DNA of 64,000 nt from Rhizobium sp. R634 (GTDB taxonomy: Bacteria > Pseudomonadota > Alphaproteobacteria > Rhizobiales > Rhizobiaceae). Below, piece by piece: positions 1-64,000 of the stretch. Under the pieces are notes generated by a model that saw nothing but the letters and a program-made list of their open reading frames with translations, searched no databases and was not told the DNA's origin. Position 1 is the first letter of the stretch, and every line of letters starts with the position of its first letter. The position numbers were made by a program, and so were the translations under genes. The stretch spans positions 186,001 through 250,000 of the forward strand of contig NZ_LOKW01000004.1 of the NCBI RefSeq assembly GCF_002211305.1. Reading direction: 5' to 3'.

Positions 1-1
1 C

Positions 2-175
2 GAGGCGATCCATCTGGCAGACGGGCTGGTCATGGATTTCGAGGTGGAATGTCCCAAACATTCCGGCGCTTTCGACTATCGCACCGGCGAGGCGCTGAGG
101 CTTCCCGCCTGCGAGAACCTGAAAATCTATCCGGCCGAAGTGGTCGACGGGGAGGTTCGCGTGGCTCTGGTTTGA
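2..175 (+). CDS. Rieske-type [2Fe-2S] ferredoxin, C-terminal part (MocE-like)
   Basis: This is the last 57 codons of a gene that begins before the window. It contains CPKHSGAFD, the second Rieske cluster motif (C-P-x-H-S-G), followed by a proline- and valine-rich beta end typical of small dioxygenase ferredoxins. Such a protein passes single electrons from a ferredoxin reductase to an oxygenase. A reductase of the right type lies at 1252-2457, so the two are probably partners. The rhizopine ferredoxin MocE is the closest named relative I can suggest from context. The first cluster motif and the start lie outside the window. Confidence 0.82.
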   Translation, partial: EAIHLADGLVMDFEVECPKHSGAFDYRTGEALRLPACENLKIYPAEVVDGEVRVALV

Positions 176-247
176 GCCCGCAACATCGGCAGGCCTGAGC
201 GGTCTCCGGAACGGTTGGGGCGGCCCGGCGCCCATTGGGAGGAAAAC

Positions 248-1192
248 ATGAAATCCATCTGTGTGGCGGCCGTCCTGGCCGCCCTGACGACGACTGCTGC
301 CTCGGCCGAGACGATCGGCGTGTCCATGCAGAGTTTCGACAACAACTTCCAGACGCTGCTGCGCGAGGGACTTCAGGCACAGGCCTCCTCGCTGAACGGC
401 GTCAGCCTTCAGATCGAGGATGCGCAGACCGACGTTTCCAGACAGCGCAGCCAGGTGGACAATTTCATCGCCTCAGGAGTGGATGCGATCATCATGACGC
501 TCGCCGATACATCGGCCGCCACCGGCATCAGCGAGGCGGCCCGGAAGGCGGGAATCCCGCTCGTCTACCTCAATCTCGAGCCGGAAAACATCGCTCATCT
601 GCCGGAAAAGCAGGCCTATGTCGGATCGAAGGAGACCGACTCTGGAAAACTCGGCGCCGAAGCCGCCTGCGAGCTGCTGAAGAAAAACGGCAAGGCGAAC
701 GACGCGCAGGCTTACATATTGATGGGCGATCTGGCGCATCAGGCCTCGCGCGACCGCACCTCGTCGGTCAAGGCAACGCTGGCGGCCGGCGATTGCAAGG
801 GCGTCACCATCGCCGACGAACAAACCGCCGCCTGGACGCGCACCAATGCAATGGACCTGACCACGAACTGGATCACGGCCGGCCGGCCGATCGACCTCAT
901 CTTCGCCAATAATGACGAGATGGCGCTTGGCGCCATTCAGGCGCTCAAGGCCTCCGGCGTATCGATGGACGATGTCATCGTCGTCGGCATCGACGCGACG
1001 CAGGATGCGCTGGCCGCGATGGCGGCGGGCGATCTTGACGTGACGGTCTTCCAGAACGCCAAACAACAGGCGGCAAGTGCGGTTGACGCAGCCGTCGCCT
1101 TGGCGAAAGGCAACAGCGTCGACAAGGAGGTCTGGGTGCCTTTCGAACTGGTCACGCCCAAGAACATGGTCGAATACGCGAAAAAGAACTGA
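248..1192 (+). CDS. Periplasmic sugar/rhizopine-type binding protein (MocB-like)
   Basis: This 314-residue type I periplasmic binding protein belongs to the ribose/inositol-binding family. A signal peptide covers about residues 1-21 and ends ASA-ET. The mature start (TIGVSMQSFDNNF) resembles inositol- and rhizopine-binding proteins, and the ligand-pocket stretch FANNDEMALGA lies near residue 220. I chose ATG 248 rather than the upstream ATG 215 because GGGAGGAAAAC sits just before 248 and the signal peptide begins there. No permease or ATPase gene is beside it, so those subunits must lie left of the window or elsewhere. The substrate is inferred from the ferredoxin and reductase neighbours. 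Confidence 0.85.
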   Translation: MKSICVAAVLAALTTTAASAETIGVSMQSFDNNFQTLLREGLQAQASSLNGVSLQIEDAQTDVSRQRSQVDNFIASGVDAIIMTLADTSAATGISEAARKAGIPLVYLNLEPENIAHLPEKQAYVGSKETDSGKLGAEAACELLKKNGKANDAQAYILMGDLAHQASRDRTSSVKATLAAGDCKGVTIADEQTAAWTRTNAMDLTTNWITAGRPIDLIFANNDEMALGAIQALKASGVSMDDVIVVGIDATQDALAAMAAGDLDVTVFQNAKQQAASAVDAAVALAKGNSVDKEVWVPFELVTPKNMVEYAKKN

Positions 1193-1199
1193 TCCTCCC

Positions 1200-1240
1200 C
1201 GGCCGGCGTCTCCTCCTCACGAGCGCCGGCCGCTCTTTTA
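1200..1240 (+). terminator. Hairpin with T-rich tail between binding protein and reductase genes
   Basis: A 9-bp perfect stem, CGGCCGGCG (1200-1208) with CGCCGGCCG (1224-1232), encloses a 15-base loop and is followed by CTCTTTTA. It begins 7 bases after the binding-protein stop and ends just before the reductase ribosome-binding site. It probably works as a partial terminator or 3'-end stabiliser that leaves the reductase less expressed than the binding protein. Confidence 0.5.
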
Positions 1241-1251
1241 TGGAGACCTGC

Positions 1252-2457
1252 ATGAACGGCATTGTCATCATCGGTGCGGGCGAGTGCGGCACACGCGCGG
1301 CATTCGCGCTTCGCGAGGCGGGATATTCCGGATCGGTCACGCTTGTTGGAGCCGAGCCCCACCTGCCTTACGAGCGGCCGCCGCTGTCGAAGCCGATGGG
1401 CGAGACGGCGCAGATGAAACTGATCTGCACGCTCGATAGCCTGGCAGCCGCCGGCATCGACTATGCCAAGGGCGTGTCGGCCCTGAAGCTCGATGCCGAT
1501 GCAGGCACCGTCACCTTGAGCGACGGGGGCCTATTGCCCTATGAAAAATTGCTTCTTGCGACAGGCGCGCGCCCGAGGCGGCTTGCCTGCCCCGGCGCGG
1601 AGCGCGTGCTCGACTTCCGCACTCACACCGACGCCGAAGCGATATTCGCCAATGTCGGCTCGGGCGCAAGCGTCGCGATCATCGGCGGCGGCTTGATCGG
1701 CATGGAGCTTGCTGCGGTCTTTCGCGGCAAAGGCATCGCGGTCAGCGTCATCGAAGCGGCGCCAAAGCCGCTCGGACGTGCCGTTCCCTCGCGCTTCGCC
1801 GAAAAGCTGCATGCCAGGCATGCCGCCGAAGGCGTCGAATTCTATCTGGAGCGGGGTATTGCCGAAATCACCGGAGATGGCGTCGTGCTGGCCGGCGGCG
1901 ATGTGGTGCAAGGCGATCTCGTCATCGGTGCGATCGGCGTTATTCCGGAGACCGCTCTGGCACTGGATGCGGGACTGGCGACGGGCAACGGAATTCTGGC
2001 CGACGCCTGCCTTCGAACCAGCAGGCCGAATATTTTCGCGGCGGGCGATTGCGCGGCGATCGCCCAACCCGGGGGAGGGCACATTCGTTTCGAAAGCTGG
2101 CGAAACGCAAGAGCCCAGGCCGAGATCGCCGCACGCAATATGACCGGCGCTCAGGATGCATTTGCCGCAATCCCCTGGTTCTGGTCCGATCAATACGATC
2201 TTGGTCTTCAGGTGGCAGGACTGCCGCATCCGGCGCACCGAAGCGTGGTCCGTACGCTGCCGGAGGGAGAGCTCGAATTTTACCTCGACGGAGACCGGCT
2301 CGTGGCTGCGGCGGCTCTCGGCCTTGGCAACGGTCTCGCCAAGGAGATCAAGCTGGCGGAGATGCTCGTCGCGGCCGGCGTCGATCTTGATCCGGCGGCT
2401 CTCGCCGATCCCCGCGTGAACCTCAAGGCGCTCCTGAAGAGCGCCAGGGCGGCGTGA
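1252..2457 (+). CDS. FAD-dependent ferredoxin reductase (MocF/BphA4-like)
   Basis: This 401-residue protein is an NAD(P)H:ferredoxin oxidoreductase of the putidaredoxin reductase/BphA4 family. The FAD-binding motif IVIIGAGECG is at the N-terminus, the NAD-binding motif VAIIGGGLIGME is near residue 143, and the second FAD motif FAAGDCAA is near residue 262. Family members are about 400 residues, so it is complete. ATG 1252 is preferred over ATG 1240 because GGAGA lies only a few bases before 1252. It probably reduces the Rieske ferredoxin encoded at the left edge. The stop overlaps the next start. Confidence 0.88.
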   Translation: MNGIVIIGAGECGTRAAFALREAGYSGSVTLVGAEPHLPYERPPLSKPMGETAQMKLICTLDSLAAAGIDYAKGVSALKLDADAGTVTLSDGGLLPYEKLLLATGARPRRLACPGAERVLDFRTHTDAEAIFANVGSGASVAIIGGGLIGMELAAVFRGKGIAVSVIEAAPKPLGRAVPSRFAEKLHARHAAEGVEFYLERGIAEITGDGVVLAGGDVVQGDLVIGAIGVIPETALALDAGLATGNGILADACLRTSRPNIFAAGDCAAIAQPGGGHIRFESWRNARAQAEIAARNMTGAQDAFAAIPWFWSDQYDLGLQVAGLPHPAHRSVVRTLPEGELEFYLDGDRLVAAAALGLGNGLAKEIKLAEMLVAAGVDLDPAALADPRVNLKALLKSARAA

Positions 2458-3287
2458 TGCAAAAGCTGCTGATCTTCCAGTCGCTCTGGGCAATGGAGCG
2501 CAGGGATACGGACGGTTACGAGCGCAGCCTCGACGAAAACATCGCGATGATCGCGAAGGCCGGCTTCGACGGCATCAGCGCACACTATACCGACCGCCGC
2601 GACGTCGAACGCCTGAACGATGCGATCCGAGGCACCGGCTTGAAGATCGAAGGAACCTGCTTTCCCCGCAGCGTCGAGGATCTACGTCTGCCGCTGGAAC
2701 TTGCCGGAGAATTTCCGGTCAGCCACATCAACCTGCAACCCGATGTCCGCCCGCGCCGTGTCGCGGATTGCCTGCCGCTGCTGGACGGCTGGGTGCAGCT
2801 TGCCGAAGAGGCCGGCATTCCTGTCTTCATCGAAACCCATCGCGACAGGATGACGTCGGATCTGTTCTTCACGCTCGACCTGCTCGACCGGCGCCCCGAC
2901 CTGCCGCTGCTTGCCGACCTCTCGCATTTCCTCGTCGCGCGCGAGTTTGACTATCCGGTCGATGCGGAAAATCACGCCATGATCCATCGCATCCTGCGCA
3001 ACGCGCGGGCTTTTCACGGCAGGGTCGCGTCGCGCGAACAGGTTCAGATCGAGATCTCGTTTCCGCACCATCGCCCGTGGGTCGACCTGTTTCTGCAATG
3101 GTGGAGCTACGGCATGCGGGAATGGCGCAATCGCGCCGGCGCCGACGATGCGCTGGTTTTTACCTGCGAATTGGGGCCAAAGCCCTATGCGATCACCGGC
3201 GCCGACGGCAACGATACCACCGATCGATGGACGGAGGCGTTGCTGCTTCGCCAGATGCTCCGCGCGCTCTGGGCGGAGATCGGATAG
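2457..3287 (+). CDS. Sugar phosphate isomerase/epimerase-family TIM barrel
   Basis: This 276-residue protein looks like an AP-endonuclease-type (xylose isomerase-like) TIM barrel. It has acidic and histidine residues at strand ends, such as FIETHRDR near residue 122 and LLADLSHF near residue 151, which would hold a divalent metal. The start ATG 2457 overlaps the reductase stop (TGATG), so the two genes are translationally coupled. The family includes inosose dehydratase and keto-sugar epimerases, and MocC of rhizopine catabolism belongs to it. I cannot assign a reaction; an inositol-derived substrate would fit the context. Confidence 0.75.
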   Translation: MQKLLIFQSLWAMERRDTDGYERSLDENIAMIAKAGFDGISAHYTDRRDVERLNDAIRGTGLKIEGTCFPRSVEDLRLPLELAGEFPVSHINLQPDVRPRRVADCLPLLDGWVQLAEEAGIPVFIETHRDRMTSDLFFTLDLLDRRPDLPLLADLSHFLVAREFDYPVDAENHAMIHRILRNARAFHGRVASREQVQIEISFPHHRPWVDLFLQWWSYGMREWRNRAGADDALVFTCELGPKPYAITGADGNDTTDRWTEALLLRQMLRALWAEIG

Positions 3288-3372
3288 GCCGCCGGCCGGC
3301 CTCCATTCAGGCTGATTTCATCTCTTCGGCAAGGATTTCCACGCGCAACCGATCCGGTGCTTCCGCCGGGAG

Positions 3373-3400
3373 TTGACCGCGTCTCCAACATCGTCATAAT
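3373..3400 (+). promoter_or_regulatory. Sigma-70-like promoter of the 3557-10760 operon
   Basis: TTGACC (3373-3378) and CATAAT (3395-3400) are 16 bases apart, and each matches five of six consensus positions. Transcription would begin near 3407, leaving a leader of about 150 bases before the binding-protein gene. Confidence 0.6.
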
Positions 3401-3404
3401 AATT

Positions 3405-3420
3405 TTGCACACGTGCTCAA
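3405..3420 (+). promoter_or_regulatory. LacI-family-type operator over the transcription start
   Basis: TTGCACACGTGCTCAA is a 16-bp imperfect palindrome (TTG-N2-CACGTG-N2-CAA) centred on CG, as is usual for LacI-family operators. It starts 5 bases after the -10 element, so a bound repressor would block initiation. The operon encodes a LacI-family regulator at 8932-9936, the natural candidate to bind here. That pairing is inferred. Confidence 0.55.
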
Positions 3421-3556
3421 TTTTGTCATTCGGCCGTTACGTTCAGCCCATAGAGCGGGACTTGTCACGTTTTCGTGGGTCTTTCGGAGCGGTCGTCAAC
3501 ACCAGTGATGACCCGTCAAAGAGGCCTCACACTGCTCTTCTGGGGAGATGAAGAAA

Positions 3557-4903
3557 ATGACCATTTTGCCGACACTGAAGTCCCTCACCGTTGCGGCCGC
3601 CATCCTGGCTTCGACTTCCGCATTTGCACTCGCCAAGGACGTTACCATCAGCGTCTGGGCCGGCGGCACCGGCCCGAACGACGTCTATCGCCTCGACGCC
3701 ATCGAGATCGCAGCCCAGCAGCTGCAGCGCCAAGCCGCGCTCAAGGGTGAAGACCTGAAGATCACCATCGAGAAGAAGGCCTATTCCGGCTGGGACGATT
3801 TCAAACAGGCGCTGACGCTTGCCGCGGAAGCCAAGACCGCCCCGAACATCGTCGCCAGCGGTCATGAAGACATCGCGCCCTGGTCGCAGGCCGGCCTCAT
3901 CGTTCCGATCGAGGATCACGTCGATCTCGACGCCTGGCCGCTCAACGGCATCTACGAGAACCTGATGCAGATCGCCTCCTACAACGGCGCCGTCTACGGC
4001 ATTCCGCAGGATGCCGAATCCCGCCCGATGTTCTTCTGGAAGCCATACATGAAGGCGATCGGCTATATCGACGCCGATCTCGATGCGCTGCCGCAGAACG
4101 TTCAGGATGGCAAGTACACCATGAAGAACGTGCTCGAAGACGCCAAGAAGATGCAGGACAAGGGCCTCGTCCAGCCCGGCTACGGCTTCTATCCGCGCCC
4201 CAGCAACGGCCCGGACTATTGGCAGTTCTACACCAGCTTCGGCGGCACGATGGAAGAAAACGGCAAGCTCGTCTTCGATAAGGCGGCCATGACCCGCACC
4301 TATCAATTCATCGCCGATGCCGTTAAGTCGGGTGTCACCAAGAAGAACCATATCGGCATGCCGGGTGATCAATGGTGGAAGGAAGTCGCCACCGGCAAGG
4401 CCGGCATCTGGGACGCAGGCACCTGGCATTACGCCCGTCTCGTCAACCAGGAAGGCCTCAAGGACTTCTTCGACAACATCGTCTTCACGCTGATCCCGGC
4501 CGGCGAGGGCGGCAAGCCCAACACGCTGACGCATCCGCTCGTCTACATGGTAACCGCAGGACACAGCGAAGAAGATACGCAGATCGCCGCCCAGCTGATC
4601 ACGATCGCCTCCGAGCCGCGCATCAACGCGCTGCATGCGATCAAATCCGCCCATCTCGGCATTTCCGAAGCCGAAGCCGAAGTGGATTTCTACGCGGACG
4701 ACCGCTGGGCTCGCGAAGCCACCGAACGCCTGCTGCCGCATGCCAATGCAATGCCGAACAACTCCGATTTCGGCACCTACTGGAACATCATGTGGAAGAA
4801 CCTTCAGGCGTCCTGGACCGGCGACAAGACCGTCGACGCCGCCATCGGCGATGCCGAGAGCGAGCTGAAAAACACGCTCGGCGACAAGATCGTCATTCGC
4901 TAA
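3557..4903 (+). CDS. ABC transporter periplasmic binding protein, family 1
   Basis: This binding protein of about 448 residues belongs to the extracellular solute-binding family 1 (maltose/glycerol-phosphate-binding type). The signal peptide ends near AFALA-KD. The mature protein has the family's aromatic-rich hinge regions, including WKPY, PDYWQFY and DQWWKE. ATG 3557 is preferred to ATG 3548 because GGGGAG (3542-3547) abuts 3548 but lies 9 bases from 3557. It is the first gene of an operon with two permeases, an ATPase and a diesterase. A sugar or glycerophosphodiester ligand is inferred from those neighbours. Confidence 0.88.
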   Translation: MTILPTLKSLTVAAAILASTSAFALAKDVTISVWAGGTGPNDVYRLDAIEIAAQQLQRQAALKGEDLKITIEKKAYSGWDDFKQALTLAAEAKTAPNIVASGHEDIAPWSQAGLIVPIEDHVDLDAWPLNGIYENLMQIASYNGAVYGIPQDAESRPMFFWKPYMKAIGYIDADLDALPQNVQDGKYTMKNVLEDAKKMQDKGLVQPGYGFYPRPSNGPDYWQFYTSFGGTMEENGKLVFDKAAMTRTYQFIADAVKSGVTKKNHIGMPGDQWWKEVATGKAGIWDAGTWHYARLVNQEGLKDFFDNIVFTLIPAGEGGKPNTLTHPLVYMVTAGHSEEDTQIAAQLITIASEPRINALHAIKSAHLGISEAEAEVDFYADDRWAREATERLLPHANAMPNNSDFGTYWNIMWKNLQASWTGDKTVDAAIGDAESELKNTLGDKIVIR

Positions 4904-4967
4904 AACAGAAGCATCCTTCCGGGCGGCGGCGACCCCGCCGCCCGATCGGTCCCGCGAGGAGGCTTCC

Positions 4968-6269
4968 ATGAAATCGTCCAGAAGGCTCGGACTGGTGATG
5001 ATCGCGCCCGCCGCGGTCATGATCGTCCTCTTCTTCCTCCTGCCGGTCGTTCTGACGGCGGTCTTCTCGATGACCAATATGACGACCGCGACCGGTATTT
5101 CCGGCGGCGTCTACCAGATCGCGCCGAATTCCCTGATCACATTGAAATCGGCCATGCCGGACATCGCCGCCGAGATGGCCGAACCGCGCTACGCGATCGA
5201 CGAGGCGGGCCTCAAGGCGGTGGAGGGTCTCGGCTTTGCGCCGGGTATCGCCGCGGAGCTGCGCGCCAAACATGCCGGCGAGGTCTTCCCGACGCGCCGC
5301 GAAGCCGAGCGCATGATCAAGGACCTCGCCGACCGGCCTTCGACGCGCGAGGTCAAGCAGATTTCCGAACAATTCAACCGCTCCGTCGTCAACACCCGCT
5401 TCGACAGCAAGGAACAGCTGTTTTCGGCGCTGGACACCCTCGGTCTCCAGCTGACGCCGGAACAGAAGGAAAAGGTGGCCGAGGCCACCTATACCGGCTG
5501 GACCTGGACATCAGGCAATTTCTCGCGCATCGCCCACTCGCCCGACATGGCGCGGGTGCTCTTCAACACTGCGCTCTACGTCGCGCTGGTGCTGACGCTC
5601 TTCAATGTCGGTTATGCGCTGGTGCTGGCGGTCTTGACACATTACATGCCGCCGGCGCCCGCCTCGATCTTCCGCGGCATCTGGCTCCTGCCGCGCATCA
5701 CCCCCGTCGTCATCTATGTGATGCTGTGGAAATGGCTCGCTTGGGATACCGGCTTCATCTCCGTGCTGATGGGCAAGTTCGGCTATCCCCCGAAGAACTA
5801 CCTTCTCGACACCGCTTATAATGCCTGGTTCTTCGTCGTGCTGATCAACGGCTTCATCGGTGCCTCGATGGGCATGCTGGTCTTCTCCTCAGCGATGAAG
5901 GCCATTCCGAAGAGCCAGTTCCACGCGAGCGAGGTCGACGGCGCTTCGCGCTGGCAGCAGATCCGCTACATCATCCTGCCGCAGATGCGCTGGCCGATCC
6001 TCTTCGTCACCTGCTATCAGACGCTGTCGCTGCTCGCCTCCTTCAACGAAATCCTGCTCGCCACCAATGGCGGGCCGGGTAACGCGACCGAGGTCTGGGC
6101 GCTCGCCGCCTATCACACGGCGCTCAGAAATTATGCCGGCAATCTCGAATACGGGCTGGGCGCGGCCATGGCGCTGGTGCTCGTCGTCATCGGCGTGGTG
6201 CTGTCGCTCCTCTATCTCCGCGTCTTCAACTACGGCACGCTTGTCGCCAAGCCCCTGATCGAGGATTGA
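4968..6269 (+). CDS. ABC sugar permease, MalF-like, with large N-terminal periplasmic insert
   Basis: This 433-residue inner-membrane protein is a binding-protein-dependent permease. TM1 covers about residues 9-29. A charged region of roughly 150 residues follows, and the remaining helices start near residue 194. The EAA loop that contacts the ATPase (EVDGASRWQQIRYIILPQ) lies near residue 322. Usual family members have about 300 residues; the excess is the charged insert, which contains repeated helix-like stretches rich in Glu and Lys. It pairs with the permease at 6272. Confidence 0.88.
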   Translation: MKSSRRLGLVMIAPAAVMIVLFFLLPVVLTAVFSMTNMTTATGISGGVYQIAPNSLITLKSAMPDIAAEMAEPRYAIDEAGLKAVEGLGFAPGIAAELRAKHAGEVFPTRREAERMIKDLADRPSTREVKQISEQFNRSVVNTRFDSKEQLFSALDTLGLQLTPEQKEKVAEATYTGWTWTSGNFSRIAHSPDMARVLFNTALYVALVLTLFNVGYALVLAVLTHYMPPAPASIFRGIWLLPRITPVVIYVMLWKWLAWDTGFISVLMGKFGYPPKNYLLDTAYNAWFFVVLINGFIGASMGMLVFSSAMKAIPKSQFHASEVDGASRWQQIRYIILPQMRWPILFVTCYQTLSLLASFNEILLATNGGPGNATEVWALAAYHTALRNYAGNLEYGLGAAMALVLVVIGVVLSLLYLRVFNYGTLVAKPLIED

Positions 6270-6271
6270 CC

Positions 6272-7114
6272 ATGGCCGGACGATCGCAGCCCTCGGCAAA
6301 TTACAGCAGCTGGCCTGTCATGGCGGCGCTCACCATCGTCAGCCTGCCGCTGCTCCTGATGTATGTCTATCTCTTCCTCGACACCGTGACGGTGAAGGAG
6401 GCGGGTGCGCTGCTGCCCTCCGGCGTGACGCTCGATCACTGGCGCTTCCTGTGGCAGACGAACCCAGGCAAGGCGAACATCTGGCAAGTGACGGTCAATA
6501 CGCTGCTGTTTTCGGCCTGCACCACCAGCCTGGTGCTCATCGTCTCGTCGATGGCCGGTTACGTGCTGTCGCGGCTGAACGTGCCGGCGCGCGGCTTCTT
6601 CCTCGCCGGCGTCATGGTGCTGCATGCCTTCCCGTCGGTGACGCTGATCATCGCCATCTTCATCGTGCTGCAGATGATCGGGCTCTACAATTCGCTGATC
6701 GGCGTCATCCTGGTGAAGGCCGCGATCGACCTGCCGCTCGGCATCTGGTTGATGAAGGGCTTTTACGACACCGTGCCCTGGGAGATCGAAATGGCCGGCG
6801 TCGTCGACGGCGCGTCGCGTTTTCGCGTCTGGCGCAGCCTCGTGCTGCCGCAGGTCAAGCCCGGCATCATGGCGCTCGGCCTGTTTTCCTTCCTCGCCGG
6901 TTGGGGCGAGTTCATCCTGCCGCAGGTGCTGGCGCCGGGAAATGACGTGCAGGTGCTATCGGTCTATCTCGCCGGCTTCCTCGCCGACGACAACAATTAC
7001 GATTTCAACATGTTCAAGGCGGTCGGCCTCTTCTACCTCATTCCGGTGCTGATCGCTTACGCGCTCTTCAACAAATATCTCATGAACATCTACGGCGGCG
7101 GGAGCAAAGGCTGA
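6272..7114 (+). CDS. ABC sugar permease, MalG-like
   Basis: This 280-residue inner-membrane protein has six predicted helices and the EAA motif VVDGASRFRVWRSLVLPQ near residue 180. ATG 6272 is chosen over an upstream in-frame TTG at 6266. It begins 2 bases after the MalF-like stop and ends in a TGATG overlap with the ATPase gene, so the subunits should be translated together. Confidence 0.9.
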   Translation: MAGRSQPSANYSSWPVMAALTIVSLPLLLMYVYLFLDTVTVKEAGALLPSGVTLDHWRFLWQTNPGKANIWQVTVNTLLFSACTTSLVLIVSSMAGYVLSRLNVPARGFFLAGVMVLHAFPSVTLIIAIFIVLQMIGLYNSLIGVILVKAAIDLPLGIWLMKGFYDTVPWEIEMAGVVDGASRFRVWRSLVLPQVKPGIMALGLFSFLAGWGEFILPQVLAPGNDVQVLSVYLAGFLADDNNYDFNMFKAVGLFYLIPVLIAYALFNKYLMNIYGGGSKG

Positions 7115-8169
7115 TGCGCATCCTCCTCGACAATTTCTCGAAGAGCTTCGGCTCCACCAAGGTTATCGAGAACATGCGGCTCGAAGTCGGCAACGGCGAA
7201 ATGCTGGCGCTGCTCGGCCCTTCCGGCTGCGGCAAATCGACGACGCTGTTCGCGGTCTGCGGCATTCACCGTCCCACAGGCGGACGCATCCTCTTCGGCG
7301 ACCGCGACGTCACCGATCTGCCGAGCCAGGCCCGCAATGTCGGCGTCGTCTTCCAGTCCTATGCGCTCTACCCGCATATGACGGTTGCTGAAAACATCGG
7401 ATTTCCGCTGAAGGTGAAGGGCGTGCCCGCCGCCGAGATCCGCAAGGAGGTCGACAAGATCGCGGCCCTCGTCCAGATCGGCAATCTGATGAGCCGCCGG
7501 CCGGCCGAGCTTTCGGGCGGCCAGCAGCAACGCGTGGCGCTGGCCCGCGCACTCATCCGCAAACCCGACGTGCTGTTGCTCGACGAGCCGCTTGCCAATC
7601 TCGACGCCAAGCTGCGCCTCGAAATGCGCTCGGAAATCCGCCGCCTGCAGCGCGAGACCGGCATCACCGCCATTCTCGTCACCCATGACCAGGTGGAAGC
7701 GATGAGCATGTGCGACCGCATCGCCATCATGAAGGAAGGCGAGATCGTCCAGATCGCCACGCCGGCCGAGATGTACAACGACCCGAAAACCGCTTTCGTC
7801 GCCGGCTTCCTCGGCAACCCGCCGATCACCTTCCTGCGCGGCGTCCTGGATAAGGGCGCTTTCGCAATCCCGGAAAGCGAGATCCGCGTGCCGCTGCCCG
7901 CCGCCGTCGGTGCCGCCGAGGGCACAAAGCTGATGCTCGGCGTCCGGCCGGAGCATTTTACGCCGGCGGGCGATACGCCCGTCTCCGGCAAGGTCACTTT
8001 CGCCGAAACGCAAGGGCGCGAAAATCTCTACGATGTGGCTCTTGCCGGCGGTCCGCTGCTGCGCTCGATCCAGCCGGTGCGCAACGATATCCACGTCGGC
8101 GACGACGTTCGCTGGGCGATCGACAGCCGCAGCGTGCTCGTCTTCGACGAACAGGGCGGGAGGCTCTGA
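7114..8169 (+). CDS. ABC transporter ATPase, MalK/UgpC type
   Basis: This 351-residue cytoplasmic ATPase powers the importer encoded just upstream. Walker A is GPSGCGKST near residue 34, the signature is LSGGQQQRVALARAL near 131, and Walker B is LLLDEP near 154. The switch His lies in LVTHDQ. The C-terminal 110 residues form the OB-type regulatory domain, with the typical GVRPEHF. Its start overlaps the preceding stop and its stop overlaps the diesterase start. Confidence 0.92.
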   Translation: MRILLDNFSKSFGSTKVIENMRLEVGNGEMLALLGPSGCGKSTTLFAVCGIHRPTGGRILFGDRDVTDLPSQARNVGVVFQSYALYPHMTVAENIGFPLKVKGVPAAEIRKEVDKIAALVQIGNLMSRRPAELSGGQQQRVALARALIRKPDVLLLDEPLANLDAKLRLEMRSEIRRLQRETGITAILVTHDQVEAMSMCDRIAIMKEGEIVQIATPAEMYNDPKTAFVAGFLGNPPITFLRGVLDKGAFAIPESEIRVPLPAAVGAAEGTKLMLGVRPEHFTPAGDTPVSGKVTFAETQGRENLYDVALAGGPLLRSIQPVRNDIHVGDDVRWAIDSRSVLVFDEQGGRL

Positions 8170-8948
8170 TGACCCGCGATTTCTCGGCCTTCTTCGCGCG
8201 TTACGGCTGGCCGGCGGCCAAGGGCCGGCTTCCCTTCTGCATTGGTCATCGCGGCGCCAGCGGCCATGAGCCCGAGAACACGATCGCCGCCTTCCGCCGC
8301 GCCGCCGAACTTGGCGCCGAGATGTGGGAGCTCGATACGCAGCTGACCAAGGATGGCGTGGTCGTCGTCTCGCATGACGACCATCTCGAGCGCGTCTTCG
8401 GCATCGACCGCCGCATTTCCGAAATGACGGCGACCGAACTCGCCGCTCTCGACGGCGTCGACGTCCCGAGTTTTGCGGAAGTCGCCGCCCTCGGCCGCAA
8501 GACCGGAACCGGTCTCTATGTCGAACTCAAGGCGCCGGGAACCGGCCTGCTCTGCTGGCGCCATCTTGCCGAGATGAACCAGCGTTTCGCCTGCCTCGGC
8601 TCCTTCGATACGGCGCAGGTGCGCGAACTCAGCGATGCGGGCTGCGACTTCCCGCTTTCGGTGCTGATCCGTGTCGGTCACGATCCGCATCTCCTCGGCG
8701 ACGAGGCCGGCGCCGATATTCTGCATCTCTGCTGGGAGAGGGCAGGGGAGCGGCCGCAGGACCTCGTCACCGACGCGCTGATGCGCAGCGCCTTCGAGGC
8801 GGGCCGCGAGATCGTGCTCTGGCACGAGGAGCGGCCAGCCGTTCTCGACGACATCATGAAGCTTCCGGTTCTCGGCATCTGCACCGATCTGCCCGATCTG
8901 ATGCGGCCGCTGGCAGAGGGGGAAAAAGCCGTTGCCAGACAGGGATAA
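8169..8948 (+). CDS. Glycerophosphodiester phosphodiesterase family protein
   Basis: This 259-residue protein has the catalytic pattern of the GDPD family: GHRGASGHEPENT near residue 23, then ELDTQLTKDG and VSHDD about 30 residues later. These provide the paired His and the Glu/Asp metal ligands. The family hydrolyses glycerophosphodiesters to glycerol-3-phosphate and an alcohol. No signal peptide is visible, so it should act in the cytoplasm on imported substrate. The start overlaps the ATPase stop, tying this reaction to the importer. Confidence 0.88.
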   Translation: MTRDFSAFFARYGWPAAKGRLPFCIGHRGASGHEPENTIAAFRRAAELGAEMWELDTQLTKDGVVVVSHDDHLERVFGIDRRISEMTATELAALDGVDVPSFAEVAALGRKTGTGLYVELKAPGTGLLCWRHLAEMNQRFACLGSFDTAQVRELSDAGCDFPLSVLIRVGHDPHLLGDEAGADILHLCWERAGERPQDLVTDALMRSAFEAGREIVLWHEERPAVLDDIMKLPVLGICTDLPDLMRPLAEGEKAVARQG

Positions 8949-9936
8949 GGGACCGCGCAAGATAACCTCCTTCGACGTGGCACGTGTGGCCGGCGTCTCG
9001 CGCGCCGCCGTCTCGCGCGCCTTCACGCCGGATGCCAGCGTCTCGCCGAAGACACGCGAAAAGGTCTACCAGGCGGCTAAGGAACTTGGCTACCGGGTGA
9101 ATTATCTCGCCCGAAGCCTCACCAATAAGCGCTCCGATCTCGTCGGCCTCGTCGCCGCCGGCCTCGACAATCCGTTCCGCACCCTGCAGATCGAACATCT
9201 GTCGAAGATGCTGCTCGCCCGCAATTTCCGCCCCATCCTGCTGCCGACCTCACAGGAAGCGGACACATCGACCGTCATCGGCCAGTTGCTGCATTATGCC
9301 GTTTCCGGCGTCATCGTCACCTCGGATGCCCCGCCGACCGAGATCTGCGAGCAGTGCGCCGCCGAGGGCGTGCCGATCGTGCTGATCAATAAGGGCGACG
9401 ACATTCCCTTCGTCGACCGCATCATTTCCGACGACCGCATGGCCGGGCATCTCGCCGCGAACCACTTGATCGACAGCGGCGTGCGAAAGCCTGCCGTGAT
9501 GGCCGCCCCCGCCGTCTCCTATACGGCGCGGCGGCGCAGCGAAGCCTTCATTGCGCGCTGCAGGCAACTCGGCGTCGAGGCGCAGTTTCTGCAGGTCAGG
9601 ATCAACGATTATCAGAGCGGTTATGCCGCGGCAGGCGAACTTGTGGCATCCGGCATCGACGGGCTGTTCTGCGCCAATGACTATATGGCCTGCGGCGTGA
9701 TCGACCGGATTATGCAGGGTCGCGGCCGCGATGATACGCCGCCGATCCGCATCATCGGCCATGACGATATTCCGCAGGCGAGCTGGAGCGCCTATGAACT
9801 CACGACCATCCGCCAACCTTGCGATATCCAGGCCGAGCAGACCGTCGATCTGCTGATGAGCCGGATCGCAGAACCTGATCTGACGGCACGCGTCGAGTTC
9901 ACGCCGGTGACATTGATAAAAAGAAGGACTGCCTGA
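8932..9936 (+). CDS. LacI-family transcriptional regulator
   Basis: This 334-residue regulator has an N-terminal helix-turn-helix (ITSFDVARVAGVSRAAVSRAF, about residues 11-31) followed by a periplasmic-binding-like ligand domain. TTG 8932 is the only plausible start, because the next in-frame candidates lie inside the DNA-binding domain. It overlaps the diesterase gene by 17 bases. It probably represses the whole operon through the palindrome at 3405-3420, with the imported compound or a product as inducer. Confidence 0.88.
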   Translation: MPDRDKGPRKITSFDVARVAGVSRAAVSRAFTPDASVSPKTREKVYQAAKELGYRVNYLARSLTNKRSDLVGLVAAGLDNPFRTLQIEHLSKMLLARNFRPILLPTSQEADTSTVIGQLLHYAVSGVIVTSDAPPTEICEQCAAEGVPIVLINKGDDIPFVDRIISDDRMAGHLAANHLIDSGVRKPAVMAAPAVSYTARRRSEAFIARCRQLGVEAQFLQVRINDYQSGYAAAGELVASGIDGLFCANDYMACGVIDRIMQGRGRDDTPPIRIIGHDDIPQASWSAYELTTIRQPCDIQAEQTVDLLMSRIAEPDLTARVEFTPVTLIKRRTA

Positions 9937-10760
9937 TGAATTCCGCATTGGATGCCGCCGCCATCCGCGCACGGGCGGAGGTCGCGATCGCCGTCGCTCT
10001 CGAAGTTGGACGGGAAACGGCGTGGTTTCGGCGCGACTCCAATCCCGGCACGCTTGCCGTCGAAAACAAGGGATTGCAGGATTTCGTCACTGTCGCCGAC
10101 CGAAGGGCCGAGCAGGTGATCCGCGATGGGCTTCTCTCGCGTTTCCCCGATGATACGTTCATGGGCGAGGAGAGCGGCGGGCGATCGGGCGAAGCCGGCA
10201 CCTGGGTCGTCGATCCGATCGACGGCACGACCAATTATATCAGGGGCTTTCGCCACTGGGGCGTCTCGATCGCCTTCGTCGTCGGCGACAAGGTCGAGAT
10301 CGGCGTGGTCTATGACGCCGCCGAGGACAAGGTCTTCCACGCGGTGCGCGGCAGCGGCGCCTTCAAGGAAGGGCTTCGGGTGCATGCGGCTGCAACCGCC
10401 GATCCGGCCAACGCTCTGGTCATTCTCGGCCATTCCCGCAAGACGAGCTTCGACGATTATCTCGCGCTCTCCAGGCAGCTCCACGAGCGCGGTATGGATT
10501 ATCGCCGCATGGGCGCGGCCGCCATCGACCTCGTCCGCGTCGCCGAAGGCGCTGCCGATCTCTATTACGAACGCCATCTCAATGCATGGGACATGCTCGC
10601 CGGCGCGCTGATCGCCGAAGAGGCAGGCGCCATGGTGGCGATGCCGCCGGTCGAAAAACTGCTTGCGCAAGGCGGACCGGTGATCGCCCATTCGCCGGGG
10701 CTCGCCGGCGAATTCGCCTTCATCCTCGATATTGAAGGGCTGGCGCCCGTTTCCGGTTAA
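9936..10760 (+). CDS. Inositol monophosphatase family protein
   Basis: This 274-residue protein carries the three metal-binding motifs of the family: GEESGG near residue 72, DPIDGTTNY near 90 and WDMLAGALIAEEAGA near 217. Family members remove phosphate from inositol phosphates, sugar bisphosphates or 3'-phosphoadenosine phosphate. The start overlaps the LacI stop (TGATG). Its link to a diesterase suggests it removes the phosphate left after cleavage of a compound such as glycerophosphoinositol, but this is inferred. Confidence 0.85.
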   Translation: MNSALDAAAIRARAEVAIAVALEVGRETAWFRRDSNPGTLAVENKGLQDFVTVADRRAEQVIRDGLLSRFPDDTFMGEESGGRSGEAGTWVVDPIDGTTNYIRGFRHWGVSIAFVVGDKVEIGVVYDAAEDKVFHAVRGSGAFKEGLRVHAAATADPANALVILGHSRKTSFDDYLALSRQLHERGMDYRRMGAAAIDLVRVAEGAADLYYERHLNAWDMLAGALIAEEAGAMVAMPPVEKLLAQGGPVIAHSPGLAGEFAFILDIEGLAPVSG

Positions 10761-11620
10761 CTCGCCACACGCAGGCGCCAGGCGCGTTCGGTCGCCGGCG
10801 CCTCGTCGGTGGTGATCTGATCCGGCTTGAGCGCCATCAGCGCCGAGAAATTCTGCCATTCCTCTTCGCTGAAGCCAGCCTCCGGATTCTTCAGCGTAAA
10901 GGTCCATGCATCGACCCGCTTGCCATGGTCCTGGCAGAGCGCGATCATATCCAGCCCCTCCTTGGCGGCATTGAGGATCAGCGGCCAATGGAGATAGATC
11001 GTGTCCGGCTCGGTCGGGCCGCTGAGATCGGCGCGCAGTTCCACCTCGACGGCCTTCCAGCCGCCGGCTTTCCCGATCTCGTAAAGCTTGTCGGTCGGAT
11101 CGATACCGCGCAACAGATGCGGAAGCTTTTCCTTGACCGCGACGATGAGATCGAGACTGCCGCCGCTGACGATCACCGAGGCGGCGATATCCCGGAAATG
11201 CTCGGCAAGATGCTCGATGCCCTTCGCGCCAATCGTCTCATAATCGTCCTTCATGTCGAATTGCAGCAGTGCGGCCGGATGCGTCGATTGCATCATGGCG
11301 GCGAGATCCTCGCTGAGGATCAGCGGCCGGCCGCCTTCCTGCATTCTGATATCACGGAGATGACCGATGCTGCTGCCGGCAATCGGTCCACGGCCTGTCG
11401 TTTCGCCTTCGAGCTCCTCGTCGTGCAGCACGACGAAGCCGCCGTCGGCGCGCACGCGCAGATCGAGCTCCATCGAGGCGCCCGCCGCAAAACCCTCCGC
11501 CATCACCTCGGCGGAAAACAGCGGATCGGCGAACCGCTTGCGCAACCGGTGCCATTTCAGACGGGTTCGATGCCCCGCATGTACAATCTCCAGGCCCTGC
11601 GCATCCAGCAATGTCGTCAT
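10757..11620 (-). CDS. Glycerophosphodiester phosphodiesterase family protein (second copy)
   Basis: This 287-residue protein of the GDPD superfamily is divergent from the copy at 8169. The catalytic positions are visible as AGHR near residue 15, MELDLR near residue 50 and VLHDEEL near residue 64. The usual R-G-A stretch after the first His-Arg is replaced by TRLKWH, so substrate preference may differ. It converges on the IMPase gene with a 4-base overlap of stops. It may belong to the same pathway but is on its own transcript. Confidence 0.72.
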   Translation of the reverse strand: MTTLLDAQGLEIVHAGHRTRLKWHRLRKRFADPLFSAEVMAEGFAAGASMELDLRVRADGGFVVLHDEELEGETTGRGPIAGSSIGHLRDIRMQEGGRPLILSEDLAAMMQSTHPAALLQFDMKDDYETIGAKGIEHLAEHFRDIAASVIVSGGSLDLIVAVKEKLPHLLRGIDPTDKLYEIGKAGGWKAVEVELRADLSGPTEPDTIYLHWPLILNAAKEGLDMIALCQDHGKRVDAWTFTLKNPEAGFSEEEWQNFSALMALKPDQITTDEAPATERAWRLRVAS

Positions 11621-11691
11621 CTGCTTCCGGTCTCCGCGATGCCACTGTCCTGCCTTGCCGAGCCGCGATTATCAATGCCCGAATGCAGCTT

Positions 11692-12786
11692 TCATCGGCT
11701 GTAGGCTGCGGATATCGCCTCCGAGGCGGCGGCGATATCCGCTGGATGGCCGGCCTGTCTGAGCGCCGCGCCATAGGCCACGACATTCGCGAGCACGGTT
11801 TGAAATACGGCCCGCGGACCTGTGTGATTCAGTCGCAGGAGACGGGCCGGCGCGGTCCCGACACTTTCGGTCAGCTCGACGCCCAGCCGCGCCGCAGCGG
11901 CAATCAGGGCCGCAGGCTCCAGCGCCTCCGGCACCGGCACCGCCGTCACCAGGTTCGAAGCCTTTGCCGGCGGCACCCAGGCCGCAGCGCCGAGCGCGGC
12001 GAGACCCGCTCGTGTCGCCGATGCCGCCAGTGCATGGCGGGCGATGACGCTTTCGATACCTTCAGCCTCGACACGGCCAAGCGCTGTCTCCAGAGCGAAG
12101 AATTCCAGCGGCGCCGGCGTGCCCGGCAGGCCCTGCCTGCCGCCGTCGATCCATGTCTTCAGATCGGCCAGGGACAGGATCGAATTGCGCGGCGCGCCGT
12201 CCCTCAAGATCAATTCCCAGGCGCGGCGGCTGACGGAGAGCGCCGATACACCGGCCGGACCGCCGAGCGCCTTCTGCGGACCGATCACCGCGATGTCGAT
12301 GCCGAGGTTATCGACCTCGAGCCGATGGCCGCCGACCGAGGCGACCGCATCGACGACGGTGACGATGCCGCGGGCGCGGGCAAGCGCCAGTATCTCGGGC
12401 AGGGGGTTGAGAATGCCACTCGCCGATTCCGCATGGACCAGAGCAAGCACGTCGATATGAGGACCGGCATCGAGTGCCCTGGCGACCACCTCGATCTCGA
12501 TCGGCAGGCCCGGTCCGGCGGCGATATCATGAACCGTCGCGCCGCCTCGCCGCAGCCATTGCCCGAACCAGCCGCCATAGGGGCTGGTGATGATGTTGAG
12601 GGCCGAAAGACCAGGACGGGCGAGGCTGACGGCCGCCGCCTCCAGCGCCACCACGGCCTCGGCCTGCACGAGCAATATGTCGTTGCGGCTCTGCAATAGA
12701 TTGCCGATCCTGTCGGCGAGGACGGCGAAGCGTTCCGCGGGATAGGAGGGAACGCCGTGCAGGGGATTCCAACCGAGATCGAACAT
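11692..12786 (-). CDS. Class V pyridoxal-phosphate aminotransferase, Met/Cys-free
   Basis: This 364-residue enzyme resembles alanine-glyoxylate/serine-pyruvate aminotransferases. VHAESASG near residue 117 and VVDAVAS near 144 hold the cofactor, with Asp146 likely at the pyridine nitrogen; Lys172 in IGPQKALGG is the probable Schiff-base lysine. Apart from the initiator it contains no methionine and no cysteine, which is very unusual for this length. It is the last gene of a long minus-strand run with a peptide-type importer and flavin monooxygenases. It probably removes the amino group from the imported or oxidised compound. Confidence 0.82.
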   Translation of the reverse strand: MFDLGWNPLHGVPSYPAERFAVLADRIGNLLQSRNDILLVQAEAVVALEAAAVSLARPGLSALNIITSPYGGWFGQWLRRGGATVHDIAAGPGLPIEIEVVARALDAGPHIDVLALVHAESASGILNPLPEILALARARGIVTVVDAVASVGGHRLEVDNLGIDIAVIGPQKALGGPAGVSALSVSRRAWELILRDGAPRNSILSLADLKTWIDGGRQGLPGTPAPLEFFALETALGRVEAEGIESVIARHALAASATRAGLAALGAAAWVPPAKASNLVTAVPVPEALEPAALIAAAARLGVELTESVGTAPARLLRLNHTGPRAVFQTVLANVVAYGAALRQAGHPADIAAASEAISAAYSR

Positions 12787-12797
12787 GGACGCCTCCT

Positions 12798-13580
12798 TCA
12801 GGACGGATCGGTGACGAGACGCGGGACGGCCGCCACGAGCGCGCGGCCGGCCGCCGATTGCGGCGCGGCGACGACTGCCGCCGCCGGACCGGTCTCGACG
12901 ATCCGCCCGCCATCCATGACGGCGATGCGGTGGGAGACGGCGCGGACCACGGCAAGATCGTGCGAAATGAAGAGACAGGCAATGCCCTGCTCCTTTTGCA
13001 GGCCGACAAGAAGTTCGAGGATCCTGCCGCGCAGGGTAACGTCGAGCGCCGAGACCGCCTCATCCAGCACCAGGAGCGACGGCCGTGTCGCGATCGCGCG
13101 GGCAATCGCCACACGCTGGCGCTGGCCGCCGGAGAGCGCGCGGACCGGGCGGCCGGCATAGTCGGCAGGCAAGCCTACTCGTTCGAGGAGCATCGCTATC
13201 TCGCCGGCTCGCCGCTGCCTCGGAACCGCGCCGTGGATACGCAGCGGATCGTCGAGAACCGCACCGACAGTCGCCAGCGGATTGAAAGCCGCGAGCGGAT
13301 CCTGGAACACCATCTGCATGCGCGCCCGTTTGCGGCGCAGGGACGCACCATTCAGCGCAAGCCAATCCTCTCCCTCGAAGCGGATCGAACCTGCGTCTAC
13401 CGGGAGAAGGCGCATGAGGATGCGCGACAGCGTCGATTTTCCGCTGCCGGAGGCGCCGACGAGGCCGAGCGTTTCTCCGGCTGCGATCGTCAGCGAGACC
13501 TTGTCGAGAGCGGTGACCTTGCGCCCGGAGGACGAAAAGCCTTTCGAGACATTTTCCATGGAAAGCAGCATGGGGTTCAT
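12798..13580 (-). CDS. Peptide/opine-type ABC transporter ATPase, DppF-like
   Basis: This 260-residue ATPase has Walker A GASGSGKST near residue 42, signature LSGGQRQRVAIARAI near 148 and Walker B LLVLDEA near 171. It resembles the second ATPase of dipeptide, nickel and opine importers, which form heterodimers. Its start overlaps the stop of the partner ATPase at 13577 by 4 bases. Confidence 0.88.
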   Translation of the reverse strand: MNPMLLSMENVSKGFSSSGRKVTALDKVSLTIAAGETLGLVGASGSGKSTLSRILMRLLPVDAGSIRFEGEDWLALNGASLRRKRARMQMVFQDPLAAFNPLATVGAVLDDPLRIHGAVPRQRRAGEIAMLLERVGLPADYAGRPVRALSGGQRQRVAIARAIATRPSLLVLDEAVSALDVTLRGRILELLVGLQKEQGIACLFISHDLAVVRAVSHRIAVMDGGRIVETGPAAAVVAAPQSAAGRALVAAVPRLVTDPS

Positions 13581-14365
13581 GGCGGCCCCCCTGCAATCAG
13601 CGGCGGCGTCGTCAGGTCGCGATGGCTGGCGATCAGGGCGGCGGTATAGTCGCTCGCCGGTGATGACAGCACCGAACGGACAGCCCCCGTCTCGACCAGC
13701 CGCGCATTGTGGAAGACGGCGATGCGGTCGACGAAACCGGATGCGAGCGCGATGTCGTGGGTGATGAAGAGCAGCGTCATACCGTCTTCACGCACCAGTC
13801 CGTCGAGTAGGCGGACGATCTCCGCCTGGACCACGACGTCGAGCGCGCTCGTCGCCTCGTCGGCGATCAGCAGCGCGGGCTTTGCCGCGATTGCAGCCGC
13901 GATCGCCACGCGCTGGCGCTGGCCGCCGGAAAGCTGATGCGGAAAGGCTCGCATCGCCTTGTCGGGCTGCGGCATCCGCACCCGCTGAAGCAGTTCCTCG
14001 GCCCTGCTATAAGCCTGTTTCCAGCCGAGGCTGAGATGGCGCCTGGCGCCTTCGGCGATCTGCTCGCCGAGCGTCAGGACCGGATTGAGGCTGACGCCCG
14101 GATCCTGAAGGACAAAACCGAAATCGCGGCCGGGGCGAGGCAGGTGACCAAGTGCGGGCCAGAACATCTCGCCGCCAACCTTCGCCCCCTCGGGCAGCAG
14201 ACCGGCAAGCGCGCGGGCAAGCGTGCTCTTGCCGGAACCGCTTTCGCCGACGATCGCCAGTCTCTCGCCGGTCTTGATATCAAGATCGATGCGATCGAGC
14301 GCGGCAGCACGGTTTCTTCCGTAGGTGACCGAAAGCCGTCTGAGGCTGCAGAAAATACCATTCAT
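13577..14365 (-). CDS. Peptide/opine-type ABC transporter ATPase, DppD-like
   Basis: This 262-residue ATPase has Walker A GESGSGKST near residue 39, signature LSGGQRQRVAIAAAI near 145 and Walker B LLIADEATS near 168. It lacks the C-terminal oligopeptide domain of longer DppD proteins, so it is a short form. It overlaps the permease gene by 4 bases and should dimerise with the product of 12798-13580. Confidence 0.88.
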   Translation of the reverse strand: MNGIFCSLRRLSVTYGRNRAAALDRIDLDIKTGERLAIVGESGSGKSTLARALAGLLPEGAKVGGEMFWPALGHLPRPGRDFGFVLQDPGVSLNPVLTLGEQIAEGARRHLSLGWKQAYSRAEELLQRVRMPQPDKAMRAFPHQLSGGQRQRVAIAAAIAAKPALLIADEATSALDVVVQAEIVRLLDGLVREDGMTLLFITHDIALASGFVDRIAVFHNARLVETGAVRSVLSSPASDYTAALIASHRDLTTPPLIAGGPP

Positions 14366-15195
14366 GCCGCCCTCCCGCCGTTATCGCCGAGCGCCTTGCC
14401 GAGACCCTCGCTGAAGAGATGGACGCCAAGCACGGTCACGGCAAGTGCTGCGCCCGGGATGACCGAGAGATAGGCGGCCGAGCGCAGCACGCTGCGGCCC
14501 TCGGCGATCATCGAACCCCAGGTGGCGATATTGGGATTGCCGAGGCCGAGAAAGGAAAGGGCCGCCTCGGTGAGGATCGCGCCGGCGACGATGGTAGCGG
14601 AGAGCGCCAGCACCGGCGGCAGCGCGTTCGGCAGGATCTCGCGGACGGCGATCTCGACGGGATGCATGCCGATCACCCTCGCCGAGGCGACGTAATCCTG
14701 TTCGCGGATTGCCAGCACCTGCGCCCGCATCAGCCGTGCCGGATCGGCCCAGGCGCCAAGCGCGATGGCAAGCACGACGACCGATGTCGAGACCCCGATG
14801 GTGCTGACGAAGGCGAGCGCAAGCAGGAAGGCCGGCACGATCTGGAAGGCATCGACCGCGCGCATCAGCGCCTCGTCGACGATCCCGCCGGCAAAACCGG
14901 CGGCCATGCCGACGCAGACGCCGAGGATCATGGCCGAAAAGGCTGCCGCGAGGCCGACCGCAAGCGAGGTGCGCGCGCCATAGAGCAGGCCGGCGAGCAC
15001 GTCGCGGCCGAGGCGGTCCGTGCCGAGCGGGAAAGCCGGATCGGTGAAGGGCGCGAGCAGCGCCCGGCCGGCGATCCTCAGCGGATCACCCGGCGAAATG
15101 ATGGGAGCGGAGAGCCCGGCCAAAAGCAGGATGAGAAGGATCACAAGCCCGACCGCGCCTTCCGGCGTGCCGAGGAGGCGCTTGAGACTGGTCAT
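14362..15195 (-). CDS. Peptide/opine-type ABC permease, DppC-like
   Basis: This 277-residue permease starts MTSLKRLLGTPEG and has a first helix at about residues 15-35. It carries the DppC hallmark LGRDVLAGLLYGARTSL near residue 75 and the cytoplasmic loop contacting the ATPase near residue 190. ATG 15195 is chosen because it overlaps the upstream stop (ATGA) and begins at the conserved region. The open frame extends further upstream but there only shadows the other permease gene. Confidence 0.88.
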   Translation of the reverse strand: MTSLKRLLGTPEGAVGLVILLILLLAGLSAPIISPGDPLRIAGRALLAPFTDPAFPLGTDRLGRDVLAGLLYGARTSLAVGLAAAFSAMILGVCVGMAAGFAGGIVDEALMRAVDAFQIVPAFLLALAFVSTIGVSTSVVVLAIALGAWADPARLMRAQVLAIREQDYVASARVIGMHPVEIAVREILPNALPPVLALSATIVAGAILTEAALSFLGLGNPNIATWGSMIAEGRSVLRSAAYLSVIPGAALAVTVLGVHLFSEGLGKALGDNGGRAA

Positions 15196-16181
15196 GCGCC
15201 GCCCTCCGAAGCGCCGATGCGCGGATCGAGCGCGGCATAGACGAGATCGACGAGGAAATTGACCGAGATGACGAGAACCGCGCTGGTGACGACGATGCCC
15301 ATCAACAGCGGAGCGTCGCGGCCGCTGACCGCCTCCTGCGCCAGCCGCCCGAACCCAGGAATGGCAAAGACGCTTTCGATCACCACGCTGCCGCCAAGCA
15401 TGGCCGCCGATTGCAGCCCAAGCATGGTGACGAGCGGCAGCAGCGCATTGCGTGCGACATGGCGCAACACGACGCGGCTGCGCGACAGGCCCTTGGCGCG
15501 GGCAAAAAGCACGAAATCGAGCTTCCATGCCTCCGCCATGCTGCTTCGCATCACCCGCAGGAACAAGGCGAGGTAGATAAGGCCAAGTGCGCCGACCGGC
15601 AGGACCAGATGATTTGATATGTCGAGGGCGCGGTCAAAGCCCGTTTTGCCGGAGGCGATGGTCTCTATGCCGGCGATCGGAAACCAGCGCAGCTTCACCG
15701 AAAAGGCTATGCTAAGGACAAGGCCAAGCCAGAAGCTTGGAATGGCGTAGACGATCAGCGAACCCATCGACAGCAGCCGGTCCCGCAAGCTGCCCGGCCG
15801 GGCGCCGGCAAGGATGCCGAGCGCCGAGCCGAGACCGAAGGAAAGCGCGGTCGCGCTGCCCATCAAGAGTAGCGTATTGGGCAGGCGTTCGGCGATCAGT
15901 TCCCCGACCGGCCGGCCGAAGGCCACCGACCAGCCGAGATCGAAGCGCGCCAATGAGGAAAGATAGACCCAAAGGCGGGCGAGCATGGACTGGTCGAGGC
16001 CGTAACTCTCGCGCAGCGACTGCCTGAGTGCCGCATCGCCGCCGCCGATCGAGCCGAGATAGGCGTCGACGGCGTCGCCCGAGGCGGATTCGAGCAGGAA
16101 AAAGGTGAAGACCACCACGATCAGCAGCACCGGAATGCTGCTGATTGCCCTGCGCCTCAGGAGGATGAGTGCACGTTTCAC
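15192..16181 (-). CDS. Peptide/opine-type ABC permease, DppB-like
   Basis: This permease of about 329 residues has an N-terminal helix near residues 13-33. The DppB pattern follows, with a periplasmic stretch (YLGSIGGGDAALRQ, then LGLDQ-like YGLDQS) and later helices. GTG 16181 is the start: no in-frame ATG lies between the binding-protein stop and the conserved region, and VKRALILLRRR is a typical beginning. It overlaps the DppC-like gene by 4 bases. Confidence 0.85.
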   Translation of the reverse strand: MKRALILLRRRAISSIPVLLIVVVFTFFLLESASGDAVDAYLGSIGGGDAALRQSLRESYGLDQSMLARLWVYLSSLARFDLGWSVAFGRPVGELIAERLPNTLLLMGSATALSFGLGSALGILAGARPGSLRDRLLSMGSLIVYAIPSFWLGLVLSIAFSVKLRWFPIAGIETIASGKTGFDRALDISNHLVLPVGALGLIYLALFLRVMRSSMAEAWKLDFVLFARAKGLSRSRVVLRHVARNALLPLVTMLGLQSAAMLGGSVVIESVFAIPGFGRLAQEAVSGRDAPLLMGIVVTSAVLVISVNFLVDLVYAALDPRIGASEGGA

Positions 16182-16221
16182 GCCGGACAGGGCCTCTGGA
16201 AGAGATTTGCCGCCGATCCTA

Positions 16222-17832
16222 TCATGACTGAAGCGCGGTATCGCCCCAGTTCGAGACGGCCCAGCGCGGATTGTTCGAGACGTTGAGCACGGTGTCGCGC
16301 GCCACGGTGATGAAACCCCATTCCGCAACGTTGATCAGCGGCAGGTCGGCGACGACGAGCTGCTGGAACTTGCGATAGAGATCGGTACGCGCCGCCGTGT
16401 CGACGGTCTCCGAAGCCTGCAGGATAATCTTGTCGAGCTCCGGATTGACGTAGCCGCCCTGGTTGGAAAAGGGCACGCCAGCAGGCGTGCCTGACTGGAC
16501 GAGAATGGTGGTGGAGATCGCCGGATCGCCGCGGAAGACCGGCGGGCCGACGGCGAGATCGAAATCGTGGTCGGTATAGACAGCCTTCTGATGCGCAGCC
16601 GCATCGGCATTGACGATCTCCGCATCGATGCCGATCACGGCGAGCGCCTGGCGAAGATAATCGCCGAACTGCCGGGTCTCGTTGAAATAGGGCGCGGGGC
16701 GAAGCTTCAGCTTGAAGCGGTTGCCGTCCGGCCCTTGTTTATACCCGGCCCTGTCGAGAATATCGTTGGCGGCGGCGGGGTTGAAATCATAGGTCGCGAC
16801 ATCCGAGGTATAGAACTCCGGCGCATTCTTCGGCACCGGCCCGGTCGAGGCGACTGCGTAGCCGAGGAAGATCGTGTCGACCACGAATTTCTTGTCGATG
16901 GCCTGCGCGATCGCCTGGCGGACCCTGAGATCGGCCAATTCCTTGCGGCGGTGGTTGATCTCGACGACGAGCTGGTAGGTCAGGGCCTCGTAGCCCTTGG
17001 AGATCACCTTGATGCCTTCGACCTTGGAAATGCGGTCGAGATCGGCGAGCGGCACCGCCGAGAAAGCGGCAAGCTGAATTTCGCCGGCTTCGATCGCCGC
17101 ACCCGCCGATCCGCGGTCGGGCAGCACGCGATAGATGATCTCGTCGAGTTTCGGCTGGTCCTTGTCCCAGTAATTCTCGTTGCGCGCCAGCCGGTAATAT
17201 TCGCCGGGCTTGTATTCGGCGAAGGTGAACGGACCGGTGCCGACGAGCTTGGTATTACCAGGATTGGCGGCGATATCGGAACCTTCGAAGATGTGCTTGG
17301 CGACGACGCTGGTGACGACCGGCAGGGCATTGCGGATCAGCTGGAACGGCGTCGGCTTGGAGAAGCGGAAGATGGCGGTGTAATCGTCAGGCGTATCGAC
17401 CGCTTCGAGATTGGCGAAGACCAGCCGGCCGAGATTTTGCAGCGGCTTCCAGATGTTGAGCGCGGAGAAGGCGACATCGACCGAAGTGAACGGCTTGCCG
17501 TCGTGCCAGGTAACGCCGTCGCGCAGCTTGAAGGTAACGGATAGGCCGTCGGCCGAGCCCTCCCAGGAGGTGGCAAGGCGCGGCGCAAGCCCGTCCTTGC
17601 CGTCGAATGAGGCTTCGGCCAGCGGCTCGATCACCTTGCTGGCGATGAAGAAGACGCCGTTCGAAGCGACGATGGCAGGGTTGAGGTTCTTCGGCTCGGA
17701 ATCGGCCGCAACGATCAGCCGGCCACCGCCAGGTGCTGCCTGCGCCAGCGCCTGGCGGGCGAGAGCCGTCGAGGCAAGCAGCAGCGCGGTGCCCTTCATC
17801 AGCGTGCGCCGCGAGATAGCTGATATGGTCAT
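16222..17832 (-). CDS. Periplasmic binding protein, family 5 (peptide/opine type), mature part Met/Cys-free
   Basis: This 536-residue family-5 solute-binding protein has a twin-arginine-like signal (SRRTLMKG, residues 8-15) followed by a hydrophobic core and AQA cleavage near residue 32. The family pattern is seen in LKDGVTWHDGKPFTS-type sequence (here LRDGVTWHDGKPF) and VGTGPFTF. ATG 17832 follows GGAGGGG. After the signal peptide I find no Met and no Cys in about 500 residues, although four other binding proteins in this window have about eight or more. The ligand is unknown; family members bind peptides, opines, nickel or glutathione. Confidence 0.88.
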   Translation of the reverse strand: MTISAISRRTLMKGTALLLASTALARQALAQAAPGGGRLIVAADSEPKNLNPAIVASNGVFFIASKVIEPLAEASFDGKDGLAPRLATSWEGSADGLSVTFKLRDGVTWHDGKPFTSVDVAFSALNIWKPLQNLGRLVFANLEAVDTPDDYTAIFRFSKPTPFQLIRNALPVVTSVVAKHIFEGSDIAANPGNTKLVGTGPFTFAEYKPGEYYRLARNENYWDKDQPKLDEIIYRVLPDRGSAGAAIEAGEIQLAAFSAVPLADLDRISKVEGIKVISKGYEALTYQLVVEINHRRKELADLRVRQAIAQAIDKKFVVDTIFLGYAVASTGPVPKNAPEFYTSDVATYDFNPAAANDILDRAGYKQGPDGNRFKLKLRPAPYFNETRQFGDYLRQALAVIGIDAEIVNADAAAHQKAVYTDHDFDLAVGPPVFRGDPAISTTILVQSGTPAGVPFSNQGGYVNPELDKIILQASETVDTAARTDLYRKFQQLVVADLPLINVAEWGFITVARDTVLNVSNNPRWAVSNWGDTALQS

Positions 17833-17957
17833 GACCCCTCCTGATCGATCAAAATCCAAGGCGCCCATATTCAGGGCGAAACGCCAATAGTCATAGAGGT
17901 TAAATTCGAAATGGCCGGGCTCTGCGAGACATTTTTTGTCACCCAGCCATTATTCGT

Positions 17958-19355
17958 TTAGCCGCTGGCAGCGATGCGTGCGGGTTCGCTGAAAAGATTG
18001 CGGTAGGCCGCACCCGGATGCGGCGCGACGAGCCGCGGTCCCACTCCCCCGAGCTTTTCCCGCAGCGTTCCGTTGGCATATTCCTTCTTGTAGACGCCGC
18101 GCTTTTGCAGCTCCGGCACGAGCAGATCGACCGCATCCTCGAAGCTCTCGGGCGTCACGGCATAGGCGAGGTTGAAGCCGTCGACATCGGTATCCTCGAT
18201 CCATTCCTGCATCAGATCGGCGACCGTTTGCGGCGAGCCGACGAAAACAGGGCCGAAACCGCCGACACCGACCCAGTCGGCCATCTCCCGCACCGTCCAT
18301 TCCTTCGTGGGATCAATCGTCGTGAAGGTCTCGACGGCCGATTGCACCGCATTGGTATGCCGGTGGCGCAAAACCTCGTCCGGACCGAATTGACCAAAAT
18401 CGATGCCGGTCCAGCCGGAGATCAGGGTCAGCGCGCCCTCGAAGGACGCATATTTGCGATATTCGTTGAACTTGCGCTGCGCCTCGGCATCGGTCTCGCC
18501 GAGGATCACGGTCTGCAGGTTGAAGGCGAGAATTTCGCGCGGGTTGCGGCCGATGCGCTCGGCCGCCTCGCGGACATTGGCGACATAGCGTTTCAGCACC
18601 GGTTTCGACGGCGAGGCGACGAAGATGCATTCGGCATGGGCGCCGGCGAAATCCTTGCCGCGGCTGGAAGCGCCGGCTTGGTAGAGCACCGGCGTGCGCT
18701 GCGGCGAGGGTTCGCTCAGGTGAATGCCGGGCACGGTGAAGTGTTTGCCGGAATGACGGATCGCATGGACCTTGTTGGGATGGGTGAAGATACCGGCTTC
18801 CCGGTCGCGAACGACGGCGTCATCCTCCCAGCTGCCTTCCCAAAGCTTGTAGCAGACTTCGAGATACTCCTCGGCGAGGTCGTAGCGATCGTCATGCCTG
18901 GTCTGCGCGGGCTGGCCGATATTCAGCGCGCCGCTGTTGAGATAGGAGGTGACGATGTTCCAGCCGACGCGCCCCTTTGTGAGATGGTCGAGCGTCGAGA
19001 TGCGGCGCGCGAAAGTGTAGGGGTGCTCGAAGGAGAGCGATGCCGTCAGACCGAAACCGAGATGCTCGGTCTCGTAAGCCATGGTCGGAATGAGCTGCAG
19101 CGGATCGTTGACCGGCACCTGCGCCGAATGGCGTAGCGCCGCATCGACATTGCCGTTCAGCACGTCATAGACGCCGAGCACGTCTGCGATGAACAGCCCG
19201 TCGAACTTGCCGCGCTCCAGCGTCTTGGCCAGATGCACCCAGTAGTCGAGATCCTTGTAGGTCCAGGATTTGTCGCGCGGATGGCGCCAGAGCCCCGGCG
19301 ACTGGTGTCCGACGCAATTCATGTCGAAGGCGTTCAGCCTGATTTCACGGGTCAT
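17958..19355 (-). CDS. Flavin-dependent monooxygenase, NtaA/SnaA/DszA family
   Basis: This 465-residue LLM-class flavin enzyme resembles DszA, NtaA and SnaA. These two-component monooxygenases use reduced FMN supplied by a separate reductase. The N-terminal ligand-facing sequence (LNAFDMNCVGHQSPGLW) and the internal GRVGWNIVTS near residue 127 are characteristic. It lies 18 bases after the ribose-type permease gene and is probably co-transcribed with it. The family oxidises sulfones, sulfonates, nitrilotriacetate and related compounds; the exact substrate is unknown. Confidence 0.85.
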   Translation of the reverse strand: MTREIRLNAFDMNCVGHQSPGLWRHPRDKSWTYKDLDYWVHLAKTLERGKFDGLFIADVLGVYDVLNGNVDAALRHSAQVPVNDPLQLIPTMAYETEHLGFGLTASLSFEHPYTFARRISTLDHLTKGRVGWNIVTSYLNSGALNIGQPAQTRHDDRYDLAEEYLEVCYKLWEGSWEDDAVVRDREAGIFTHPNKVHAIRHSGKHFTVPGIHLSEPSPQRTPVLYQAGASSRGKDFAGAHAECIFVASPSKPVLKRYVANVREAAERIGRNPREILAFNLQTVILGETDAEAQRKFNEYRKYASFEGALTLISGWTGIDFGQFGPDEVLRHRHTNAVQSAVETFTTIDPTKEWTVREMADWVGVGGFGPVFVGSPQTVADLMQEWIEDTDVDGFNLAYAVTPESFEDAVDLLVPELQKRGVYKKEYANGTLREKLGGVGPRLVAPHPGAAYRNLFSEPARIAASG

Positions 19356-19373
19356 GTCTTTCTTCCTTGGAAT

Positions 19374-20423
19374 TTAAGGATTGCTGCGGCCGAGGCCGTA
19401 GGTCAGCGCTAAGGCCCCGACGAGCACGGCGCCCTTGACGAAATCCTGGGTGTAGTAGGGGGCGTTCAGCATCGTGAGGCCGTTCAAGAGCACGCCGACG
19501 AAGACGGCGCCGGCGATGGTGCCGAGCACATTCGGACGCCGCAGGTTGAGAACGGCAAAACCGATCAGCGCAGCAGCGACCGAATCCATCAGCAGCGAGC
19601 CGCCGGAGGAGATATCGCCGCGCCCGACGCGGGCAGCGATGACGATGCCGCCAAGCGAGGCCAGCGTGCCCGACAGCACATAGGCAAGCGTCTTCAGCCT
19701 GACGGTCGAGGCACCGGCGAGCCGGGTGGCGACCTCGTTGCCGCCGGTCGCAAACAGCAGCCGGCCGATGCGGGTGCGTTCCGTAAGGATGAAGAGGAGA
19801 ACGGCGACCGTCGCCATCAGCACCACGGAAACAGGCAGGGTGCCGAAGATGCTGTAGCGGCCGATCAGCAGGAAGGCCGGATCATAGGCACCGGTCGCCT
19901 TCGAGCCATCGGGCAAGGTGAGGCCCGCAGAAATCGACCGACCGGCAGTGGGGATCAATTGCAGCCCGGACAATAGAAACATCATCGCCAGTGTCGCCAA
20001 GAGATCGGGCACCCTCAGGCGCACGATGAGGAAGGCGTTGACCAGGCCAACCAGGGCGCCGAAGGCCAGCACCAGCGGCACCGTCGTATAGGCGTCGAAA
20101 CCCCAGACGATCATCGCGTAGCTCGCCGCCATGACGCTTGAGGCGGCGACTGCGCCGATCGACAGGTCGAAGCCGCCGACGGCAAGCGTGACGGTAACGC
20201 CGGCGCCGAGAATGGCGACGACGGAGACCGCCTGCAGGATGCTCATCAGATTGGCGATGGTGATGAAGGCTGGCTCGGCGACGGTGAAGCCGACGATCAG
20301 CAGCGCAAGCAGGATGAACACTGCACCCGCCCGCAGGAACGCGCCAAGAGCGGCGAGGCGGTTTCGGCCGGTCCGTGGCAAGGCGCCTGGCTGCGACAGG
20401 GTTTCTTCGTCAATCGTCGTCAT
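19374..20423 (-). CDS. Ribose-type ABC permease (RbsC-like)
   Basis: This 349-residue inner-membrane protein has eight to ten hydrophobic segments. It carries the family motif GGFDLSIGAVAA near residue 83 and GRLLFATGGNEVATRLAG near residue 220. The start overlaps the ATPase stop by 4 bases. With the ATPase at 20420 and the divergently encoded binding protein at 22136 it would form a complete importer. Confidence 0.88.
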   Translation of the reverse strand: MTTIDEETLSQPGALPRTGRNRLAALGAFLRAGAVFILLALLIVGFTVAEPAFITIANLMSILQAVSVVAILGAGVTVTLAVGGFDLSIGAVAASSVMAASYAMIVWGFDAYTTVPLVLAFGALVGLVNAFLIVRLRVPDLLATLAMMFLLSGLQLIPTAGRSISAGLTLPDGSKATGAYDPAFLLIGRYSIFGTLPVSVVLMATVAVLLFILTERTRIGRLLFATGGNEVATRLAGASTVRLKTLAYVLSGTLASLGGIVIAARVGRGDISSGGSLLMDSVAAALIGFAVLNLRRPNVLGTIAGAVFVGVLLNGLTMLNAPYYTQDFVKGAVLVGALALTYGLGRSNP

Positions 20424-21904
20424 GCGGATATTCCGTGGATTTCAGGATGAGCGGCTGCTCCGCCGCCTGCGGGTCTCAACACGTGGCGGTCGATGACGAG
20501 GATGCGGTCGGCCACTTCATAAGCCTCCTCCGGATCGGAGGTCGCGATCAGCGTCGCCCGGTCTGTGCGGGCGCGGATAGCCTGAATGATGTCGCGGCGC
20601 GCTCCGACATCGACGCCCTGGAAGGGCTCGTCGAGCAGCAGGAGCCGGCTCGGCTCCGCCTCCCAACGGGCGATCACCGCCTTCTGCTGGTTGCCGCCGG
20701 AGAGCGACCAGACAGAGGCGAGGGGGCCTGTGGTCTTGATGCCAAGGCGGGTGATCGCCTGCTCAGCCTCGCGCCGTTCGCGGCCGCCGGCAAGAAAACC
20801 ATGCGGATACCATTGGGAAAGATGCGGCAGGCTGATCGTCGCCGCCAGCGAATGGCCGGGCCATGCCGGCGGCATCAGCGAGGAGCGGTGTCTGTCTTCG
20901 GCAGCCATGGCGACACCTGCGGCAATCGCCTCGGCCGGGCTTCTCGGTCGGTACGGCCGGCCGTCGAGAAACATCGCGCCGCGCTGAAGCGCCGTCACGC
21001 CGAAGATCGCCTGAAGCAGCCGGCTCTTGCCGGCGCCGAGCACGCCGGTCACCGCCACCACCTCGCCCTCATGCAGCGACAGGTCGAAGGTCGCGCCTGC
21101 CTGAAGCAGGCTGACATCGCGCATCTCGAAAATGGCCGGGCCGGCCGCGAGCCGCGCATCCGGCCGCGCCGCGTCGAGTCTCCGGCCGATCATCGTCTCG
21201 ATGGCGCTCGAAAAATCGATCGGCCGCGAGAAGGTGCCGACGACACGGCCGCCGCGCATGACGAGCGCACGATCGGCAATCGCTTCGAGATCGGCGGTGC
21301 GATGCGAGATATAGAGGATCGCCAGACCACGTTTGCGAAGCCGCAACAGGATGTCGAAGAGGCGGCGGCTCTCTTCTCCGGAAAGGCTCGCCGTCGGCTC
21401 GTCGAGAATGAGGAGATCGGCGCGGTTGGCAAGGGCGCGCGCGATCGCCACCAGCTGCCAGTCGGCACTGGCGAGTTCGCCGAAATCGCGGTCGAGCGGC
21501 AGGGTGAAACCGGCGGCATCGAGCATTGCCTGCGCGGCGCGGCGAATGCCGGCGCGGGAGACGAAGAAGGGCGTGCTGCGATCCGCGAAGCGATTGAGAA
21601 GCAGCGCATCGGCAACGGTCAGTCCGGCCGCGCCGACGAGATCCGTCGACTGATGCACGGTGACGACGCCGGCTCTTGCCGCTTCGGCCGGGCTGCGCGG
21701 CGCGAAGGGACGGCCATCGAGATTGATTGCGCCGCCATCGGCCGAAAGCACGCCGGACAGGATCTTCACCAGCGTCGATTTGCCGGCGCCGTTCGCGCCC
21801 ATCAGCGCCACGATCTCGCCGCGCTCGATCGACAGATGAGCGCCGGCAAGCGCCTGCGTCGAGCCGAAGCTGCGGGTCATATTGTTAACGTGAAGGAGCG
21901 GCAT
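20420..21904 (-). CDS. Ribose-type ABC ATPase with two nucleotide-binding domains (RbsA-like)
   Basis: This 494-residue protein carries two ATPase domains. The first has Walker A GANGAGKST near residue 36 and Walker B LLILDEPTAS, but its signature region reads ELASADWQLVAIARAL, lacking the usual LSxGxxQ. The second has GVLGAGKSR and the intact LSGGNQQKAVIARW near residue 400. Start ATG 21904 begins the conserved domain; longer frames add 23 residues without support. It energises the permease encoded next. Confidence 0.86.
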   Translation of the reverse strand: MPLLHVNNMTRSFGSTQALAGAHLSIERGEIVALMGANGAGKSTLVKILSGVLSADGGAINLDGRPFAPRSPAEAARAGVVTVHQSTDLVGAAGLTVADALLLNRFADRSTPFFVSRAGIRRAAQAMLDAAGFTLPLDRDFGELASADWQLVAIARALANRADLLILDEPTASLSGEESRRLFDILLRLRKRGLAILYISHRTADLEAIADRALVMRGGRVVGTFSRPIDFSSAIETMIGRRLDAARPDARLAAGPAIFEMRDVSLLQAGATFDLSLHEGEVVAVTGVLGAGKSRLLQAIFGVTALQRGAMFLDGRPYRPRSPAEAIAAGVAMAAEDRHRSSLMPPAWPGHSLAATISLPHLSQWYPHGFLAGGRERREAEQAITRLGIKTTGPLASVWSLSGGNQQKAVIARWEAEPSRLLLLDEPFQGVDVGARRDIIQAIRARTDRATLIATSDPEEAYEVADRILVIDRHVLRPAGGGAAAHPEIHGISA

Positions 21905-22051
21905 CGCAAGGTCCGGGACTGCATTTGTCTCGCAAGTGTGCCTCGTCCGGGCGATCGAATTCCAGGCACGCATTTCCCTGGAGAACTGCGCCAGGGAAAC
22001 AAAGAATCTCCCGCAGCCCGCAAAATCGGATCATTTAATCTACTAAAACCA

Positions 22052-22066
22052 TAGATATTATATCTA
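22052..22066. promoter_or_regulatory. 15-bp AT-rich palindrome in divergent promoter region
   Basis: TAGATAT-T-ATATCTA is a perfect inverted repeat with a one-base centre. It lies in the 231-base gap between the divergent RbsA-like gene and the binding-protein gene at 22136. It could be a shared operator. No regulator gene adjoins it. Confidence 0.4.
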
Positions 22067-22135
22067 ATAAATCGACGCGTCGCGAGGGCTGAGACCTGTC
22101 AGACGACGCCTCCGATTGTCAGAAGGAACGCGACG

Positions 22136-23182
22136 ATGAAATCCCTCGCACGGCTCGCACTGTCCGCCGCCGTCATTCCGTTCATTTTCATTCAGGGTGC
22201 ACAGGCCGACGGCCTTTCCGGCGCTCCGGCTCCCTTCGACAAGGGTGGGGTCAAGGTGGCGCTGATCAGCTACATCTCGGCCGGTGATTTCTTTCAGGCC
22301 TATCAGGCGGGCGCCGAGGCCCAGGCCAAGGCTCTGGATATCGACCTGCGCGTTTTCCCCGGACGTCAGGATGCCGCCGAACAGCGCGAGCAGATTCTGC
22401 AGGCGATCAATCTCGGCGTCTCCGGCATCGTCATCGATCACGGCCTGCCGGAATCACTCGGCGACGTCGTGCAGCAGGCGCTCGACAACGGCATCAAGGT
22501 CGTGGCCTTCGACGTCAACCTGAACAACCCGAAGATTCCGCAGGTCGAGCAGAGCGATCACGAGCTGGCGTCGCTCGCCCTCGAGCAGGCGGTCAAGGAT
22601 AACGGCAAGGACTTCAAGGCGGGCTACGTCTATGTCGCCGGCTTTGCACCGCTCGACCGCCGCAACGAAGTCTGGGAAAAGTTCAAGTCCGACAACAAGG
22701 GCGTGGTCGAAAAGGCCCGCTTCGGCAATGTCAGCGACACGACGGCGACCTCGACCGCCGACCAAGCGAAGGCCGCGCTCACCGCCAATCCCGATATATC
22801 CGTCGTTTTCGCCCCCTATGACGAATTCGCCCGCGGCGTGAAACTCGCCGCCAGCGACCTCGGCATATCGAACAAACTCAAGATCTATTCCGCCGACGTT
22901 TCGACGGCCGATATCCAGGAGATCACCGAGGAAGGCAGCCCATGGGTCGCCACCGTCGCGACCAATCCTGCGGTCGTCGGCGCCGTCTCGATCCGCGCCG
23001 CCGCCCTCGAAATCGCCGGCCAGACGGTTCCCCGCCAAATCACCGTGAAGCCGACGCTTCTGACGCAGGAGAGCCTGCGTGCCGCCGGCGTCAAGACGAT
23101 CGAGGATCTGGCGCAGAAGATCCCGGCCTTCAGCACAAGCGATGCGGCGACCGCCAGCTGGATTCCGGACAAGCTGTTCTGA
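22136..23182 (+). CDS. Ribose-type periplasmic binding protein, Met/Cys-free
   Basis: This 348-residue type I binding protein has a signal peptide ending near GAQA-DG and the ribose-family pattern (LISYISAGDFFQAYQAGAE, then GVSGIVIDHG and FAPYDEFARG). AAGGAA precedes ATG 22136. The initiator is its only methionine, and it has no cysteine. It is transcribed away from its likely ATPase and permease at 19374-21904, and towards a flavin oxidoreductase. The ligand is unknown; the lack of sulfur amino acids suggests high expression during sulfur limitation. Confidence 0.88.
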   Translation: MKSLARLALSAAVIPFIFIQGAQADGLSGAPAPFDKGGVKVALISYISAGDFFQAYQAGAEAQAKALDIDLRVFPGRQDAAEQREQILQAINLGVSGIVIDHGLPESLGDVVQQALDNGIKVVAFDVNLNNPKIPQVEQSDHELASLALEQAVKDNGKDFKAGYVYVAGFAPLDRRNEVWEKFKSDNKGVVEKARFGNVSDTTATSTADQAKAALTANPDISVVFAPYDEFARGVKLAASDLGISNKLKIYSADVSTADIQEITEEGSPWVATVATNPAVVGAVSIRAAALEIAGQTVPRQITVKPTLLTQESLRAAGVKTIEDLAQKIPAFSTSDAATASWIPDKLF

Positions 23183-23260
23183 GACTGCGCACGTCGATCC
23201 TTCCGGCGGAGCCTAGGCTTCCGCCGGATCATCTTGTTTAAAGAATTGGAGTTCCGCCCC

Positions 23261-24469
23261 ATGAGCCAATCCAATGTCGTCTTCGCGACCAGCCGCAACC
23301 CGACGCGGGAAGAGCTTTTCGCCCGCGCCGAGGAGATCTCGGCCGACCTGTCGCGGCGCGCCGCCGAACTCGACCGCGAAGGCCGCCCGCCGCTTGCCGA
23401 GATCGTCAAGCTGAAGAATGCCGGCCTGCTCAACGCGCTGCATCCCACCGAGATCGGTGGCGGCGGTCTCGACTGGGTCGACGGACTGAAGCTGGTGCGC
23501 ATCCTCGCCCGGGGCGAGAGCTCGATCGGCCAGCTGCTCGGCTACCACTATGTCAACAGCCAATATGTTTACTGGGCGCTCGAAGGCGCACGCGCTCACG
23601 CCTTGGGCAGTGAAACGGTCGCCAGGAACCTTTACTGGGGTGCGGCGGTCAATCCTCGCGACCCCGGGCTGGTGCTGACCCGCCGCGGCAACGGCTATGT
23701 CTTGAACGGGCGCAAATCCTTCTCCACGGCGGCGCGGGTTTCCGACTACATCAATGCCAATGCGGCCCTCGACGACAAGATTGCCGGTTTTGCCGTGCCG
23801 ACCAACCGGCCGGGCTACGTCGCCAATGACGACTGGGACAATATCGGCCAGCGGCTCTCCGACAGCGGCAGCGTCGAGTTCCACGACTTTCCCGTCTACG
23901 AGGAGGATCTCGTTGGCGCACCCGCCGCTCCCGATGCGGCCGCACCGGTGCTGTCGACCTTCAACACGCCTTTCATTCAGCTGGTCTTCGTCAACTTCTA
24001 TCTCGGCACGGCAGAAGGCGCGCTCAGGGCGGCGGTGGATTATGTCCGCACCACCACCCGGCCGTGGATCACCTCTGGCGTCGAGCGGGCCGCCGACGAT
24101 CCCTACATCCTCGAACGCGTCGGCGAATTCACCGCCGCGCTGAAGGCTTCGGCGGCTCTGGCCGATAGCGCCGCCGCCGCCGTGCAGGCGGGTCTTGCCC
24201 GGGGCCGAAACGTGACGGCGCGCGAGCGCGGCGAGGCGGCAGCGGAGGCCTATACCGCCAAGGTGCACGCCACCCATGTCTCACTCGACATCACCTCGCG
24301 TGTCTTCGAGCTAACAGGAGCGCGCTCGACGGCCGACAAATACCGGTTCGACCGGTTCTGGCGTAACGTCCGCACCCATACGCTGCACGATCCAGTCTTC
24401 TACAAGGCGAAGGAAGTCGGCGAGTTCGTGCTGAACGACAGGATCCCCGAGGTAAGCCTCTACAGCTGA
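23261..24469 (+). CDS. Acyl-CoA dehydrogenase-fold flavin monooxygenase (SfnB/DszC-type), Met/Cys-free
   Basis: This 402-residue protein has the acyl-CoA dehydrogenase fold and belongs to the branch used as FMN-dependent monooxygenases in sulfur assimilation (SfnB, DszC). The flavin/substrate segment YVLNGRKSFSTAARVSDY is near residue 150, and the C-terminal RFWRNVRTHTLHDP is typical of this branch. ATG 23261 follows GGAG; the upstream TTG at 23234 lacks support. It has no methionine after the initiator and no cysteine. It probably shares a transcript with the preceding binding-protein gene. Confidence 0.84.
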   Translation: MSQSNVVFATSRNPTREELFARAEEISADLSRRAAELDREGRPPLAEIVKLKNAGLLNALHPTEIGGGGLDWVDGLKLVRILARGESSIGQLLGYHYVNSQYVYWALEGARAHALGSETVARNLYWGAAVNPRDPGLVLTRRGNGYVLNGRKSFSTAARVSDYINANAALDDKIAGFAVPTNRPGYVANDDWDNIGQRLSDSGSVEFHDFPVYEEDLVGAPAAPDAAAPVLSTFNTPFIQLVFVNFYLGTAEGALRAAVDYVRTTTRPWITSGVERAADDPYILERVGEFTAALKASAALADSAAAAVQAGLARGRNVTARERGEAAAEAYTAKVHATHVSLDITSRVFELTGARSTADKYRFDRFWRNVRTHTLHDPVFYKAKEVGEFVLNDRIPEVSLYS

Positions 24470-24512
24470 GGCGCGCGCCGCCTTCTTGATGACAAACCCG
24501 CTCTCTACCCTA

Positions 24513-24591
24513 CGTCATCCTCGGCCTTGTGCCGAGGATCTGCTGCCCCATCGACCGGAGGCAGATGCTCGGGACAGGCCCGAGCATGACG
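24513..24591. repeat. Rhizobial RIME-like intergenic element with two hairpins
   Basis: This 79-bp element starts CGTCAT and ends ATGACG. It contains two 9-bp perfect stems with 5-base loops: ATCCTCGGC/GCCGAGGAT (24517-24539) and ATGCTCGGG/CCCGAGCAT (24565-24587). The paired palindromes and the sequence match what I know of rhizobial intergenic mosaic elements. It lies between convergent genes ending at 24469 and 24674, where it may also stop transcription. Confidence 0.75.
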
Positions 24592-24673
24592 AAAGAGGAG
24601 TTAGCCGACTCGTTGGCAGCCTGACCACCGCCATCGCCAGAGGTAGTGGTTTTTCTTTGCAGCGATAAAAATT

Positions 24674-25891
24674 TCAGAGCGCGCCGTTCTTCGGCGGCGT
24701 CACGCCATTCAGATGGTAATTGCCGACGACGTGATATTTCCAGCGCACTGGATCATGCAGCGTATGGGTGCGGGCATTGCGCCAATGGCGGTCGAGATTG
24801 AGACCTGTTTGTACCGACGACGTCCCGGCAAGCTCGAAGAGCGTATTCGAAGCCTCGAGCGCGACTTCTGTCGTCAGCACCTTGGCGGCGGCAACGGCAA
24901 GCGTCGCCTCGACCACCTTCTGCTCGGTCGTCTCGACCTGTGCGGCATCGACCTTGTGGCCGGCGCGTTCGACAAGGGCGGTCGCGGCTTCGAGCCGGAT
25001 GGCGATCTGGCCGACCTTGGCAATCGTCAGCGGGTCGTCGGAGGCGCGGTCGAGGCCGCTATCCATCCAGGGGCGCGATTTCGTCCTGACGAAATCAAGC
25101 GTTTCGGCAAAGGCCGCGCGCGCGATGCCAAGATCGATGCCGGCATGGATGATCTGCCCGACGGAGCCGATCGTCGTCGGCCGCTCGAAGCCCCTGTGAT
25201 GGAAGACGACGGAATCGGCGCTGACATAGACATTGTCGAGAACAGTCGTGCCGCTGCCGGTGGTGCGCTGGCCGAAACCGTCCCAGTCATCGACGATCTC
25301 GACACCTTCGGTGCCCTTCGGCACGAAGGCCATGGTCAGCCGCTCCTCCGGATCGAGGGCGAAGACAGTAATCCAGTCGGCGAAGAGCACGCCTGTGGAA
25401 TAGAACTTGCGGCCGTTGATCCGGTAGCCCGGGCCGTCGCGGGTGATGCGCGTGTTGTAATGGCCTACTGTCTTGGTGCCGCGCTCGGAAAGCGCATTGC
25501 CGAACCGGTCGCCGGCGAGCACGCGGCCGAAGAAATAACGTTGCTGCTCTTCGCTGCCATCGGTTCTCAAGGCTTCGAGGATATAGAAATGGTTCTGCGG
25601 AATCTGACCGATCGAACCGTCCGCCTCGGAAAGGATCGCCGTGATTTCGGCAAGCACGGCGTTGGAAACGTCGAGCCCGCCGAATTGCGCGGGCACGGTG
25701 ATCGCCAGCAGACCCGATTGGGCGAGAAGATCAAGTTCGCCGAAAGGCAAGATCCGGTCGGCATCACGTTCGGCGGCGCCCGCGGCAAATCGCGCGGCCA
25801 GTCTTCGGGCGGCCGCGATCGCTTCCTCGTCGCTGCCGATGCGAGCCGCCACCGGCCGGATTTGATCTGTTTGCCTCAGCACGCTGTTCAT
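24674..25891 (-). CDS. Acyl-CoA dehydrogenase-fold flavin monooxygenase (SfnB/DszC-type)
   Basis: This 405-residue protein is a second member of the SfnB/DszC branch, related to the product of 23261. It shares the pattern GYRINGRKFYSTGVLFADW near residue 155 and a C-terminal RHWRNARTHTLHDP. It has only three methionines including the initiator and no cysteine. ATG 25891 follows GGAGG. It converges on the first copy across the RIME-like element and is divergent from the second LLM monooxygenase at 26162. FMNH2 would have to come from a reductase encoded elsewhere. Confidence 0.84.
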   Translation of the reverse strand: MNSVLRQTDQIRPVAARIGSDEEAIAAARRLAARFAAGAAERDADRILPFGELDLLAQSGLLAITVPAQFGGLDVSNAVLAEITAILSEADGSIGQIPQNHFYILEALRTDGSEEQQRYFFGRVLAGDRFGNALSERGTKTVGHYNTRITRDGPGYRINGRKFYSTGVLFADWITVFALDPEERLTMAFVPKGTEGVEIVDDWDGFGQRTTGSGTTVLDNVYVSADSVVFHHRGFERPTTIGSVGQIIHAGIDLGIARAAFAETLDFVRTKSRPWMDSGLDRASDDPLTIAKVGQIAIRLEAATALVERAGHKVDAAQVETTEQKVVEATLAVAAAKVLTTEVALEASNTLFELAGTSSVQTGLNLDRHWRNARTHTLHDPVRWKYHVVGNYHLNGVTPPKNGAL

Positions 25892-26161
25892 CGATGCCTC
25901 CAATTCTGTCGATGCTATCGGTGAAAGAAATCGCGCGCCGAGATAAGAGTACAAATTCTATAGATGCGATGGAAAATAAAAAGTGTTTGCTTATCGGCCT
26001 CAAGCGGCCGCGTTTAAGGTTTCGGCCCAACGGCCACGCTGGGGGGACGGCAGGTATTCCTCGTTGAAAATGCCGCATGCGCCTCAATTTGATTTCGAGG
26101 AACTCCTACCTAATCGATGTCAGGGGCAGGCGGCCGCCTTGCTCGATCCATGAGGAAAATC

Positions 26162-27490
26162 ATGACCCGTTCACGGCAATTGCGCCTCGGCGCCTTCATG
26201 CGTCCCGTCAGCCTGCATACCGGCGCTTGGCGCTATCCTGGTTCCTATCCCGACGCCAACTTCAATTTCGCCCATCTGAAGTCTTTCGCGCAGGCGCTGG
26301 AACGGGCGAAATTCGACGCCTTCTTCATGGCCGACCACCTCGCCGTGCTCAACATGCCGGTCGAGGCGCTCAGGCGCAGCCACACGGTAACCTCCTTCGA
26401 GCCCTTCACATTGTTGTCGGCGCTGGCCGCTGTAACGGAGCGTATCGGCCTCGTTGCCACCGCTTCCACCACATTCGACGAGCCCTATCATATCGCCCGG
26501 CGTTTCGCCTCGCTCGATCACATCAGCGGCGGCCGCGCCGGCTGGAACATCGTCACCACGTCCAACCCCGACGCCGCGCTGAATTTCGGCCTCGACGAAC
26601 ATGTAGAGCATGGCGAGCGTTATCACCGCGCCCGGGAATTCTACGATGTCGTGACCGGCCTGTGGGACAGCTTCGCCGACGATGCCTTCATCCGCGACCG
26701 GGAAAGCGGCCTGTTCTTCGATCCTGACAAGATGCATGTGCTCGGCCACAAGGGGGAGGAGCTCAGCGTCCGCGGGCCGCTCAATATTGCCCGCCCGCCG
26801 CAGGGCTGGCCGGTCATCGTCCAGGCCGGCCAATCCGATCCCGGCCGCCAGTTGGCCGCCGAGACCGCCGAAATGGTCTTCTGTTCGCCGCGCGATCTTG
26901 CCGCCGGCAAGGCGCTTTATGCCGATATCAAGGGCCGCATGGAAGCGATCGGCCGCCACCGCGACCATCTGAAAATCCTGCCTGCCGCCTTCGTCATCGT
27001 CGGCGATAGCATCGAGGAGGCCCGCGCCAAACGTGCCGCGCTCGATAGCCTGGTGCATTACGACAGCGCCATCGCCTCGCTTTCGATCGCACTCGGTCAT
27101 GATGCTTCAGGTTTCGATCCCGACGCCCCCCTGCCGGCCGATATTCCCGATACCAATGCCAGCAAGACAGGCCGCGCCCAGGTGCTGAAGCTTGCCGCCG
27201 AGGAGAACCTGACCGTGCGCCAGCTGGCGCAGCGCTACGGCGGCTATGCCGGCCTCGCCTTCGTCGGCACGCCGGCCAGCATTGCCGACGAGATGGAACG
27301 CTGGTTGGAGGAGGAAGGCTCGGACGGTTTCAATATCGTCTTCCCCTATCTGCCGCAGGGTCTTCTTGACGTCACCGAGCGACTGGTTCCGGAGCTTCAG
27401 CGCCGCGGCCTGTTCCGCAGCGAATATCAAGGCACGACGCTGCGCGAGCATCTTGATTTGCCGCGGCCGGAGAACCGGTTTTTCGCCTAA
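26162..27490 (+). CDS. Flavin-dependent monooxygenase, NtaA/SnaA/DszA family
   Basis: This 442-residue LLM-class monooxygenase is a second member of the NtaA/SnaA/DszA family in the cluster. It shows LRLGAFMRPVSLHTGAWR at the N-terminus and GGRAGWNIVTTSNP near residue 122. ATG 26162 is favoured by TGAGGA a few bases upstream; ATGs at 26117 and 26150 are less likely. It is divergent from the DszC-type gene at 24674, so the two probably share a regulatory region. The substrate is unknown, but an organosulfur compound fits the surroundings. Confidence 0.85.
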   Translation: MTRSRQLRLGAFMRPVSLHTGAWRYPGSYPDANFNFAHLKSFAQALERAKFDAFFMADHLAVLNMPVEALRRSHTVTSFEPFTLLSALAAVTERIGLVATASTTFDEPYHIARRFASLDHISGGRAGWNIVTTSNPDAALNFGLDEHVEHGERYHRAREFYDVVTGLWDSFADDAFIRDRESGLFFDPDKMHVLGHKGEELSVRGPLNIARPPQGWPVIVQAGQSDPGRQLAAETAEMVFCSPRDLAAGKALYADIKGRMEAIGRHRDHLKILPAAFVIVGDSIEEARAKRAALDSLVHYDSAIASLSIALGHDASGFDPDAPLPADIPDTNASKTGRAQVLKLAAEENLTVRQLAQRYGGYAGLAFVGTPASIADEMERWLEEEGSDGFNIVFPYLPQGLLDVTERLVPELQRRGLFRSEYQGTTLREHLDLPRPENRFFA

Positions 27491-27517
27491 GGTAAATGAG
27501 GCATCGCTGCCCGTCGC

Positions 27518-27949
27518 TCAGCTCCGCGCGCCGGCCGGGCGCCAGGGATCGACGCATTCGACCCCGAAGGGGATGAAATGCGCGACATTGCGCGTCACGA
27601 GTTTCAGCTCGTGTTCCAGTGCAGTGGCAGCGATCATCCCGTCAGCGGAGGGGCGCTTGTCCGAGGTTGGCAGCAGGCCGGCCCGGCTGGCTGTCGCTGT
27701 ATCAAACGGCAGGATGCGGTTGGCGAATTCGACAAGCACGATTTCATCCATCCAGCGGCGCAGATCCTCGGCAAAGTTGGGATCTCTTGTCTGCTCACGT
27801 TGGATGCCGAATTGGATTTCCATGATCGTTACCGCCGAAAGATACGCGTCGGCAACAGAAAATTCCTTCATGAACCCCTGGAATTCCAGCGCCTGTCGCT
27901 CGACCCTCCGCGCGGCCGAGACAACATTCGTATCGAGCAGGAATGCCAT
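27518..27949 (-). CDS. PIN-domain toxin, VapC family
   Basis: This 143-residue protein has the acidic residues of a PIN-domain ribonuclease: Asp6 in LLDTN, Glu44 in IMEIQFG and Asp103 in SADGMIAA, followed by TRN near residue 120. VapC toxins cut tRNA or rRNA and are held inactive by a cognate antitoxin. The gene starts at the last base of the antitoxin stop codon, as usual for such pairs. All key residues seem present, so it should be active. Confidence 0.86.
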   Translation of the reverse strand: MAFLLDTNVVSAARRVERQALEFQGFMKEFSVADAYLSAVTIMEIQFGIQREQTRDPNFAEDLRRWMDEIVLVEFANRILPFDTATASRAGLLPTSDKRPSADGMIAATALEHELKLVTRNVAHFIPFGVECVDPWRPAGARS

Positions 27950-28209
27950 CAGAACTCGACCGTTCTGTTATCGAAGTCCAGTCGCTCGGGCTCGAATTCC
28001 CTTTCGTCAGCCTGCGGATCGCGCAGTGCGGCAAAGAGAGTCTTCGGCGCCTTCCAGTTCTCTTGGAATTCCGCATAGCTGACAAGCACATAGGCCGCCT
28101 CTCCGTGATCGGTGATCACGAGCGGACGCTCGCTCGCCTCCTTCTTCGCCTTACTCGGATTCTGGTTGAAGGCGGCGCTGGTCATGAAGGACATTTTCAT
28201 CGAAATCAT
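27949..28209 (-). CDS. Phd/YefM-family antitoxin
   Basis: This 86-residue protein carries the Phd/YefM pattern: an N-terminal DNA-binding half (ASERPLVITDHGEAAYVLVSYAEF, written here only as a region near residues 26-49) and an acidic C-terminal tail that would wrap around the toxin. Several in-frame ATGs (28209, 28200, 28194, 28185) make the exact start uncertain. It precedes the toxin in one transcript and probably represses its own promoter. Confidence 0.82.
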   Translation of the reverse strand: MISMKMSFMTSAAFNQNPSKAKKEASERPLVITDHGEAAYVLVSYAEFQENWKAPKTLFAALRDPQADEREFEPERLDFDNRTVEF

Positions 28210-28211
28210 CC

Positions 28212-28242
28212 ATACTACATTTACTCAGAAATATACTACATT
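28212..28242 (-). promoter_or_regulatory. Direct repeats, probable antitoxin operator
   Basis: AATGTAGTAT occurs twice on the minus strand (28242-28233 and 28221-28212), exactly 21 bases apart, or two helical turns. One copy overlaps the -10 element and the other the start of the transcript. This is the arrangement expected for autoregulation by the antitoxin or the complex. Confidence 0.5.
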
Positions 28243-28257
28243 CAATTCACTTTACAA
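28230..28257 (-). promoter_or_regulatory. Sigma-70-like promoter of the toxin-antitoxin operon
   Basis: On the minus strand TTGTAA (28257-28252) and TATATT (28235-28230) are separated by 16 bases. Transcription would begin near 28223, only about 14 bases before the first antitoxin ATG. Confidence 0.55.
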
Positions 28258-28301
28258 GGTCGCGAGGACAGAGCCTGCTCGGGCAAACAGGAAAACAGTC
28301 C

Positions 28302-29372
28302 TCAGACCATCGCCTCAATCTCAAAGGCATCGCTTTCCCCCTGCACCAGTTCCAGCGGCCAGATGATGTTGCGGCCGCAATCCGGGTAGAGCTCGCGATA
28401 AGCCGGCATGTTGGCGAGAAGCATTTCGCCGAGCGCTATGCCGAGATCGTAGAGCGACATGCGGAAACAGCTGAGCGAGGGCTGCAGGAAGCGTGCGCGC
28501 GGCGCATCGCGGAAGCCGATCACCGCGAGGTCGCGGCCGGGCACGATGCCCGATTCCATCATGCGACGGTAAAGGCCGATCGCCATCAGCTCGTAGATCA
28601 GGACCACCGCCGTTGGCCGGTCCTCAAGCAGCAGCAGTTCATGCGCCGCCTGATAGCCGCCCTGTTCGCTCGACTTGACGCGGATGACGAGCGACGGATT
28701 GAAGGGGATGCCATGCTTTTCGAGCGCACGGCGATAGCTTTCGACAAAGACATAGCCGAGGTTGACCTCGCTTGAGGGCGCGGTGATCGCAATTCGGCGG
28801 TGGCCGCGCGCGGCCAGCCGTTCGACGGCGCGTTCGGCGACGCCTTCGAAATCGAGGTCGATCCAGGGGAAATTGCCGGCCGAAAGACTGCGGCCGACGG
28901 CAGCGAAGGGGATCCTTGCCCGCGAGAGTAGATCGATACGGCGATCGATGCGCTGCGTGTTCGAGATGATCATCGCATCGACGACACGCCGCGCCACCAT
29001 GCGCTTCAGATATTCGCACGGGTCCTCGTCGCTCGGGCAGGGCAGCATGAGCAGATCGAGCTTGTGGCGGGCAAAGACATGCTGCAGGCCGCTGGTGACG
29101 CCGAGGAAGAAGTTGTCGGCATTTTCCACCGCTTCCTGACTCGATTCGATCATCAGGCCGATGACCTTCGTCTCTCCCTGCCGGAGGCTCCGCCCCGACT
29201 GGTTGGCGACATAACCAAGCTCCTCGGCCGCCGCCAGCACGCGCCGGCGAGTTTCCTCGTTCACATCGGGCTTACCGTTCAGCGCCCGGGAAACCGTGCC
29301 GATCGAAATATCAAGGTGCTCAGCGAGCTGACGAATCCCTCTCATTGACGACGGTTTTCCCTTGGTCCGCAT
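28302..29372 (-). CDS. LacI-family transcriptional regulator
   Basis: This 356-residue regulator has a helix-turn-helix at about residues 10-35 (IRQLAEHLDISIGTVSRALN) and the hinge ANQSGRSLRQG, followed by a sugar-binding-like effector domain. Its start is either 29372 or ATG 29345; both have weak ribosome-binding sites. It is divergent from the dehydrogenase operon at 29482 and probably represses it through the palindrome at 29421-29434. Confidence 0.88.
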   Translation of the reverse strand: MRTKGKPSSMRGIRQLAEHLDISIGTVSRALNGKPDVNEETRRRVLAAAEELGYVANQSGRSLRQGETKVIGLMIESSQEAVENADNFFLGVTSGLQHVFARHKLDLLMLPCPSDEDPCEYLKRMVARRVVDAMIISNTQRIDRRIDLLSRARIPFAAVGRSLSAGNFPWIDLDFEGVAERAVERLAARGHRRIAITAPSSEVNLGYVFVESYRRALEKHGIPFNPSLVIRVKSSEQGGYQAAHELLLLEDRPTAVVLIYELMAIGLYRRMMESGIVPGRDLAVIGFRDAPRARFLQPSLSCFRMSLYDLGIALGEMLLANMPAYRELYPDCGRNIIWPLELVQGESDAFEIEAMV

Positions 29373-29390
29373 TTTCGCGATTGGCCTCTA

Positions 29391-29420
29391 TTGACAGTTC
29401 AAAATGTTTTCGCCTACAGT
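29391..29420 (+). promoter_or_regulatory. Sigma-70-like promoter of the 29482-36820 operon
   Basis: A perfect TTGACA (29391-29396) is followed after 18 bases by TACAGT (29415-29420), a four-of-six match to the -10 consensus. The operator palindrome begins at the next base. Confidence 0.5.
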
Positions 29421-29434
29421 CGTAAACGTTTACG
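29421..29434 (+). promoter_or_regulatory. Perfect 14-bp LacI-type operator
   Basis: CGTAAACGTTTACG is a perfect palindrome centred on CG. It sits directly after the -10 element and in the gap between the LacI gene and the dehydrogenase gene. Its position over the transcription start suggests repression. The same promoter-operator layout is seen at 3373-3420. Confidence 0.65.
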
Positions 29435-29481
29435 GGGTGCGTGTCACGAGGAGAGTTGGCGCCATTCCATCGGAGGAAATC

Positions 29482-30516
29482 GTGAAATTCAGTGCCATTC
29501 TGTGCGGGTGCGGAGCTATGTCCAAAGGTTGGTTGCGCGCCATCGCGTCCAACCCTGAGCTCGCCGATTCCATCGCCATCGTCGGCCTTGTCGACCTGAA
29601 CCGGGAGACGGCGGAAAAGCTCGCCGCCGAGTTCGGTCTGGACGGCGCCGTCATCGGCTCTGAGCTTTCCGAAGTCATCGCTGCGACGAAGGCCGATCTC
29701 GTCTTCGATATCGTCATTCCGGCCGCCCGGTACGACGTCGTTTCGACGGCGCTGAGAGCAGGGTGCCATGTGCTCAGCGAAAAGCCGATGGCGGCCTCGC
29801 TCGCCGAAGGTGCCGCGCTGATCGATCTCGCCGCGGAAACCGGCCGCATCCACGCCGTCATTCAGAACCGCCGCTTCATATCGGGTGTCCGGCGCCTGCG
29901 CCGTTTCGTTGACAGCGGCGCGATCGGCGAACTGACCGGCATTCACTGCGACTTCTTCCTCGCGCCGCATTTCGGTGGCTTCCGCGAGGAAATGGACAAT
30001 GTGCTTCTTCTCGACATGGCGATCCATACTTTCGACGCGGCCCGCTTCGTCGCGGACAGGAAGCCGCTCGCCGTCTATTGCGTCGAGCGCAATCCGAAAG
30101 GTTCCTGGTATCGGCACGGCGCTTCGGCAAACGCCATCTTCGAATTTTCCGACGATATCGTCTTCACCTATCGCGGCTCCTGGTGCGCCGAAGGCGAGCG
30201 CACGAGCTGGGAAAGCCAGTGGCGTCTCGTCGGCTCGAAGGGAATGCTGACCTGGGACGGTGAGGAGAATTTCAAGGCTGCCATCGCCGGCGAAGAGCCC
30301 GGCCTTCTCCGTGGCTCTGCTTCCGTAAACGTTCCCGGTCCCGAACATGACGAGGAAACCCACGGCCACGCCAGCGTCATCGCCGATTTCATTGCGGCGA
30401 TCCGCGGCGGCAGGCAGCCCGAAACCGTCAATTCCGACAATATCAGAAGCCTTGCCATGGTCTTCGGCGCGATCGAAAGCGCAAAGACCGGCCGGCGCAT
30501 TGAAATTTCAGCATAG
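29482..30516 (+). CDS. Gfo/Idh/MocA-family dehydrogenase
   Basis: This NAD(P)-dependent dehydrogenase has 344 residues. The nucleotide-binding motif ILCGCGAMSKGW is at residues 5-16 and the catalytic-site motif SEKPMA is near residue 95. GTG 29482 is chosen because GGAGG stands 5 bases before it. An upstream frame start at 29404 would put coding sequence across the operator. The family oxidises sugars and inositols or acts on related carbonyls. It is the first gene of an operon with an isomerase and an ABC importer. Confidence 0.87.
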   Translation: MKFSAILCGCGAMSKGWLRAIASNPELADSIAIVGLVDLNRETAEKLAAEFGLDGAVIGSELSEVIAATKADLVFDIVIPAARYDVVSTALRAGCHVLSEKPMAASLAEGAALIDLAAETGRIHAVIQNRRFISGVRRLRRFVDSGAIGELTGIHCDFFLAPHFGGFREEMDNVLLLDMAIHTFDAARFVADRKPLAVYCVERNPKGSWYRHGASANAIFEFSDDIVFTYRGSWCAEGERTSWESQWRLVGSKGMLTWDGEENFKAAIAGEEPGLLRGSASVNVPGPEHDEETHGHASVIADFIAAIRGGRQPETVNSDNIRSLAMVFGAIESAKTGRRIEISA

Positions 30517-30527
30517 GATGAAGTGAC

Positions 30528-31430
30528 GTGAGCAATCCCGCAAAATCAATTCGCATCGGCACCATGGTCAGCGGCAACAAGGGCGATGCCGCCCAGCGCA
30601 TCGGCCAGATTGCCGACCTCGGCTTCGAAAGCTTCGAGCCCTTCTTCTGGCAGACGACAAAGGGACAGGACCTTGCCGAACTCGGCAAGCGCTGCCTCGA
30701 TGCGATCGGCGACCGCGACATCACCATCTCGACGCTCGGCATGTTCGGCAATCCGCTTGAGGAGACGGCGATCGACCTCGAGACCCTGCAGGGCTGGAGA
30801 GACTGCATCGACAATGCCCATCATTTCGGCGCGACCTGCGTCGCCGGTTTCACCGGTCGCGTCCGCGGCAAGCCGCTGACCGACAGCCTTGCGCGCTACA
30901 AGCAGATCTGGAGCGAACTCGCCAAGCGCGCCGCCGACAAAGGCATCAGGATCGCCTTCGAAAATTGCGCCATGGACGGCAACTGGGCAAGCGGCGACTG
31001 GAACATCGCCCATAATCCCGACGCCTGGGAGCTGATCTTCAACGAGACGCCGGATGATCATATCGGGTTGGAATGGGAGCCGTGCCATCAGATGGTCTAT
31101 CTGATCGATCCCATGCCGCAGATCCGCAAATGGGCGCACAAGATCTTCCATGTCCACGGCAAGGACGCGACCATCCGCTGGGAAGTCATCAAGGAGCACG
31201 GCATCTTCGGCAAGGAGAAGTTCGTCTTCATGCGCACGCCGGGCTTTGGCGATAGCAACTGGACCGACATCATTTCCGAGCTGCGCCTCGCCGGCTGGTC
31301 AGGCTCGATCGACATCGAAGGCTGGCACGACCCGGTCTATCGCGACGAACTGGAAATGACCGGTCAAGTCTACGCGTTGAACCACCTCAAGCATGCCCGG
31401 GGCGGCGAATTCGTCGTCGATCCGGTCTGA
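30528..31430 (+). CDS. Sugar phosphate isomerase/epimerase-family TIM barrel
   Basis: This 300-residue protein has a xylose-isomerase-like TIM barrel. Metal and acid-base residues are apparent at IAFENCAMDG near residue 142, GLEWEPCHQ near 182, IFHVHGKDA near 207 and SIDIEGWHDP near 259. It starts at GTG 30528, 11 bases after the dehydrogenase stop. Neighbouring dehydrogenase and isomerase genes often act in sequence on a keto-sugar or keto-inositol. Confidence 0.84.
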   Translation: MSNPAKSIRIGTMVSGNKGDAAQRIGQIADLGFESFEPFFWQTTKGQDLAELGKRCLDAIGDRDITISTLGMFGNPLEETAIDLETLQGWRDCIDNAHHFGATCVAGFTGRVRGKPLTDSLARYKQIWSELAKRAADKGIRIAFENCAMDGNWASGDWNIAHNPDAWELIFNETPDDHIGLEWEPCHQMVYLIDPMPQIRKWAHKIFHVHGKDATIRWEVIKEHGIFGKEKFVFMRTPGFGDSNWTDIISELRLAGWSGSIDIEGWHDPVYRDELEMTGQVYALNHLKHARGGEFVVDPV

Positions 31431-31441
31431 TGATATCGTGG

Positions 31442-31462
31442 CCGGCAAGGAGGAATTGCCGG
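31442..31462 (+). other. Short inverted repeat before binding-protein gene
   Basis: CCGGCAA (31442-31448) and TTGCCGG (31456-31462) form a 7-bp stem with a 7-base loop in the 61-base gap before the binding-protein gene. No T-run follows, so it is more likely an RNA-processing or stabilising hairpin than a terminator. Confidence 0.35.
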
Positions 31463-31491
31463 AACGGGGATAACCACAAAGGAGGAGAACC

Positions 31492-32724
31492 ATGGCTATC
31501 CGCAAATATGCAATTCTCGGCGCTCTGGCGCTTGCAGGCGTTTCGCTTTTCGGCCTCTCGGCCAAGGCCGAGGACGTCACCCTGACGCTTTGGTCGCTTG
31601 ATAAGGATATCCAGCCGGCGCCGAACCTCGTCAAGGAATTCAATGCCCAGAACAACGGCATCAAGATCGAATACCGGCTGATCCAGTTCGATGACGTCGT
31701 CACCGAGGCGATGCGCGCCTATGCCACCGGCCAGGCGCCCGACATCATCGCCGTCGACAATCCGGAGCATGCGCTGTTCTCGTCGCGCGGCGCCTTCCTC
31801 GACCTCACCGACATGATCTCGAAGTCGACCGTCATTAAACCGGAGAATTATTTCCCCGGGCCGCTGAAGTCGGTCGAATGGGACGGCAAATATTACGGCG
31901 TGCCGAAGGCGACCAACACGATCGCGCTCTACTACAACAAGGATATGTTCAAGGCGAAGGGTCTAGACCCGAACAAGCCGCCGCAGACCTGGGACGAACT
32001 GGTCGAGGATGCGCGCAAGCTCACCGACCCCGCCAAGAACGTCTATGGTCTCGCTTTCTCGGCCAAGGCCAACGAGGAGGGCACCTTCCAGTTTCTTCCC
32101 TGGGCCCAGATGGGCGGCGGCAGCTATGAGCACATCAACGCCGATGGCGCGGTGAAAGCGCTGGAGGTCTGGAAGACGATCATCGACGAGAAGCTCGCTT
32201 CTCCCGACACTCTGACGCGCGGCCAGTGGGATTCCACAGGCACCTTCAATTCCGGCAATGCGGCAATGGCGATCTCGGGTCCATGGGAGCTCGATCGCAT
32301 GACGCAGGAAGCGAAATTCGACTGGGGCGTCACCCTGCTTCCGGTTCCAAAGGAAGGTGCCGAGCGCTCGTCCGCCATGGGTGACTTCAACTGGGCGATC
32401 TTCGCCACCAGCAAACACCCGGCCGAAGCCTTCAAGGCGCTTGAATATTTCGCCTCGCAGGACGACAAGATGTTCAAGAATTTCGGCCAGCTCCCGGCCC
32501 GTTCCGACATCTCGATCCCTGAGACAGGCCAGCCGCTGAAGGACGCCGCCCTCAAGGTCTTCCTCGAACAGCTGAAATACGCCAAGCCGCGCGGCCCCCA
32601 CCCGCAATGGCCGAAGATCTCCAAGGCGATCCAGGATGCCATCCAGGCGGCGCTGACCGGCCAGATGAGCCCGAAGGACGCGCTCGACCAAGCCGCGGAT
32701 AAGATCAAGGCTGTGCTTGGGTGA
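31492..32724 (+). CDS. ABC transporter periplasmic binding protein, family 1
   Basis: This 410-residue family-1 binding protein has a clear signal peptide ending AKA-ED. It carries typical ligand-domain patterns such as [16 protein letters not shown] near residue 78, [16 protein letters not shown] near 137 and [13 protein letters not shown] near 258. AAAGGAGGAGAACC precedes ATG 31492. It is separated from its permease genes by 355 bases that hold repeats. Sugars or polyols are the likely ligands. Confidence 0.9.
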
Positions 32725-32746
32725 GGCGCGGTTCGGCGCAGCCGAA

Positions 32747-32996
32747 GCAATCGATCCAGTGAATCGATTGCAGCGACGAACGCCCGAAGCGGAAGCGCAG
32801 GGCTGGGGGTGCCTCTTGCTCCCCCTTCTCCCCAGCGGGGAGAAGATGCCCAACGGGCAGATGAGGGGGGTGAGGAGCGAAGCGACGAGCGTTCTGAACG
32901 CAAGTGAAGAACAGCAAACGCCGAGCCTGCCGCCCCCTCATCCGGCTGCCGCCACCTTCTCCCCGCTGGGGAGAAGGGGACTACCCACCGATGGCG
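32747..32996. repeat. Rhizobial intergenic repeat with paired palindromes
   Basis: This element fills most of the 355-base gap between the binding-protein and permease genes. GCAATCGAT/ATCGATTGC form a 9-bp hairpin (32747-32771). Two further palindromes, 32825-32845 and 32956-32976, each have CTTCTCCCC/GGGGAGAAG arms around a 3-base centre and are exact reverse complements of each other. The similarity continues outward to GATGAGGGG, so the pair forms one large inverted repeat. Its sequence is of a kind I associate with rhizobial genomes. I see no gene within it. Confidence 0.7.
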
Positions 32997-33079
32997 AAGG
33001 CCATTAACCATTTCCTCCCGGCAGGGGCCGTCTCCCGCATCATGCGCCAGGCGGCCCCGATCGGAGCATCGGAGGACGC

Positions 33080-33982
33080 ATGAAGAGGATCCTGATGAGC
33101 GTCAGGGACGGCCGCGGTTTCGATATCGTGCTCGTCGCTTTCCCGCTCGGCTTTCTGTTCCTGATGGCGGGGCTGCCGCTCATCTACAATGTGGTGATGA
33201 GCTTCCAGGAGGTTGACATGTTCAGCCTCGGCACTTTCTCGCGCCCCTTTGTCGGCTTCAAGAATTACACCGACCTCTTCGCGCAGCCGGAAACGCTGCC
33301 GATTCTCTATAACACCGTCATCTTCGTAACCGGCTCCATCGCCGGCCAGTTCCTGATCGGCTTCGGCCTGGCGCTGTTCTTCTGGGTCAATTTTCCCGGA
33401 GCCTCATGGATGCGCGGGCTGTTTCTCGTCTCCTGGGTGATGCCCGGCCTCGTCGTCGGCGCCATCTGGAACTGGATTCTCTCGGGCGATTTCGGCGTGC
33501 TGAATTTCATCCTCAGGGAAAGCGGCATCATCTCCGGAAATATCTTCTGGCGCTCGGATCCGCATTACTCGCTTTATGCCGTGATCATCGCCAATATCTG
33601 GCTCGGCACCTCGTTCAACATGATCCTGCTGTCCGTCGGGCTTGCCGGCATTCCCGCCGATCTCTACGAAGCGGCCGAACTCGATGGCGCTAATGTCTGG
33701 CAGCGCTTCTGGACGATTACACTGCCGATGATGCGCTCGACCATCGGCGCCATCATCGCGCTCGGCCTGATCTTCACCCTGCAGCAGTTCGATCTCTTCG
33801 CCGCGATCACCTCGGGCGGGCCGAACAATTCCTCCAACGTCACACAATATTGGGCCTGGGACCTTTCCTTCCGGCAATACGACTTCGCCAAGGGCGCGAC
33901 GATCTCCGTCATCATGATCGTCTTCGTCATGTTCGCGTCCGTCGTCTACGTCCGCTCCACACGTCATGAGGTGCGCGGATGA
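33080..33982 (+). CDS. ABC sugar permease, MalF/UgpA-like
   Basis: This 300-residue inner-membrane protein has six hydrophobic segments and the EAA motif AAELDGANVWQRFWTITLP near residue 195. GGAGGACGC precedes ATG 33080. It overlaps the next permease gene by 4 bases. Despite the 97-base-plus repeat region upstream, it must serve the binding protein at 31492, as no other partner is nearby. Confidence 0.9.
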   Translation: MKRILMSVRDGRGFDIVLVAFPLGFLFLMAGLPLIYNVVMSFQEVDMFSLGTFSRPFVGFKNYTDLFAQPETLPILYNTVIFVTGSIAGQFLIGFGLALFFWVNFPGASWMRGLFLVSWVMPGLVVGAIWNWILSGDFGVLNFILRESGIISGNIFWRSDPHYSLYAVIIANIWLGTSFNMILLSVGLAGIPADLYEAAELDGANVWQRFWTITLPMMRSTIGAIIALGLIFTLQQFDLFAAITSGGPNNSSNVTQYWAWDLSFRQYDFAKGATISVIMIVFVMFASVVYVRSTRHEVRG

Positions 33983-34809
33983 GCATGACCACGAACCGCG
34001 ACCGGCTGATGCTGGCAATATCGATCGTCATGGCGGCGATCTATCTCTTCCCGCTCTACTGGATGTACATCACGGCGCTGAAAAGCGGCTCGGAGATGTT
34101 CGCAACGCCGCCGAGCTTCTGGCCGGCAGCCCCCCAATGGGGCACCTACACCTATGTCTGGGAAAGCCGCGACATGGGCCGCTATCTCTGGAATTCGCTG
34201 ATCATCGCGCTCGGCGCCATGACGCTGATCACCGTGCTCGGCGTCGGCTGTGCTTACGTGCTCGCCAGATACCGCAACGTCTGGGTCGATGTAGGCCTGT
34301 TCCTGATCCTGATGCTGCAGGTCCTACCGGCATCGCTGATGATCACGCCGATCTTCGTCGGCTTCTCGCAGATCGGTTTGCTCAACTACCCGCGCCTTGC
34401 CGTCGTCATCGCAATTGCGGCAAAGAGCATGCCCTTCTTCGTCGTCCTGGTGAGGGCCACCTTCATGAGCGTTCCTCAGGAACTGGAGGAAGCAGCCCTC
34501 GTCGACGGCAATTCGCGCGTCGGCGCCTTCTTCAACATCGTGCTGCCGCTCGCCCGCAACGGCATCCTCGTCAGCGCCATCCTGATCTTCATGCAGGCCT
34601 TCGGCGAATTCGTCTATTCGAAGTCGATGATCCAGGCGGCCGAGCTTCAGCCGGCAAGCGTTGGTCTCAACTCCTTCATGGGGCCGAACACCAACGAGTG
34701 GAACAACATCATGGCCTACGCCACGATGTATGTGACGCCGATCCTTGCCATCTTCGTTCTCTTGCAGCGCCGCATCGTATCCGGCCTCACCTCTGGAGCC
34801 CTCAAATGA
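33979..34809 (+). CDS. ABC sugar permease, MalG/UgpE-like
   Basis: This 276-residue permease has a first helix near residues 12-32 and the EAA motif AALVDGNSRVGAFFNIVLP near residue 172. Its ATG overlaps the previous stop and its own stop overlaps the ATPase start, the usual pattern of coupled subunits. Confidence 0.9.
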   Translation: MSMTTNRDRLMLAISIVMAAIYLFPLYWMYITALKSGSEMFATPPSFWPAAPQWGTYTYVWESRDMGRYLWNSLIIALGAMTLITVLGVGCAYVLARYRNVWVDVGLFLILMLQVLPASLMITPIFVGFSQIGLLNYPRLAVVIAIAAKSMPFFVVLVRATFMSVPQELEEAALVDGNSRVGAFFNIVLPLARNGILVSAILIFMQAFGEFVYSKSMIQAAELQPASVGLNSFMGPNTNEWNNIMAYATMYVTPILAIFVLLQRRIVSGLTSGALK

Positions 34810-35876
34810 CCACACAGATCGAGCTCAGAGGCGTCAACAAATATTACGGCGCCTTCCACGCCCTGAAAAACATCGATCTATCGATCGCCAAGGGCACCTT
34901 CGTCGCACTCGTGGGTCCTTCGGGCTGCGGCAAGTCCACGCTGCTGCGCTCGCTTGCCGGTCTCGAAAGCATCTCGACCGGTGATCTCAAGATCGCGGGC
35001 GAACTGATGAACGGCGTGCCGCCGCGCAAGCGCGACGTCGCCATGGTCTTCCAATCCTATGCGCTCTATCCGCACATGACGGTCGAGGAGAACCTGACCT
35101 ACAGCCTGCGCATCCGCGGCGTCGCCAAGGCGGAAGCCAAGAAAGCGGCCGAGGACGTGGCGGCGACGACAGGCCTTTCGCATCTTTTAAAGCGTTATCC
35201 GCGCGAGCTTTCCGGCGGCCAGCGCCAGCGCGTCGCCATGAGCCGCGCCATTATCCGCCATCCCAAGGCCTTCCTGTTCGACGAGCCGCTCTCGAACCTC
35301 GACGCAGCACTGCGCGTCCACATGCGCAAGGAAATCCGGGCGCTGCACGACCGGCTGAACGCAACCTTCGTTTATGTCACCCACGACCAGGTGGAAGCGA
35401 TGACGATGGCCGACCATGTGGTGGTGATGCGCGACGGCATCATCGAGCAGCAGGGCGCGCCGCTTGATCTCTACGACCGGCCGGCGAACCGGTTCGTGGC
35501 AGGCTTCATCGGTTCGCCAGCGATGAATTTCATTCCGGCGATCGTCGCGGAAGACGGCAAGGGTCTGGTCTTGGATTTCGGCGCGGTGAAGCAGAAGCTT
35601 GCGCTGGCACGCGCCGTCGAACCCGGGCGCAAACTCGTCGCGGGCATCCGGCCGGAACATATCGAGGTCGTCGCTCCCGGGCAGGGCAGCTTCGACGTCC
35701 CGATTGCCTTCGTCGAATCGACCGGCTCTTCGACCTTCATCGTCGCAGCCACCGAACCGGAACTGACAATCGTTGAGACGCGCCGCGACAGGGTTAAGGC
35801 GGGAGACATGATTGGACTCTCGGTCGATCCGGCCCAGATCCATCTCTTCGATGCGTCGACGGACCGATTGATATAA
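34806..35876 (+). CDS. ABC transporter ATPase, MalK/UgpC type
   Basis: This 356-residue ATPase has Walker [10 protein letters not shown] near residue 36, signature LSGGQRQRVAMSRAI near 133 and Walker B FLFDEP near 156. The switch His is in VTHDQVEAM. A C-terminal regulatory domain with GIRPEHIEV follows. ATG 34806 overlaps the permease stop. A longer frame in register upstream runs across the permease in the wrong phase and is not coding. Confidence 0.92.
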   Translation: MTTQIELRGVNKYYGAFHALKNIDLSIAKGTFVALVGPSGCGKSTLLRSLAGLESISTGDLKIAGELMNGVPPRKRDVAMVFQSYALYPHMTVEENLTYSLRIRGVAKAEAKKAAEDVAATTGLSHLLKRYPRELSGGQRQRVAMSRAIIRHPKAFLFDEPLSNLDAALRVHMRKEIRALHDRLNATFVYVTHDQVEAMTMADHVVVMRDGIIEQQGAPLDLYDRPANRFVAGFIGSPAMNFIPAIVAEDGKGLVLDFGAVKQKLALARAVEPGRKLVAGIRPEHIEVVAPGQGSFDVPIAFVESTGSSTFIVAATEPELTIVETRRDRVKAGDMIGLSVDPAQIHLFDASTDRLI

Positions 35877-35986
35877 CAACTGGTGGACAGGGGCGGTGGT
35901 CAGCTTCATAACCATCATCGGCCTCTGCGAAGGGATTGCTTCCGCACGAGTCATTTCCGTCACATCTGCAGCATCCGGATCTTCTC

Positions 35987-36820
35987 ATGGCATCCTCCCC
36001 GATATCAGCGCGTCTTTCGCCGGCCGCGTCGCCCCGCCTCATCGTTCTGGCCGAAACCGTCTTGAAAGCGGGCGAAACCGCCCGCGCCTCGCTTCGGCGG
36101 CGGACGTCGGCGGAAATGCTGGCCAAGGCGCCGCGCGATTACCAGACCGAGATCGATGTCGCCGTTGAGCGGATCATCGTCGATGAGATGCTCAAGGCCT
36201 TTCCCGACTATGCCATCCAGGGTGAGGAGGCGGTCGGCAACCGAACGGCTGGACCGGAGACGCCGATCATCTACATCGACCCGATCGACGGCACCACGAA
36301 CTATGCGTGGGGCGTTCCGCATTTCGGCATAACGATCTCGATCGCCGAAGGCGGCAGAATGGTCGCGGGTGTCGTCTATGACGCCATGCAGGATGAACTG
36401 TTCAGCGCCGAACTCGGCGGCGGCGCCTATCTTAATGGCGAGCGCATCCGCTGCGCCGATGTCGACGACATCGAGAACGTGCTGATCGGCGCCGGTCTGC
36501 CGATTCCCGGCCAGGTCAAGGCCGTTGCGGAAGAGACCTATTTCGACGCGATCAAACGCCTGATGGCCAACACGGCGGGCGTCCGCCGCCTCGGCTCGGC
36601 GGCTTTGTCGATCGCCTATGTCGCGTGCGGCCGGCTGGACGGTTTCTTTGAGGACGGGCTCTCGATCCATGATTTCGGCGCATCGGCGCTGATGGTCGAA
36701 GAGGCAGGCGGCATCGTCAGCCGTTTTTCCGGCGCGGAAGTCGACGGGAAAGGCGATATCCTCGCCGCCAGCCAGGCGCTGCATCCCTGGCTCAAGGAAG
36801 GCTTTCAAAGCAAAGCCTGA
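35987..36820 (+). CDS. Inositol monophosphatase family protein
   Basis: This protein of about 277 residues has GEEAVGNR near residue 77, YIDPIDGTTNYAWG near 95 and the final metal motif as IHDFGASALMVEEAGG near 220, where the usual Trp before the Asp is His. The start is uncertain: ATG 35987 gives the family's usual length, while TTG 35936 would add 17 residues. It follows the ATPase gene by 110 bases and probably acts on a phosphorylated intermediate of the same pathway. Confidence 0.84.
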   Translation: MASSPISARLSPAASPRLIVLAETVLKAGETARASLRRRTSAEMLAKAPRDYQTEIDVAVERIIVDEMLKAFPDYAIQGEEAVGNRTAGPETPIIYIDPIDGTTNYAWGVPHFGITISIAEGGRMVAGVVYDAMQDELFSAELGGGAYLNGERIRCADVDDIENVLIGAGLPIPGQVKAVAEETYFDAIKRLMANTAGVRRLGSAALSIAYVACGRLDGFFEDGLSIHDFGASALMVEEAGGIVSRFSGAEVDGKGDILAASQALHPWLKEGFQSKA

Positions 36821-36955
36821 TTGTTTTCAACCGGCAGCGACATAGCTCTCAGCGTCATCTTCAATTGGCGGTGATAGCAAGACTGCGCTCATGGCGCCTC
36901 TTATGGAAATCGGCGGCGCGAGACACTATCTTTGGTCAAACAAAGGAGACACCCA

Positions 36956-37465
36956 ATGACCGAAGAACGTGCAGTGCTCGCCGGCGGCTGCTTCTGGGGC
37001 ATGCAGGACCTCATCCGCCGCTATAAGGGCGTGATTTCGACCCGCGTCGGCTATACCGGCGGTGATGTGCCGAACGCCACCTACCGCAACCACGGAACCC
37101 ATGCCGAGGCGATCGAGATCATCTTCGATCCGGCCCGGATCAGCTATCGGGACATCCTCGAATTCTTCTTCCAGATCCACGATCCGAGCACGCGCAACCG
37201 CCAGGGCAACGACGTCGGCACGAGCTATCGTTCGGCGATCTTCTACACGAGCCCAGAGCAGGAGCGTGTCGCCCGCGATACGATCGCCGATGTCGACGCA
37301 TCGGGCCTCTGGCCCGGCAAGGTGGTCACCGAAGTCGTGCCTGTCAGCGATTTCTGGGAGGCCGAACCCGAGCACCAGGATTATCTGGAGCGGATACCGA
37401 ACGGCTACACCTGCCATTTCGTCCGGCCCGGCTGGAAGCTCCCGGCCCGTCAGAAGATTGCCTGA
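36956..37465 (+). CDS. msrA: Peptide methionine sulfoxide reductase A
   Basis: This 169-residue enzyme reduces methionine-S-sulfoxide in proteins or free methionine. The catalytic Cys12 lies in GGCFWG, and the family motifs [12 protein letters not shown] and HAEAIEI follow. A second cysteine near the C-terminus, in NGYTCHF, could serve in disulfide recycling. ATG 36956 follows AAAGGAGA; an in-frame TTG 24 bases upstream lacks support. It stands as a single gene ending in a strong shared hairpin. Confidence 0.95.
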
Positions 37466-37518
37466 CGCTGTTCATGCATGGCCGGCATACGGATGCCGGC
37501 CATGCATCGCGCCAGCGT
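37465..37518. terminator. Bidirectional terminator hairpin between convergent genes
   Basis: A 15-bp perfect stem, 37474-37488 with 37493-37507, has a 4-base ACGG loop. An outer 6-bp pairing (ACGCTG with CAGCGT) extends it to 37465-37518. It lies between msrA and the convergent hydrolase gene and overlaps the last base of the msrA stop. It should terminate or protect both transcripts. Confidence 0.65.
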
Positions 37519-37540
37519 TTGCTTGGCGCTGACTTGACCT

Positions 37541-38407
37541 TCAGGACAGTGTATGGCCGGCAATTACGCGCACCACCTCATCGATGTCCCGATCGTGAAT
37601 TTCGTGTCCTCCGCCGGCAATCCGGTGCAGCTTTGCATTCGGAACGACACGCTTGAAGGCCTCTGCATGCTCGATTGGGAATAGCGGATCCAACGTGCCA
37701 TGGATCACGAGAACCGGCGCCTCTATGTGGGACGCATGCAGCGTGACGCCCTTATCGTCGCTCAACAGCATGAAATGGTTCGTCGCACTGACAAAAGACG
37801 GTGCGCGGTTCATGTCGCGCGCGATCAGGGCGCTCACCGCCTCGGCGTCGTGCGGATGCCCGATGCCGGCAAGCATGGCTGAATCGCGGCGCAGGAAGTC
37901 GGCGATGGCTTCCAGGTCGGACCAGTCGATGCTTTCGGCGGCGGCGGAGTGTGCCTTGTAAGCTGCGGTGGAGGAGGGCAGGCCGTCAACTCCGACCGGC
38001 GAAGAGCTGATCAGGGTGAGTGTCCGCACCCGCCGGGGAAGGCGCAACGCGGCTTCCTGCGCCACGAAACCGCCCATCGACATGCCGACGAGATGCGCGG
38101 TCTCGATGCCATAGGCGTCGAGAATGGCGATGGCGTCATCGGAGAGATCGCTGAACGAATAGCCGGGTTTGCCTGGCGGATAATGCGTGGAAAGGCCGGT
38201 GTCGCGCTGGTCGTAGCGGATGACGTAGCGCCCTTGGGCGGCGAGCGCCTCGCAGAACCGTTCCGGCCACCACAACATCGAGGACATCACGCCCATGATC
38301 AGCAGCACGGGCGGGTTGGCCGGATCGCCGAATGCCTGAGTCTGGAGCTGTACTCCGTTGAATTCGACAATCCTGTCGGCGACGGGAGACGAGCTTATTG
38401 CTTCCAT
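37541..38407 (-). CDS. Alpha/beta hydrolase
   Basis: This 288-residue alpha/beta-hydrolase-fold protein has the nucleophile elbow GMSMGG near residue 107, a likely acid residue in HGTLDPLF near 235 and the histidine in GGGHEIHD near 266. It resembles esterases of the type found near aromatic and lactone catabolism. ATG 38407 is preferred, as the region before it lacks coding character. It is divergent from the methyltransferase gene; the substrate is unknown. Confidence 0.82.
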   Translation of the reverse strand: MEAISSSPVADRIVEFNGVQLQTQAFGDPANPPVLLIMGVMSSMLWWPERFCEALAAQGRYVIRYDQRDTGLSTHYPPGKPGYSFSDLSDDAIAILDAYGIETAHLVGMSMGGFVAQEAALRLPRRVRTLTLISSSPVGVDGLPSSTAAYKAHSAAAESIDWSDLEAIADFLRRDSAMLAGIGHPHDAEAVSALIARDMNRAPSFVSATNHFMLLSDDKGVTLHASHIEAPVLVIHGTLDPLFPIEHAEAFKRVVPNAKLHRIAGGGHEIHDRDIDEVVRVIAGHTLS

Positions 38408-38513
38408 GGCGTCACATTTCCGATTGCATATTGAAACTGGTTTAGCCTTGCACAACTGATCCTGATATGCAATCTGTTTTTGGCGGACGCCAAGTCAGAG
38501 GAGGATGAGTGTC

Positions 38514-39293
38514 ATGGCATGGGATCGCGCTGATTTTTATGATGCGGAATTGGCGCGGCACAATCGGCACCTTCGGGATGTTGCCGATGTCGGCGCGGCC
38601 GACCGGGTGCTCGACATCGGCTGCGGTGCGGGGAAGACGACGCGCGAGGCCGCCCTTGCCGCGAGGCAGGGGGAAGCGGTCGGCGTCGATACGTCCGCGG
38701 AGATGCTCGCCGTCGCAAGGCAGCGGAGCGCTGGGGAAGGTTTGCGGAATCTGACATTCGAACAGGGCGACGCGCAATTCCACCCATTCCCGACGGCAAG
38801 TTTCGACCTCTGCGTCAGCCGGTTCGGCGTGATGTTTTTTGCCGATCCGGCAGAGGCCTTTGCCAATATCGGCCGGGCGATACGTCCCGGCGGGCGGCTG
38901 GTTTGGATGGTGTGGCAAAGTCCGGAGCGCAACGAGTGGTCCCGCGCCATCCGGCAGGCCCTGGCGGCCCCAATTGTGGTTTCCAAGGGAAGGCCCGATC
39001 CGTTTTCGCTCGGCGATCCCAGTGTCGCTACCGCGCTTCTCAGCGCGGCAGGCTTTACCTCGATCGACTTTATCGACGTCCGGGAGCCGGTCTTCTATGG
39101 ACCGGACGTCGATGCCGCGTGCAATGCGCTTGCCGGCCTCTATCTTGTGACGGACGCGCTTGCGCGCGCAAACGAACAGCCCGACAGGCCACTGCAGCGG
39201 CTGCGCGACCTACTGCAGGCGCATATGACCCCGGAGGGTGTGCTGTTCGACTCGCAGGCGTGGATCATCACCGCTCGTCGGGCGACGGAATAG
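38514..39293 (+). CDS. Class I SAM-dependent methyltransferase
   Basis: This 259-residue protein has motif I VLDIGCGAGKTT near residue 33, an acidic residue at the end of the next strand (AVGVDTSAEM), and motif IV-like FDLCVSRFGVMFF near residue 101. AGAGGAGG adjoins ATG 38505 but is 9 bases from ATG 38514, so the later start is preferred. Similar proteins methylate small metabolites; the acceptor cannot be told from the sequence. Confidence 0.84.
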   Translation: MAWDRADFYDAELARHNRHLRDVADVGAADRVLDIGCGAGKTTREAALAARQGEAVGVDTSAEMLAVARQRSAGEGLRNLTFEQGDAQFHPFPTASFDLCVSRFGVMFFADPAEAFANIGRAIRPGGRLVWMVWQSPERNEWSRAIRQALAAPIVVSKGRPDPFSLGDPSVATALLSAAGFTSIDFIDVREPVFYGPDVDAACNALAGLYLVTDALARANEQPDRPLQRLRDLLQAHMTPEGVLFDSQAWIITARRATE

Positions 39294-39318
39294 TAATACG
39301 CGTCGTCGCCGCCACCTC

Positions 39319-40608
39319 TCAATAGCGCGGTATGTAGTCCAGGCCGCCGTCGATCCGTGCCGGACGCCCCTCCAGGAAGAGCTCGCCGATGCGCGGCGCC
39401 GAGCGGGCGACAACCTTGCCGCGGCGGATCACCGCCAGCCGGTTCGGCTTCAGCCGCAGCGCTTCCAGCGTATCGCTTGCCTGGAGGATGACGAGGTCGG
39501 CATTGCATCCCTTCTCCAGGCCATAGGCGGCAAGCCCCATCGTCTTCGCCGAATTGACGGTCAGCGCGTCGAAGATCCTTTTCTTGTCGTCGATACCAGC
39601 CATCTGCGCGACATGGATCGCCATATGGCCGACCTCCAGCATGTCGCCCGATCCCATCGAATACCAGGGGTCCATGACGCAATCGTGCCCGAAGGAGACA
39701 TTCAGCCCGGCATCCATCAACTCGCGCACCCGGGTCATGCCGCGGCGCTTCGGATAGGTATCGTGCCGGCCTTGCAGCATAATGTTGATCAGCGGATTGG
39801 GGATCACGTTGATCTCTGCCTCCGCCATCAGCGGGATGAGCTTGGAAACATAATAATTGTCCATCGAATGCATCGAGGTCAGATGCGAGCCGGCGACACG
39901 TCCCTGCAGGCCGAAGCGGATGGTTTGCGCGGCCAGCGTCTCGATATGGCGCGAGAGCGGATCGTCGGTTTCGTCGCAATGCATGTCGACCGGCAGGCCG
40001 CGATCGGCGGCGATGCGGCAGAGCGCCTCGACCGAAGCCGTACCGTCGTCCATGGTCCGTTCGAAGTGGGGAATGCCGCCGACGATATCGACGCCCATGT
40101 CGAGCGCCCGGTTGAGCGCGTCGATCGCCCCCGGCGAGCGGTAATAACCGTCCTGGGGAAAGGCGACCAGTTGCAAATCGATATAGGGCGCGACCCTTTC
40201 GCGGACTTCGATCATCGCCTCGACGGTCACCAGTCTGGGATCGCTCGTATCGACATGGCTGCGGATAAAAAGCAGGCCTTGCGTCACCGCGAGATCGCAA
40301 TAGCTCAGCGCGCGATCGACCAATTCTTCCCGCGTCACGATGGGGCGCAGCTCCCCCCAGAGCGCGATGCCCTCGAGCAGCGTGCCGGAGACGTTCATGC
40401 GCGGCAGCCCGAGCGACAGGGTGGCGTCCATATGGAAATGCGGATCGACGAAGGGCGGGCTCACCAGCCTGCCGGTTGCGTCGATTTCCTCTGCCGCCTG
40501 CGCCTGCAGATTGCGCTCGACAGCAACGATCCTGCCGCCCTCGATACCGATATCGATGCCGGTTCGGCCATCGGGGAGATTTGCGTTTCTGACGATTAGA
40601 TCGAACAT
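39319..40608 (-). CDS. Cytosine deaminase-like amidohydrolase
   Basis: This 429-residue amidohydrolase resembles CodA. His57 and His59 in DPHFHMD bind the metal. VDMHCDETDD near residue 213 holds another His and the catalytic Glu, and FGHDCVMDPW near 312 provides the Asp. Members deaminate cytosine, isoguanine, creatinine or other cyclic amidines. It is the last gene of a BMP-type importer operon that also holds an amidase, suggesting stepwise hydrolysis of an imported nitrogen heterocycle. Confidence 0.84.
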   Translation of the reverse strand: MFDLIVRNANLPDGRTGIDIGIEGGRIVAVERNLQAQAAEEIDATGRLVSPPFVDPHFHMDATLSLGLPRMNVSGTLLEGIALWGELRPIVTREELVDRALSYCDLAVTQGLLFIRSHVDTSDPRLVTVEAMIEVRERVAPYIDLQLVAFPQDGYYRSPGAIDALNRALDMGVDIVGGIPHFERTMDDGTASVEALCRIAADRGLPVDMHCDETDDPLSRHIETLAAQTIRFGLQGRVAGSHLTSMHSMDNYYVSKLIPLMAEAEINVIPNPLINIMLQGRHDTYPKRRGMTRVRELMDAGLNVSFGHDCVMDPWYSMGSGDMLEVGHMAIHVAQMAGIDDKKRIFDALTVNSAKTMGLAAYGLEKGCNADLVILQASDTLEALRLKPNRLAVIRRGKVVARSAPRIGELFLEGRPARIDGGLDYIPRY

Positions 40609-40633
40609 CGGAACCTCGCTGGAAAGGACGGCT

Positions 40634-41578
40634 TCACCGCTCGCCGCGGCGATAGGGCTGCATCAGCGCCTGCGGGACGCGGGCGCGGCGGGCCATGACG
40701 GCTAGCGCGGCAATGGAAAGGATATAGGGCGTCATCAGGAAGAGCTGATAGGGCACAAGCCCGGTCAGCGCGGTTTGCAGCCGAAGCTGAAAGGCATCGA
40801 AGAAGGCGAAGAGCAGGGCGCCGAAGAGTGCCCGGCCTGGCCGCCATGAGGCGAACACGACAAGCGCGATGCAGATCCAGCCGCGCCCCTGCACCATGGT
40901 CGGGAAGAAGCTGTTGAACGCCGACAAGGTCAGGAAGGCGCCGCCCATTCCCATCAGCGCGCTGCCGATAATGACCGCACCGTATCGCACCTTCATCGGA
41001 TTGACGCCCTGGGCCTCCGCCGCATGCGGATTTTCGCCGGTCATGCGGATTGCGAGCCCGACGGGAGTTCGGAAGATGATGTAGGCCATCAGCAGGGCGA
41101 TAAGGATCGCAAGATAGGTCGGCACGGTCTGCGTAAAGAAGGCCGGGCCGATGAACGGCAGCGTCGAGAGACCGGGGATGGCGATCGGCTGAAACGGCAC
41201 GATGGTCGGCGGCGTATTGGCGAGCGGCACGATCAGCCGGAAGACATAATAGCTGAAACTGGAAGCAAAGAGCGTGACGCCAAGGCCGGAGACGTGCTGG
41301 GACAGGCCGAGCGTCACGGTCAGTGACGCATGCAGCAGGCCGAAGATGCCGCCGGCGACCGCGGCGATCAGCAGGCCGGTCCAGAGATCGGCGCCGTGAT
41401 AGACGGAAAGCCAGCCGATCATCGCGCCGAAGGTCATGATGCCTTCGATGCCGAGATTGAGCACGCCGGCCCGTTCGCAGAGCAGCGCACCGAGCGTACC
41501 GAAAATCAGCGGCGTGGCGATCCGCAGGATTGCCGCCCAGAGCCCGGCGGAGGCGATGATATCGAACAATTGCGTCAT
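40634..41578 (-). CDS. ABC permease of the BMP/nucleoside-type importer (YufQ-like)
   Basis: This 314-residue inner-membrane protein has multiple helices and the family motif LLCERAGVLNLGIEGIM near residue 38. The segment TGENPHAAEAQGVNP near residue 181 is the expected ATPase-contact region. It overlaps the other permease gene by 4 bases. The family imports purine and pyrimidine nucleosides or bases. Confidence 0.88.
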   Translation of the reverse strand: MTQLFDIIASAGLWAAILRIATPLIFGTLGALLCERAGVLNLGIEGIMTFGAMIGWLSVYHGADLWTGLLIAAVAGGIFGLLHASLTVTLGLSQHVSGLGVTLFASSFSYYVFRLIVPLANTPPTIVPFQPIAIPGLSTLPFIGPAFFTQTVPTYLAILIALLMAYIIFRTPVGLAIRMTGENPHAAEAQGVNPMKVRYGAVIIGSALMGMGGAFLTLSAFNSFFPTMVQGRGWICIALVVFASWRPGRALFGALLFAFFDAFQLRLQTALTGLVPYQLFLMTPYILSIAALAVMARRARVPQALMQPYRRGER

Positions 41579-42624
41579 CGCCGGATCCTGTATTGCGTGA
41601 AGAACAAGGCGATCAGCATCGTCAGCAGTGACAGCGCCACCGTGACGTCGGCAATATAGGTCGGGATGCCGAGACCCCGGCTCATGCCATCGGCGCCGAC
41701 GAACATGGTGGCCGTGAAAATGGCGGCGAAGACCACGCCCAGCGGATTGAGATTGGCGAGCATCGCGACGACGATGCCCGCATAGCCGAAGCCGGGCGAC
41801 AGGTCCGTCGTCACATAACCCTTGACGCCCATCACCTCGATCGCGCCGGCAAGCCCCGCAAGCCCGCCCGAGACACAGGCGACCTTGACCAGCGTCCTGC
41901 CGAGCGGCACGCCTGCGAAGACCGCGCCGGCGGGATTGAGGCCGGCGGCGCGCGACTGCATGCCGAACACGGTGCGGGACTGGACGAAGTGAACGGCGAC
42001 CGCCAGGGCGATCGCGATCGCCAAACCGATATGCAGGCGCGAGCGGGCGATCAGCTTCGGCAGCATGGCGTGATCGCTGACGGATTGCGACTGCGGCCAG
42101 CCGAAGGCGAGCGGATCCTTGAGGACGCCATCTATGAGCATCGAGACAAAAAGCACGGCGATGAAGTTCAGGAGCAGGCTGGTGACGACCTCATCGACGG
42201 AAAAGCGCAGCCTGAGCCACAGCGGGATCAAAATCAGCACCATGCCGGCGATCGCACCCATAAGCAGCAGCAGCGGAATGAGAAGGGGTGCCGGAAGATT
42301 GCCCAGCAGTTTCGAGCTTGCCGCCGCAACGGCGATGGCGCCGAGATAGAACTGGCCCTCGGCGCCGATATTCCAGAGCCGCGCCCGGAAGGCGACGGCG
42401 GCGGCAAGTCCGGTCAGCATGAGCGGCGTTGCCCGCGTCAGCGTTTCGGTCGCCGAAAGCCGCGAGCCGAAGGCACCGGTCAGGATGCGCCAATAGGCAT
42501 CGAAAACAGGCGCGCCGGCAATCGAGATCAAGATGCCTGCCAGCGCCAGCGCCGCGATGACGGCGATGACGGGCGTGACGATCAGCAGGTAAAGCGGGCG
42601 GTGCTCGCGGCGCTCAAATCGCAT
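41575..42624 (-). CDS. ABC permease of the BMP/nucleoside-type importer (YufP-like)
   Basis: This 349-residue permease has the motif ARLWNIGAEGQFYLGAIA near residue 84 and QSRAAGLNPAGAVFAGVP near residue 231, both characteristic of the family. It starts within the last 11 bases of the ATPase gene and overlaps the next permease gene, so the three transport genes are tightly coupled. Confidence 0.88.
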   Translation of the reverse strand: MRFERREHRPLYLLIVTPVIAVIAALALAGILISIAGAPVFDAYWRILTGAFGSRLSATETLTRATPLMLTGLAAAVAFRARLWNIGAEGQFYLGAIAVAAASSKLLGNLPAPLLIPLLLLMGAIAGMVLILIPLWLRLRFSVDEVVTSLLLNFIAVLFVSMLIDGVLKDPLAFGWPQSQSVSDHAMLPKLIARSRLHIGLAIAIALAVAVHFVQSRTVFGMQSRAAGLNPAGAVFAGVPLGRTLVKVACVSGGLAGLAGAIEVMGVKGYVTTDLSPGFGYAGIVVAMLANLNPLGVVFAAIFTATMFVGADGMSRGLGIPTYIADVTVALSLLTMLIALFFTQYRIRR

Positions 42625-44146
42625 GACCGGCCTCGCGGGTCTCTTGCCATTCGCCTGCCATCATCAACCCCAGCCTGCGGGCATCGGCGCCGTCGGTCTC
42701 GACGGGCGGCGACAGGCGGCCGCCGACAATCGCCTGTATGCGGTCTGCGAGCGCGATCACCTCGTCAAGATCCTCCGAGATCAGCAGTACAGCGGTTCCC
42801 TGCCGGCGGGCTTCGAGCAGGCGCGCATGCACGGCGGCGACCGCACCTTCGTCTAGGCCGCGGGCAGGCTGGGCGGCGATCAGAATGCGCGGCCGGCGAT
42901 AGAGGCTGCGCCCGAGAATGAGCTTTTGCATATTGCCGCCGGACAGCAGCCGCGTGCGGATCGCCGGGCCGCCGCCGCGAACGTCGAAGCCGTCGATGAT
43001 CTCTCTCGCAAAGGCCATGCCCGCCTTGCGGTTGACGAGACCGTGGCGGGAGAAGGCCGGCGAGGCGATGCGCTCCAGCACGGCGTTTTCCCAGATCGCC
43101 ATTTCGCCGATCACGCCCTCGTGGTTGCGGTCCTCGGGAATGCGGCCGATGCCGGCGTCGACGACATCGGCGACGCCAAGATTGCCGACCACTTCGCCGA
43201 ACAGGCTGAGGTCGCCGCCGCTGCGCGCCAGCGTGCCGGAAAGAAGATGCATCAACGCCGCCTGTCCGTTGCCCGAGACGCCGATAATGCCGAGGATCTC
43301 TCCCTGATGCAGCCGGAAACTGATCGATTTCAGACGATCGATGCCGCCGGTTCGCACGGTCACGCCTGAAGCCTCGAGTGCAACGGCACCAGGTGTCGAC
43401 GGTTCGCGAACGGGCCGCGTCACGCGGTGCCCGACCATCAGCTCGGCGAGTTCCGCCTTGCTCGTTTCAGATGCCCTGCGCTCGGCGACCATCCTGCCGG
43501 CGCGCAGCACGACGATGCGGTCTGCCGCCGCCATCACCTCGTCGAGCTTGTGCGAGATGAAGATCAGCGACAGGCCCTGGCGTGCCATTTCCTTCAGCGT
43601 CGTGAACAGCCGCTCGGCTTCGATGTTGGTAAGCACCGCCGTCGGCTCGTCGAGAATTAGGATGCGAGCATCATTGTAGAGTGCCTTGAGGATCTCCACC
43701 CGCTGCTGCTCGCCGACGGAAAGGTCGCCGAGGCGGGCATCTGGATCGACCTGAAGGCCGAAGCGCTCCGAAATCGCCAGGAGTTTCTTGCGCGCCGCCG
43801 ATGTTGCCGATCGCCAGGACCAAAGGCCTTCCGTGCCGGTCATGACATTTTCGAGAACGGTCAGATTGGGCGCGAGCGAGAAATGCTGATGCACCATCCC
43901 GACGCCGGCGCGGATCGCCGCGCGCGGCTTGCCCTGCGGCACCTCGGCGCCCTCGATCAGGATTCGGCCGGCATCCGGCACGTAGTGGCCGAAAAGGATG
44001 CTCATCAGCGTAGTCTTGCCCGCGCCGTTTTCGCCGAGCAGGGCGACGACCTCGCCTTTGGCAAGCGTCATGGAAATATCGTCATTGGCGAGATTGGCGC
44101 CGAAGCGTTTGCTGACGCCGGTAATTTCCAGAACAGGCCCGGTCAT
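42614..44146 (-). CDS. ABC ATPase of the BMP/nucleoside-type importer (YufO-like)
   Basis: This 510-residue protein has two ATPase domains. The first has Walker A GENGAGKTT near residue 40, signature LSVGEQQRVEILKAL and Walker B LILDEPTAVLT. The second has the degenerate Walker A GVSGNGQAAL and signature LLSGGNMQKLILGR near 405, the usual asymmetric arrangement. ATG 44146 overlaps the amidase stop (ATGA), which decides the start. Confidence 0.9.
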   Translation of the reverse strand: MTGPVLEITGVSKRFGANLANDDISMTLAKGEVVALLGENGAGKTTLMSILFGHYVPDAGRILIEGAEVPQGKPRAAIRAGVGMVHQHFSLAPNLTVLENVMTGTEGLWSWRSATSAARKKLLAISERFGLQVDPDARLGDLSVGEQQRVEILKALYNDARILILDEPTAVLTNIEAERLFTTLKEMARQGLSLIFISHKLDEVMAAADRIVVLRAGRMVAERRASETSKAELAELMVGHRVTRPVREPSTPGAVALEASGVTVRTGGIDRLKSISFRLHQGEILGIIGVSGNGQAALMHLLSGTLARSGGDLSLFGEVVGNLGVADVVDAGIGRIPEDRNHEGVIGEMAIWENAVLERIASPAFSRHGLVNRKAGMAFAREIIDGFDVRGGGPAIRTRLLSGGNMQKLILGRSLYRRPRILIAAQPARGLDEGAVAAVHARLLEARRQGTAVLLISEDLDEVIALADRIQAIVGGRLSPPVETDGADARRLGLMMAGEWQETREAGHAI

Positions 44147-45555
44147 GACGGCAACCCCGCCACCGGAAAACGGTGCTGCCATCGCCCCTCCGCCTCCAGG
44201 CGTGCCGCAAGCGACAGAAGCCTCGGCTCGTGACCCATCGGCATCATGAGCTGCACCGGCAGCGGCATGGCGTGCTCATCCTCTCCGAAAGGCAGCGTCA
44301 AAGCAGGAAAACCGGAAACATTGGCAAGGCAGGCAAGCGGCGCAAACGCAGTCATTCGCTCCAGATGCAAATCGGTGTCGTCATGATCGGACGGAAAGGC
44401 GCCGATCGCAAGTGGCGCGGAGGCGAGCATCGGCATCAGGATGCAGTCGACCCTGTCGAACAGCGCCCAGAGGGCGTGGCTCACCAGCACCGCATCGTTC
44501 AGCGTTTTCCAGAGTTCGGTAGCCGCAAGCGCTCGTCCGCGCATCGCGAAAGCCTGCGTCAGGGGCTCGGCCCTGCGTTCCTCGACGGCTGCCGCCTCGA
44601 TGAGCGCGACGAGATTGACCGAAACGATATCGGCAAAGGCGCGGCCGCTGGCGGCGACGCTCGATTCGAAGTCCACCCAGGCCAAGGGAACGATGGCGTG
44701 TCCGTCCTTCTCGAGCGCACGCGCGGCGTCCGCGACGGCCGTAAGGCGATCGCCCTCGGTCGGGTGGGCCGGTCCGGTATCGGTCAACAGGCCGATCCGC
44801 AAACGGGCGGTGTCGACATCGGCGCGAGAGGGATCGGGAACGGGTCCGCGTGCATTGCCGCACAGCCGTTCGAAAATCAGCGCGGTATCCCGCACCGAGC
44901 GGCAGACCGCCAGTTCGCTCGCAATGCCGGCAAGATGATTGCCGAAAGATGGTCCGCCGGGGATGGCGCCGCGGGTCGGCTTCATTCCGACCAGGCCGCA
45001 ACAGGCGGCGGGCACCCGGATCGAGCCGCCGGCGTCGGTGGCATGGGCAATCGCCACGATGCCGGCGGCAACCGCTGCCGCCGCACCGCCGGACGAGCCG
45101 CCGGCGGTGCGCGTGGGATCGAGCGGGTTGCGACAGACCGGCCCGATTGCCGGTTCGCTGGCGAGCGAAAGACCGAATTCCGGGCTCGTCGTCAGACCGA
45201 ACAGGCAGAAGCCGGCGTCGCGGAACCGTGAAGCGAGATCGGAGTCGGCTTCGCCGCCCTTTCTCTTGAAGAGGCGGGAACCGGCCGTTACCGGCAGTCC
45301 GCGGAAGGGACCGCCGAGATCCTTCGCCAAGGTGGGCACGCCGGCAAAGGGTCGCGCCGAGAAATGCTCGGGCGCGCTCTGCCGCTCCCGGTCGCAGGCC
45401 TGCGCCGCGGCGAGACCCATGGCGCCGTCGAGATAGGCGATCGCGCCGAGCGGCTCATGCCGCGCGGCGGCCTCGAGGGAGGTCTGCATCGCTTCCGCTG
45501 CGCTCAGGCTGCCATGCCTGATCGCTGCCACCAGTTCCGTCGCGTCGCCCTGCAT
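44143..45555 (-). CDS. Amidase signature family hydrolase
   Basis: This 470-residue enzyme has the Ser-Ser-Lys triad of the amidase signature family: Lys in LAKDLGG near residue 78, Ser in GGSSGGAAAAVAAG near 153, and the nucleophile Ser in DAGGSIRVPAA near 177. It hydrolyses an amide in an imported compound or product. ATG 45555, 8 bases after the binding-protein stop, is the start; sequence further upstream overlaps that gene out of frame. Confidence 0.86.
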   Translation of the reverse strand: MQGDATELVAAIRHGSLSAAEAMQTSLEAAARHEPLGAIAYLDGAMGLAAAQACDRERQSAPEHFSARPFAGVPTLAKDLGGPFRGLPVTAGSRLFKRKGGEADSDLASRFRDAGFCLFGLTTSPEFGLSLASEPAIGPVCRNPLDPTRTAGGSSGGAAAAVAAGIVAIAHATDAGGSIRVPAACCGLVGMKPTRGAIPGGPSFGNHLAGIASELAVCRSVRDTALIFERLCGNARGPVPDPSRADVDTARLRIGLLTDTGPAHPTEGDRLTAVADAARALEKDGHAIVPLAWVDFESSVAASGRAFADIVSVNLVALIEAAAVEERRAEPLTQAFAMRGRALAATELWKTLNDAVLVSHALWALFDRVDCILMPMLASAPLAIGAFPSDHDDTDLHLERMTAFAPLACLANVSGFPALTLPFGEDEHAMPLPVQLMMPMGHEPRLLSLAARLEAEGRWQHRFPVAGLPS

Positions 45556-45563
45556 GGGGCGAA

Positions 45564-46550
45564 CTACTTCGGCTCTTCCATCATCTTCGGCACTTCGAAG
45601 GTGCCGGCCTTGATCTCCGCCCGCTTGGCTTCCATCGCGGCCTCCGCCTCGGCAGGCGCCACACCCTTCACGAAGACGATATCGCTGCCGCCTTCCTTCA
45701 TCAGGCCGTAGGACGTGTAGTTCCTGCCGACCGGTTTGCCGGCGGCGACATCGGCGATCGCGGCATTGAGGATCGGGCGGAAATACCACATGGCGTTGGC
45801 AAACACCGTGTCCGGATAACGCGGCGTGTAATCGACCAGCGAACCGACGGACTTGATGCCGCGTTCCTTAGCGGCATCGGCCGTGCCGATGCGTTCGCCG
45901 AACAGGATGTCGGCGCCGGCGTCGATCTGGGCGAGACCGGCCTCGCGGGCCTTCGGCGGGTCGAAGAAGGTACCGATGAACGAGACTAGGTGCTTTGCGT
46001 CGGGATTGACAGCCTTGACGCCTGCGGCAAAGGCGTTGATCAGCATGTTGACTTCGGGGATCGGAATGGCGCCGACCGAACCGACGACGTTCGACTTGGT
46101 CATCTTGCCCGCAAGCATGCCGGCCAGATAGGCGCCGTCATGGTTCCACGTGCCGAAGACGCCGAAATTGTCGCCGGCCTGCTCGCCGCTCGAACCGAGC
46201 ACGAAGGCGGTCTCCGGATAGTCGGCCGCGACTTGCCGGGCTTCCTTCTCCACCGCATAGGCTTCGCCGATGATCAGCTTGTTGCCCTGTTCGGCATATT
46301 CGCGCATGGCGCGCGGATAATCGGTGCCGGAGACACCTTCGGAAAAGACATATTCGATGACGCCTTCCTTGGCGGCGTCCTGAAGGGCCTTGTGAAGACA
46401 GGAATTCCAGGCGTTTTCAACCGGCGAGGCATGAATGCCGGCGACTTTCAGCGGGGCGGCAGCCCTTGCGAGCGGGGCGAGACTGCTCACGCCGAGCGCA
46501 ATGCCCGATGCGATCACTGCCCGGCGTGAAATCAGGATGTCTTTGGTCAT
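45564..46550 (-). CDS. BMP-family periplasmic binding protein
   Basis: This 328-residue binding protein of the basic-membrane-protein family has an N-terminal signal with ISRRAVIASG, resembling a twin-arginine signal, and cleavage near ARAAA. The domain shows VAGIHASPVENAWN, GTWNHDGAYLAGMLAGKM and SLVDYTPRYPDTV. GGGAG lies 5 bases before ATG 46550. It is the first gene of the nucleobase-type importer operon. BMP proteins bind nucleosides or related bases. Confidence 0.9.
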   Translation of the reverse strand: MTKDILISRRAVIASGIALGVSSLAPLARAAAPLKVAGIHASPVENAWNSCLHKALQDAAKEGVIEYVFSEGVSGTDYPRAMREYAEQGNKLIIGEAYAVEKEARQVAADYPETAFVLGSSGEQAGDNFGVFGTWNHDGAYLAGMLAGKMTKSNVVGSVGAIPIPEVNMLINAFAAGVKAVNPDAKHLVSFIGTFFDPPKAREAGLAQIDAGADILFGERIGTADAAKERGIKSVGSLVDYTPRYPDTVFANAMWYFRPILNAAIADVAAGKPVGRNYTSYGLMKEGGSDIVFVKGVAPAEAEAAMEAKRAEIKAGTFEVPKMMEEPK

Positions 46551-46584
46551 CGATTGCTCCCATTTTTTACCATCTGGTTCAAAA

Positions 46585-46612
46585 ATCATAGTAGCGCCTA
46601 AAAATGTGTCAA
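46585..46612 (-). promoter_or_regulatory. Strong sigma-70 promoter of the BMP importer operon
   Basis: On the minus strand a perfect TTGACA (46612-46607) and TATGAT (46590-46585) are 16 bases apart. Transcription would start near 46578, about 28 bases before the binding-protein ATG. No operator palindrome was noticed. Confidence 0.7.
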
Positions 46613-46888
46613 GGAGAGAACGGGCTTAAAAATCAGGCTGATCGACCCTTTAGGCTCTTTCCACCACCGCCGAATTTTTGCGTGTCTGCCGGGCGTCGCG
46701 ACTTGGCGGAAAGAACGTGGCGTGGCAGGCTGGACCCCGATGCCGCCGCGCTTTTCGGTTGAGAATTTCCATTCCAACAAGCGCCTCCTTCGCTTCGGCG
46801 CGAGGAGAGCTCGGGCCGGATCTGCAGGGCTTGGCGCGACGATATTTGCAGGATATGCAGAGAACTGTTGGGGTGGGGACACAAGAAA
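46613..46888. other. Intergenic stretch without recognised features
   Basis: Between the importer promoter and the short frame at 46889 I found no convincing gene, RNA or repeat on either strand. Open frames here lack ribosome-binding sites or recognisable domains. Confidence 0.5.
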
Positions 46889-47026
46889 ATGAATGATGAA
46901 GAAGGCGCTTCACGGCGGCCGATCGCGAGCCGGTCGTCGTCCTGGGCGAGCTGCCTGAGTGCGTGGCTGGCGCGCACCGGCGTGACGCGCACGGCCAAGC
47001 TTGCCCGTTCGCTGGAGAGACTATGA
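46889..47026 (+). pseudogene. Truncated CDP-alcohol phosphatidyltransferase relic (45 codons)
   Basis: A 45-residue frame begins ATG 46889 and ends in a TGA that overlaps the acyltransferase ATG (ATGA). Its stretch RRPIASRSSSWASCLSAWL followed by ARTGVT closely resembles the start of CDP-alcohol phosphatidyltransferases, where SR-x(2)-WA and LA-x(2)-GVTPN are typical. The catalytic DG-x(2)-AR region is absent. It looks like the two ends of a gene joined by an internal deletion. It could still act as a translational leader for the next gene. The identification rests on memory of the family. Confidence 0.5.
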
Positions 47027-47643
47027 CCGCACTCGTCCGTCGTCTTCTCGTGCTGTTCGTCCGTATCATGGTCGGCGCCCGAAGCGAGTGGCGGGGCTGC
47101 ACGCCCGACACGCGCCGCCGCATCTATTTCGCCAACCACAACAGCCATGTCGATACCGTCGCCGTCATGGCCGCCCTGCCGTATCACGTGCGGCGGCTGA
47201 CCCATCCGGTGGCGGCGCGCGACTATTGGGGAACGAGCGCCTTTCGCCGCTTCATCGCGGAAAAGGGCCTGCGCGCCGTCCTGATAGACCGCAAGCCTCT
47301 GCCGGACAGCAATCCGCTGGAGCCACTCGAGCGCCTGCTCGAGGAAGGGCGTTCGATCCTGATTTTTCCCGAGGGAACGAGAAGCGCCACCGAAGAGATT
47401 GCCCCGTTCCGTAGCGGCATCTATCGCCTTGCCTGCCGCTTCCCGGATGTCGATCTCGTGCCGATCCACCTCGACAATCTGCAACGCATTCTGCCCAAGG
47501 GAAGCATGCTGATCGTGCCGATCACCTGCACGGCCCGATTCGGCAAGCCGCTGCGCGTCGAACCGGGCGAAGGCAAGGACGCATTCCTGGCCCGCGCGCG
47601 CGCCGCGATCATCGAGCTGGCAGACAGAGGGCGCACCGCATGA
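47023..47643 (+). CDS. 1-acyl-glycerol-phosphate acyltransferase-like protein (PlsC family)
   Basis: This 206-residue membrane-associated acyltransferase has the catalytic motif NHNSHVDT (H-x4-D) near residue 38 and the glycerol-phosphate-binding motif FPEGTRS near 116. PlsC enzymes acylate lysophosphatidate to phosphatidate. GGAGAG precedes ATG 47023. Its stop overlaps the start of the cytidylyltransferase gene, so successive steps of phospholipid synthesis are linked. Confidence 0.86.
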   Translation: MTALVRRLLVLFVRIMVGARSEWRGCTPDTRRRIYFANHNSHVDTVAVMAALPYHVRRLTHPVAARDYWGTSAFRRFIAEKGLRAVLIDRKPLPDSNPLEPLERLLEEGRSILIFPEGTRSATEEIAPFRSGIYRLACRFPDVDLVPIHLDNLQRILPKGSMLIVPITCTARFGKPLRVEPGEGKDAFLARARAAIIELADRGRTA

Positions 47644-48569
47644 CCAGCTTTTTCTCGATCGTTCTTGCCGCGATCCTCGGCCTGCTCGCCGTTGCCTCCG
47701 CCATCGGCTTCATCCTGCAACGGCGCGCGACCGAACCCGGCTCCGTCGCCACCGTCCAGAACCTCAATGCCCGCATCCGCTCCTGGTGGATCATGGTCGC
47801 GGTCTTCGGCGGCGCGATCCTGCTCGGCGATACGGCGGTGGTCATCCTCTTCGCATTCCTGTCCTTCATGGCGCTCCGAGAGTTCTGGACGCTGACGCCG
47901 TCGCGGCGCGGCGATCACCTGGCGCTGTTCCTGTCCTTCTTCGTCGTCCTGCCGGTGCAATATGTGCTGCTCGGGACGCTGTGGTACGGCCTCTTTTCGA
48001 TTTTCATCCCGGTCTATGCCTTCCTGATCCTGCCGGCGGTGGCGACGCTCACGGGCGACGTCAATGAATTCCTGGCGCGAACCGCCAGGGTGCAATGGGG
48101 ATTGATGCTGACGGTCTATTCGATCAGCCATGCGCCGGCGCTGCTGATGCTTGAGACTGGCACGCCTTCGGCGCTACTCCTCGTCTATCTCGTCATCGTC
48201 GTGCAGCTCAGCGACGTCTTCCAGTATGTCTGGGGCAAGCTTCTCGGAAAGCATCGCTTCTCGCCGAACATCAGCCCATCGAAGACGCTCGAAGGCCTGA
48301 TCGGCGGCGGCGCCTCGGCCATCCTCGTCGGGACGCTGCTCTATCGCCTGACGCCGTTCTCAACCCTGCAGGCGGCGGCCGTCAGTACCGTCATCGTCGT
48401 TGCCGGCTTCTTCGGCGGCTTCGTGCTCTCGGCCATCAAGCGCGATCTCAACGCCAAAGACTGGGGCTATGTGATCGAGGGCCATGGCGGCGTGCTCGAC
48501 CGCCTCGACTCCATCACTTTCGCCGCGCCGCTGTTCTTCCATATCGTTCGCTACTGGTTCACCGCCTGA
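47640..48569 (+). CDS. Phosphatidate cytidylyltransferase (CdsA-like)
   Basis: This 309-residue integral membrane protein has about eight hydrophobic segments. It carries the family signature S-x-x-K-R-x(4)-K-D-x(8)-H-G-G-x(2)-D-R-x-D, seen as SAIKRDLNAKDWGYVI followed by EGHGGVLDRLDS near residue 262. It makes CDP-diacylglycerol from phosphatidate and CTP. As housekeeping CdsA normally sits with ispU and dxr, this is likely an accessory copy. The natural next enzyme is lost nearby (46889). Confidence 0.9.
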   Translation: MTSFFSIVLAAILGLLAVASAIGFILQRRATEPGSVATVQNLNARIRSWWIMVAVFGGAILLGDTAVVILFAFLSFMALREFWTLTPSRRGDHLALFLSFFVVLPVQYVLLGTLWYGLFSIFIPVYAFLILPAVATLTGDVNEFLARTARVQWGLMLTVYSISHAPALLMLETGTPSALLLVYLVIVVQLSDVFQYVWGKLLGKHRFSPNISPSKTLEGLIGGGASAILVGTLLYRLTPFSTLQAAAVSTVIVVAGFFGGFVLSAIKRDLNAKDWGYVIEGHGGVLDRLDSITFAAPLFFHIVRYWFTA

Positions 48570-48619
48570 GAAGTCGCCTGCCGGATGCCTGGCGGACATC
48601 TGCGAGGATCGACGAGAAA

Positions 48620-49339
48620 CTATTCCATCGTCTCCATCGACGATGCGTGAGCCTTCGCCATGGCGTCCTGAAGATCATCGATCGGCGTCGCGTCGACCAT
48701 CTTCCGGCCCTCGAGCTCCTTCGGCATTTTCCAGCCGGGATCGATGCCTTCCATGTTCGGCAGCTCGTGGGCGATGCCCTTGTGACAGTCGATGCAGGTC
48801 GCCTGGCCCGAAAGCAGATATCGGCTGTGAATATCAGCGGCACGCTGTGTCTGCTTCTGGAAGTCCATCGCCACCGCCGAATGGCAGTTGCGGCATTCCA
48901 GGCTGTCATTGGCCTTCATCCGCGCCCATTCGTGCTGGGCAAGCTCCAGCCGCTTCTCCAGAAATTTCGGCCGGGTGTTGATCGTGCCGAATATCTTGCC
49001 CCAGACCTCTTTCGAGGCCTGCATCTTGCGGGCGATCTTGTCGGTCCATTGATGCGGCACGTGGCAGTCGGGGCATGTCGCCCTGACACCCGACCGGTTG
49101 GAAAAATGGATCGTTCTTGAAAGCTCCTGATACACGTTGTCGTGCATTTCATGGCAAGACGTGCAAAACGTTTCGGTATTGGTAATTTCGAGCGCCGTAT
49201 TGAACGCACCCCAGAAGATGACGCCGCCGACGAAGCCGCCGAGCGTCAGCACGCCCAGGCCGATCGTTGCTGCCGGCGTCGTCAGGACCGACCACGCCCA
49301 CAAAACCGCTTTCCTGATAAATGCGATCATGACTGTCAC
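48620..49339 (-). CDS. napC: Periplasmic nitrate reductase tetraheme cytochrome NapC
   Basis: This 239-residue membrane-anchored cytochrome has one N-terminal helix (about residues 24-45) and four CxxCH heme sites, in [22 protein letters not shown] and CIDCHKG. It carries electrons from quinol to NapAB. GTG 49339 overlaps the napB stop (GTGA); ATG 49330 is an alternative. It is the final nap gene. Confidence 0.95.
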
Positions 49340-49836
49340 TCGCTTCCGGCTGGTTTGAAGCCGAGCTCACTCATATCCTTGAACGCATTGGGGACGAGCG
49401 GCTGGGTGTCGGCCTGCGGCACATGGCATGCCGTGCAGAAGTAACGGCGCGGGGAAACGTCGGCGATCATCTGGCCGTCACGCGTCATATAGTGGGTGAC
49501 GCTGATCATCGGCGCGCCGCTATCCTGGGTGAATTCCCGCTTGTGGCAGGAGAGGCAGCGGTTGGCCTTGACCGACAGTTCGTAGCCTTCGATCGAATGC
49601 GGAATGACCGGCGGCTGATCCGGATAGGCCCGCATCCTGCGCTGGTCATCGACGATCCACTTCGGCAGGGGCTTGGCGGCCCCGGTCTCCATGGAGGGTG
49701 TCGGGCCCTCCAGCTGCGGGACGGTTTGCTGCACCACCTGGCCGAAAGCGGCCGTCGCCAGGAAAACGACGATTCCGGCTGCGACTGACTGCCATTCCGG
49801 TCGCCTTAGACGGCAGGAAGAATCTTGACCGCGCAT
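49336..49836 (-). CDS. napB: Periplasmic nitrate reductase diheme cytochrome NapB
   Basis: This 166-residue protein has a signal peptide with hydrophobic core [15 protein letters not shown] and two CxxCH heme sites, CLSCHK and CTACHV. It passes electrons from NapC to NapA in the periplasm. The start ATG 49836 lies inside the end of napA, overlapping by 31 bases; it is the only start that gives a complete signal peptide. Confidence 0.93.
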
Positions 49837-52310
49837 TTTTTGAAATCCGTCTGTTTGGAGATGGGATCGGTGGCGTCCAGCGTGACCTTGTTGATCAACT
49901 GGCTGGCGTCGAACCACGGAACGAAGATCACACCCGGCGGCATTCGATTCCGGCCTCTGATATCGATGCGCGAACGGATCTCGCCGCGGCGGGAAACGAT
50001 CCGCACCTCCGCTCCCTGGTTGATGCCGCGCTTGCGGGCATCTTCGGCGTTCATGAAACATCGCGCGCCGGGAAACGCCCGGTATAGCTCTGGAACCCTC
50101 ATCGTCATCGATCCCGAGTGCCAGTGTTCGAGCACACGGCCGGTAACGAGCCAGAAATCGAATTCGTCGTCGGGAGATTCGGCTGGCGGCTCATAGGGTA
50201 CGGCCAGGATGACGGCCCTGCCGTCCTTCTGCCCGTAGAACTTCACCCCTTCGCCCGGCTTGACGTAGGGGTCATAGCCTTCCCGGTATCGCCAGCGCGT
50301 TTCCTGACCATTGACCACCGGCCAGCGCAGCCCGCGCACCTCATGATATGTGTCATAGGGCGCAAGGTCGTGGCCGTGCCCGCGCCCGAAGGAGGCATAC
50401 TCTTCGAACAGGCCCTTCTGGATGTAGAATCCGAACGCCTTGGCCTCGGCGTTGTCGTATTCGGCGTTGATCTCGCTGAGCGGGAAGCGATCGACCTCGC
50501 CATTGCGAAAGAGCACGTCGAAAAGCGTTTTTCCCCGGTACTCCGGATTGGCGTCGAGGATTTCCCTCGACCAGACGTCATCGGTGGTGAACCGCTTCGA
50601 GAACTCGACGATCTGCCAGAGATCGGATCGCGCCTCGCCCTTGGCCTGGACGAGCTGATGCCAGACATGTGTGCGCCGCTCGGCATTTCCATAGGCGCCT
50701 TCCTTCTCGATCCACATCGCCGCGGGAAGGATCAGGTCGGCGCTCATCGCGGTTATGGTCGGATAGGCATCGGAAACCACGACGAAATTGTCGGGGTTGC
50801 GATAACCCTGCCAAGTCTCGTTGCTCGTGTTCGGTCCTGCTTGGACGTTGTTGTTGACCTGCACCCAATAGAAGTTCAGCTTGCCGTCCTTCAGCATGCG
50901 ATCCTGCTGGACCGCGTGATAGCCCGGCTGCTCCGGAATGATCCCGTGCGGGATACGCCAGATTTCTTCGGCATGCTTGCGATGCTCGGGGTTCGTCACC
51001 GTCATATCGGCGGGAAGACGATGTGCGAAGGTTCCGACTTCGCGGGCCGTTCCGCAGGCGGAGGGCTGGCCGGTGAGGGAGAACGGGCTGTTGCCCGGCT
51101 CGGAGATTTTGCCCGTCAGCAGATGCAGATTGTAGACCATCTGGTTCGCCCAGACGCCGCGGACATGCTGGTTGAAACCCATGGTCCATAGCGACATCAC
51201 CTTGATGCCGGGATCGGCATAGAGTTCTGCAAGCTGCTCCAGGAATTCAGGGTCGACCCCGGTCAGGTCGGACGTCTTCCTCAGCGTGTACTCGCTGACG
51301 AATTCTTTGAAGTCGTCGAAATCCATCGGCTCGGTTTTGCCAGGATCCTTGGCGTTGGCGGCGGCGACTTCAACGGGATTGTCCGGGCGCAGGCCATAGC
51401 CGATGTCGGTGACGCCTTTTGCGAACCTCGTGTGGTCCCGGACGAAATCTTCGTTCACACGGCCCGTCTGAATGATGTGGTTGGCAATGAAATTCAGGAT
51501 CGCCAGATCGGTTCCCGGCTTGAAAACGACGGGAATGTCGGCAAGGTCCATGCTCCTGTGCGTGAACGTCGAAAGCACCGCGACGCGCACATGCGGTTGT
51601 CCGAGCCGGCGGTCGGCGACGCGGGTCCACAGGATCGGATGCATCTCCGCCATGTTGGAGCCCCAAAGCACGAAGGCATCCGCGTTCTCGAAGTCGTCGT
51701 AGCAGCCCATCGGCTCGTCCATGCCGAAGGTGCGCATGAAGCCATAGGCCGCCGAGGCCATGCAGTGCCGGGCGTTGGGATCCAGGTTGTTGGAACGGAA
51801 GCCGGCCCGCATCAGCTTTGTGGCGGCATAGCCTTCGAAGATGGTCCACTGGCCCGAACCGAACATGCCGACGGCCGTCGGACCTTTGTCCTTGAGCACT
51901 GCCTTGCATTGTCCGGCCATCACGTCGAAGGCCTCGTCCCAGGTCACCGGCTCGAATTCACCGTCTTTGGCATAGCGGCCGTCGAGCTTGCGCAGCAGGG
52001 GAGTCTGAAGCCTGTCTTCGCCATACATGATCTTGGACAGGAAGTAGCCCTTGATGCAGTTCAAGCCGCGATTGACCTCCGCCTGCATGTCTCCATGCGT
52101 CGCAACGACCTGGCCCGCCTTGACGCCAACCATGACGCCGCAGCCGGTGCCGCAGAAACGGCAAGGAGCCTTCGACCATTTGATCTCCAGTGCACTGACG
52201 CCGCCCGGCACCGGCTGGGCGGCGACCGGCATCGTGATCCCCGCCGCGGCAGCGGCTATCGCGGCGGCCTGCGCCTTCAGGATCTCACGCCTGCTCAATT
52301 CTCCCGTCAT
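49806..52310 (-). CDS. napA: Periplasmic nitrate reductase catalytic subunit NapA
   Basis: This 834-residue molybdoenzyme reduces nitrate to nitrite. The twin-arginine signal is SRREILK (residues 6-12). Cysteines 50, 53, 57 and 85 bind the [4Fe-4S] cluster, and Cys183 in NARHCMAS is the expected molybdenum ligand. The rest shows bis-MGD-binding sequence, including [13 protein letters not shown] 52310 puts the signal at the N-terminus and lies within the end of napD. Length and motifs indicate an intact enzyme. Confidence 0.97.
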
Positions 52311-52569
52311 GGCCTTGCATCTCCTCCTCGACATGCTCGAACACCATGTTCGCCGCGATCACCCCGTCCAAAAGCGAGATTTGCGACAGACGATCACCGA
52401 GCATACCCGTGCTCGTTCCCTCGATGACGATGACGATCTTGCCATTGGCCTGACCGTGGATTTCCACATTCGGCATCTCGGCGATTTCCATCAGGATCGC
52501 CTCAGTGCGGGTCGGCATGGTCGCCACCACGGCACTCGATACGTGATAGCGCAGGCCCCGCTCAGGCAT
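52285..52569 (-). CDS. napD: NapA signal-peptide chaperone NapD
   Basis: This 94-residue cytoplasmic protein has the ferredoxin-like fold pattern of NapD ([18 protein letters not shown], then [17 protein letters not shown]). NapD binds the NapA twin-arginine signal until cofactor loading is complete. It overlaps napF by 8 bases and napA by 26. Confidence 0.93.
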
Positions 52570-53065
52570 CGGCCGCCTCCATGCTGCGTTGCTGCAGCGT
52601 GATGGCGCTGACGGGGCATCCAGCAATGCATCCCCCGCATCCGTTGCAGAGGTCGGCGCGCAGCTCGGGAAGAAACGGGCCGCCGATGCGGGGCCGGAAA
52701 CGGATCGCCTGCTGAAGGCAAGCTTCTCCGCAGGATTGGCAAGTGACGCCGCGCTTCGCCAGGCAGCTATCGCCGACCGCAGCGACATGGGCGAAGCGAT
52801 CGACCCGATCCGCAACGAAGACCGGCTCAGGGCACGATGCCGCGCATTCACCGCAGAAAGTGCATTCGCCCCCGCTGAAATCGAGCGAAGGTAATCCGTC
52901 GACGAGACGGATTATCCTGGTGGGACATCGTTTCTCGCATCGTCCGCACCCCGTACATGCCGCGGCAAGGCTTTCCATCGAGGCTCCCGGCGGGCAAACC
53001 CGACGATCGGTCGTTGCCGGCCCGCCTGAAAGAAATCGACGTCTCGACATCGGCGCTTGGGACAT
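52562..53065 (-). CDS. napF: Iron-sulfur protein NapF
   Basis: This 167-residue cytoplasmic iron-sulfur protein has cysteine clusters CTGCGRCEKRCP, CTFCGECAASCP and CNGCGGCIAGCP, plus a further set around CQSCGEAC. NapF helps mature NapA. The N-terminal SRRRFLSGG resembles a twin-arginine motif and is common in NapF without export. It lies 3 bases after napE. Confidence 0.95.
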   Translation of the reverse strand: MSQAPMSRRRFLSGGPATTDRRVCPPGASMESLAAACTGCGRCEKRCPTRIIRLVDGLPSLDFSGGECTFCGECAASCPEPVFVADRVDRFAHVAAVGDSCLAKRGVTCQSCGEACLQQAIRFRPRIGGPFLPELRADLCNGCGGCIAGCPVSAITLQQRSMEAADA

Positions 53066-53068
53066 GGC

Positions 53069-53263
53069 TCAATGCCCAGCAGGCGGCCCCGGAGGGCCGA
53101 AGATGATCTGAAACATCCATACGAGGAAACCATAGCCGCCGACGACACCCACGGCGACCAGAGGCCATATTCCGAATGCAAGGAGAAGGAAGGCCAGCAC
53201 TTCCGCCCGGCGCTTCGCGCGCGGATCGCTCTGTCCCGATGCTTTTTGAAGCAATTCAGACAT
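53069..53263 (-). CDS. napE: Small membrane protein NapE
   Basis: This 64-residue protein has a basic N-terminal region (DPRAKRRAEV) and one long hydrophobic segment (about residues 21-50), and ends GPPGPPAGH. Its size and position as first gene of napEFDABC identify it. NapE's role is not settled. ATG 53263 is the start; longer frames precede it without coding support. Confidence 0.9.
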   Translation of the reverse strand: MSELLQKASGQSDPRAKRRAEVLAFLLLAFGIWPLVAVGVVGGYGFLVWMFQIIFGPPGPPAGH

Positions 53264-53370
53264 GACAGGCCCCCAGACAGGGAGGATAGCATGCCCGGAC
53301 AAGCATGACCAGCCGACTTGCATTCCATCAGTCTGCAACTGCGCCCGTAGAAGGCACATGACTGGGCGGC

Positions 53371-53694
53371 CTAAAACCGGTCGATGTCCTCGAGACTTTC
53401 GACCAGCCGCTGCTGGACATCGCGCTCCTGCCTGGAAATGGCCGCCATCAGCTTGCCCATCGTTCCCCTGATGCCATGAAGCTGATCGACCAGATCCATG
53501 ACGACATCGACGCCGGCCTCGTTGACACCCATATCGCCCATGAGATCCAGGATCAGCCGCGCGCGGGCGATATCGGCATCGCGAAACTGTCGCTTTTCGC
53601 CTGAGGTCTCCGGGATAAGCCAGCCCTGTTCGATCCAGAAATCGAGCTGGACCACATCGATTTTCAAGTAAAGACGGAACTCATGATCATCCAT
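53371..53694 (-). CDS. cbpM: Chaperone modulatory protein CbpM
   Basis: This 107-residue MerR-like protein begins with a helix-turn-helix-like region (LYLKIDVVQLDFWIEQGWL) and ends in a helical stretch. CbpM binds the J-domain of CbpA and restrains it. It begins 2 bases after the cbpA stop. It is followed after 107 bases by napE and may be on the same transcript. Confidence 0.85.
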   Translation of the reverse strand: MDDHEFRLYLKIDVVQLDFWIEQGWLIPETSGEKRQFRDADIARARLILDLMGDMGVNEAGVDVVMDLVDQLHGIRGTMGKLMAAISRQERDVQQRLVESLEDIDRF

Positions 53695-53696
53695 GA

Positions 53697-54611
53697 TCAG
53701 GCCTCCATGTTCTTCCTCGGATCGTGTGGATGTGCCGCCGCCCATTCCTTCACCAGGGACGTCAGCCGCTCGTCAGGCTGATCGGGCAAGACGATCTTCA
53801 GGGAGACATAGACGTCGCCGTGCCCGCCGCCGCGTTTCGGAACGCCCTTGCCCTTGAGGCGCAGGACTTTTCCGGTGTTGGAATGAGGCGGCAGCGTCAG
53901 ATTGACGGGGCCTGAAGGCGTGGGGACGCGAACCTTGCCGCCGAGCACCGCTTCGCCGAGCGAAATCGGCAGCTCCAGGCGGATGTCGTCGCCGTCGCGC
54001 GTGAAGAAGCGGTGCGGGCGCACATGGATCTCGATGAGCGCATCGCCTGCCGGCCCGCCGCCAGCACCCGGCTCCCCCTTGCCGCGCAACCGCAAGGTTT
54101 GGCCGTCGCGCGTTCCCGGCGGGATCCCCACCTCCAGCGCGGGGCCATCCGGAAGCTTGACCTCGGTCCTGGTGCCGTTGATGGCCTCGAGAAAATCGAC
54201 CTCCATCGAAAAGCGCCGGTCCTGGCCTTGGCTGCGCGCCCGGCCGCCGCCGGTGCGGCGTGAAAAGAAGCTCGCAAAGATGTCGTCGGCATCGCCGAAG
54301 TCTGCGAAGCCGGCGTTGCTGCGATAGGGATTATCGGCGCCGCCGGCCGAGGCATAGTCGCGGTAATAGCTGCGCTGCGCCCGCTCGGCGCCCGTCATAT
54401 CGATCTCGCCGCGGTCGAAGCGCCCGCGCTTCTCTTCGTCGCTCAAAATCTCGTAGGCGGTCGAAATTTCCTTGAAACGCTCCTCGGCCTTCCTGTCGCC
54501 GGGGTTCAGATCGGGGTGCAATTTCTTGGCAAGCTTACGGAACGCGCTTTGAATATCCTTTTGCGACGCATCCCGCTTCACGCCCAGAAGCTCATAGGGA
54601 TCCTGGCTCAT
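53697..54611 (-). CDS. cbpA: DnaJ-class co-chaperone CbpA
   Basis: This 304-residue protein has a J-domain (residues 4-70) with His32-Pro33-Asp34, a glycine/arginine-rich linker, and two C-terminal substrate-binding domains, including GTRDGQTLRLRGKGEPG and GKVLRLKGKGVPKRGG. It has no zinc-finger domain, so it is CbpA-like rather than DnaJ. It stimulates DnaK under stress. cbpM follows directly. Confidence 0.93.
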   Translation of the reverse strand: MSQDPYELLGVKRDASQKDIQSAFRKLAKKLHPDLNPGDRKAEERFKEISTAYEILSDEEKRGRFDRGEIDMTGAERAQRSYYRDYASAGGADNPYRSNAGFADFGDADDIFASFFSRRTGGGRARSQGQDRRFSMEVDFLEAINGTRTEVKLPDGPALEVGIPPGTRDGQTLRLRGKGEPGAGGGPAGDALIEIHVRPHRFFTRDGDDIRLELPISLGEAVLGGKVRVPTPSGPVNLTLPPHSNTGKVLRLKGKGVPKRGGGHGDVYVSLKIVLPDQPDERLTSLVKEWAAAHPHDPRKNMEA

Positions 54612-54702
54612 GCATGTCTCCGCTCAGGCAGCCAATTCTGCCGTTGATTTGCCTGAAATATAGGTGGTCAGGGCGCCGGAGGGGAGGGGAGGCTGTGGAG
54701 AG

Positions 54703-55149
54703 CTACAACAGCGCTTCGTCTTCCTGCGGCTGATCGTGACGCCGATCGATGAGGACCGAGCAGCCCGCGTGGCGCACGACCTTCTCGACGATCGAGGAAA
54801 AGACGTAGTCGGTGATATCGGGGACATGCGATGACAGCAGGATGAGATCGGCCGATCTCTCCTTGGCGGCCGATATGAGCATGGAGGCCGCAACGCCGAT
54901 GCGAACCTCGACCGTTGCCGGAACACCCAATTCCCGACAGAGCGATACGAGCTTCCTTTCGGCGTCGGCCATCGCCGTCGTCTCGAATTGCTCCGGAAGA
55001 TCCATGAGGTGGCGGTGCGGAATATTCTCGACGACGTGCAGGACGACAATGCTGCCGCCTTGGTCCAACAGCGCCGCCGCCCGGCGGAGGAGGCGGATTG
55101 CCGTTTCCCGGGAACCCATGCCGATGCCGCAGATGATCGTCCGATACAT
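54703..55149 (-). CDS. Universal stress protein family, degenerate nucleotide-binding motif
   Basis: This 148-residue UspA-like protein begins YRTIICGIGMGSRE and has the conserved strand VVLHVVE. The C-terminal loop that usually reads G-x2-G-x9-G-S/T is here SSHVPDITDYVFSS, so ATP binding is doubtful. ATG 55149 fits the domain start. The FNR-type promoter at 55186-55227 indicates induction by low oxygen. cbpA follows after 91 bases. Confidence 0.84.
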   Translation of the reverse strand: MYRTIICGIGMGSRETAIRLLRRAAALLDQGGSIVVLHVVENIPHRHLMDLPEQFETTAMADAERKLVSLCRELGVPATVEVRIGVAASMLISAAKERSADLILLSSHVPDITDYVFSSIVEKVVRHAGCSVLIDRRHDQPQEDEALL

Positions 55150-55185
55150 TGAGTTCAATATCCCCGAATACGAATAGCCTCGCCG

Positions 55186-55227
55186 ATCATACCCGGCGCC
55201 GGCCACCTCTGCTTTGACCGATATCAA
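55186..55227 (-). promoter_or_regulatory. FNR/FixK-type box with class II promoter
   Basis: On the minus strand TTGATATCGGTCAA (55227-55214) matches TTGA-N6-TCAA. After exactly 22 bases comes TATGAT (55191-55186). This spacing places the box at -41.5, the standard position for activation by FNR, FnrN or FixK. The predicted start, near 55179, is 30 bases before the stress-protein ATG. Confidence 0.72.
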
Positions 55228-55353
55228 GCAGAAATGCCGCAACATCGCAACGCAGGAAGCGGCCATCCGGAAGGGCTCGGGCGGATCGTCGCAGTTGACG
55301 GCACGGCCGTCGGCAATAGCTTTACCGCGATATCGTCAATCATCGAGGTTCAC

Positions 55354-56217
55354 ATGGGCAATATCGCAATCATCGGATCGGGCGCGATGGGAAGCGCCGT
55401 CGCCAAACGGCTGATCGACCATGGCGCCACGGTACTGACCTATCTCGACGGCCGGAGCGAGCCGACGATCGCGCGAGCGCGGGCAGCCGGGATGATTCCG
55501 GTCGCGCTCAAAGAGCTGGCGAAGGCCGATCTGGTCCTGTCGATCGTTCCGCCGGCAGAAGCGATCAAGGTCGCCGAACAAGTCGCGGAAATATCACTGG
55601 AGAATCCCGCGCCGCCGCCCTTCATCGACCTCAATGCGATTGCGCCGAAAACGATGCAGGCATTGGCGGCGCGGTTCGAAGGCAGCCGGGTAGAAGTCCT
55701 CGATGGCGCCATCATCGGCGGTCCGCCGGTTGCCGGCAAATCAGGTCCGACACTCTATATCAGCGGCGATAGCGCGGAGCGGAGCCGGCTGCTTGAGAAA
55801 CATGGCTTGAAAGTCCGCAGGCTCGCTGGACCGCTCGGCGCGGCATCCGCGCTGAAGATGTGTTATGCCGGCATCAACAAGGGATTTGCAGGGCTTGGTG
55901 CCGCAATGCTGCTCGCCGCATCGCGCTCGGGGGCCGCCGAGAGCCTGAAGGCCGAGCTCGCCGAAAGCCTTCCCGATATCGAGCGCAAGCTTTCGAAGTC
56001 CATTCCCGACATGTATCCGAAGGCCTATCGTTGGGTTGCCGAAATGCAGGAGATCGCCGATTTCCTCGGAGAGGACGATCCGGCGGCGACGATTTTTCGG
56101 GGTATGGCCGGTCTTTTCTCCCGGCTGGCGGCGGATGTGGACGGCGACCGCGCCCTCGTCAGGCAGTTGCACAAGGTCCTCGCACCGTCGGAAACCGGCG
56201 CGATGGTCATGCCTTAG
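55354..56217 (+). CDS. NAD(P)-dependent 6-phosphogluconate-dehydrogenase-like protein (DUF1932 type)
   Basis: This 287-residue protein has an N-terminal Rossmann domain with IAIIGSGAMGSAVAKRL and a helical C-terminal domain of the kind called DUF1932. The segment LDGAIIGGPP near residue 119 and the lysine-containing LKMCYAGINKG near residue 168 match the hydroxyacid dehydrogenase pattern. ATG 55354 follows GAGG; an earlier frame start at 55234 adds unconserved sequence. The substrate is unknown. Confidence 0.82.
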   Translation: MGNIAIIGSGAMGSAVAKRLIDHGATVLTYLDGRSEPTIARARAAGMIPVALKELAKADLVLSIVPPAEAIKVAEQVAEISLENPAPPPFIDLNAIAPKTMQALAARFEGSRVEVLDGAIIGGPPVAGKSGPTLYISGDSAERSRLLEKHGLKVRRLAGPLGAASALKMCYAGINKGFAGLGAAMLLAASRSGAAESLKAELAESLPDIERKLSKSIPDMYPKAYRWVAEMQEIADFLGEDDPAATIFRGMAGLFSRLAADVDGDRALVRQLHKVLAPSETGAMVMP

Positions 56218-56221
56218 AGCC

Positions 56222-56255
56222 GCTGCCGGCACCTCGCGAGAGAGGCGCCGGCAGC
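56222..56255. terminator. Bidirectional terminator hairpin
   Basis: GCTGCCGGC (56222-56230) pairs with GCCGGCAGC (56247-56255). One mismatch follows, then CCTC/GAGG pairing around a 6-base loop. It lies between two convergent genes, 5 bases after one stop. It lacks a T-run, so it may act mainly as a 3'-end stabiliser. Confidence 0.55.
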
Positions 56256-56281
56256 TGGGACTCGGCCGGTCCAAGCCACGC

Positions 56282-57106
56282 CTATATCTTGGTGAAGTCC
56301 TCGACCTGCGCACGGATCGCGATCTCGGTCGGCAGCCGCTCCATCGAACTTGCGCCGTAGAAGCCGTTGCAGCCCTTGCAGCGGGCGAGCACATAGGCGG
56401 CATCCGCCGGCATGGAGATCGGGCCGCCATGGCAGAGGACGATGACGTCGTCGCGCACCGACCGCGCGGCATCGGCCCATGCATCGATTTTCTCCACGCA
56501 TCCGTCGAGCGTCAGCGCCGTTTCGGCGCCGATCGCGCCGCCCGTGGTCAGGCCGAGATGGCAGACGACGATATCGGCGCCGGCTTTGGTCATGGCGCCG
56601 GCGTCCTCGCTGCTGAAGACATAAGGGGTCGTCAGCATGTCCTTGGCGTGGGCGCGGGCGATGACGTCGATCTCAAGATCGAAGCCCATACCGGTTTCTT
56701 CGAGATTGGCGCGGAAAGTGCCGTCGATCAGCCCGACCGTGGGAAAATTCTGGATGCCGGCAAAACCCATCGCCTTCAACTCGTCGAGGAAGTGATCGGG
56801 CAGCATGAAGGGATCGGTGCCGTTGACGCCGGCCAGCACCGGTGTGTGGCGCACGATCGGCAGAACCTCGCGGCCCATCTCCTTGACGATCTCATTGGCA
56901 TTGCCATAAGCGAGCAGGCCGGCCAGCGAGCCGCGCCCGGCCATGCGGTAGCGCCCGGAATTGTAGATTACGATCAGGTCGATGCCGCCGGCCTCCTCGC
57001 TCTTGGCGGAAAGGCCGGTGCCGGCGCCGCCGCCGACGATCGGCCGGCCCTCGGCGATCTTGCGGCGAAGCTTGTTGAGAATGTCGTTTCTGTCGATACG
57101 GGTCAA
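56282..57106 (-). CDS. TIM-barrel protein of the Tm-1 C-terminal / PEP-hydrolase-like family
   Basis: This 274-residue TIM barrel starts with a typical [19 protein letters not shown] region and contains [13 protein letters not shown] near residue 116 and [13 protein letters not shown] near 182. It belongs to a family annotated as phosphoenolpyruvate hydrolase-like or signal transduction TIM barrel. Its start overlaps the end of the upstream gene by 4 bases. In tomato Tm-1 the same two domains occur in one protein, so the two bacterial products probably form a complex or pathway. The reaction is unknown. Confidence 0.8.
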
Positions 57107-58314
57107 AATTTCCTCCTTGAGGCATGGATGTCATGGAAGTTGGCGGCGAGTGCCGCGGCGAATTCCGGGCTGTTGATATGGGCGTCGATCTCGACGAGTC
57201 GCCTGTTCGGCGCATCGCGCCAGCCGTCGCGGATGGCTGAAAACAGCGCCGCGTCGGCTTGCGGATCGTGGAACGGCTGACCGGCTGCGTCGATGGCCGA
57301 AACGCCCTGGAGCGGCAGCAGGAAACGGACCGGACCCCGCATGCGGTTGAGCCTTTCGACGATGAAGGCGCCGATCCGGCCGTTTTCCTCCGGCGTGGTG
57401 CGCATCAGCGTCACCTGTGCATTATGGACGTGAAGCCTGCGGTCGCGGAAAGGTGCCGGCACGGTTTCCCGCGCGCCGAAATTGACCATGTCGACGGCAC
57501 CGACCGAGCCGACATAGGGCAGGCCGGTGCGGATGATGGCGCCGAAGCGATCCTCGGTGGCCGGAAAGACACCGCCGACGAGGAGATCGGGAACCTCCGT
57601 CGTCGTCACATCGATCACGCCCTGCAGCAGGCCGGAATCGGCAAGTTTCTCCATCGACTGGCCGCCGACGCCCGTCGCATGGAAGACATAGATTTCATGC
57701 GTCTTGCCGAGCGTCTCGCGCACCTGCGTGACGCAGGCCGTGGTGACGCCGAACATGGTCATGCCGATACCCGGCCGATCGTCGCTCGAAGCGGGAATGG
57801 GGTTGCTGGCCATGCCGGCCGCCGCGTTCGCCGCATTGCCGATCACCTTGCGCGAGATCGCGTTCAGGCCGGCGACGTCGACGACCGAATACATCATGGT
57901 CAGATCGTTCGGTCCGACATAGGGCGCGACATTGCCTGAGGCGACTGTCGAGACCATCAGTTTCGGCAGGCCGATCGGAAGCGAGCGCATCGCCTCCGTC
58001 ACCAGCGCGGTATTGCCGGTTCCGCCGAGGCCGAGAACGGCGCCGATGTCATCCCGCGATCTGAGGAACGCCGTCAGCGCCTTGGCCATCGCCGAGACCG
58101 CCGTTCCCCGATCCGTCTGCCCGAGCACGGCCGGCGCACCCTCGGGATGAAATTCCGCGACTTCGCGCGCCCGGATATCGGCGCCTGCACCCTCCCCAAG
58201 CGTGCCGACATCGACCAGCACAGCATCGGCGCCGGCGGCACGGACCACCTCCCCGGCGTAGTTCAGTTCCGCTTCCTTGGTATCACAGGTGCCGACGACA
58301 TAGACCTTTCCCAT
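57103..58314 (-). CDS. Tm-1-like ATP-binding protein (UPF0261 family)
   Basis: This 403-residue protein is a complete UPF0261 member. The N-terminal [14 protein letters not shown] and [15 protein letters not shown] near residue 94 are characteristic, and [14 protein letters not shown] near residue 188 begins the second half. The family is homologous to the N-terminal half of tomato Tm-1, which binds ATP. ATG 58314 follows GAGGAGG. It is divergent from a GntR regulator that probably controls it. Confidence 0.84.
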
Positions 58315-58371
58315 TGGTTTTCCTCCTCTTTTTGAACTTTCTCTGTGTGTGTCTCGATAAAATTCCCGATT

Positions 58372-58412
58372 TTGTATTTTCCATATTGTATATTCTTTCG
58401 TATATTGCATAC
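58372..58412. promoter_or_regulatory. AT-rich repeated half-sites, probable GntR operator region
   Basis: TTGTAT occurs at 58372-58377 and 58386-58391, and GTAT-N5-ATAC forms an imperfect palindrome at 58400-58412. They lie between the divergent UPF0261 and GntR genes. FadR-type GntR regulators commonly bind short AT-rich palindromes of this kind. Confidence 0.45.
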
Positions 58413-58445
58413 TTAAGTCACGAACGCCAGACGGAAATGGAGACC

Positions 58446-59099
58446 ATGAACGCACCGCGCCACCTCACCCTTCGCGAGCGGATCTACGAGGAAATCGTTC
58501 GCCTGATCGTCTCCGGCGAACTGCCGAGCGGCGTGTCGATCGATGAAAAGGAACTGACGGAACGCCTGCAGGTCAGCCGCACGCCGTTCCGCGAGGCGAT
58601 CGGCACGCTGGCCAAGGAAGGGCTGATCGAGATCAAGCCCTATCGCGGCTTCTTCGTGCGCAGCTTCACGCCGAAGGAGATCGACGATCTCTACAATCTG
58701 CGCAAGACGCTCGAATGCTTCGCCGTCGAGCTCGCCGTCCCGCAGATGAGCGACCGGCATATTTCAGGCTTCGAACGCATCCTGGACGAGGCGGTGGCGG
58801 CGCTGCGCCGCGGCGACATGGAGACCTACGGCATTCGCGACAAGGAATTTCACGAGACCATCGCCGAGCTTTCGGGAAGCCTGCCGCTGATCGAGACGCT
58901 GGCGCGGCTGGCGCTGCAGATCCAGATCTGCCGCTCGATCGCCAATGAGAGCCGCGACTTGGCCGAAAGGGCGGCCGAGGAGCGCGATCAGATCCTGCAG
59001 GCTTTCCGGGCGCGCGACATTGGCCGCGCGAAGGCGCTGATGCACGCGCATATCAGCGACGTCCAGCAGGCGGTCATGGCGCGGTTTCAGAAGGGTTAG
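58446..59099 (+). CDS. GntR-family regulator, FadR/FCD subfamily
   Basis: This regulator of about 217 residues has a winged helix-turn-helix ([19 protein letters not shown], then [19 protein letters not shown]) and a helical FCD ligand domain with the metal-type residues in DKEFHETIA near residue 135. ATG 58446 and ATG 58437 are both possible. It lies between divergent genes and directly upstream of the importer operon, so it may control both. Confidence 0.88.
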
Positions 59100-59110
59100 C
59101 CGAGAACGTG

Positions 59111-59132
59111 AAGGAGAGGGAGGTCTCCTTTT
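59111..59132 (+). terminator. Small hairpin with T-run after the GntR gene
   Basis: AAGGAGA (59111-59117) and TCTCCTT (59124-59130) form a 7-bp stem with a GGGAGG loop, ending in TTTT. It may partly terminate transcription from the regulator gene before the binding-protein gene. Confidence 0.4.
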
Positions 59133-59176
59133 CAACAGTAAAAACGTGGCCGAGGAGAGGCCCGGAGGAGGGAACA

Positions 59177-60430
59177 ATGTTGAAATTTCTTGCCCGCAGT
59201 ACGGCACTGGCGGCGATGCTTGCCGCAAGTTCGCTGGCGCATGCCGAGACCCTGAATATGTGGGGTCCGGAACAGATCACCGAACCGCTGGTCGCGCAGC
59301 TCTGGAACGGCATCAAGGCCGATTTCGAAAAGGCCAATCCCGGCGTGACCGTCGAGTTCATGCCGCCGACCGGAACGATCAGCAACGGTGCGGTGCAGGC
59401 GGCGATCCAGTCGGATGCCGGCCCCGACGTGATCCTCACCAATTCAGGCATCGGCCGCATCAGCGTTGTCAAGAACGCCAAGCAGGTGATCCCGCTCACC
59501 GAGCAATATGAAAAGCGCGGCTGGAAGGACCAGATCTATCCCTGGCTCTACACCGAGCTGAAGGGCCAGTTCGGCGGTGAGATCTACGAGGTTCCCGACG
59601 GCCTCGATGCGTTGGGCATCTGGTATCACAAGGATATTTTCGAGCAGGCGGGCTGGAAGATCCCGGCGAGCTGGAGCGAATTCGAAACGCTGATGAAAGC
59701 GATCGAGGAGACCGGCGTACAGCCGATCGCCATCGGCCCGCGCACGCCGGGCAGCGCCGGCCATCTCTTCGGCAACCTGCTGCAATCGGCAAGCGGCAAG
59801 GAGGTGATCGGCAAGGCGCTGCGCCGTGAGATCGCCTGGGACGACCCATCGGTCGCCGCCGGCGCCATCCGGCTGCAGAAGCTGGTCGAGGCGGGCTACA
59901 TCAAGAAGGAAATGGCGGGTCTCGATCTCGATGGCGCCTCGCGCCTCTGGTTCAACAAACGCGCGGCCATGTTCGTCGCCGGCCCCTGGTTCACCGCCAA
60001 TGCCCGCAAGGCAGGCTATGACCTCACTAACGCCGGCTATGCGCCGATGCCTTCCGACATCAAGGGCGCGGCGATGCCGACCGGCGGCGTTGGCTGGAGC
60101 TGGCTGGTGCCCGTCAACTCCAAGCAGCCGGAACTCGCGATGAAATGGATCGACTTCATGCTGTCGGACGCGGTGATGAAGAAACGCGCCCAGGATCCGG
60201 CAAGCACGATGATCTATCCGCGCGAAATCCCCGGCGTCGAACCTCCGACGCCAGTGCTCAAGGATATCTTCGCGGCCGCGGCCAGCGGCGTCGGCTACAA
60301 TCCGAGCGTCTATCTGCCGGGCACCGTGCTCGACACCTATTTCCAGGTCATCCAGGGCCTGATCTCCGGCCAGATCGGCGGCGAGGAAGGCATGAAGCAG
60401 ATCCAGGCCAAAATGGCAGAGGCGAAATAG
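59177..60430 (+). CDS. ABC transporter periplasmic binding protein, family 1
   Basis: This 417-residue family-1 binding protein has a signal peptide ending LAHA-ET. It shows patterns such as SDAGPDVILTNSGIG near residue 77, DGLDALGIWYHKDIFEQAGW near 142 and FVAGPWFTANA near 271. GGAGGAGGGAAC precedes ATG 59177. It delivers a sugar or sugar-acid-like ligand to the permeases encoded downstream. Confidence 0.9.
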   Translation: MLKFLARSTALAAMLAASSLAHAETLNMWGPEQITEPLVAQLWNGIKADFEKANPGVTVEFMPPTGTISNGAVQAAIQSDAGPDVILTNSGIGRISVVKNAKQVIPLTEQYEKRGWKDQIYPWLYTELKGQFGGEIYEVPDGLDALGIWYHKDIFEQAGWKIPASWSEFETLMKAIEETGVQPIAIGPRTPGSAGHLFGNLLQSASGKEVIGKALRREIAWDDPSVAAGAIRLQKLVEAGYIKKEMAGLDLDGASRLWFNKRAAMFVAGPWFTANARKAGYDLTNAGYAPMPSDIKGAAMPTGGVGWSWLVPVNSKQPELAMKWIDFMLSDAVMKKRAQDPASTMIYPREIPGVEPPTPVLKDIFAAAASGVGYNPSVYLPGTVLDTYFQVIQGLISGQIGGEEGMKQIQAKMAEAK

Positions 60431-60495
60431 TGGTCATTCCAGAAACGCCCGGAAGCAAGGTCGTGGCTCCTCTCAGGGATGCGCCTGCCGTGGCG

Positions 60496-60528
60496 GGACA
60501 TACGGGCGGCCTGTCCGCCCGTATGTCC
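60496..60528 (+). promoter_or_regulatory. 14-bp perfect inverted repeat covering the permease start codon
   Basis: Left arm 60496-60509 and right arm 60515-60528 pair perfectly over 14 bp with a 5-base loop. The right arm contains ATG 60523, the probable permease start. In RNA the hairpin would hide that start and also mark the 3' end of the binding-protein message. Confidence 0.6.
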
Positions 60529-61425
60529 AAACGCCGGACGGCCAGGTCAGCTTCGCCCGACGGCGATGCCGGCACCGCATTCTGGCTGATGGCGCCGGCG
60601 CTCGGCCTCTATGCCGTCTTCACGCTGTTGCCGATCGCCGCCACTTTCTGGCTGAGCTTCAACAGCTCGGCCGGCTTCAACACCTCGGCGAGCTTCGTCG
60701 GCCTCGGCAATTATGCCAAGGCGGCGCATGATCCGATCGTCTGGAAGAGCCTGGTCCATACCTTCGTCTGGCTGGCCTATCATGTGGTGATGGCGGGCGG
60801 TCTCGGACTGCTGCTGGCGCTCGCCGTCAGCCGGCTGAGGATCACCCAGGTCTTCTTCCGCACCGCGTTCTTTCTGCCGCATCTGGTGTCGCTGGCCGTG
60901 GTCGGCGTCATCTGGGCCAATATCTACGATCCGTTTTTCGGCCTGCTGAATACGGCGCTGACGCGGATCGGGCTCGGCGCCTTCACGCAGGGCTGGCTTT
61001 CCGATCCGGCGCTGGTGCTCTTTTCCGTCAATCTCGCAAGCTCCTGGCAGGGTTTCGGCCTCTACATGCTGCTCTTCATCGCCGGCCTGCAGAATATCGA
61101 CCGTTCGCTCTACGACGCGGCTGAGGTGGACGGCGCCAACGCATTCCAGAAGCTGATCCATGTAACACTGCCGGGGCTTCGCGAGGTGACGACCTTCGTC
61201 GTCTCGCTGGCGATGATCAACGGCCTGAAGGGCTTCGCCACGGTCTTCGTCATGACCAACGGCGGGCCGTTCTACCAGAGCGAACTGATCACCACCTATA
61301 TTTACCGGCTTGCCTTCCAGTCCCAGGATCACGGACTTGCGGCGGTGCTCTGCATCCTGCTGAGCCTGCTGGCGATCGCCATCACCATCGTCTTCAACCG
61401 CTGGCGCGCGAGGCTTTCCCAATGA
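60523..61425 (+). CDS. ABC sugar permease, MalF/UgpA-like
   Basis: This permease of about 300 residues has a first helix near residues 19-41 and the EAA motif AAEVDGANAFQKLIHVTLP near residue 201. ATG 60523 gives the usual length. GTG 60430, just at the binding-protein stop, is in frame and has GAGG upstream, so a 331-residue form is also possible, but its added region encodes a hairpin rather than protein-like sequence. It overlaps the next permease gene. Confidence 0.85.
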   Translation: MSKRRTARSASPDGDAGTAFWLMAPALGLYAVFTLLPIAATFWLSFNSSAGFNTSASFVGLGNYAKAAHDPIVWKSLVHTFVWLAYHVVMAGGLGLLLALAVSRLRITQVFFRTAFFLPHLVSLAVVGVIWANIYDPFFGLLNTALTRIGLGAFTQGWLSDPALVLFSVNLASSWQGFGLYMLLFIAGLQNIDRSLYDAAEVDGANAFQKLIHVTLPGLREVTTFVVSLAMINGLKGFATVFVMTNGGPFYQSELITTYIYRLAFQSQDHGLAAVLCILLSLLAIAITIVFNRWRARLSQ

Positions 61426-62249
61426 GTGTGCGCAATCGCGAATGGCCGGTGGCGCTGGCGCTGACCCCTGTTCTGATCCTGATCCTCGCTCCCTTCGTCT
61501 GGCTGCTGGTCTCGAGTTTCAAGACCGAGGCCGAGATCGGCAGGGCCGATCCCTTCACCTGGCCCGCCGACCCGATGTGGCGGAACTATCTGGACGCCTG
61601 GCAGATCGGCGGCTTCGGCGACCTCGTCGGCAACAGCCTCATCAACCTCGTCGGCGTCGTCGTCCTGTCGCTGATCACCTGCGCGCCGGCCGGCTATGCG
61701 CTCGCCAAGATCCGCTTTCCCGGCCGGGAATGGCTGTTCTACGCCTTCATCCTCGGCCTCACCGTGCCGGTCCAGGCGATCGTCATCCCGCTCTACCAGG
61801 TGCTATTCGGGCTGAACCTCGTCAACACGCTGGCAGGTATCGTGCTGGTGCAGGTCAGCAACGGCATTCCCTTCGGCATCTTCCTGATGCGGAGCTTCTT
61901 CATCGGCGTGCCGGATGATCTGATCGAGGCCGCCAAGATCGACGGCGCTTCGCATTCCCAGATCCTCACCAAGGTCTTTCTGCCGATCTCCACGCCGGCG
62001 GTGCAGGCGCTCGTCATCATCAGCGCGCTCTCCACCTGGAACGATTTTTTCCTGCCACTGATCGTGCTGATCAGCCCCGAGGTGCAGACCCTGCCGCTCG
62101 GGCTGGTGCGTTTCGCCAGCACCTACGCCTCCGATTACCGGCTGGTCTTCTCAGGCACCGTCATTTCGTTCCTGCCGATCATTCTTCTCTACATCCTGAT
62201 GCAGCGCCGCTTCACCGAGGGGCTGACGCAGGGAGCAATCAAGGGCTGA
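61422..62249 (+). CDS. ABC sugar permease, MalG/UgpE-like
   Basis: This 275-residue inner-membrane protein has six helices and the EAA motif AAKIDGASHSQILTKVFLP near residue 169. It starts at ATG 61422 inside the preceding stop (ATGA) and ends 2 bases before the dehydrogenase gene. Confidence 0.9.
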   Translation: MSVRNREWPVALALTPVLILILAPFVWLLVSSFKTEAEIGRADPFTWPADPMWRNYLDAWQIGGFGDLVGNSLINLVGVVVLSLITCAPAGYALAKIRFPGREWLFYAFILGLTVPVQAIVIPLYQVLFGLNLVNTLAGIVLVQVSNGIPFGIFLMRSFFIGVPDDLIEAAKIDGASHSQILTKVFLPISTPAVQALVIISALSTWNDFFLPLIVLISPEVQTLPLGLVRFASTYASDYRLVFSGTVISFLPIILLYILMQRRFTEGLTQGAIKG

Positions 62250-62251
62250 CC

Positions 62252-63343
62252 ATGTCGCACCACGTCCAGCGGGAAATCCGCTACAATTTCGAATTCGAGC
62301 ACCGCATCAAGGCCTGCTTCATCGGCGCCGGCGGCCATGCCTATCGCAATGTCTATCCGGCGCTGCGTTACGCTCCGGTCGAGCTTGCCGGCATCTGCGA
62401 TCTCGATCTCGGCCGCGCCGAGAAATTCGCCAAGCTCTTCGGCGCCGGCAAAGCCTATACCGATCATCGCGAGATGCTGAATCAGGAAAAGCCGGACCTG
62501 GTCTTTCTCGTCACTGCCTATCATCCCGACGGCCGGGTGCAGGCGACCGATCTCGCGCTCGACGCGCTTGCCTCAGGCGCGCATGTCTGGATGGAGAAGC
62601 CGACCGCCGCGACTATGGAAGACATCGAAAGGCTGCAGGCGGCAAGTGCCGCGGCCGGCCGCATGGTGATGACCGGCCTCAAGAAGACCTTCTTCCCGAC
62701 AGTCGAGAAGCTCAAGGATCTGATCGGCTCCCCCGGCTTCGGCCGGCTGACCTCGATCAATGTGCGCTATCCCCAGAGCCTGCCGAAGCCCGAAGAGCGT
62801 GGCGATCTCGTCAGGATGCAGAGCTTCCTCGATCATATCTATCATCCCGGCGCGATCCTCAATTTTCTCGGCGGAGAGATCGAACGCGCTGGTTATGAAT
62901 GGGAAGCGCTGACGGGGGCCACCGTCACCAGCCTGCGCTTCCACTCCGGGGCGATCGGCACGCTGCATCTTGCTGCCGGCCAATCCGGCGGCAGCATTTT
63001 CGAGCGGGTGGAGATCATTGGCGAGGGCGCCAATGCCATCGTCGAAAACGGCAGTCGGCTGACCTATTTCCGCAAGGCGGACCTGCCGTCCTATGGCCGC
63101 GCTGCAAGCTTCATCCAGCCGGACGAGAATGCCGCGTTGTTCTACGAGCCGGAGCATTCGCTCGGCCAACTCTACAACAACAATCTCTTCTATCTCGGCT
63201 ACGTGCCCGAGATCCTGCATCTGACGGATGCTATCCTTTCCGGCACATCGATCACCCGGGGCACGCTCGAAATCGCCCGCGAGATCATGAAGCTCTTCGA
63301 ATTCTACCGACGCACGGATGCCGGCGTCACCACCAATCTCTGA
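62252..63343 (+). CDS. Gfo/Idh/MocA-family dehydrogenase
   Basis: This 363-residue NAD(P)-dependent dehydrogenase has ACFIGAGGHAYRNV near residue 21 as its nucleotide motif, MEKPTAA near residue 112 as the catalytic-site motif, and DHIYHPGA near 195 in the substrate domain. It is coupled to the importer genes and probably oxidises the imported sugar or its derivative. Confidence 0.86.
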   Translation: MSHHVQREIRYNFEFEHRIKACFIGAGGHAYRNVYPALRYAPVELAGICDLDLGRAEKFAKLFGAGKAYTDHREMLNQEKPDLVFLVTAYHPDGRVQATDLALDALASGAHVWMEKPTAATMEDIERLQAASAAAGRMVMTGLKKTFFPTVEKLKDLIGSPGFGRLTSINVRYPQSLPKPEERGDLVRMQSFLDHIYHPGAILNFLGGEIERAGYEWEALTGATVTSLRFHSGAIGTLHLAAGQSGGSIFERVEIIGEGANAIVENGSRLTYFRKADLPSYGRAASFIQPDENAALFYEPEHSLGQLYNNNLFYLGYVPEILHLTDAILSGTSITRGTLEIAREIMKLFEFYRRTDAGVTTNL

Positions 63344-63358
63344 CGGGGAGGGACCGCC

Positions 63359-63739
63359 TTGAGCGAGACCGATATTATTTTCAGGAAAGCCGGCGGCGAA
63401 TTCATGCCGACCACATGGGGCGAACTCAACTGGAAGATCACCGGCGAAGGCACGCCCGGCGCCGAGATGACCTTCGGCACCTGCCGCATCAATCCCGGCG
63501 AGCGCAACCAGCTGCACTCGCATCCCGATTGCGAGGAGATCCTCTATGTCGTTTCCGGCCTTTGCGAACACAAACTCGGCGACGCGCTTTACCGGCTCGA
63601 AGCCGGCGACGCGATCCGCATTCCCCGCAATGTCCGCCATTGGGCGCGCGCACTCGGCACCGAACCGCTCTTCGCCCTGATCATGTTCTCCTCCGGCACT
63701 CGGACGGCGGTCAATCATGAAGGCGAAGGCGCGGCCTGA
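63359..63739 (+). CDS. Small cupin-domain protein
   Basis: This 126-residue single-cupin protein has the metal motif [18 protein letters not shown] near residue 48 and the second motif region around [12 protein letters not shown] near residue 90. Cupins of this type isomerise or bind sugars and acids. TTG 63359 is the start, 7 bases after GGGGAGGG. It is placed between dehydrogenase and ATPase genes of the same operon. Confidence 0.82.
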
Positions 63740-63761
63740 ACACGACAGGGGAGGAACCATC

Positions 63762-64000
63762 ATGGCGTCGATCGCGCTTCACAACATCCGCAAATCCTAC
63801 GGCACGCTACCCGTCATCCACGGCGTCGATGTCGATATCGACGACGGCGAGTTCATCGTGCTCGTCGGCCCGTCCGGCTGCGGCAAGTCCACGCTGCTGC
63901 GGATGATTGCCGGTCTCGAAACGATCTCGGAAGGCCGGCTTTCGATCGACGGCCGCATGGTCAACGACCTGCCGTCGAAGGAGCGGGACATTGCCATGGT
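63762..64000 (+). CDS. ABC transporter ATPase, MalK/UgpC type (cut by window end)
   Basis: The first 79 codons of an ATPase gene are present, with Walker [10 protein letters not shown] near residue 37 and the MalK-like [30 protein letters not shown] precedes ATG 63762. It should energise the importer at 59177-62249. The rest lies beyond the window. Confidence 0.92.

Follow-up and report, generated by a model that had tools for sequence, protein, structure and literature searches.

What do two overlapping genes, whose products resemble the two halves of the tomato resistance protein Tm-1, do in a soil bacterium? The question is raised by a locus of Rhizobium sp. R634, which we analyzed within a stretch of 64,000 nucleotides (hereafter the window). 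A sequence-only reading had proposed that the UPF0261 and TIM-barrel domains are encoded here by separate, overlapping genes. This was confirmed: both ORFs are present, and they overlap by exactly 4 bases (Table 1).

Table 1. Features of the UPF0261/TIM locus in the window, with the basis of each assignment
Feature	Position	Strand	Basis
PF09370 TIM-barrel protein, 274 aa, putative enzyme acting on a phosphorylated product	56282..57106	-	Pfam, structure, alignment
UPF0261 protein (PF06792 + PF23189), 403 aa, homolog of the Tm-1 N-half, putative small-molecule kinase	57103..58314	-	Pfam, structure, alignment, tree
Overlap TTGA, 4 bases, UPF0261 stop and TIM gene start	57103..57106	-	Sequence
AAGGAGG, ribosome-binding-site-like, within the end of the UPF0261 gene	57112..57118	-	Read from sequence
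Candidate GntR operator, a conserved AT-rich repeat that lies between the two divergent units	58382..58411		Present in 23 of 24 Rhizobium-type regions upstream of UPF0261
GntR/FCD transcriptional regulator, 220 aa	58437..59099	+	Pfam
ABC importer solute-binding protein (SBP_bac_1)	59177..60430	+	Pfam on the longer ORF 59108-60430; start from gene call and pRL9 length
ABC importer permease, MalF-like, BPD_transp_1	60430..61425	+	Pfam on ORF 60145-61425; start from gene call
ABC importer permease, MalG-like, BPD_transp_1	61422..62249	+	Pfam
Gfo/Idh/MocA dehydrogenase	62252..63343	+	Pfam
Small Cupin_2 protein, 126 aa; ABC ATPase beyond it by gene order	63359..63739	+	Pfam, gene order

The PF09370 (PEP_hydrolase) profile matched the product of 56282-57106(-) with 433 bits over profile positions 2-267 of 267, i.e., at full length and above the family cut-off. 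The product of 57103-58314(-) matched PF06792, the N domain of UPF0261, with 209 bits and PF23189, the C domain, with 295 bits, both above the curated cut-off of 27. The TGA stop codon of the UPF0261 gene (57105-57103) is interlocked with the TTG start codon of the TIM gene (57106-57104), and the motif AAGGAGG (57118-57112) precedes this start by 5 bases. Such a TTGA junction, preceded by AAGGAGG in the final stretch of the upstream gene, is expected of coupled translation. PF09370 is matched once and UPF0261 twice in the host genome (6.73 Mb in 29 contigs). A scan against NCBIfam gave only "hypothetical protein" models, which carry no function, for the UPF0261 protein, and no match at E <= 0.001 for the TIM barrel.

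The proposed homology to the N-half of Tm-1 was found to lie far beyond chance. The UPF0261 protein matched the crystallized Tm-1 N-half (PDB ID 3wry) with an E value of 1.2e-92 and with 178 of 394 aligned positions identical (45%), and its predicted structure (mean pLDDT 92.7) was superimposed on the Tm-1 N-half with a Z score of 47.7 and an rmsd of 1.9 over 384 residues. For the other half, homology to the Tm-1 C-half is supported by the literature: residues 484-754 of Tm-1 form a TIM-barrel-like domain (PMC3855732), and Yang et al. (2016, PMC5028733) assign the C-half to the same domain as the bacterial TIM proteins. Tm-1 and the plant Tm-1L proteins (N-half structures 3wrv-3wry) thus share the UPF0261 half with the window protein, but they are one fused protein, whereas the window has two ORFs and no fusion. 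Furthermore, the known property of Tm-1 is that it binds a viral replication protein, whereas the bacterial pair stands in a metabolic setting. The pair as such is no discovery, since its homology to Tm-1 was published by Yang et al. They also state that prokaryotes generally carry both domains as separate, coevolving genes, that UPF0261 is present in 491 of the 504 bacterial genomes that carry the TIM domain, and that plants fused the two.

The two genes travel together closely in our samples as well. PF09370 was found in 20 of 249 Pseudomonadota genomes, and all 20 also carried UPF0261; UPF0261 alone occurred in 10 further genomes, one of them below the family cut-off. Adjacency was checked for 23 of 31 TIM rows, after regulator-type, fragment and sub-threshold rows had been dropped, and for 26 of 49 UPF0261 rows. 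In each of the 23 TIM rows, the same strand carried the UPF0261 N-domain at 707-760 bases upstream. We also compared 80 named loci. These were the top 80 among 492 confirmed TIM-barrel relatives; they are all at least 70% identical and therefore not independent. UPF0261 was present in the stretch taken from each of the 80 loci, and in 75 it immediately preceded the TIM gene. Among the exceptions, the computed distance was off in L044 and L053 (415 and -94 bases), and the two genes lay apart on the same strand in L032, L037 and L066.

Other arrangements were found outside this set. On two haloarchaeal plasmids, the TIM gene comes before UPF0261, with or without a cupin gene between them. On a Pectobacterium plasmid (L091:7237-10069) and a Vibrio plasmid (L090:7154-10054), the pair adjoins a divergent TetR gene as plasmid cargo, with no importer annotated nearby in the incomplete plasmid gene tables; the Pectobacterium copy sits between traM and traL. 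In Bradyrhizobium (L093:7932-13335 and L101:7824-13337), a divergent UPF0261/TIM pair is followed by an FAD-dependent oxidoreductase gene and a pyruvate kinase gene, and L104 and L105 also have an FAD-type gene, as judged by its first residues.

The neighbors that the sequence-only reading had named, i.e., a GntR regulator, a sugar-type importer, a dehydrogenase and a cupin, all bore the corresponding Pfam domains (GntR/FCD, SBP_bac_1, two BPD_transp_1, Gfo/Idh/MocA and Cupin_2). They form a unit that runs divergently from the UPF0261/TIM pair. Rhizobium johnstonii 3841 carries the same gene order on pRL9, where the pair is annotated as "Tm-1-like ATP-binding domain-containing protein" and "phosphoenolpyruvate hydrolase family protein". 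On the other side of the pair, a gene for a dehydrogenase with NAD_binding_2 and DUF1932 domains (55234-56217) is convergent with the TIM gene; its cluster occurs in 14 loci, namely 13 named Rhizobium records and the host.

Across the 80 loci, for which Pfam was run on representatives of the neighbor clusters, the setting varies. Gene calls gave MalFG-type permeases in 47 loci, a LIV-type binding protein in 13 and neither in 20; the last group includes L035, L050 and L052, which had no usable gene calls, so these tallies undercount importers there, and in L050 MalFG-type permeases were visible in an earlier gene calling. A cupin gene was called in 44 loci, an SRPBCC gene in 26, both in none and neither in 10. 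A Qingshengfaniella cluster contains both a cupin and an SRPBCC gene, and we therefore do not call the two slots equivalent. Given this diversity, the window alone is a poor basis for naming a single class of substrate, sugar acids for instance. The proposal that the pair serves the catabolism of a sugar acid is thus supported for the small-molecule catabolic setting but not for the sugar acid, given that the importer types vary and that acetovanillone is bound in the nearest solved relative.

That relative bears directly on the function of the UPF0261 half, which is probably a member of a small-molecule kinase family. Besides Tm-1, a Foldseek search with the UPF0261 model matched PDB ID 9mpy (released 2025-09-24), which is Saro_1862, a UPF0261 protein of Novosphingobium aromaticivorans and the nearest solved bacterial one, with the lignin-derived phenol acetovanillone bound. 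Saro_1862 is 33% identical to the window protein over 389 positions, with a fold Z score of 36.1. Fold matches outside the family (dihydroxy-acid dehydratase, UDP-GlcNAc 2-epimerase and others) had Z scores of 9-12 and were set aside. Acetovanillone catabolism in N. aromaticivorans starts with MarK, a single-component kinase (PMC13101465), and we infer that MarK is probably Saro_1862.

Gene order in a second Novosphingobium points the same way. In N. humi (L102, 8674-14062), the UPF0261 gene overlaps a Biotin_lipoyl gene by 4 bases and is followed, instead of by a TIM barrel, by this gene, a biotin carboxylase, a PYC_OADA carboxyltransferase and a HAD phosphatase. The hpe genes, of the hpe/acv type of acetovanillone operon, have the order kinase, carboxylase, phosphatase (PMC9618137). 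The N. humi locus would therefore show the hpe order with UPF0261 where the two-component dikinase would stand, which by analogy lends independent support to the kinase reading. The two-component hydroxyphenylethanone kinases HpeHI and AcvAB, which hold this operon slot, consist of ATP-grasp, swivel and substrate-binding domains (PMC12167813), whereas Pfam found none of these domains in the window UPF0261 protein.

The window protein has the same fold as Saro_1862, but the two belong to separate clades. In a 43-row tree, the N. humi protein and 9mpy were sisters (100/100), and the window protein fell outside their clade, in the TIM-paired group. The 34 paired rows and Tm-1 grouped at 87/39, and 33 of them at 95/92; the Saro_1862 branch joined a branch of TIM-less proteins weakly (83/21, with long branches). 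Among the scanned neighbors of the pair (53697-63739), there were no carboxylase or hpe-type phosphatase genes. Residue conservation extends across the clades. Alignment of 35 bacterial UPF0261 proteins (34 from TIM-bearing loci and one from a locus without TIM) revealed 49 invariant columns, of which Tm-1 keeps 47, Saro_1862 keeps 40 and changes nine, and both keep 39. The shared set includes T9, D11, T12, K13, E16, K118, H212, E240, R256, D275, R292, H297, N298 and D342.

The likely kinase role of UPF0261 had been overlooked in the sequence-only reading. Among the literature matches listed, we found no link of Tm-1 or UPF0261 to small-molecule kinases; the reading of a kinase with a partner enzyme is absent from the searchable papers, although Hall et al. 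(2025), who describe MarK, may make the link.

UPF0261 loci that have no TIM gene show which genes may take its place. In three of seven such loci inspected, the next gene encodes a HAD hydrolase (overlapping by 4 bases in L085 and L098, and without this overlap in L097); an overlapping class II aldolase gene follows in L092, the carboxylase with a phosphatase follows in L102, and no such gene lies directly downstream in L094 and L096. The downstream genes in five of the seven loci thus fit an enzyme that acts on, or downstream of, a phosphorylated compound. A phmmer search for HAD phosphatases in the 80 TIM loci, with four HAD queries against the genes called in L004-L085, returned only one of the queries itself; some chance matches would be expected, so the search was probably insensitive and we do not rely on it.

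Several of these loci deserve mention for their own gene content. The host's second UPF0261 gene (L085:8804-10060), which has no TIM partner, lies in a cluster with genes for a HAD hydrolase, two aminotransferase-like proteins, an APH-family kinase and homoprotocatechuate-type proteins (names from the annotated relative L098). By analogy, this cluster may be a kinase and phospho-lyase route for a phenolic amino alcohol. On a Thermus plasmid (L092:6542-9278), UPF0261 lies between a creatininase-family gene and the overlapping class II aldolase gene. In Brucella, a signature-tagged mutagenesis screen lists the UPF0261 gene BAB2_1127 among those whose mutants are attenuated (PMC2364660).

The structure of the TIM barrel was predicted with a mean pLDDT of 80.6, with loops 51-66 and 187-191 below 50. 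Its closest match was Mll9387 of Mesorhizobium loti (PDB ID 2p10), a member of the same PF09370 family (E 5.4e-126; Z 35.7, rmsd 2.3 over 259 residues). This entry is titled as a putative phosphonopyruvate hydrolase, and PEP hydrolase or phosphonopyruvate hydrolase is a name only for PF09370; among the literature matches listed, no function of PF09370 proteins was found. The next-best fold match (Z 18.5) was 4ml9, whose title names a TIM barrel with the conserved phosphate binding site. Matches to the PEP mutase/isocitrate lyase fold, at Z scores of about 15-16 with 12-16% identity, were tied with IGPS-type barrels.

The same domain also occurs in regulators. Eight of the 80 loci, each of which has a LIV-type importer, hold a regulator of the cluster represented by L043, in which PF09370 (244 bits) is fused to sigma-54 AAA and HTH_8 domains. 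Such sigma-54-type regulators with a PF09370-like N-terminal barrel lie beside UPF0261/TIM pairs at L043:1689-3359, L099:11862-13691 and L100:10481-12229. A shorter, degenerate PF09370 protein occurs in nine of the 80 loci; examples of short degenerate proteins adjoining the pair are L067:3294-3914 and L099:7280-7870 (43 and 74 bits).

We aligned the 80 paired TIM barrels with 13 regulator-type sensors and with four divergent paired barrels (L093, L101, L104 and L105). The sensor rows were assigned by Pfam for L043, by BLAST clustering for seven others of its cluster, by annotation and reading for L099 and L100, and by their PF09370 rows for L104-L106. Since the 80 TIM rows are close relatives, their 97% columns partly reflect kinship. 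Y48, H183, T187 and H226 are kept in all four divergent barrels, as are E76, E80 and E256. In the 13 sensors, in contrast, the first four of these residues are mostly replaced: Y48 by L in 12, H183 by N in 12, T187 by N in all 13, and H226 by E in 11. At least 85% of the sensors keep, among others, N49, R52, N71, D98, N120, E145, G227, G228, P229, G251, S253 and R257. In the predicted structure, Y48 comes directly after strand 2, H183 closes strand 6, H226 is close to where strand 7 ends, and T187 falls in the low-confidence loop after strand 6. From these sequence patterns, Y48, H183, T187 and H226 appear to be a catalytic set that was lost as the barrel became a sensor, while the glycines of the phosphate-loop type stayed. 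The phosphate-loop reading draws on these glycines together with the fold matches, and the ligand of the sensors may be the phosphorylated intermediate.

The homology, the overlap, the co-occurrence, the residue conservation and the operon slot of a relative were all observed here; the kinase activity of the window UPF0261 protein, the reaction of the TIM barrel and the substrate are inferred from them. Our preferred explanation, which we hold to be somewhat probable, is that the pair is a co-translated two-step enzyme system in which the UPF0261 kinase acts before a TIM barrel that takes the phosphorylated product. The importer, the Gfo/Idh/MocA dehydrogenase and the cupin would feed or prepare the substrate, and the GntR regulator would govern both divergent units. 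UPF0261 would phosphorylate the imported metabolite with ATP, and we guess that the acceptor may be a phenol-like or other acidic hydroxyl. The TIM barrel would then work on the phosphorylated product through loops of the phosphate-binding type and a Tyr48/His183/Thr187/His226 site, as a lyase or phosphohydrolase, by elimination, hydrolysis or carbon-carbon cleavage. A sugar-like substrate is possible from the importer and the Gfo/Idh/MocA gene, and a phenolic or enolic one from the acetovanillone-binding relative. On this explanation, the pair was joined into a single protein in plants, and it was by its kinase half that tomato Tm-1 later came to bind a replication protein of the virus.

Three other explanations have to be weighed against the two-step enzyme pair. 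The pair might serve the catabolism of a sugar or sugar acid, along the lines of the sequence-only reading, and handle the keto-sugar or acid that the dehydrogenase forms by oxidizing an imported sugar, in which case UPF0261 need not be a kinase. The MalFG-type importer and the Gfo/Idh/MocA gene in the window, the prevalence of MalFG-type permeases among the 80 loci and a gene with a beta-L-arabinofuranosidase domain in the Qingshengfaniella cluster are consistent with this explanation. However, the LIV-type binding protein in 13 of the 80 loci, the two plasmid copies (Vibrio and Pectobacterium) without an annotated importer nearby and the acetovanillone in the nearest solved bacterial relative all argue against it, and we regard it as rather unlikely; a sugar-like substrate as such is compatible with the kinase model too. 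It is also improbable, in our judgment, that the TIM barrel is no enzyme and instead binds a ligand and controls UPF0261 as a regulatory or scaffold partner. Yang et al. suggest a signal role for the domain, and PF09370 does serve as the N-terminal sensor of sigma-54 regulators, whose cluster was found in eight of the 80 loci. Yet it is the paired barrels, including all four divergent ones, that keep Y48, H183, T187 and H226, and the sensors that mostly lose them, which suggests selection for chemistry in the former.

The resemblance to Tm-1 raises the further idea that the pair is a bacterial antiviral (anti-phage) system, as Tm-1 is in tomato, and the Vibrio plasmid copy indeed lies near restriction-modification and AbiEii genes. 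PADLOC 2.0.0, however, matched no model at E <= 0.01 for any of the five proteins scanned, and the scanned neighbors are importers, dehydrogenases, cupins, SRPBCC proteins and metabolic regulators. The Pectobacterium copy lies among tra genes with no defence genes annotated beside it, and a HigB-type toxin gene is about 5 kb off. We therefore consider an anti-phage function extremely unlikely.

The pair also bears on the origin of the plant protein. In our tree, Tm-1 grouped with two Planctomycetota UPF0261 proteins (96/88) inside the TIM-paired rows, in line with Yang et al., although the long branch and odd composition of Tm-1 make this placement unsure. In both Planctomycetota loci (L042 and L051), the TIM gene lies directly downstream of UPF0261. 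The tight bacterial operon thus offers a candidate route to the plant fusion, a single operon transfer followed by fusion, which is simpler than the published scenario of two independent transfers. Against a single transfer, the TIM tree of Yang et al. joins plants with fungi. The same study reports Tm-1L in nearly all sequenced land plants.

We tentatively propose, as a view that is somewhat less likely than not, that plant Tm-1L is a bifunctional metabolic enzyme, in which a metabolite kinase is joined to the lyase or hydrolase that takes its phosphorylated product, and which derives from one bacterial operon moved whole; by its antiviral action, Tm-1 would have put the kinase half to a second use, and the bacterial barrel, stripped of its catalytic residues, would have become a sigma-54 sensor, probably for the phosphorylated intermediate. 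With UPF0261 as a probable kinase and the TIM barrel as a probable enzyme for its product, a metabolic enzyme pair is the likely origin of the tomato protein that blocks the virus. Breeders are introducing Tm-1 into tomato against tobamoviruses, and its placement as a probable kinase with a probable product enzyme leads to direct assays of the plant protein. The same assays apply to the many bacterial pairs, with 492 TIM-barrel relatives in one scan, which are now annotated only under the two names quoted above for pRL9.
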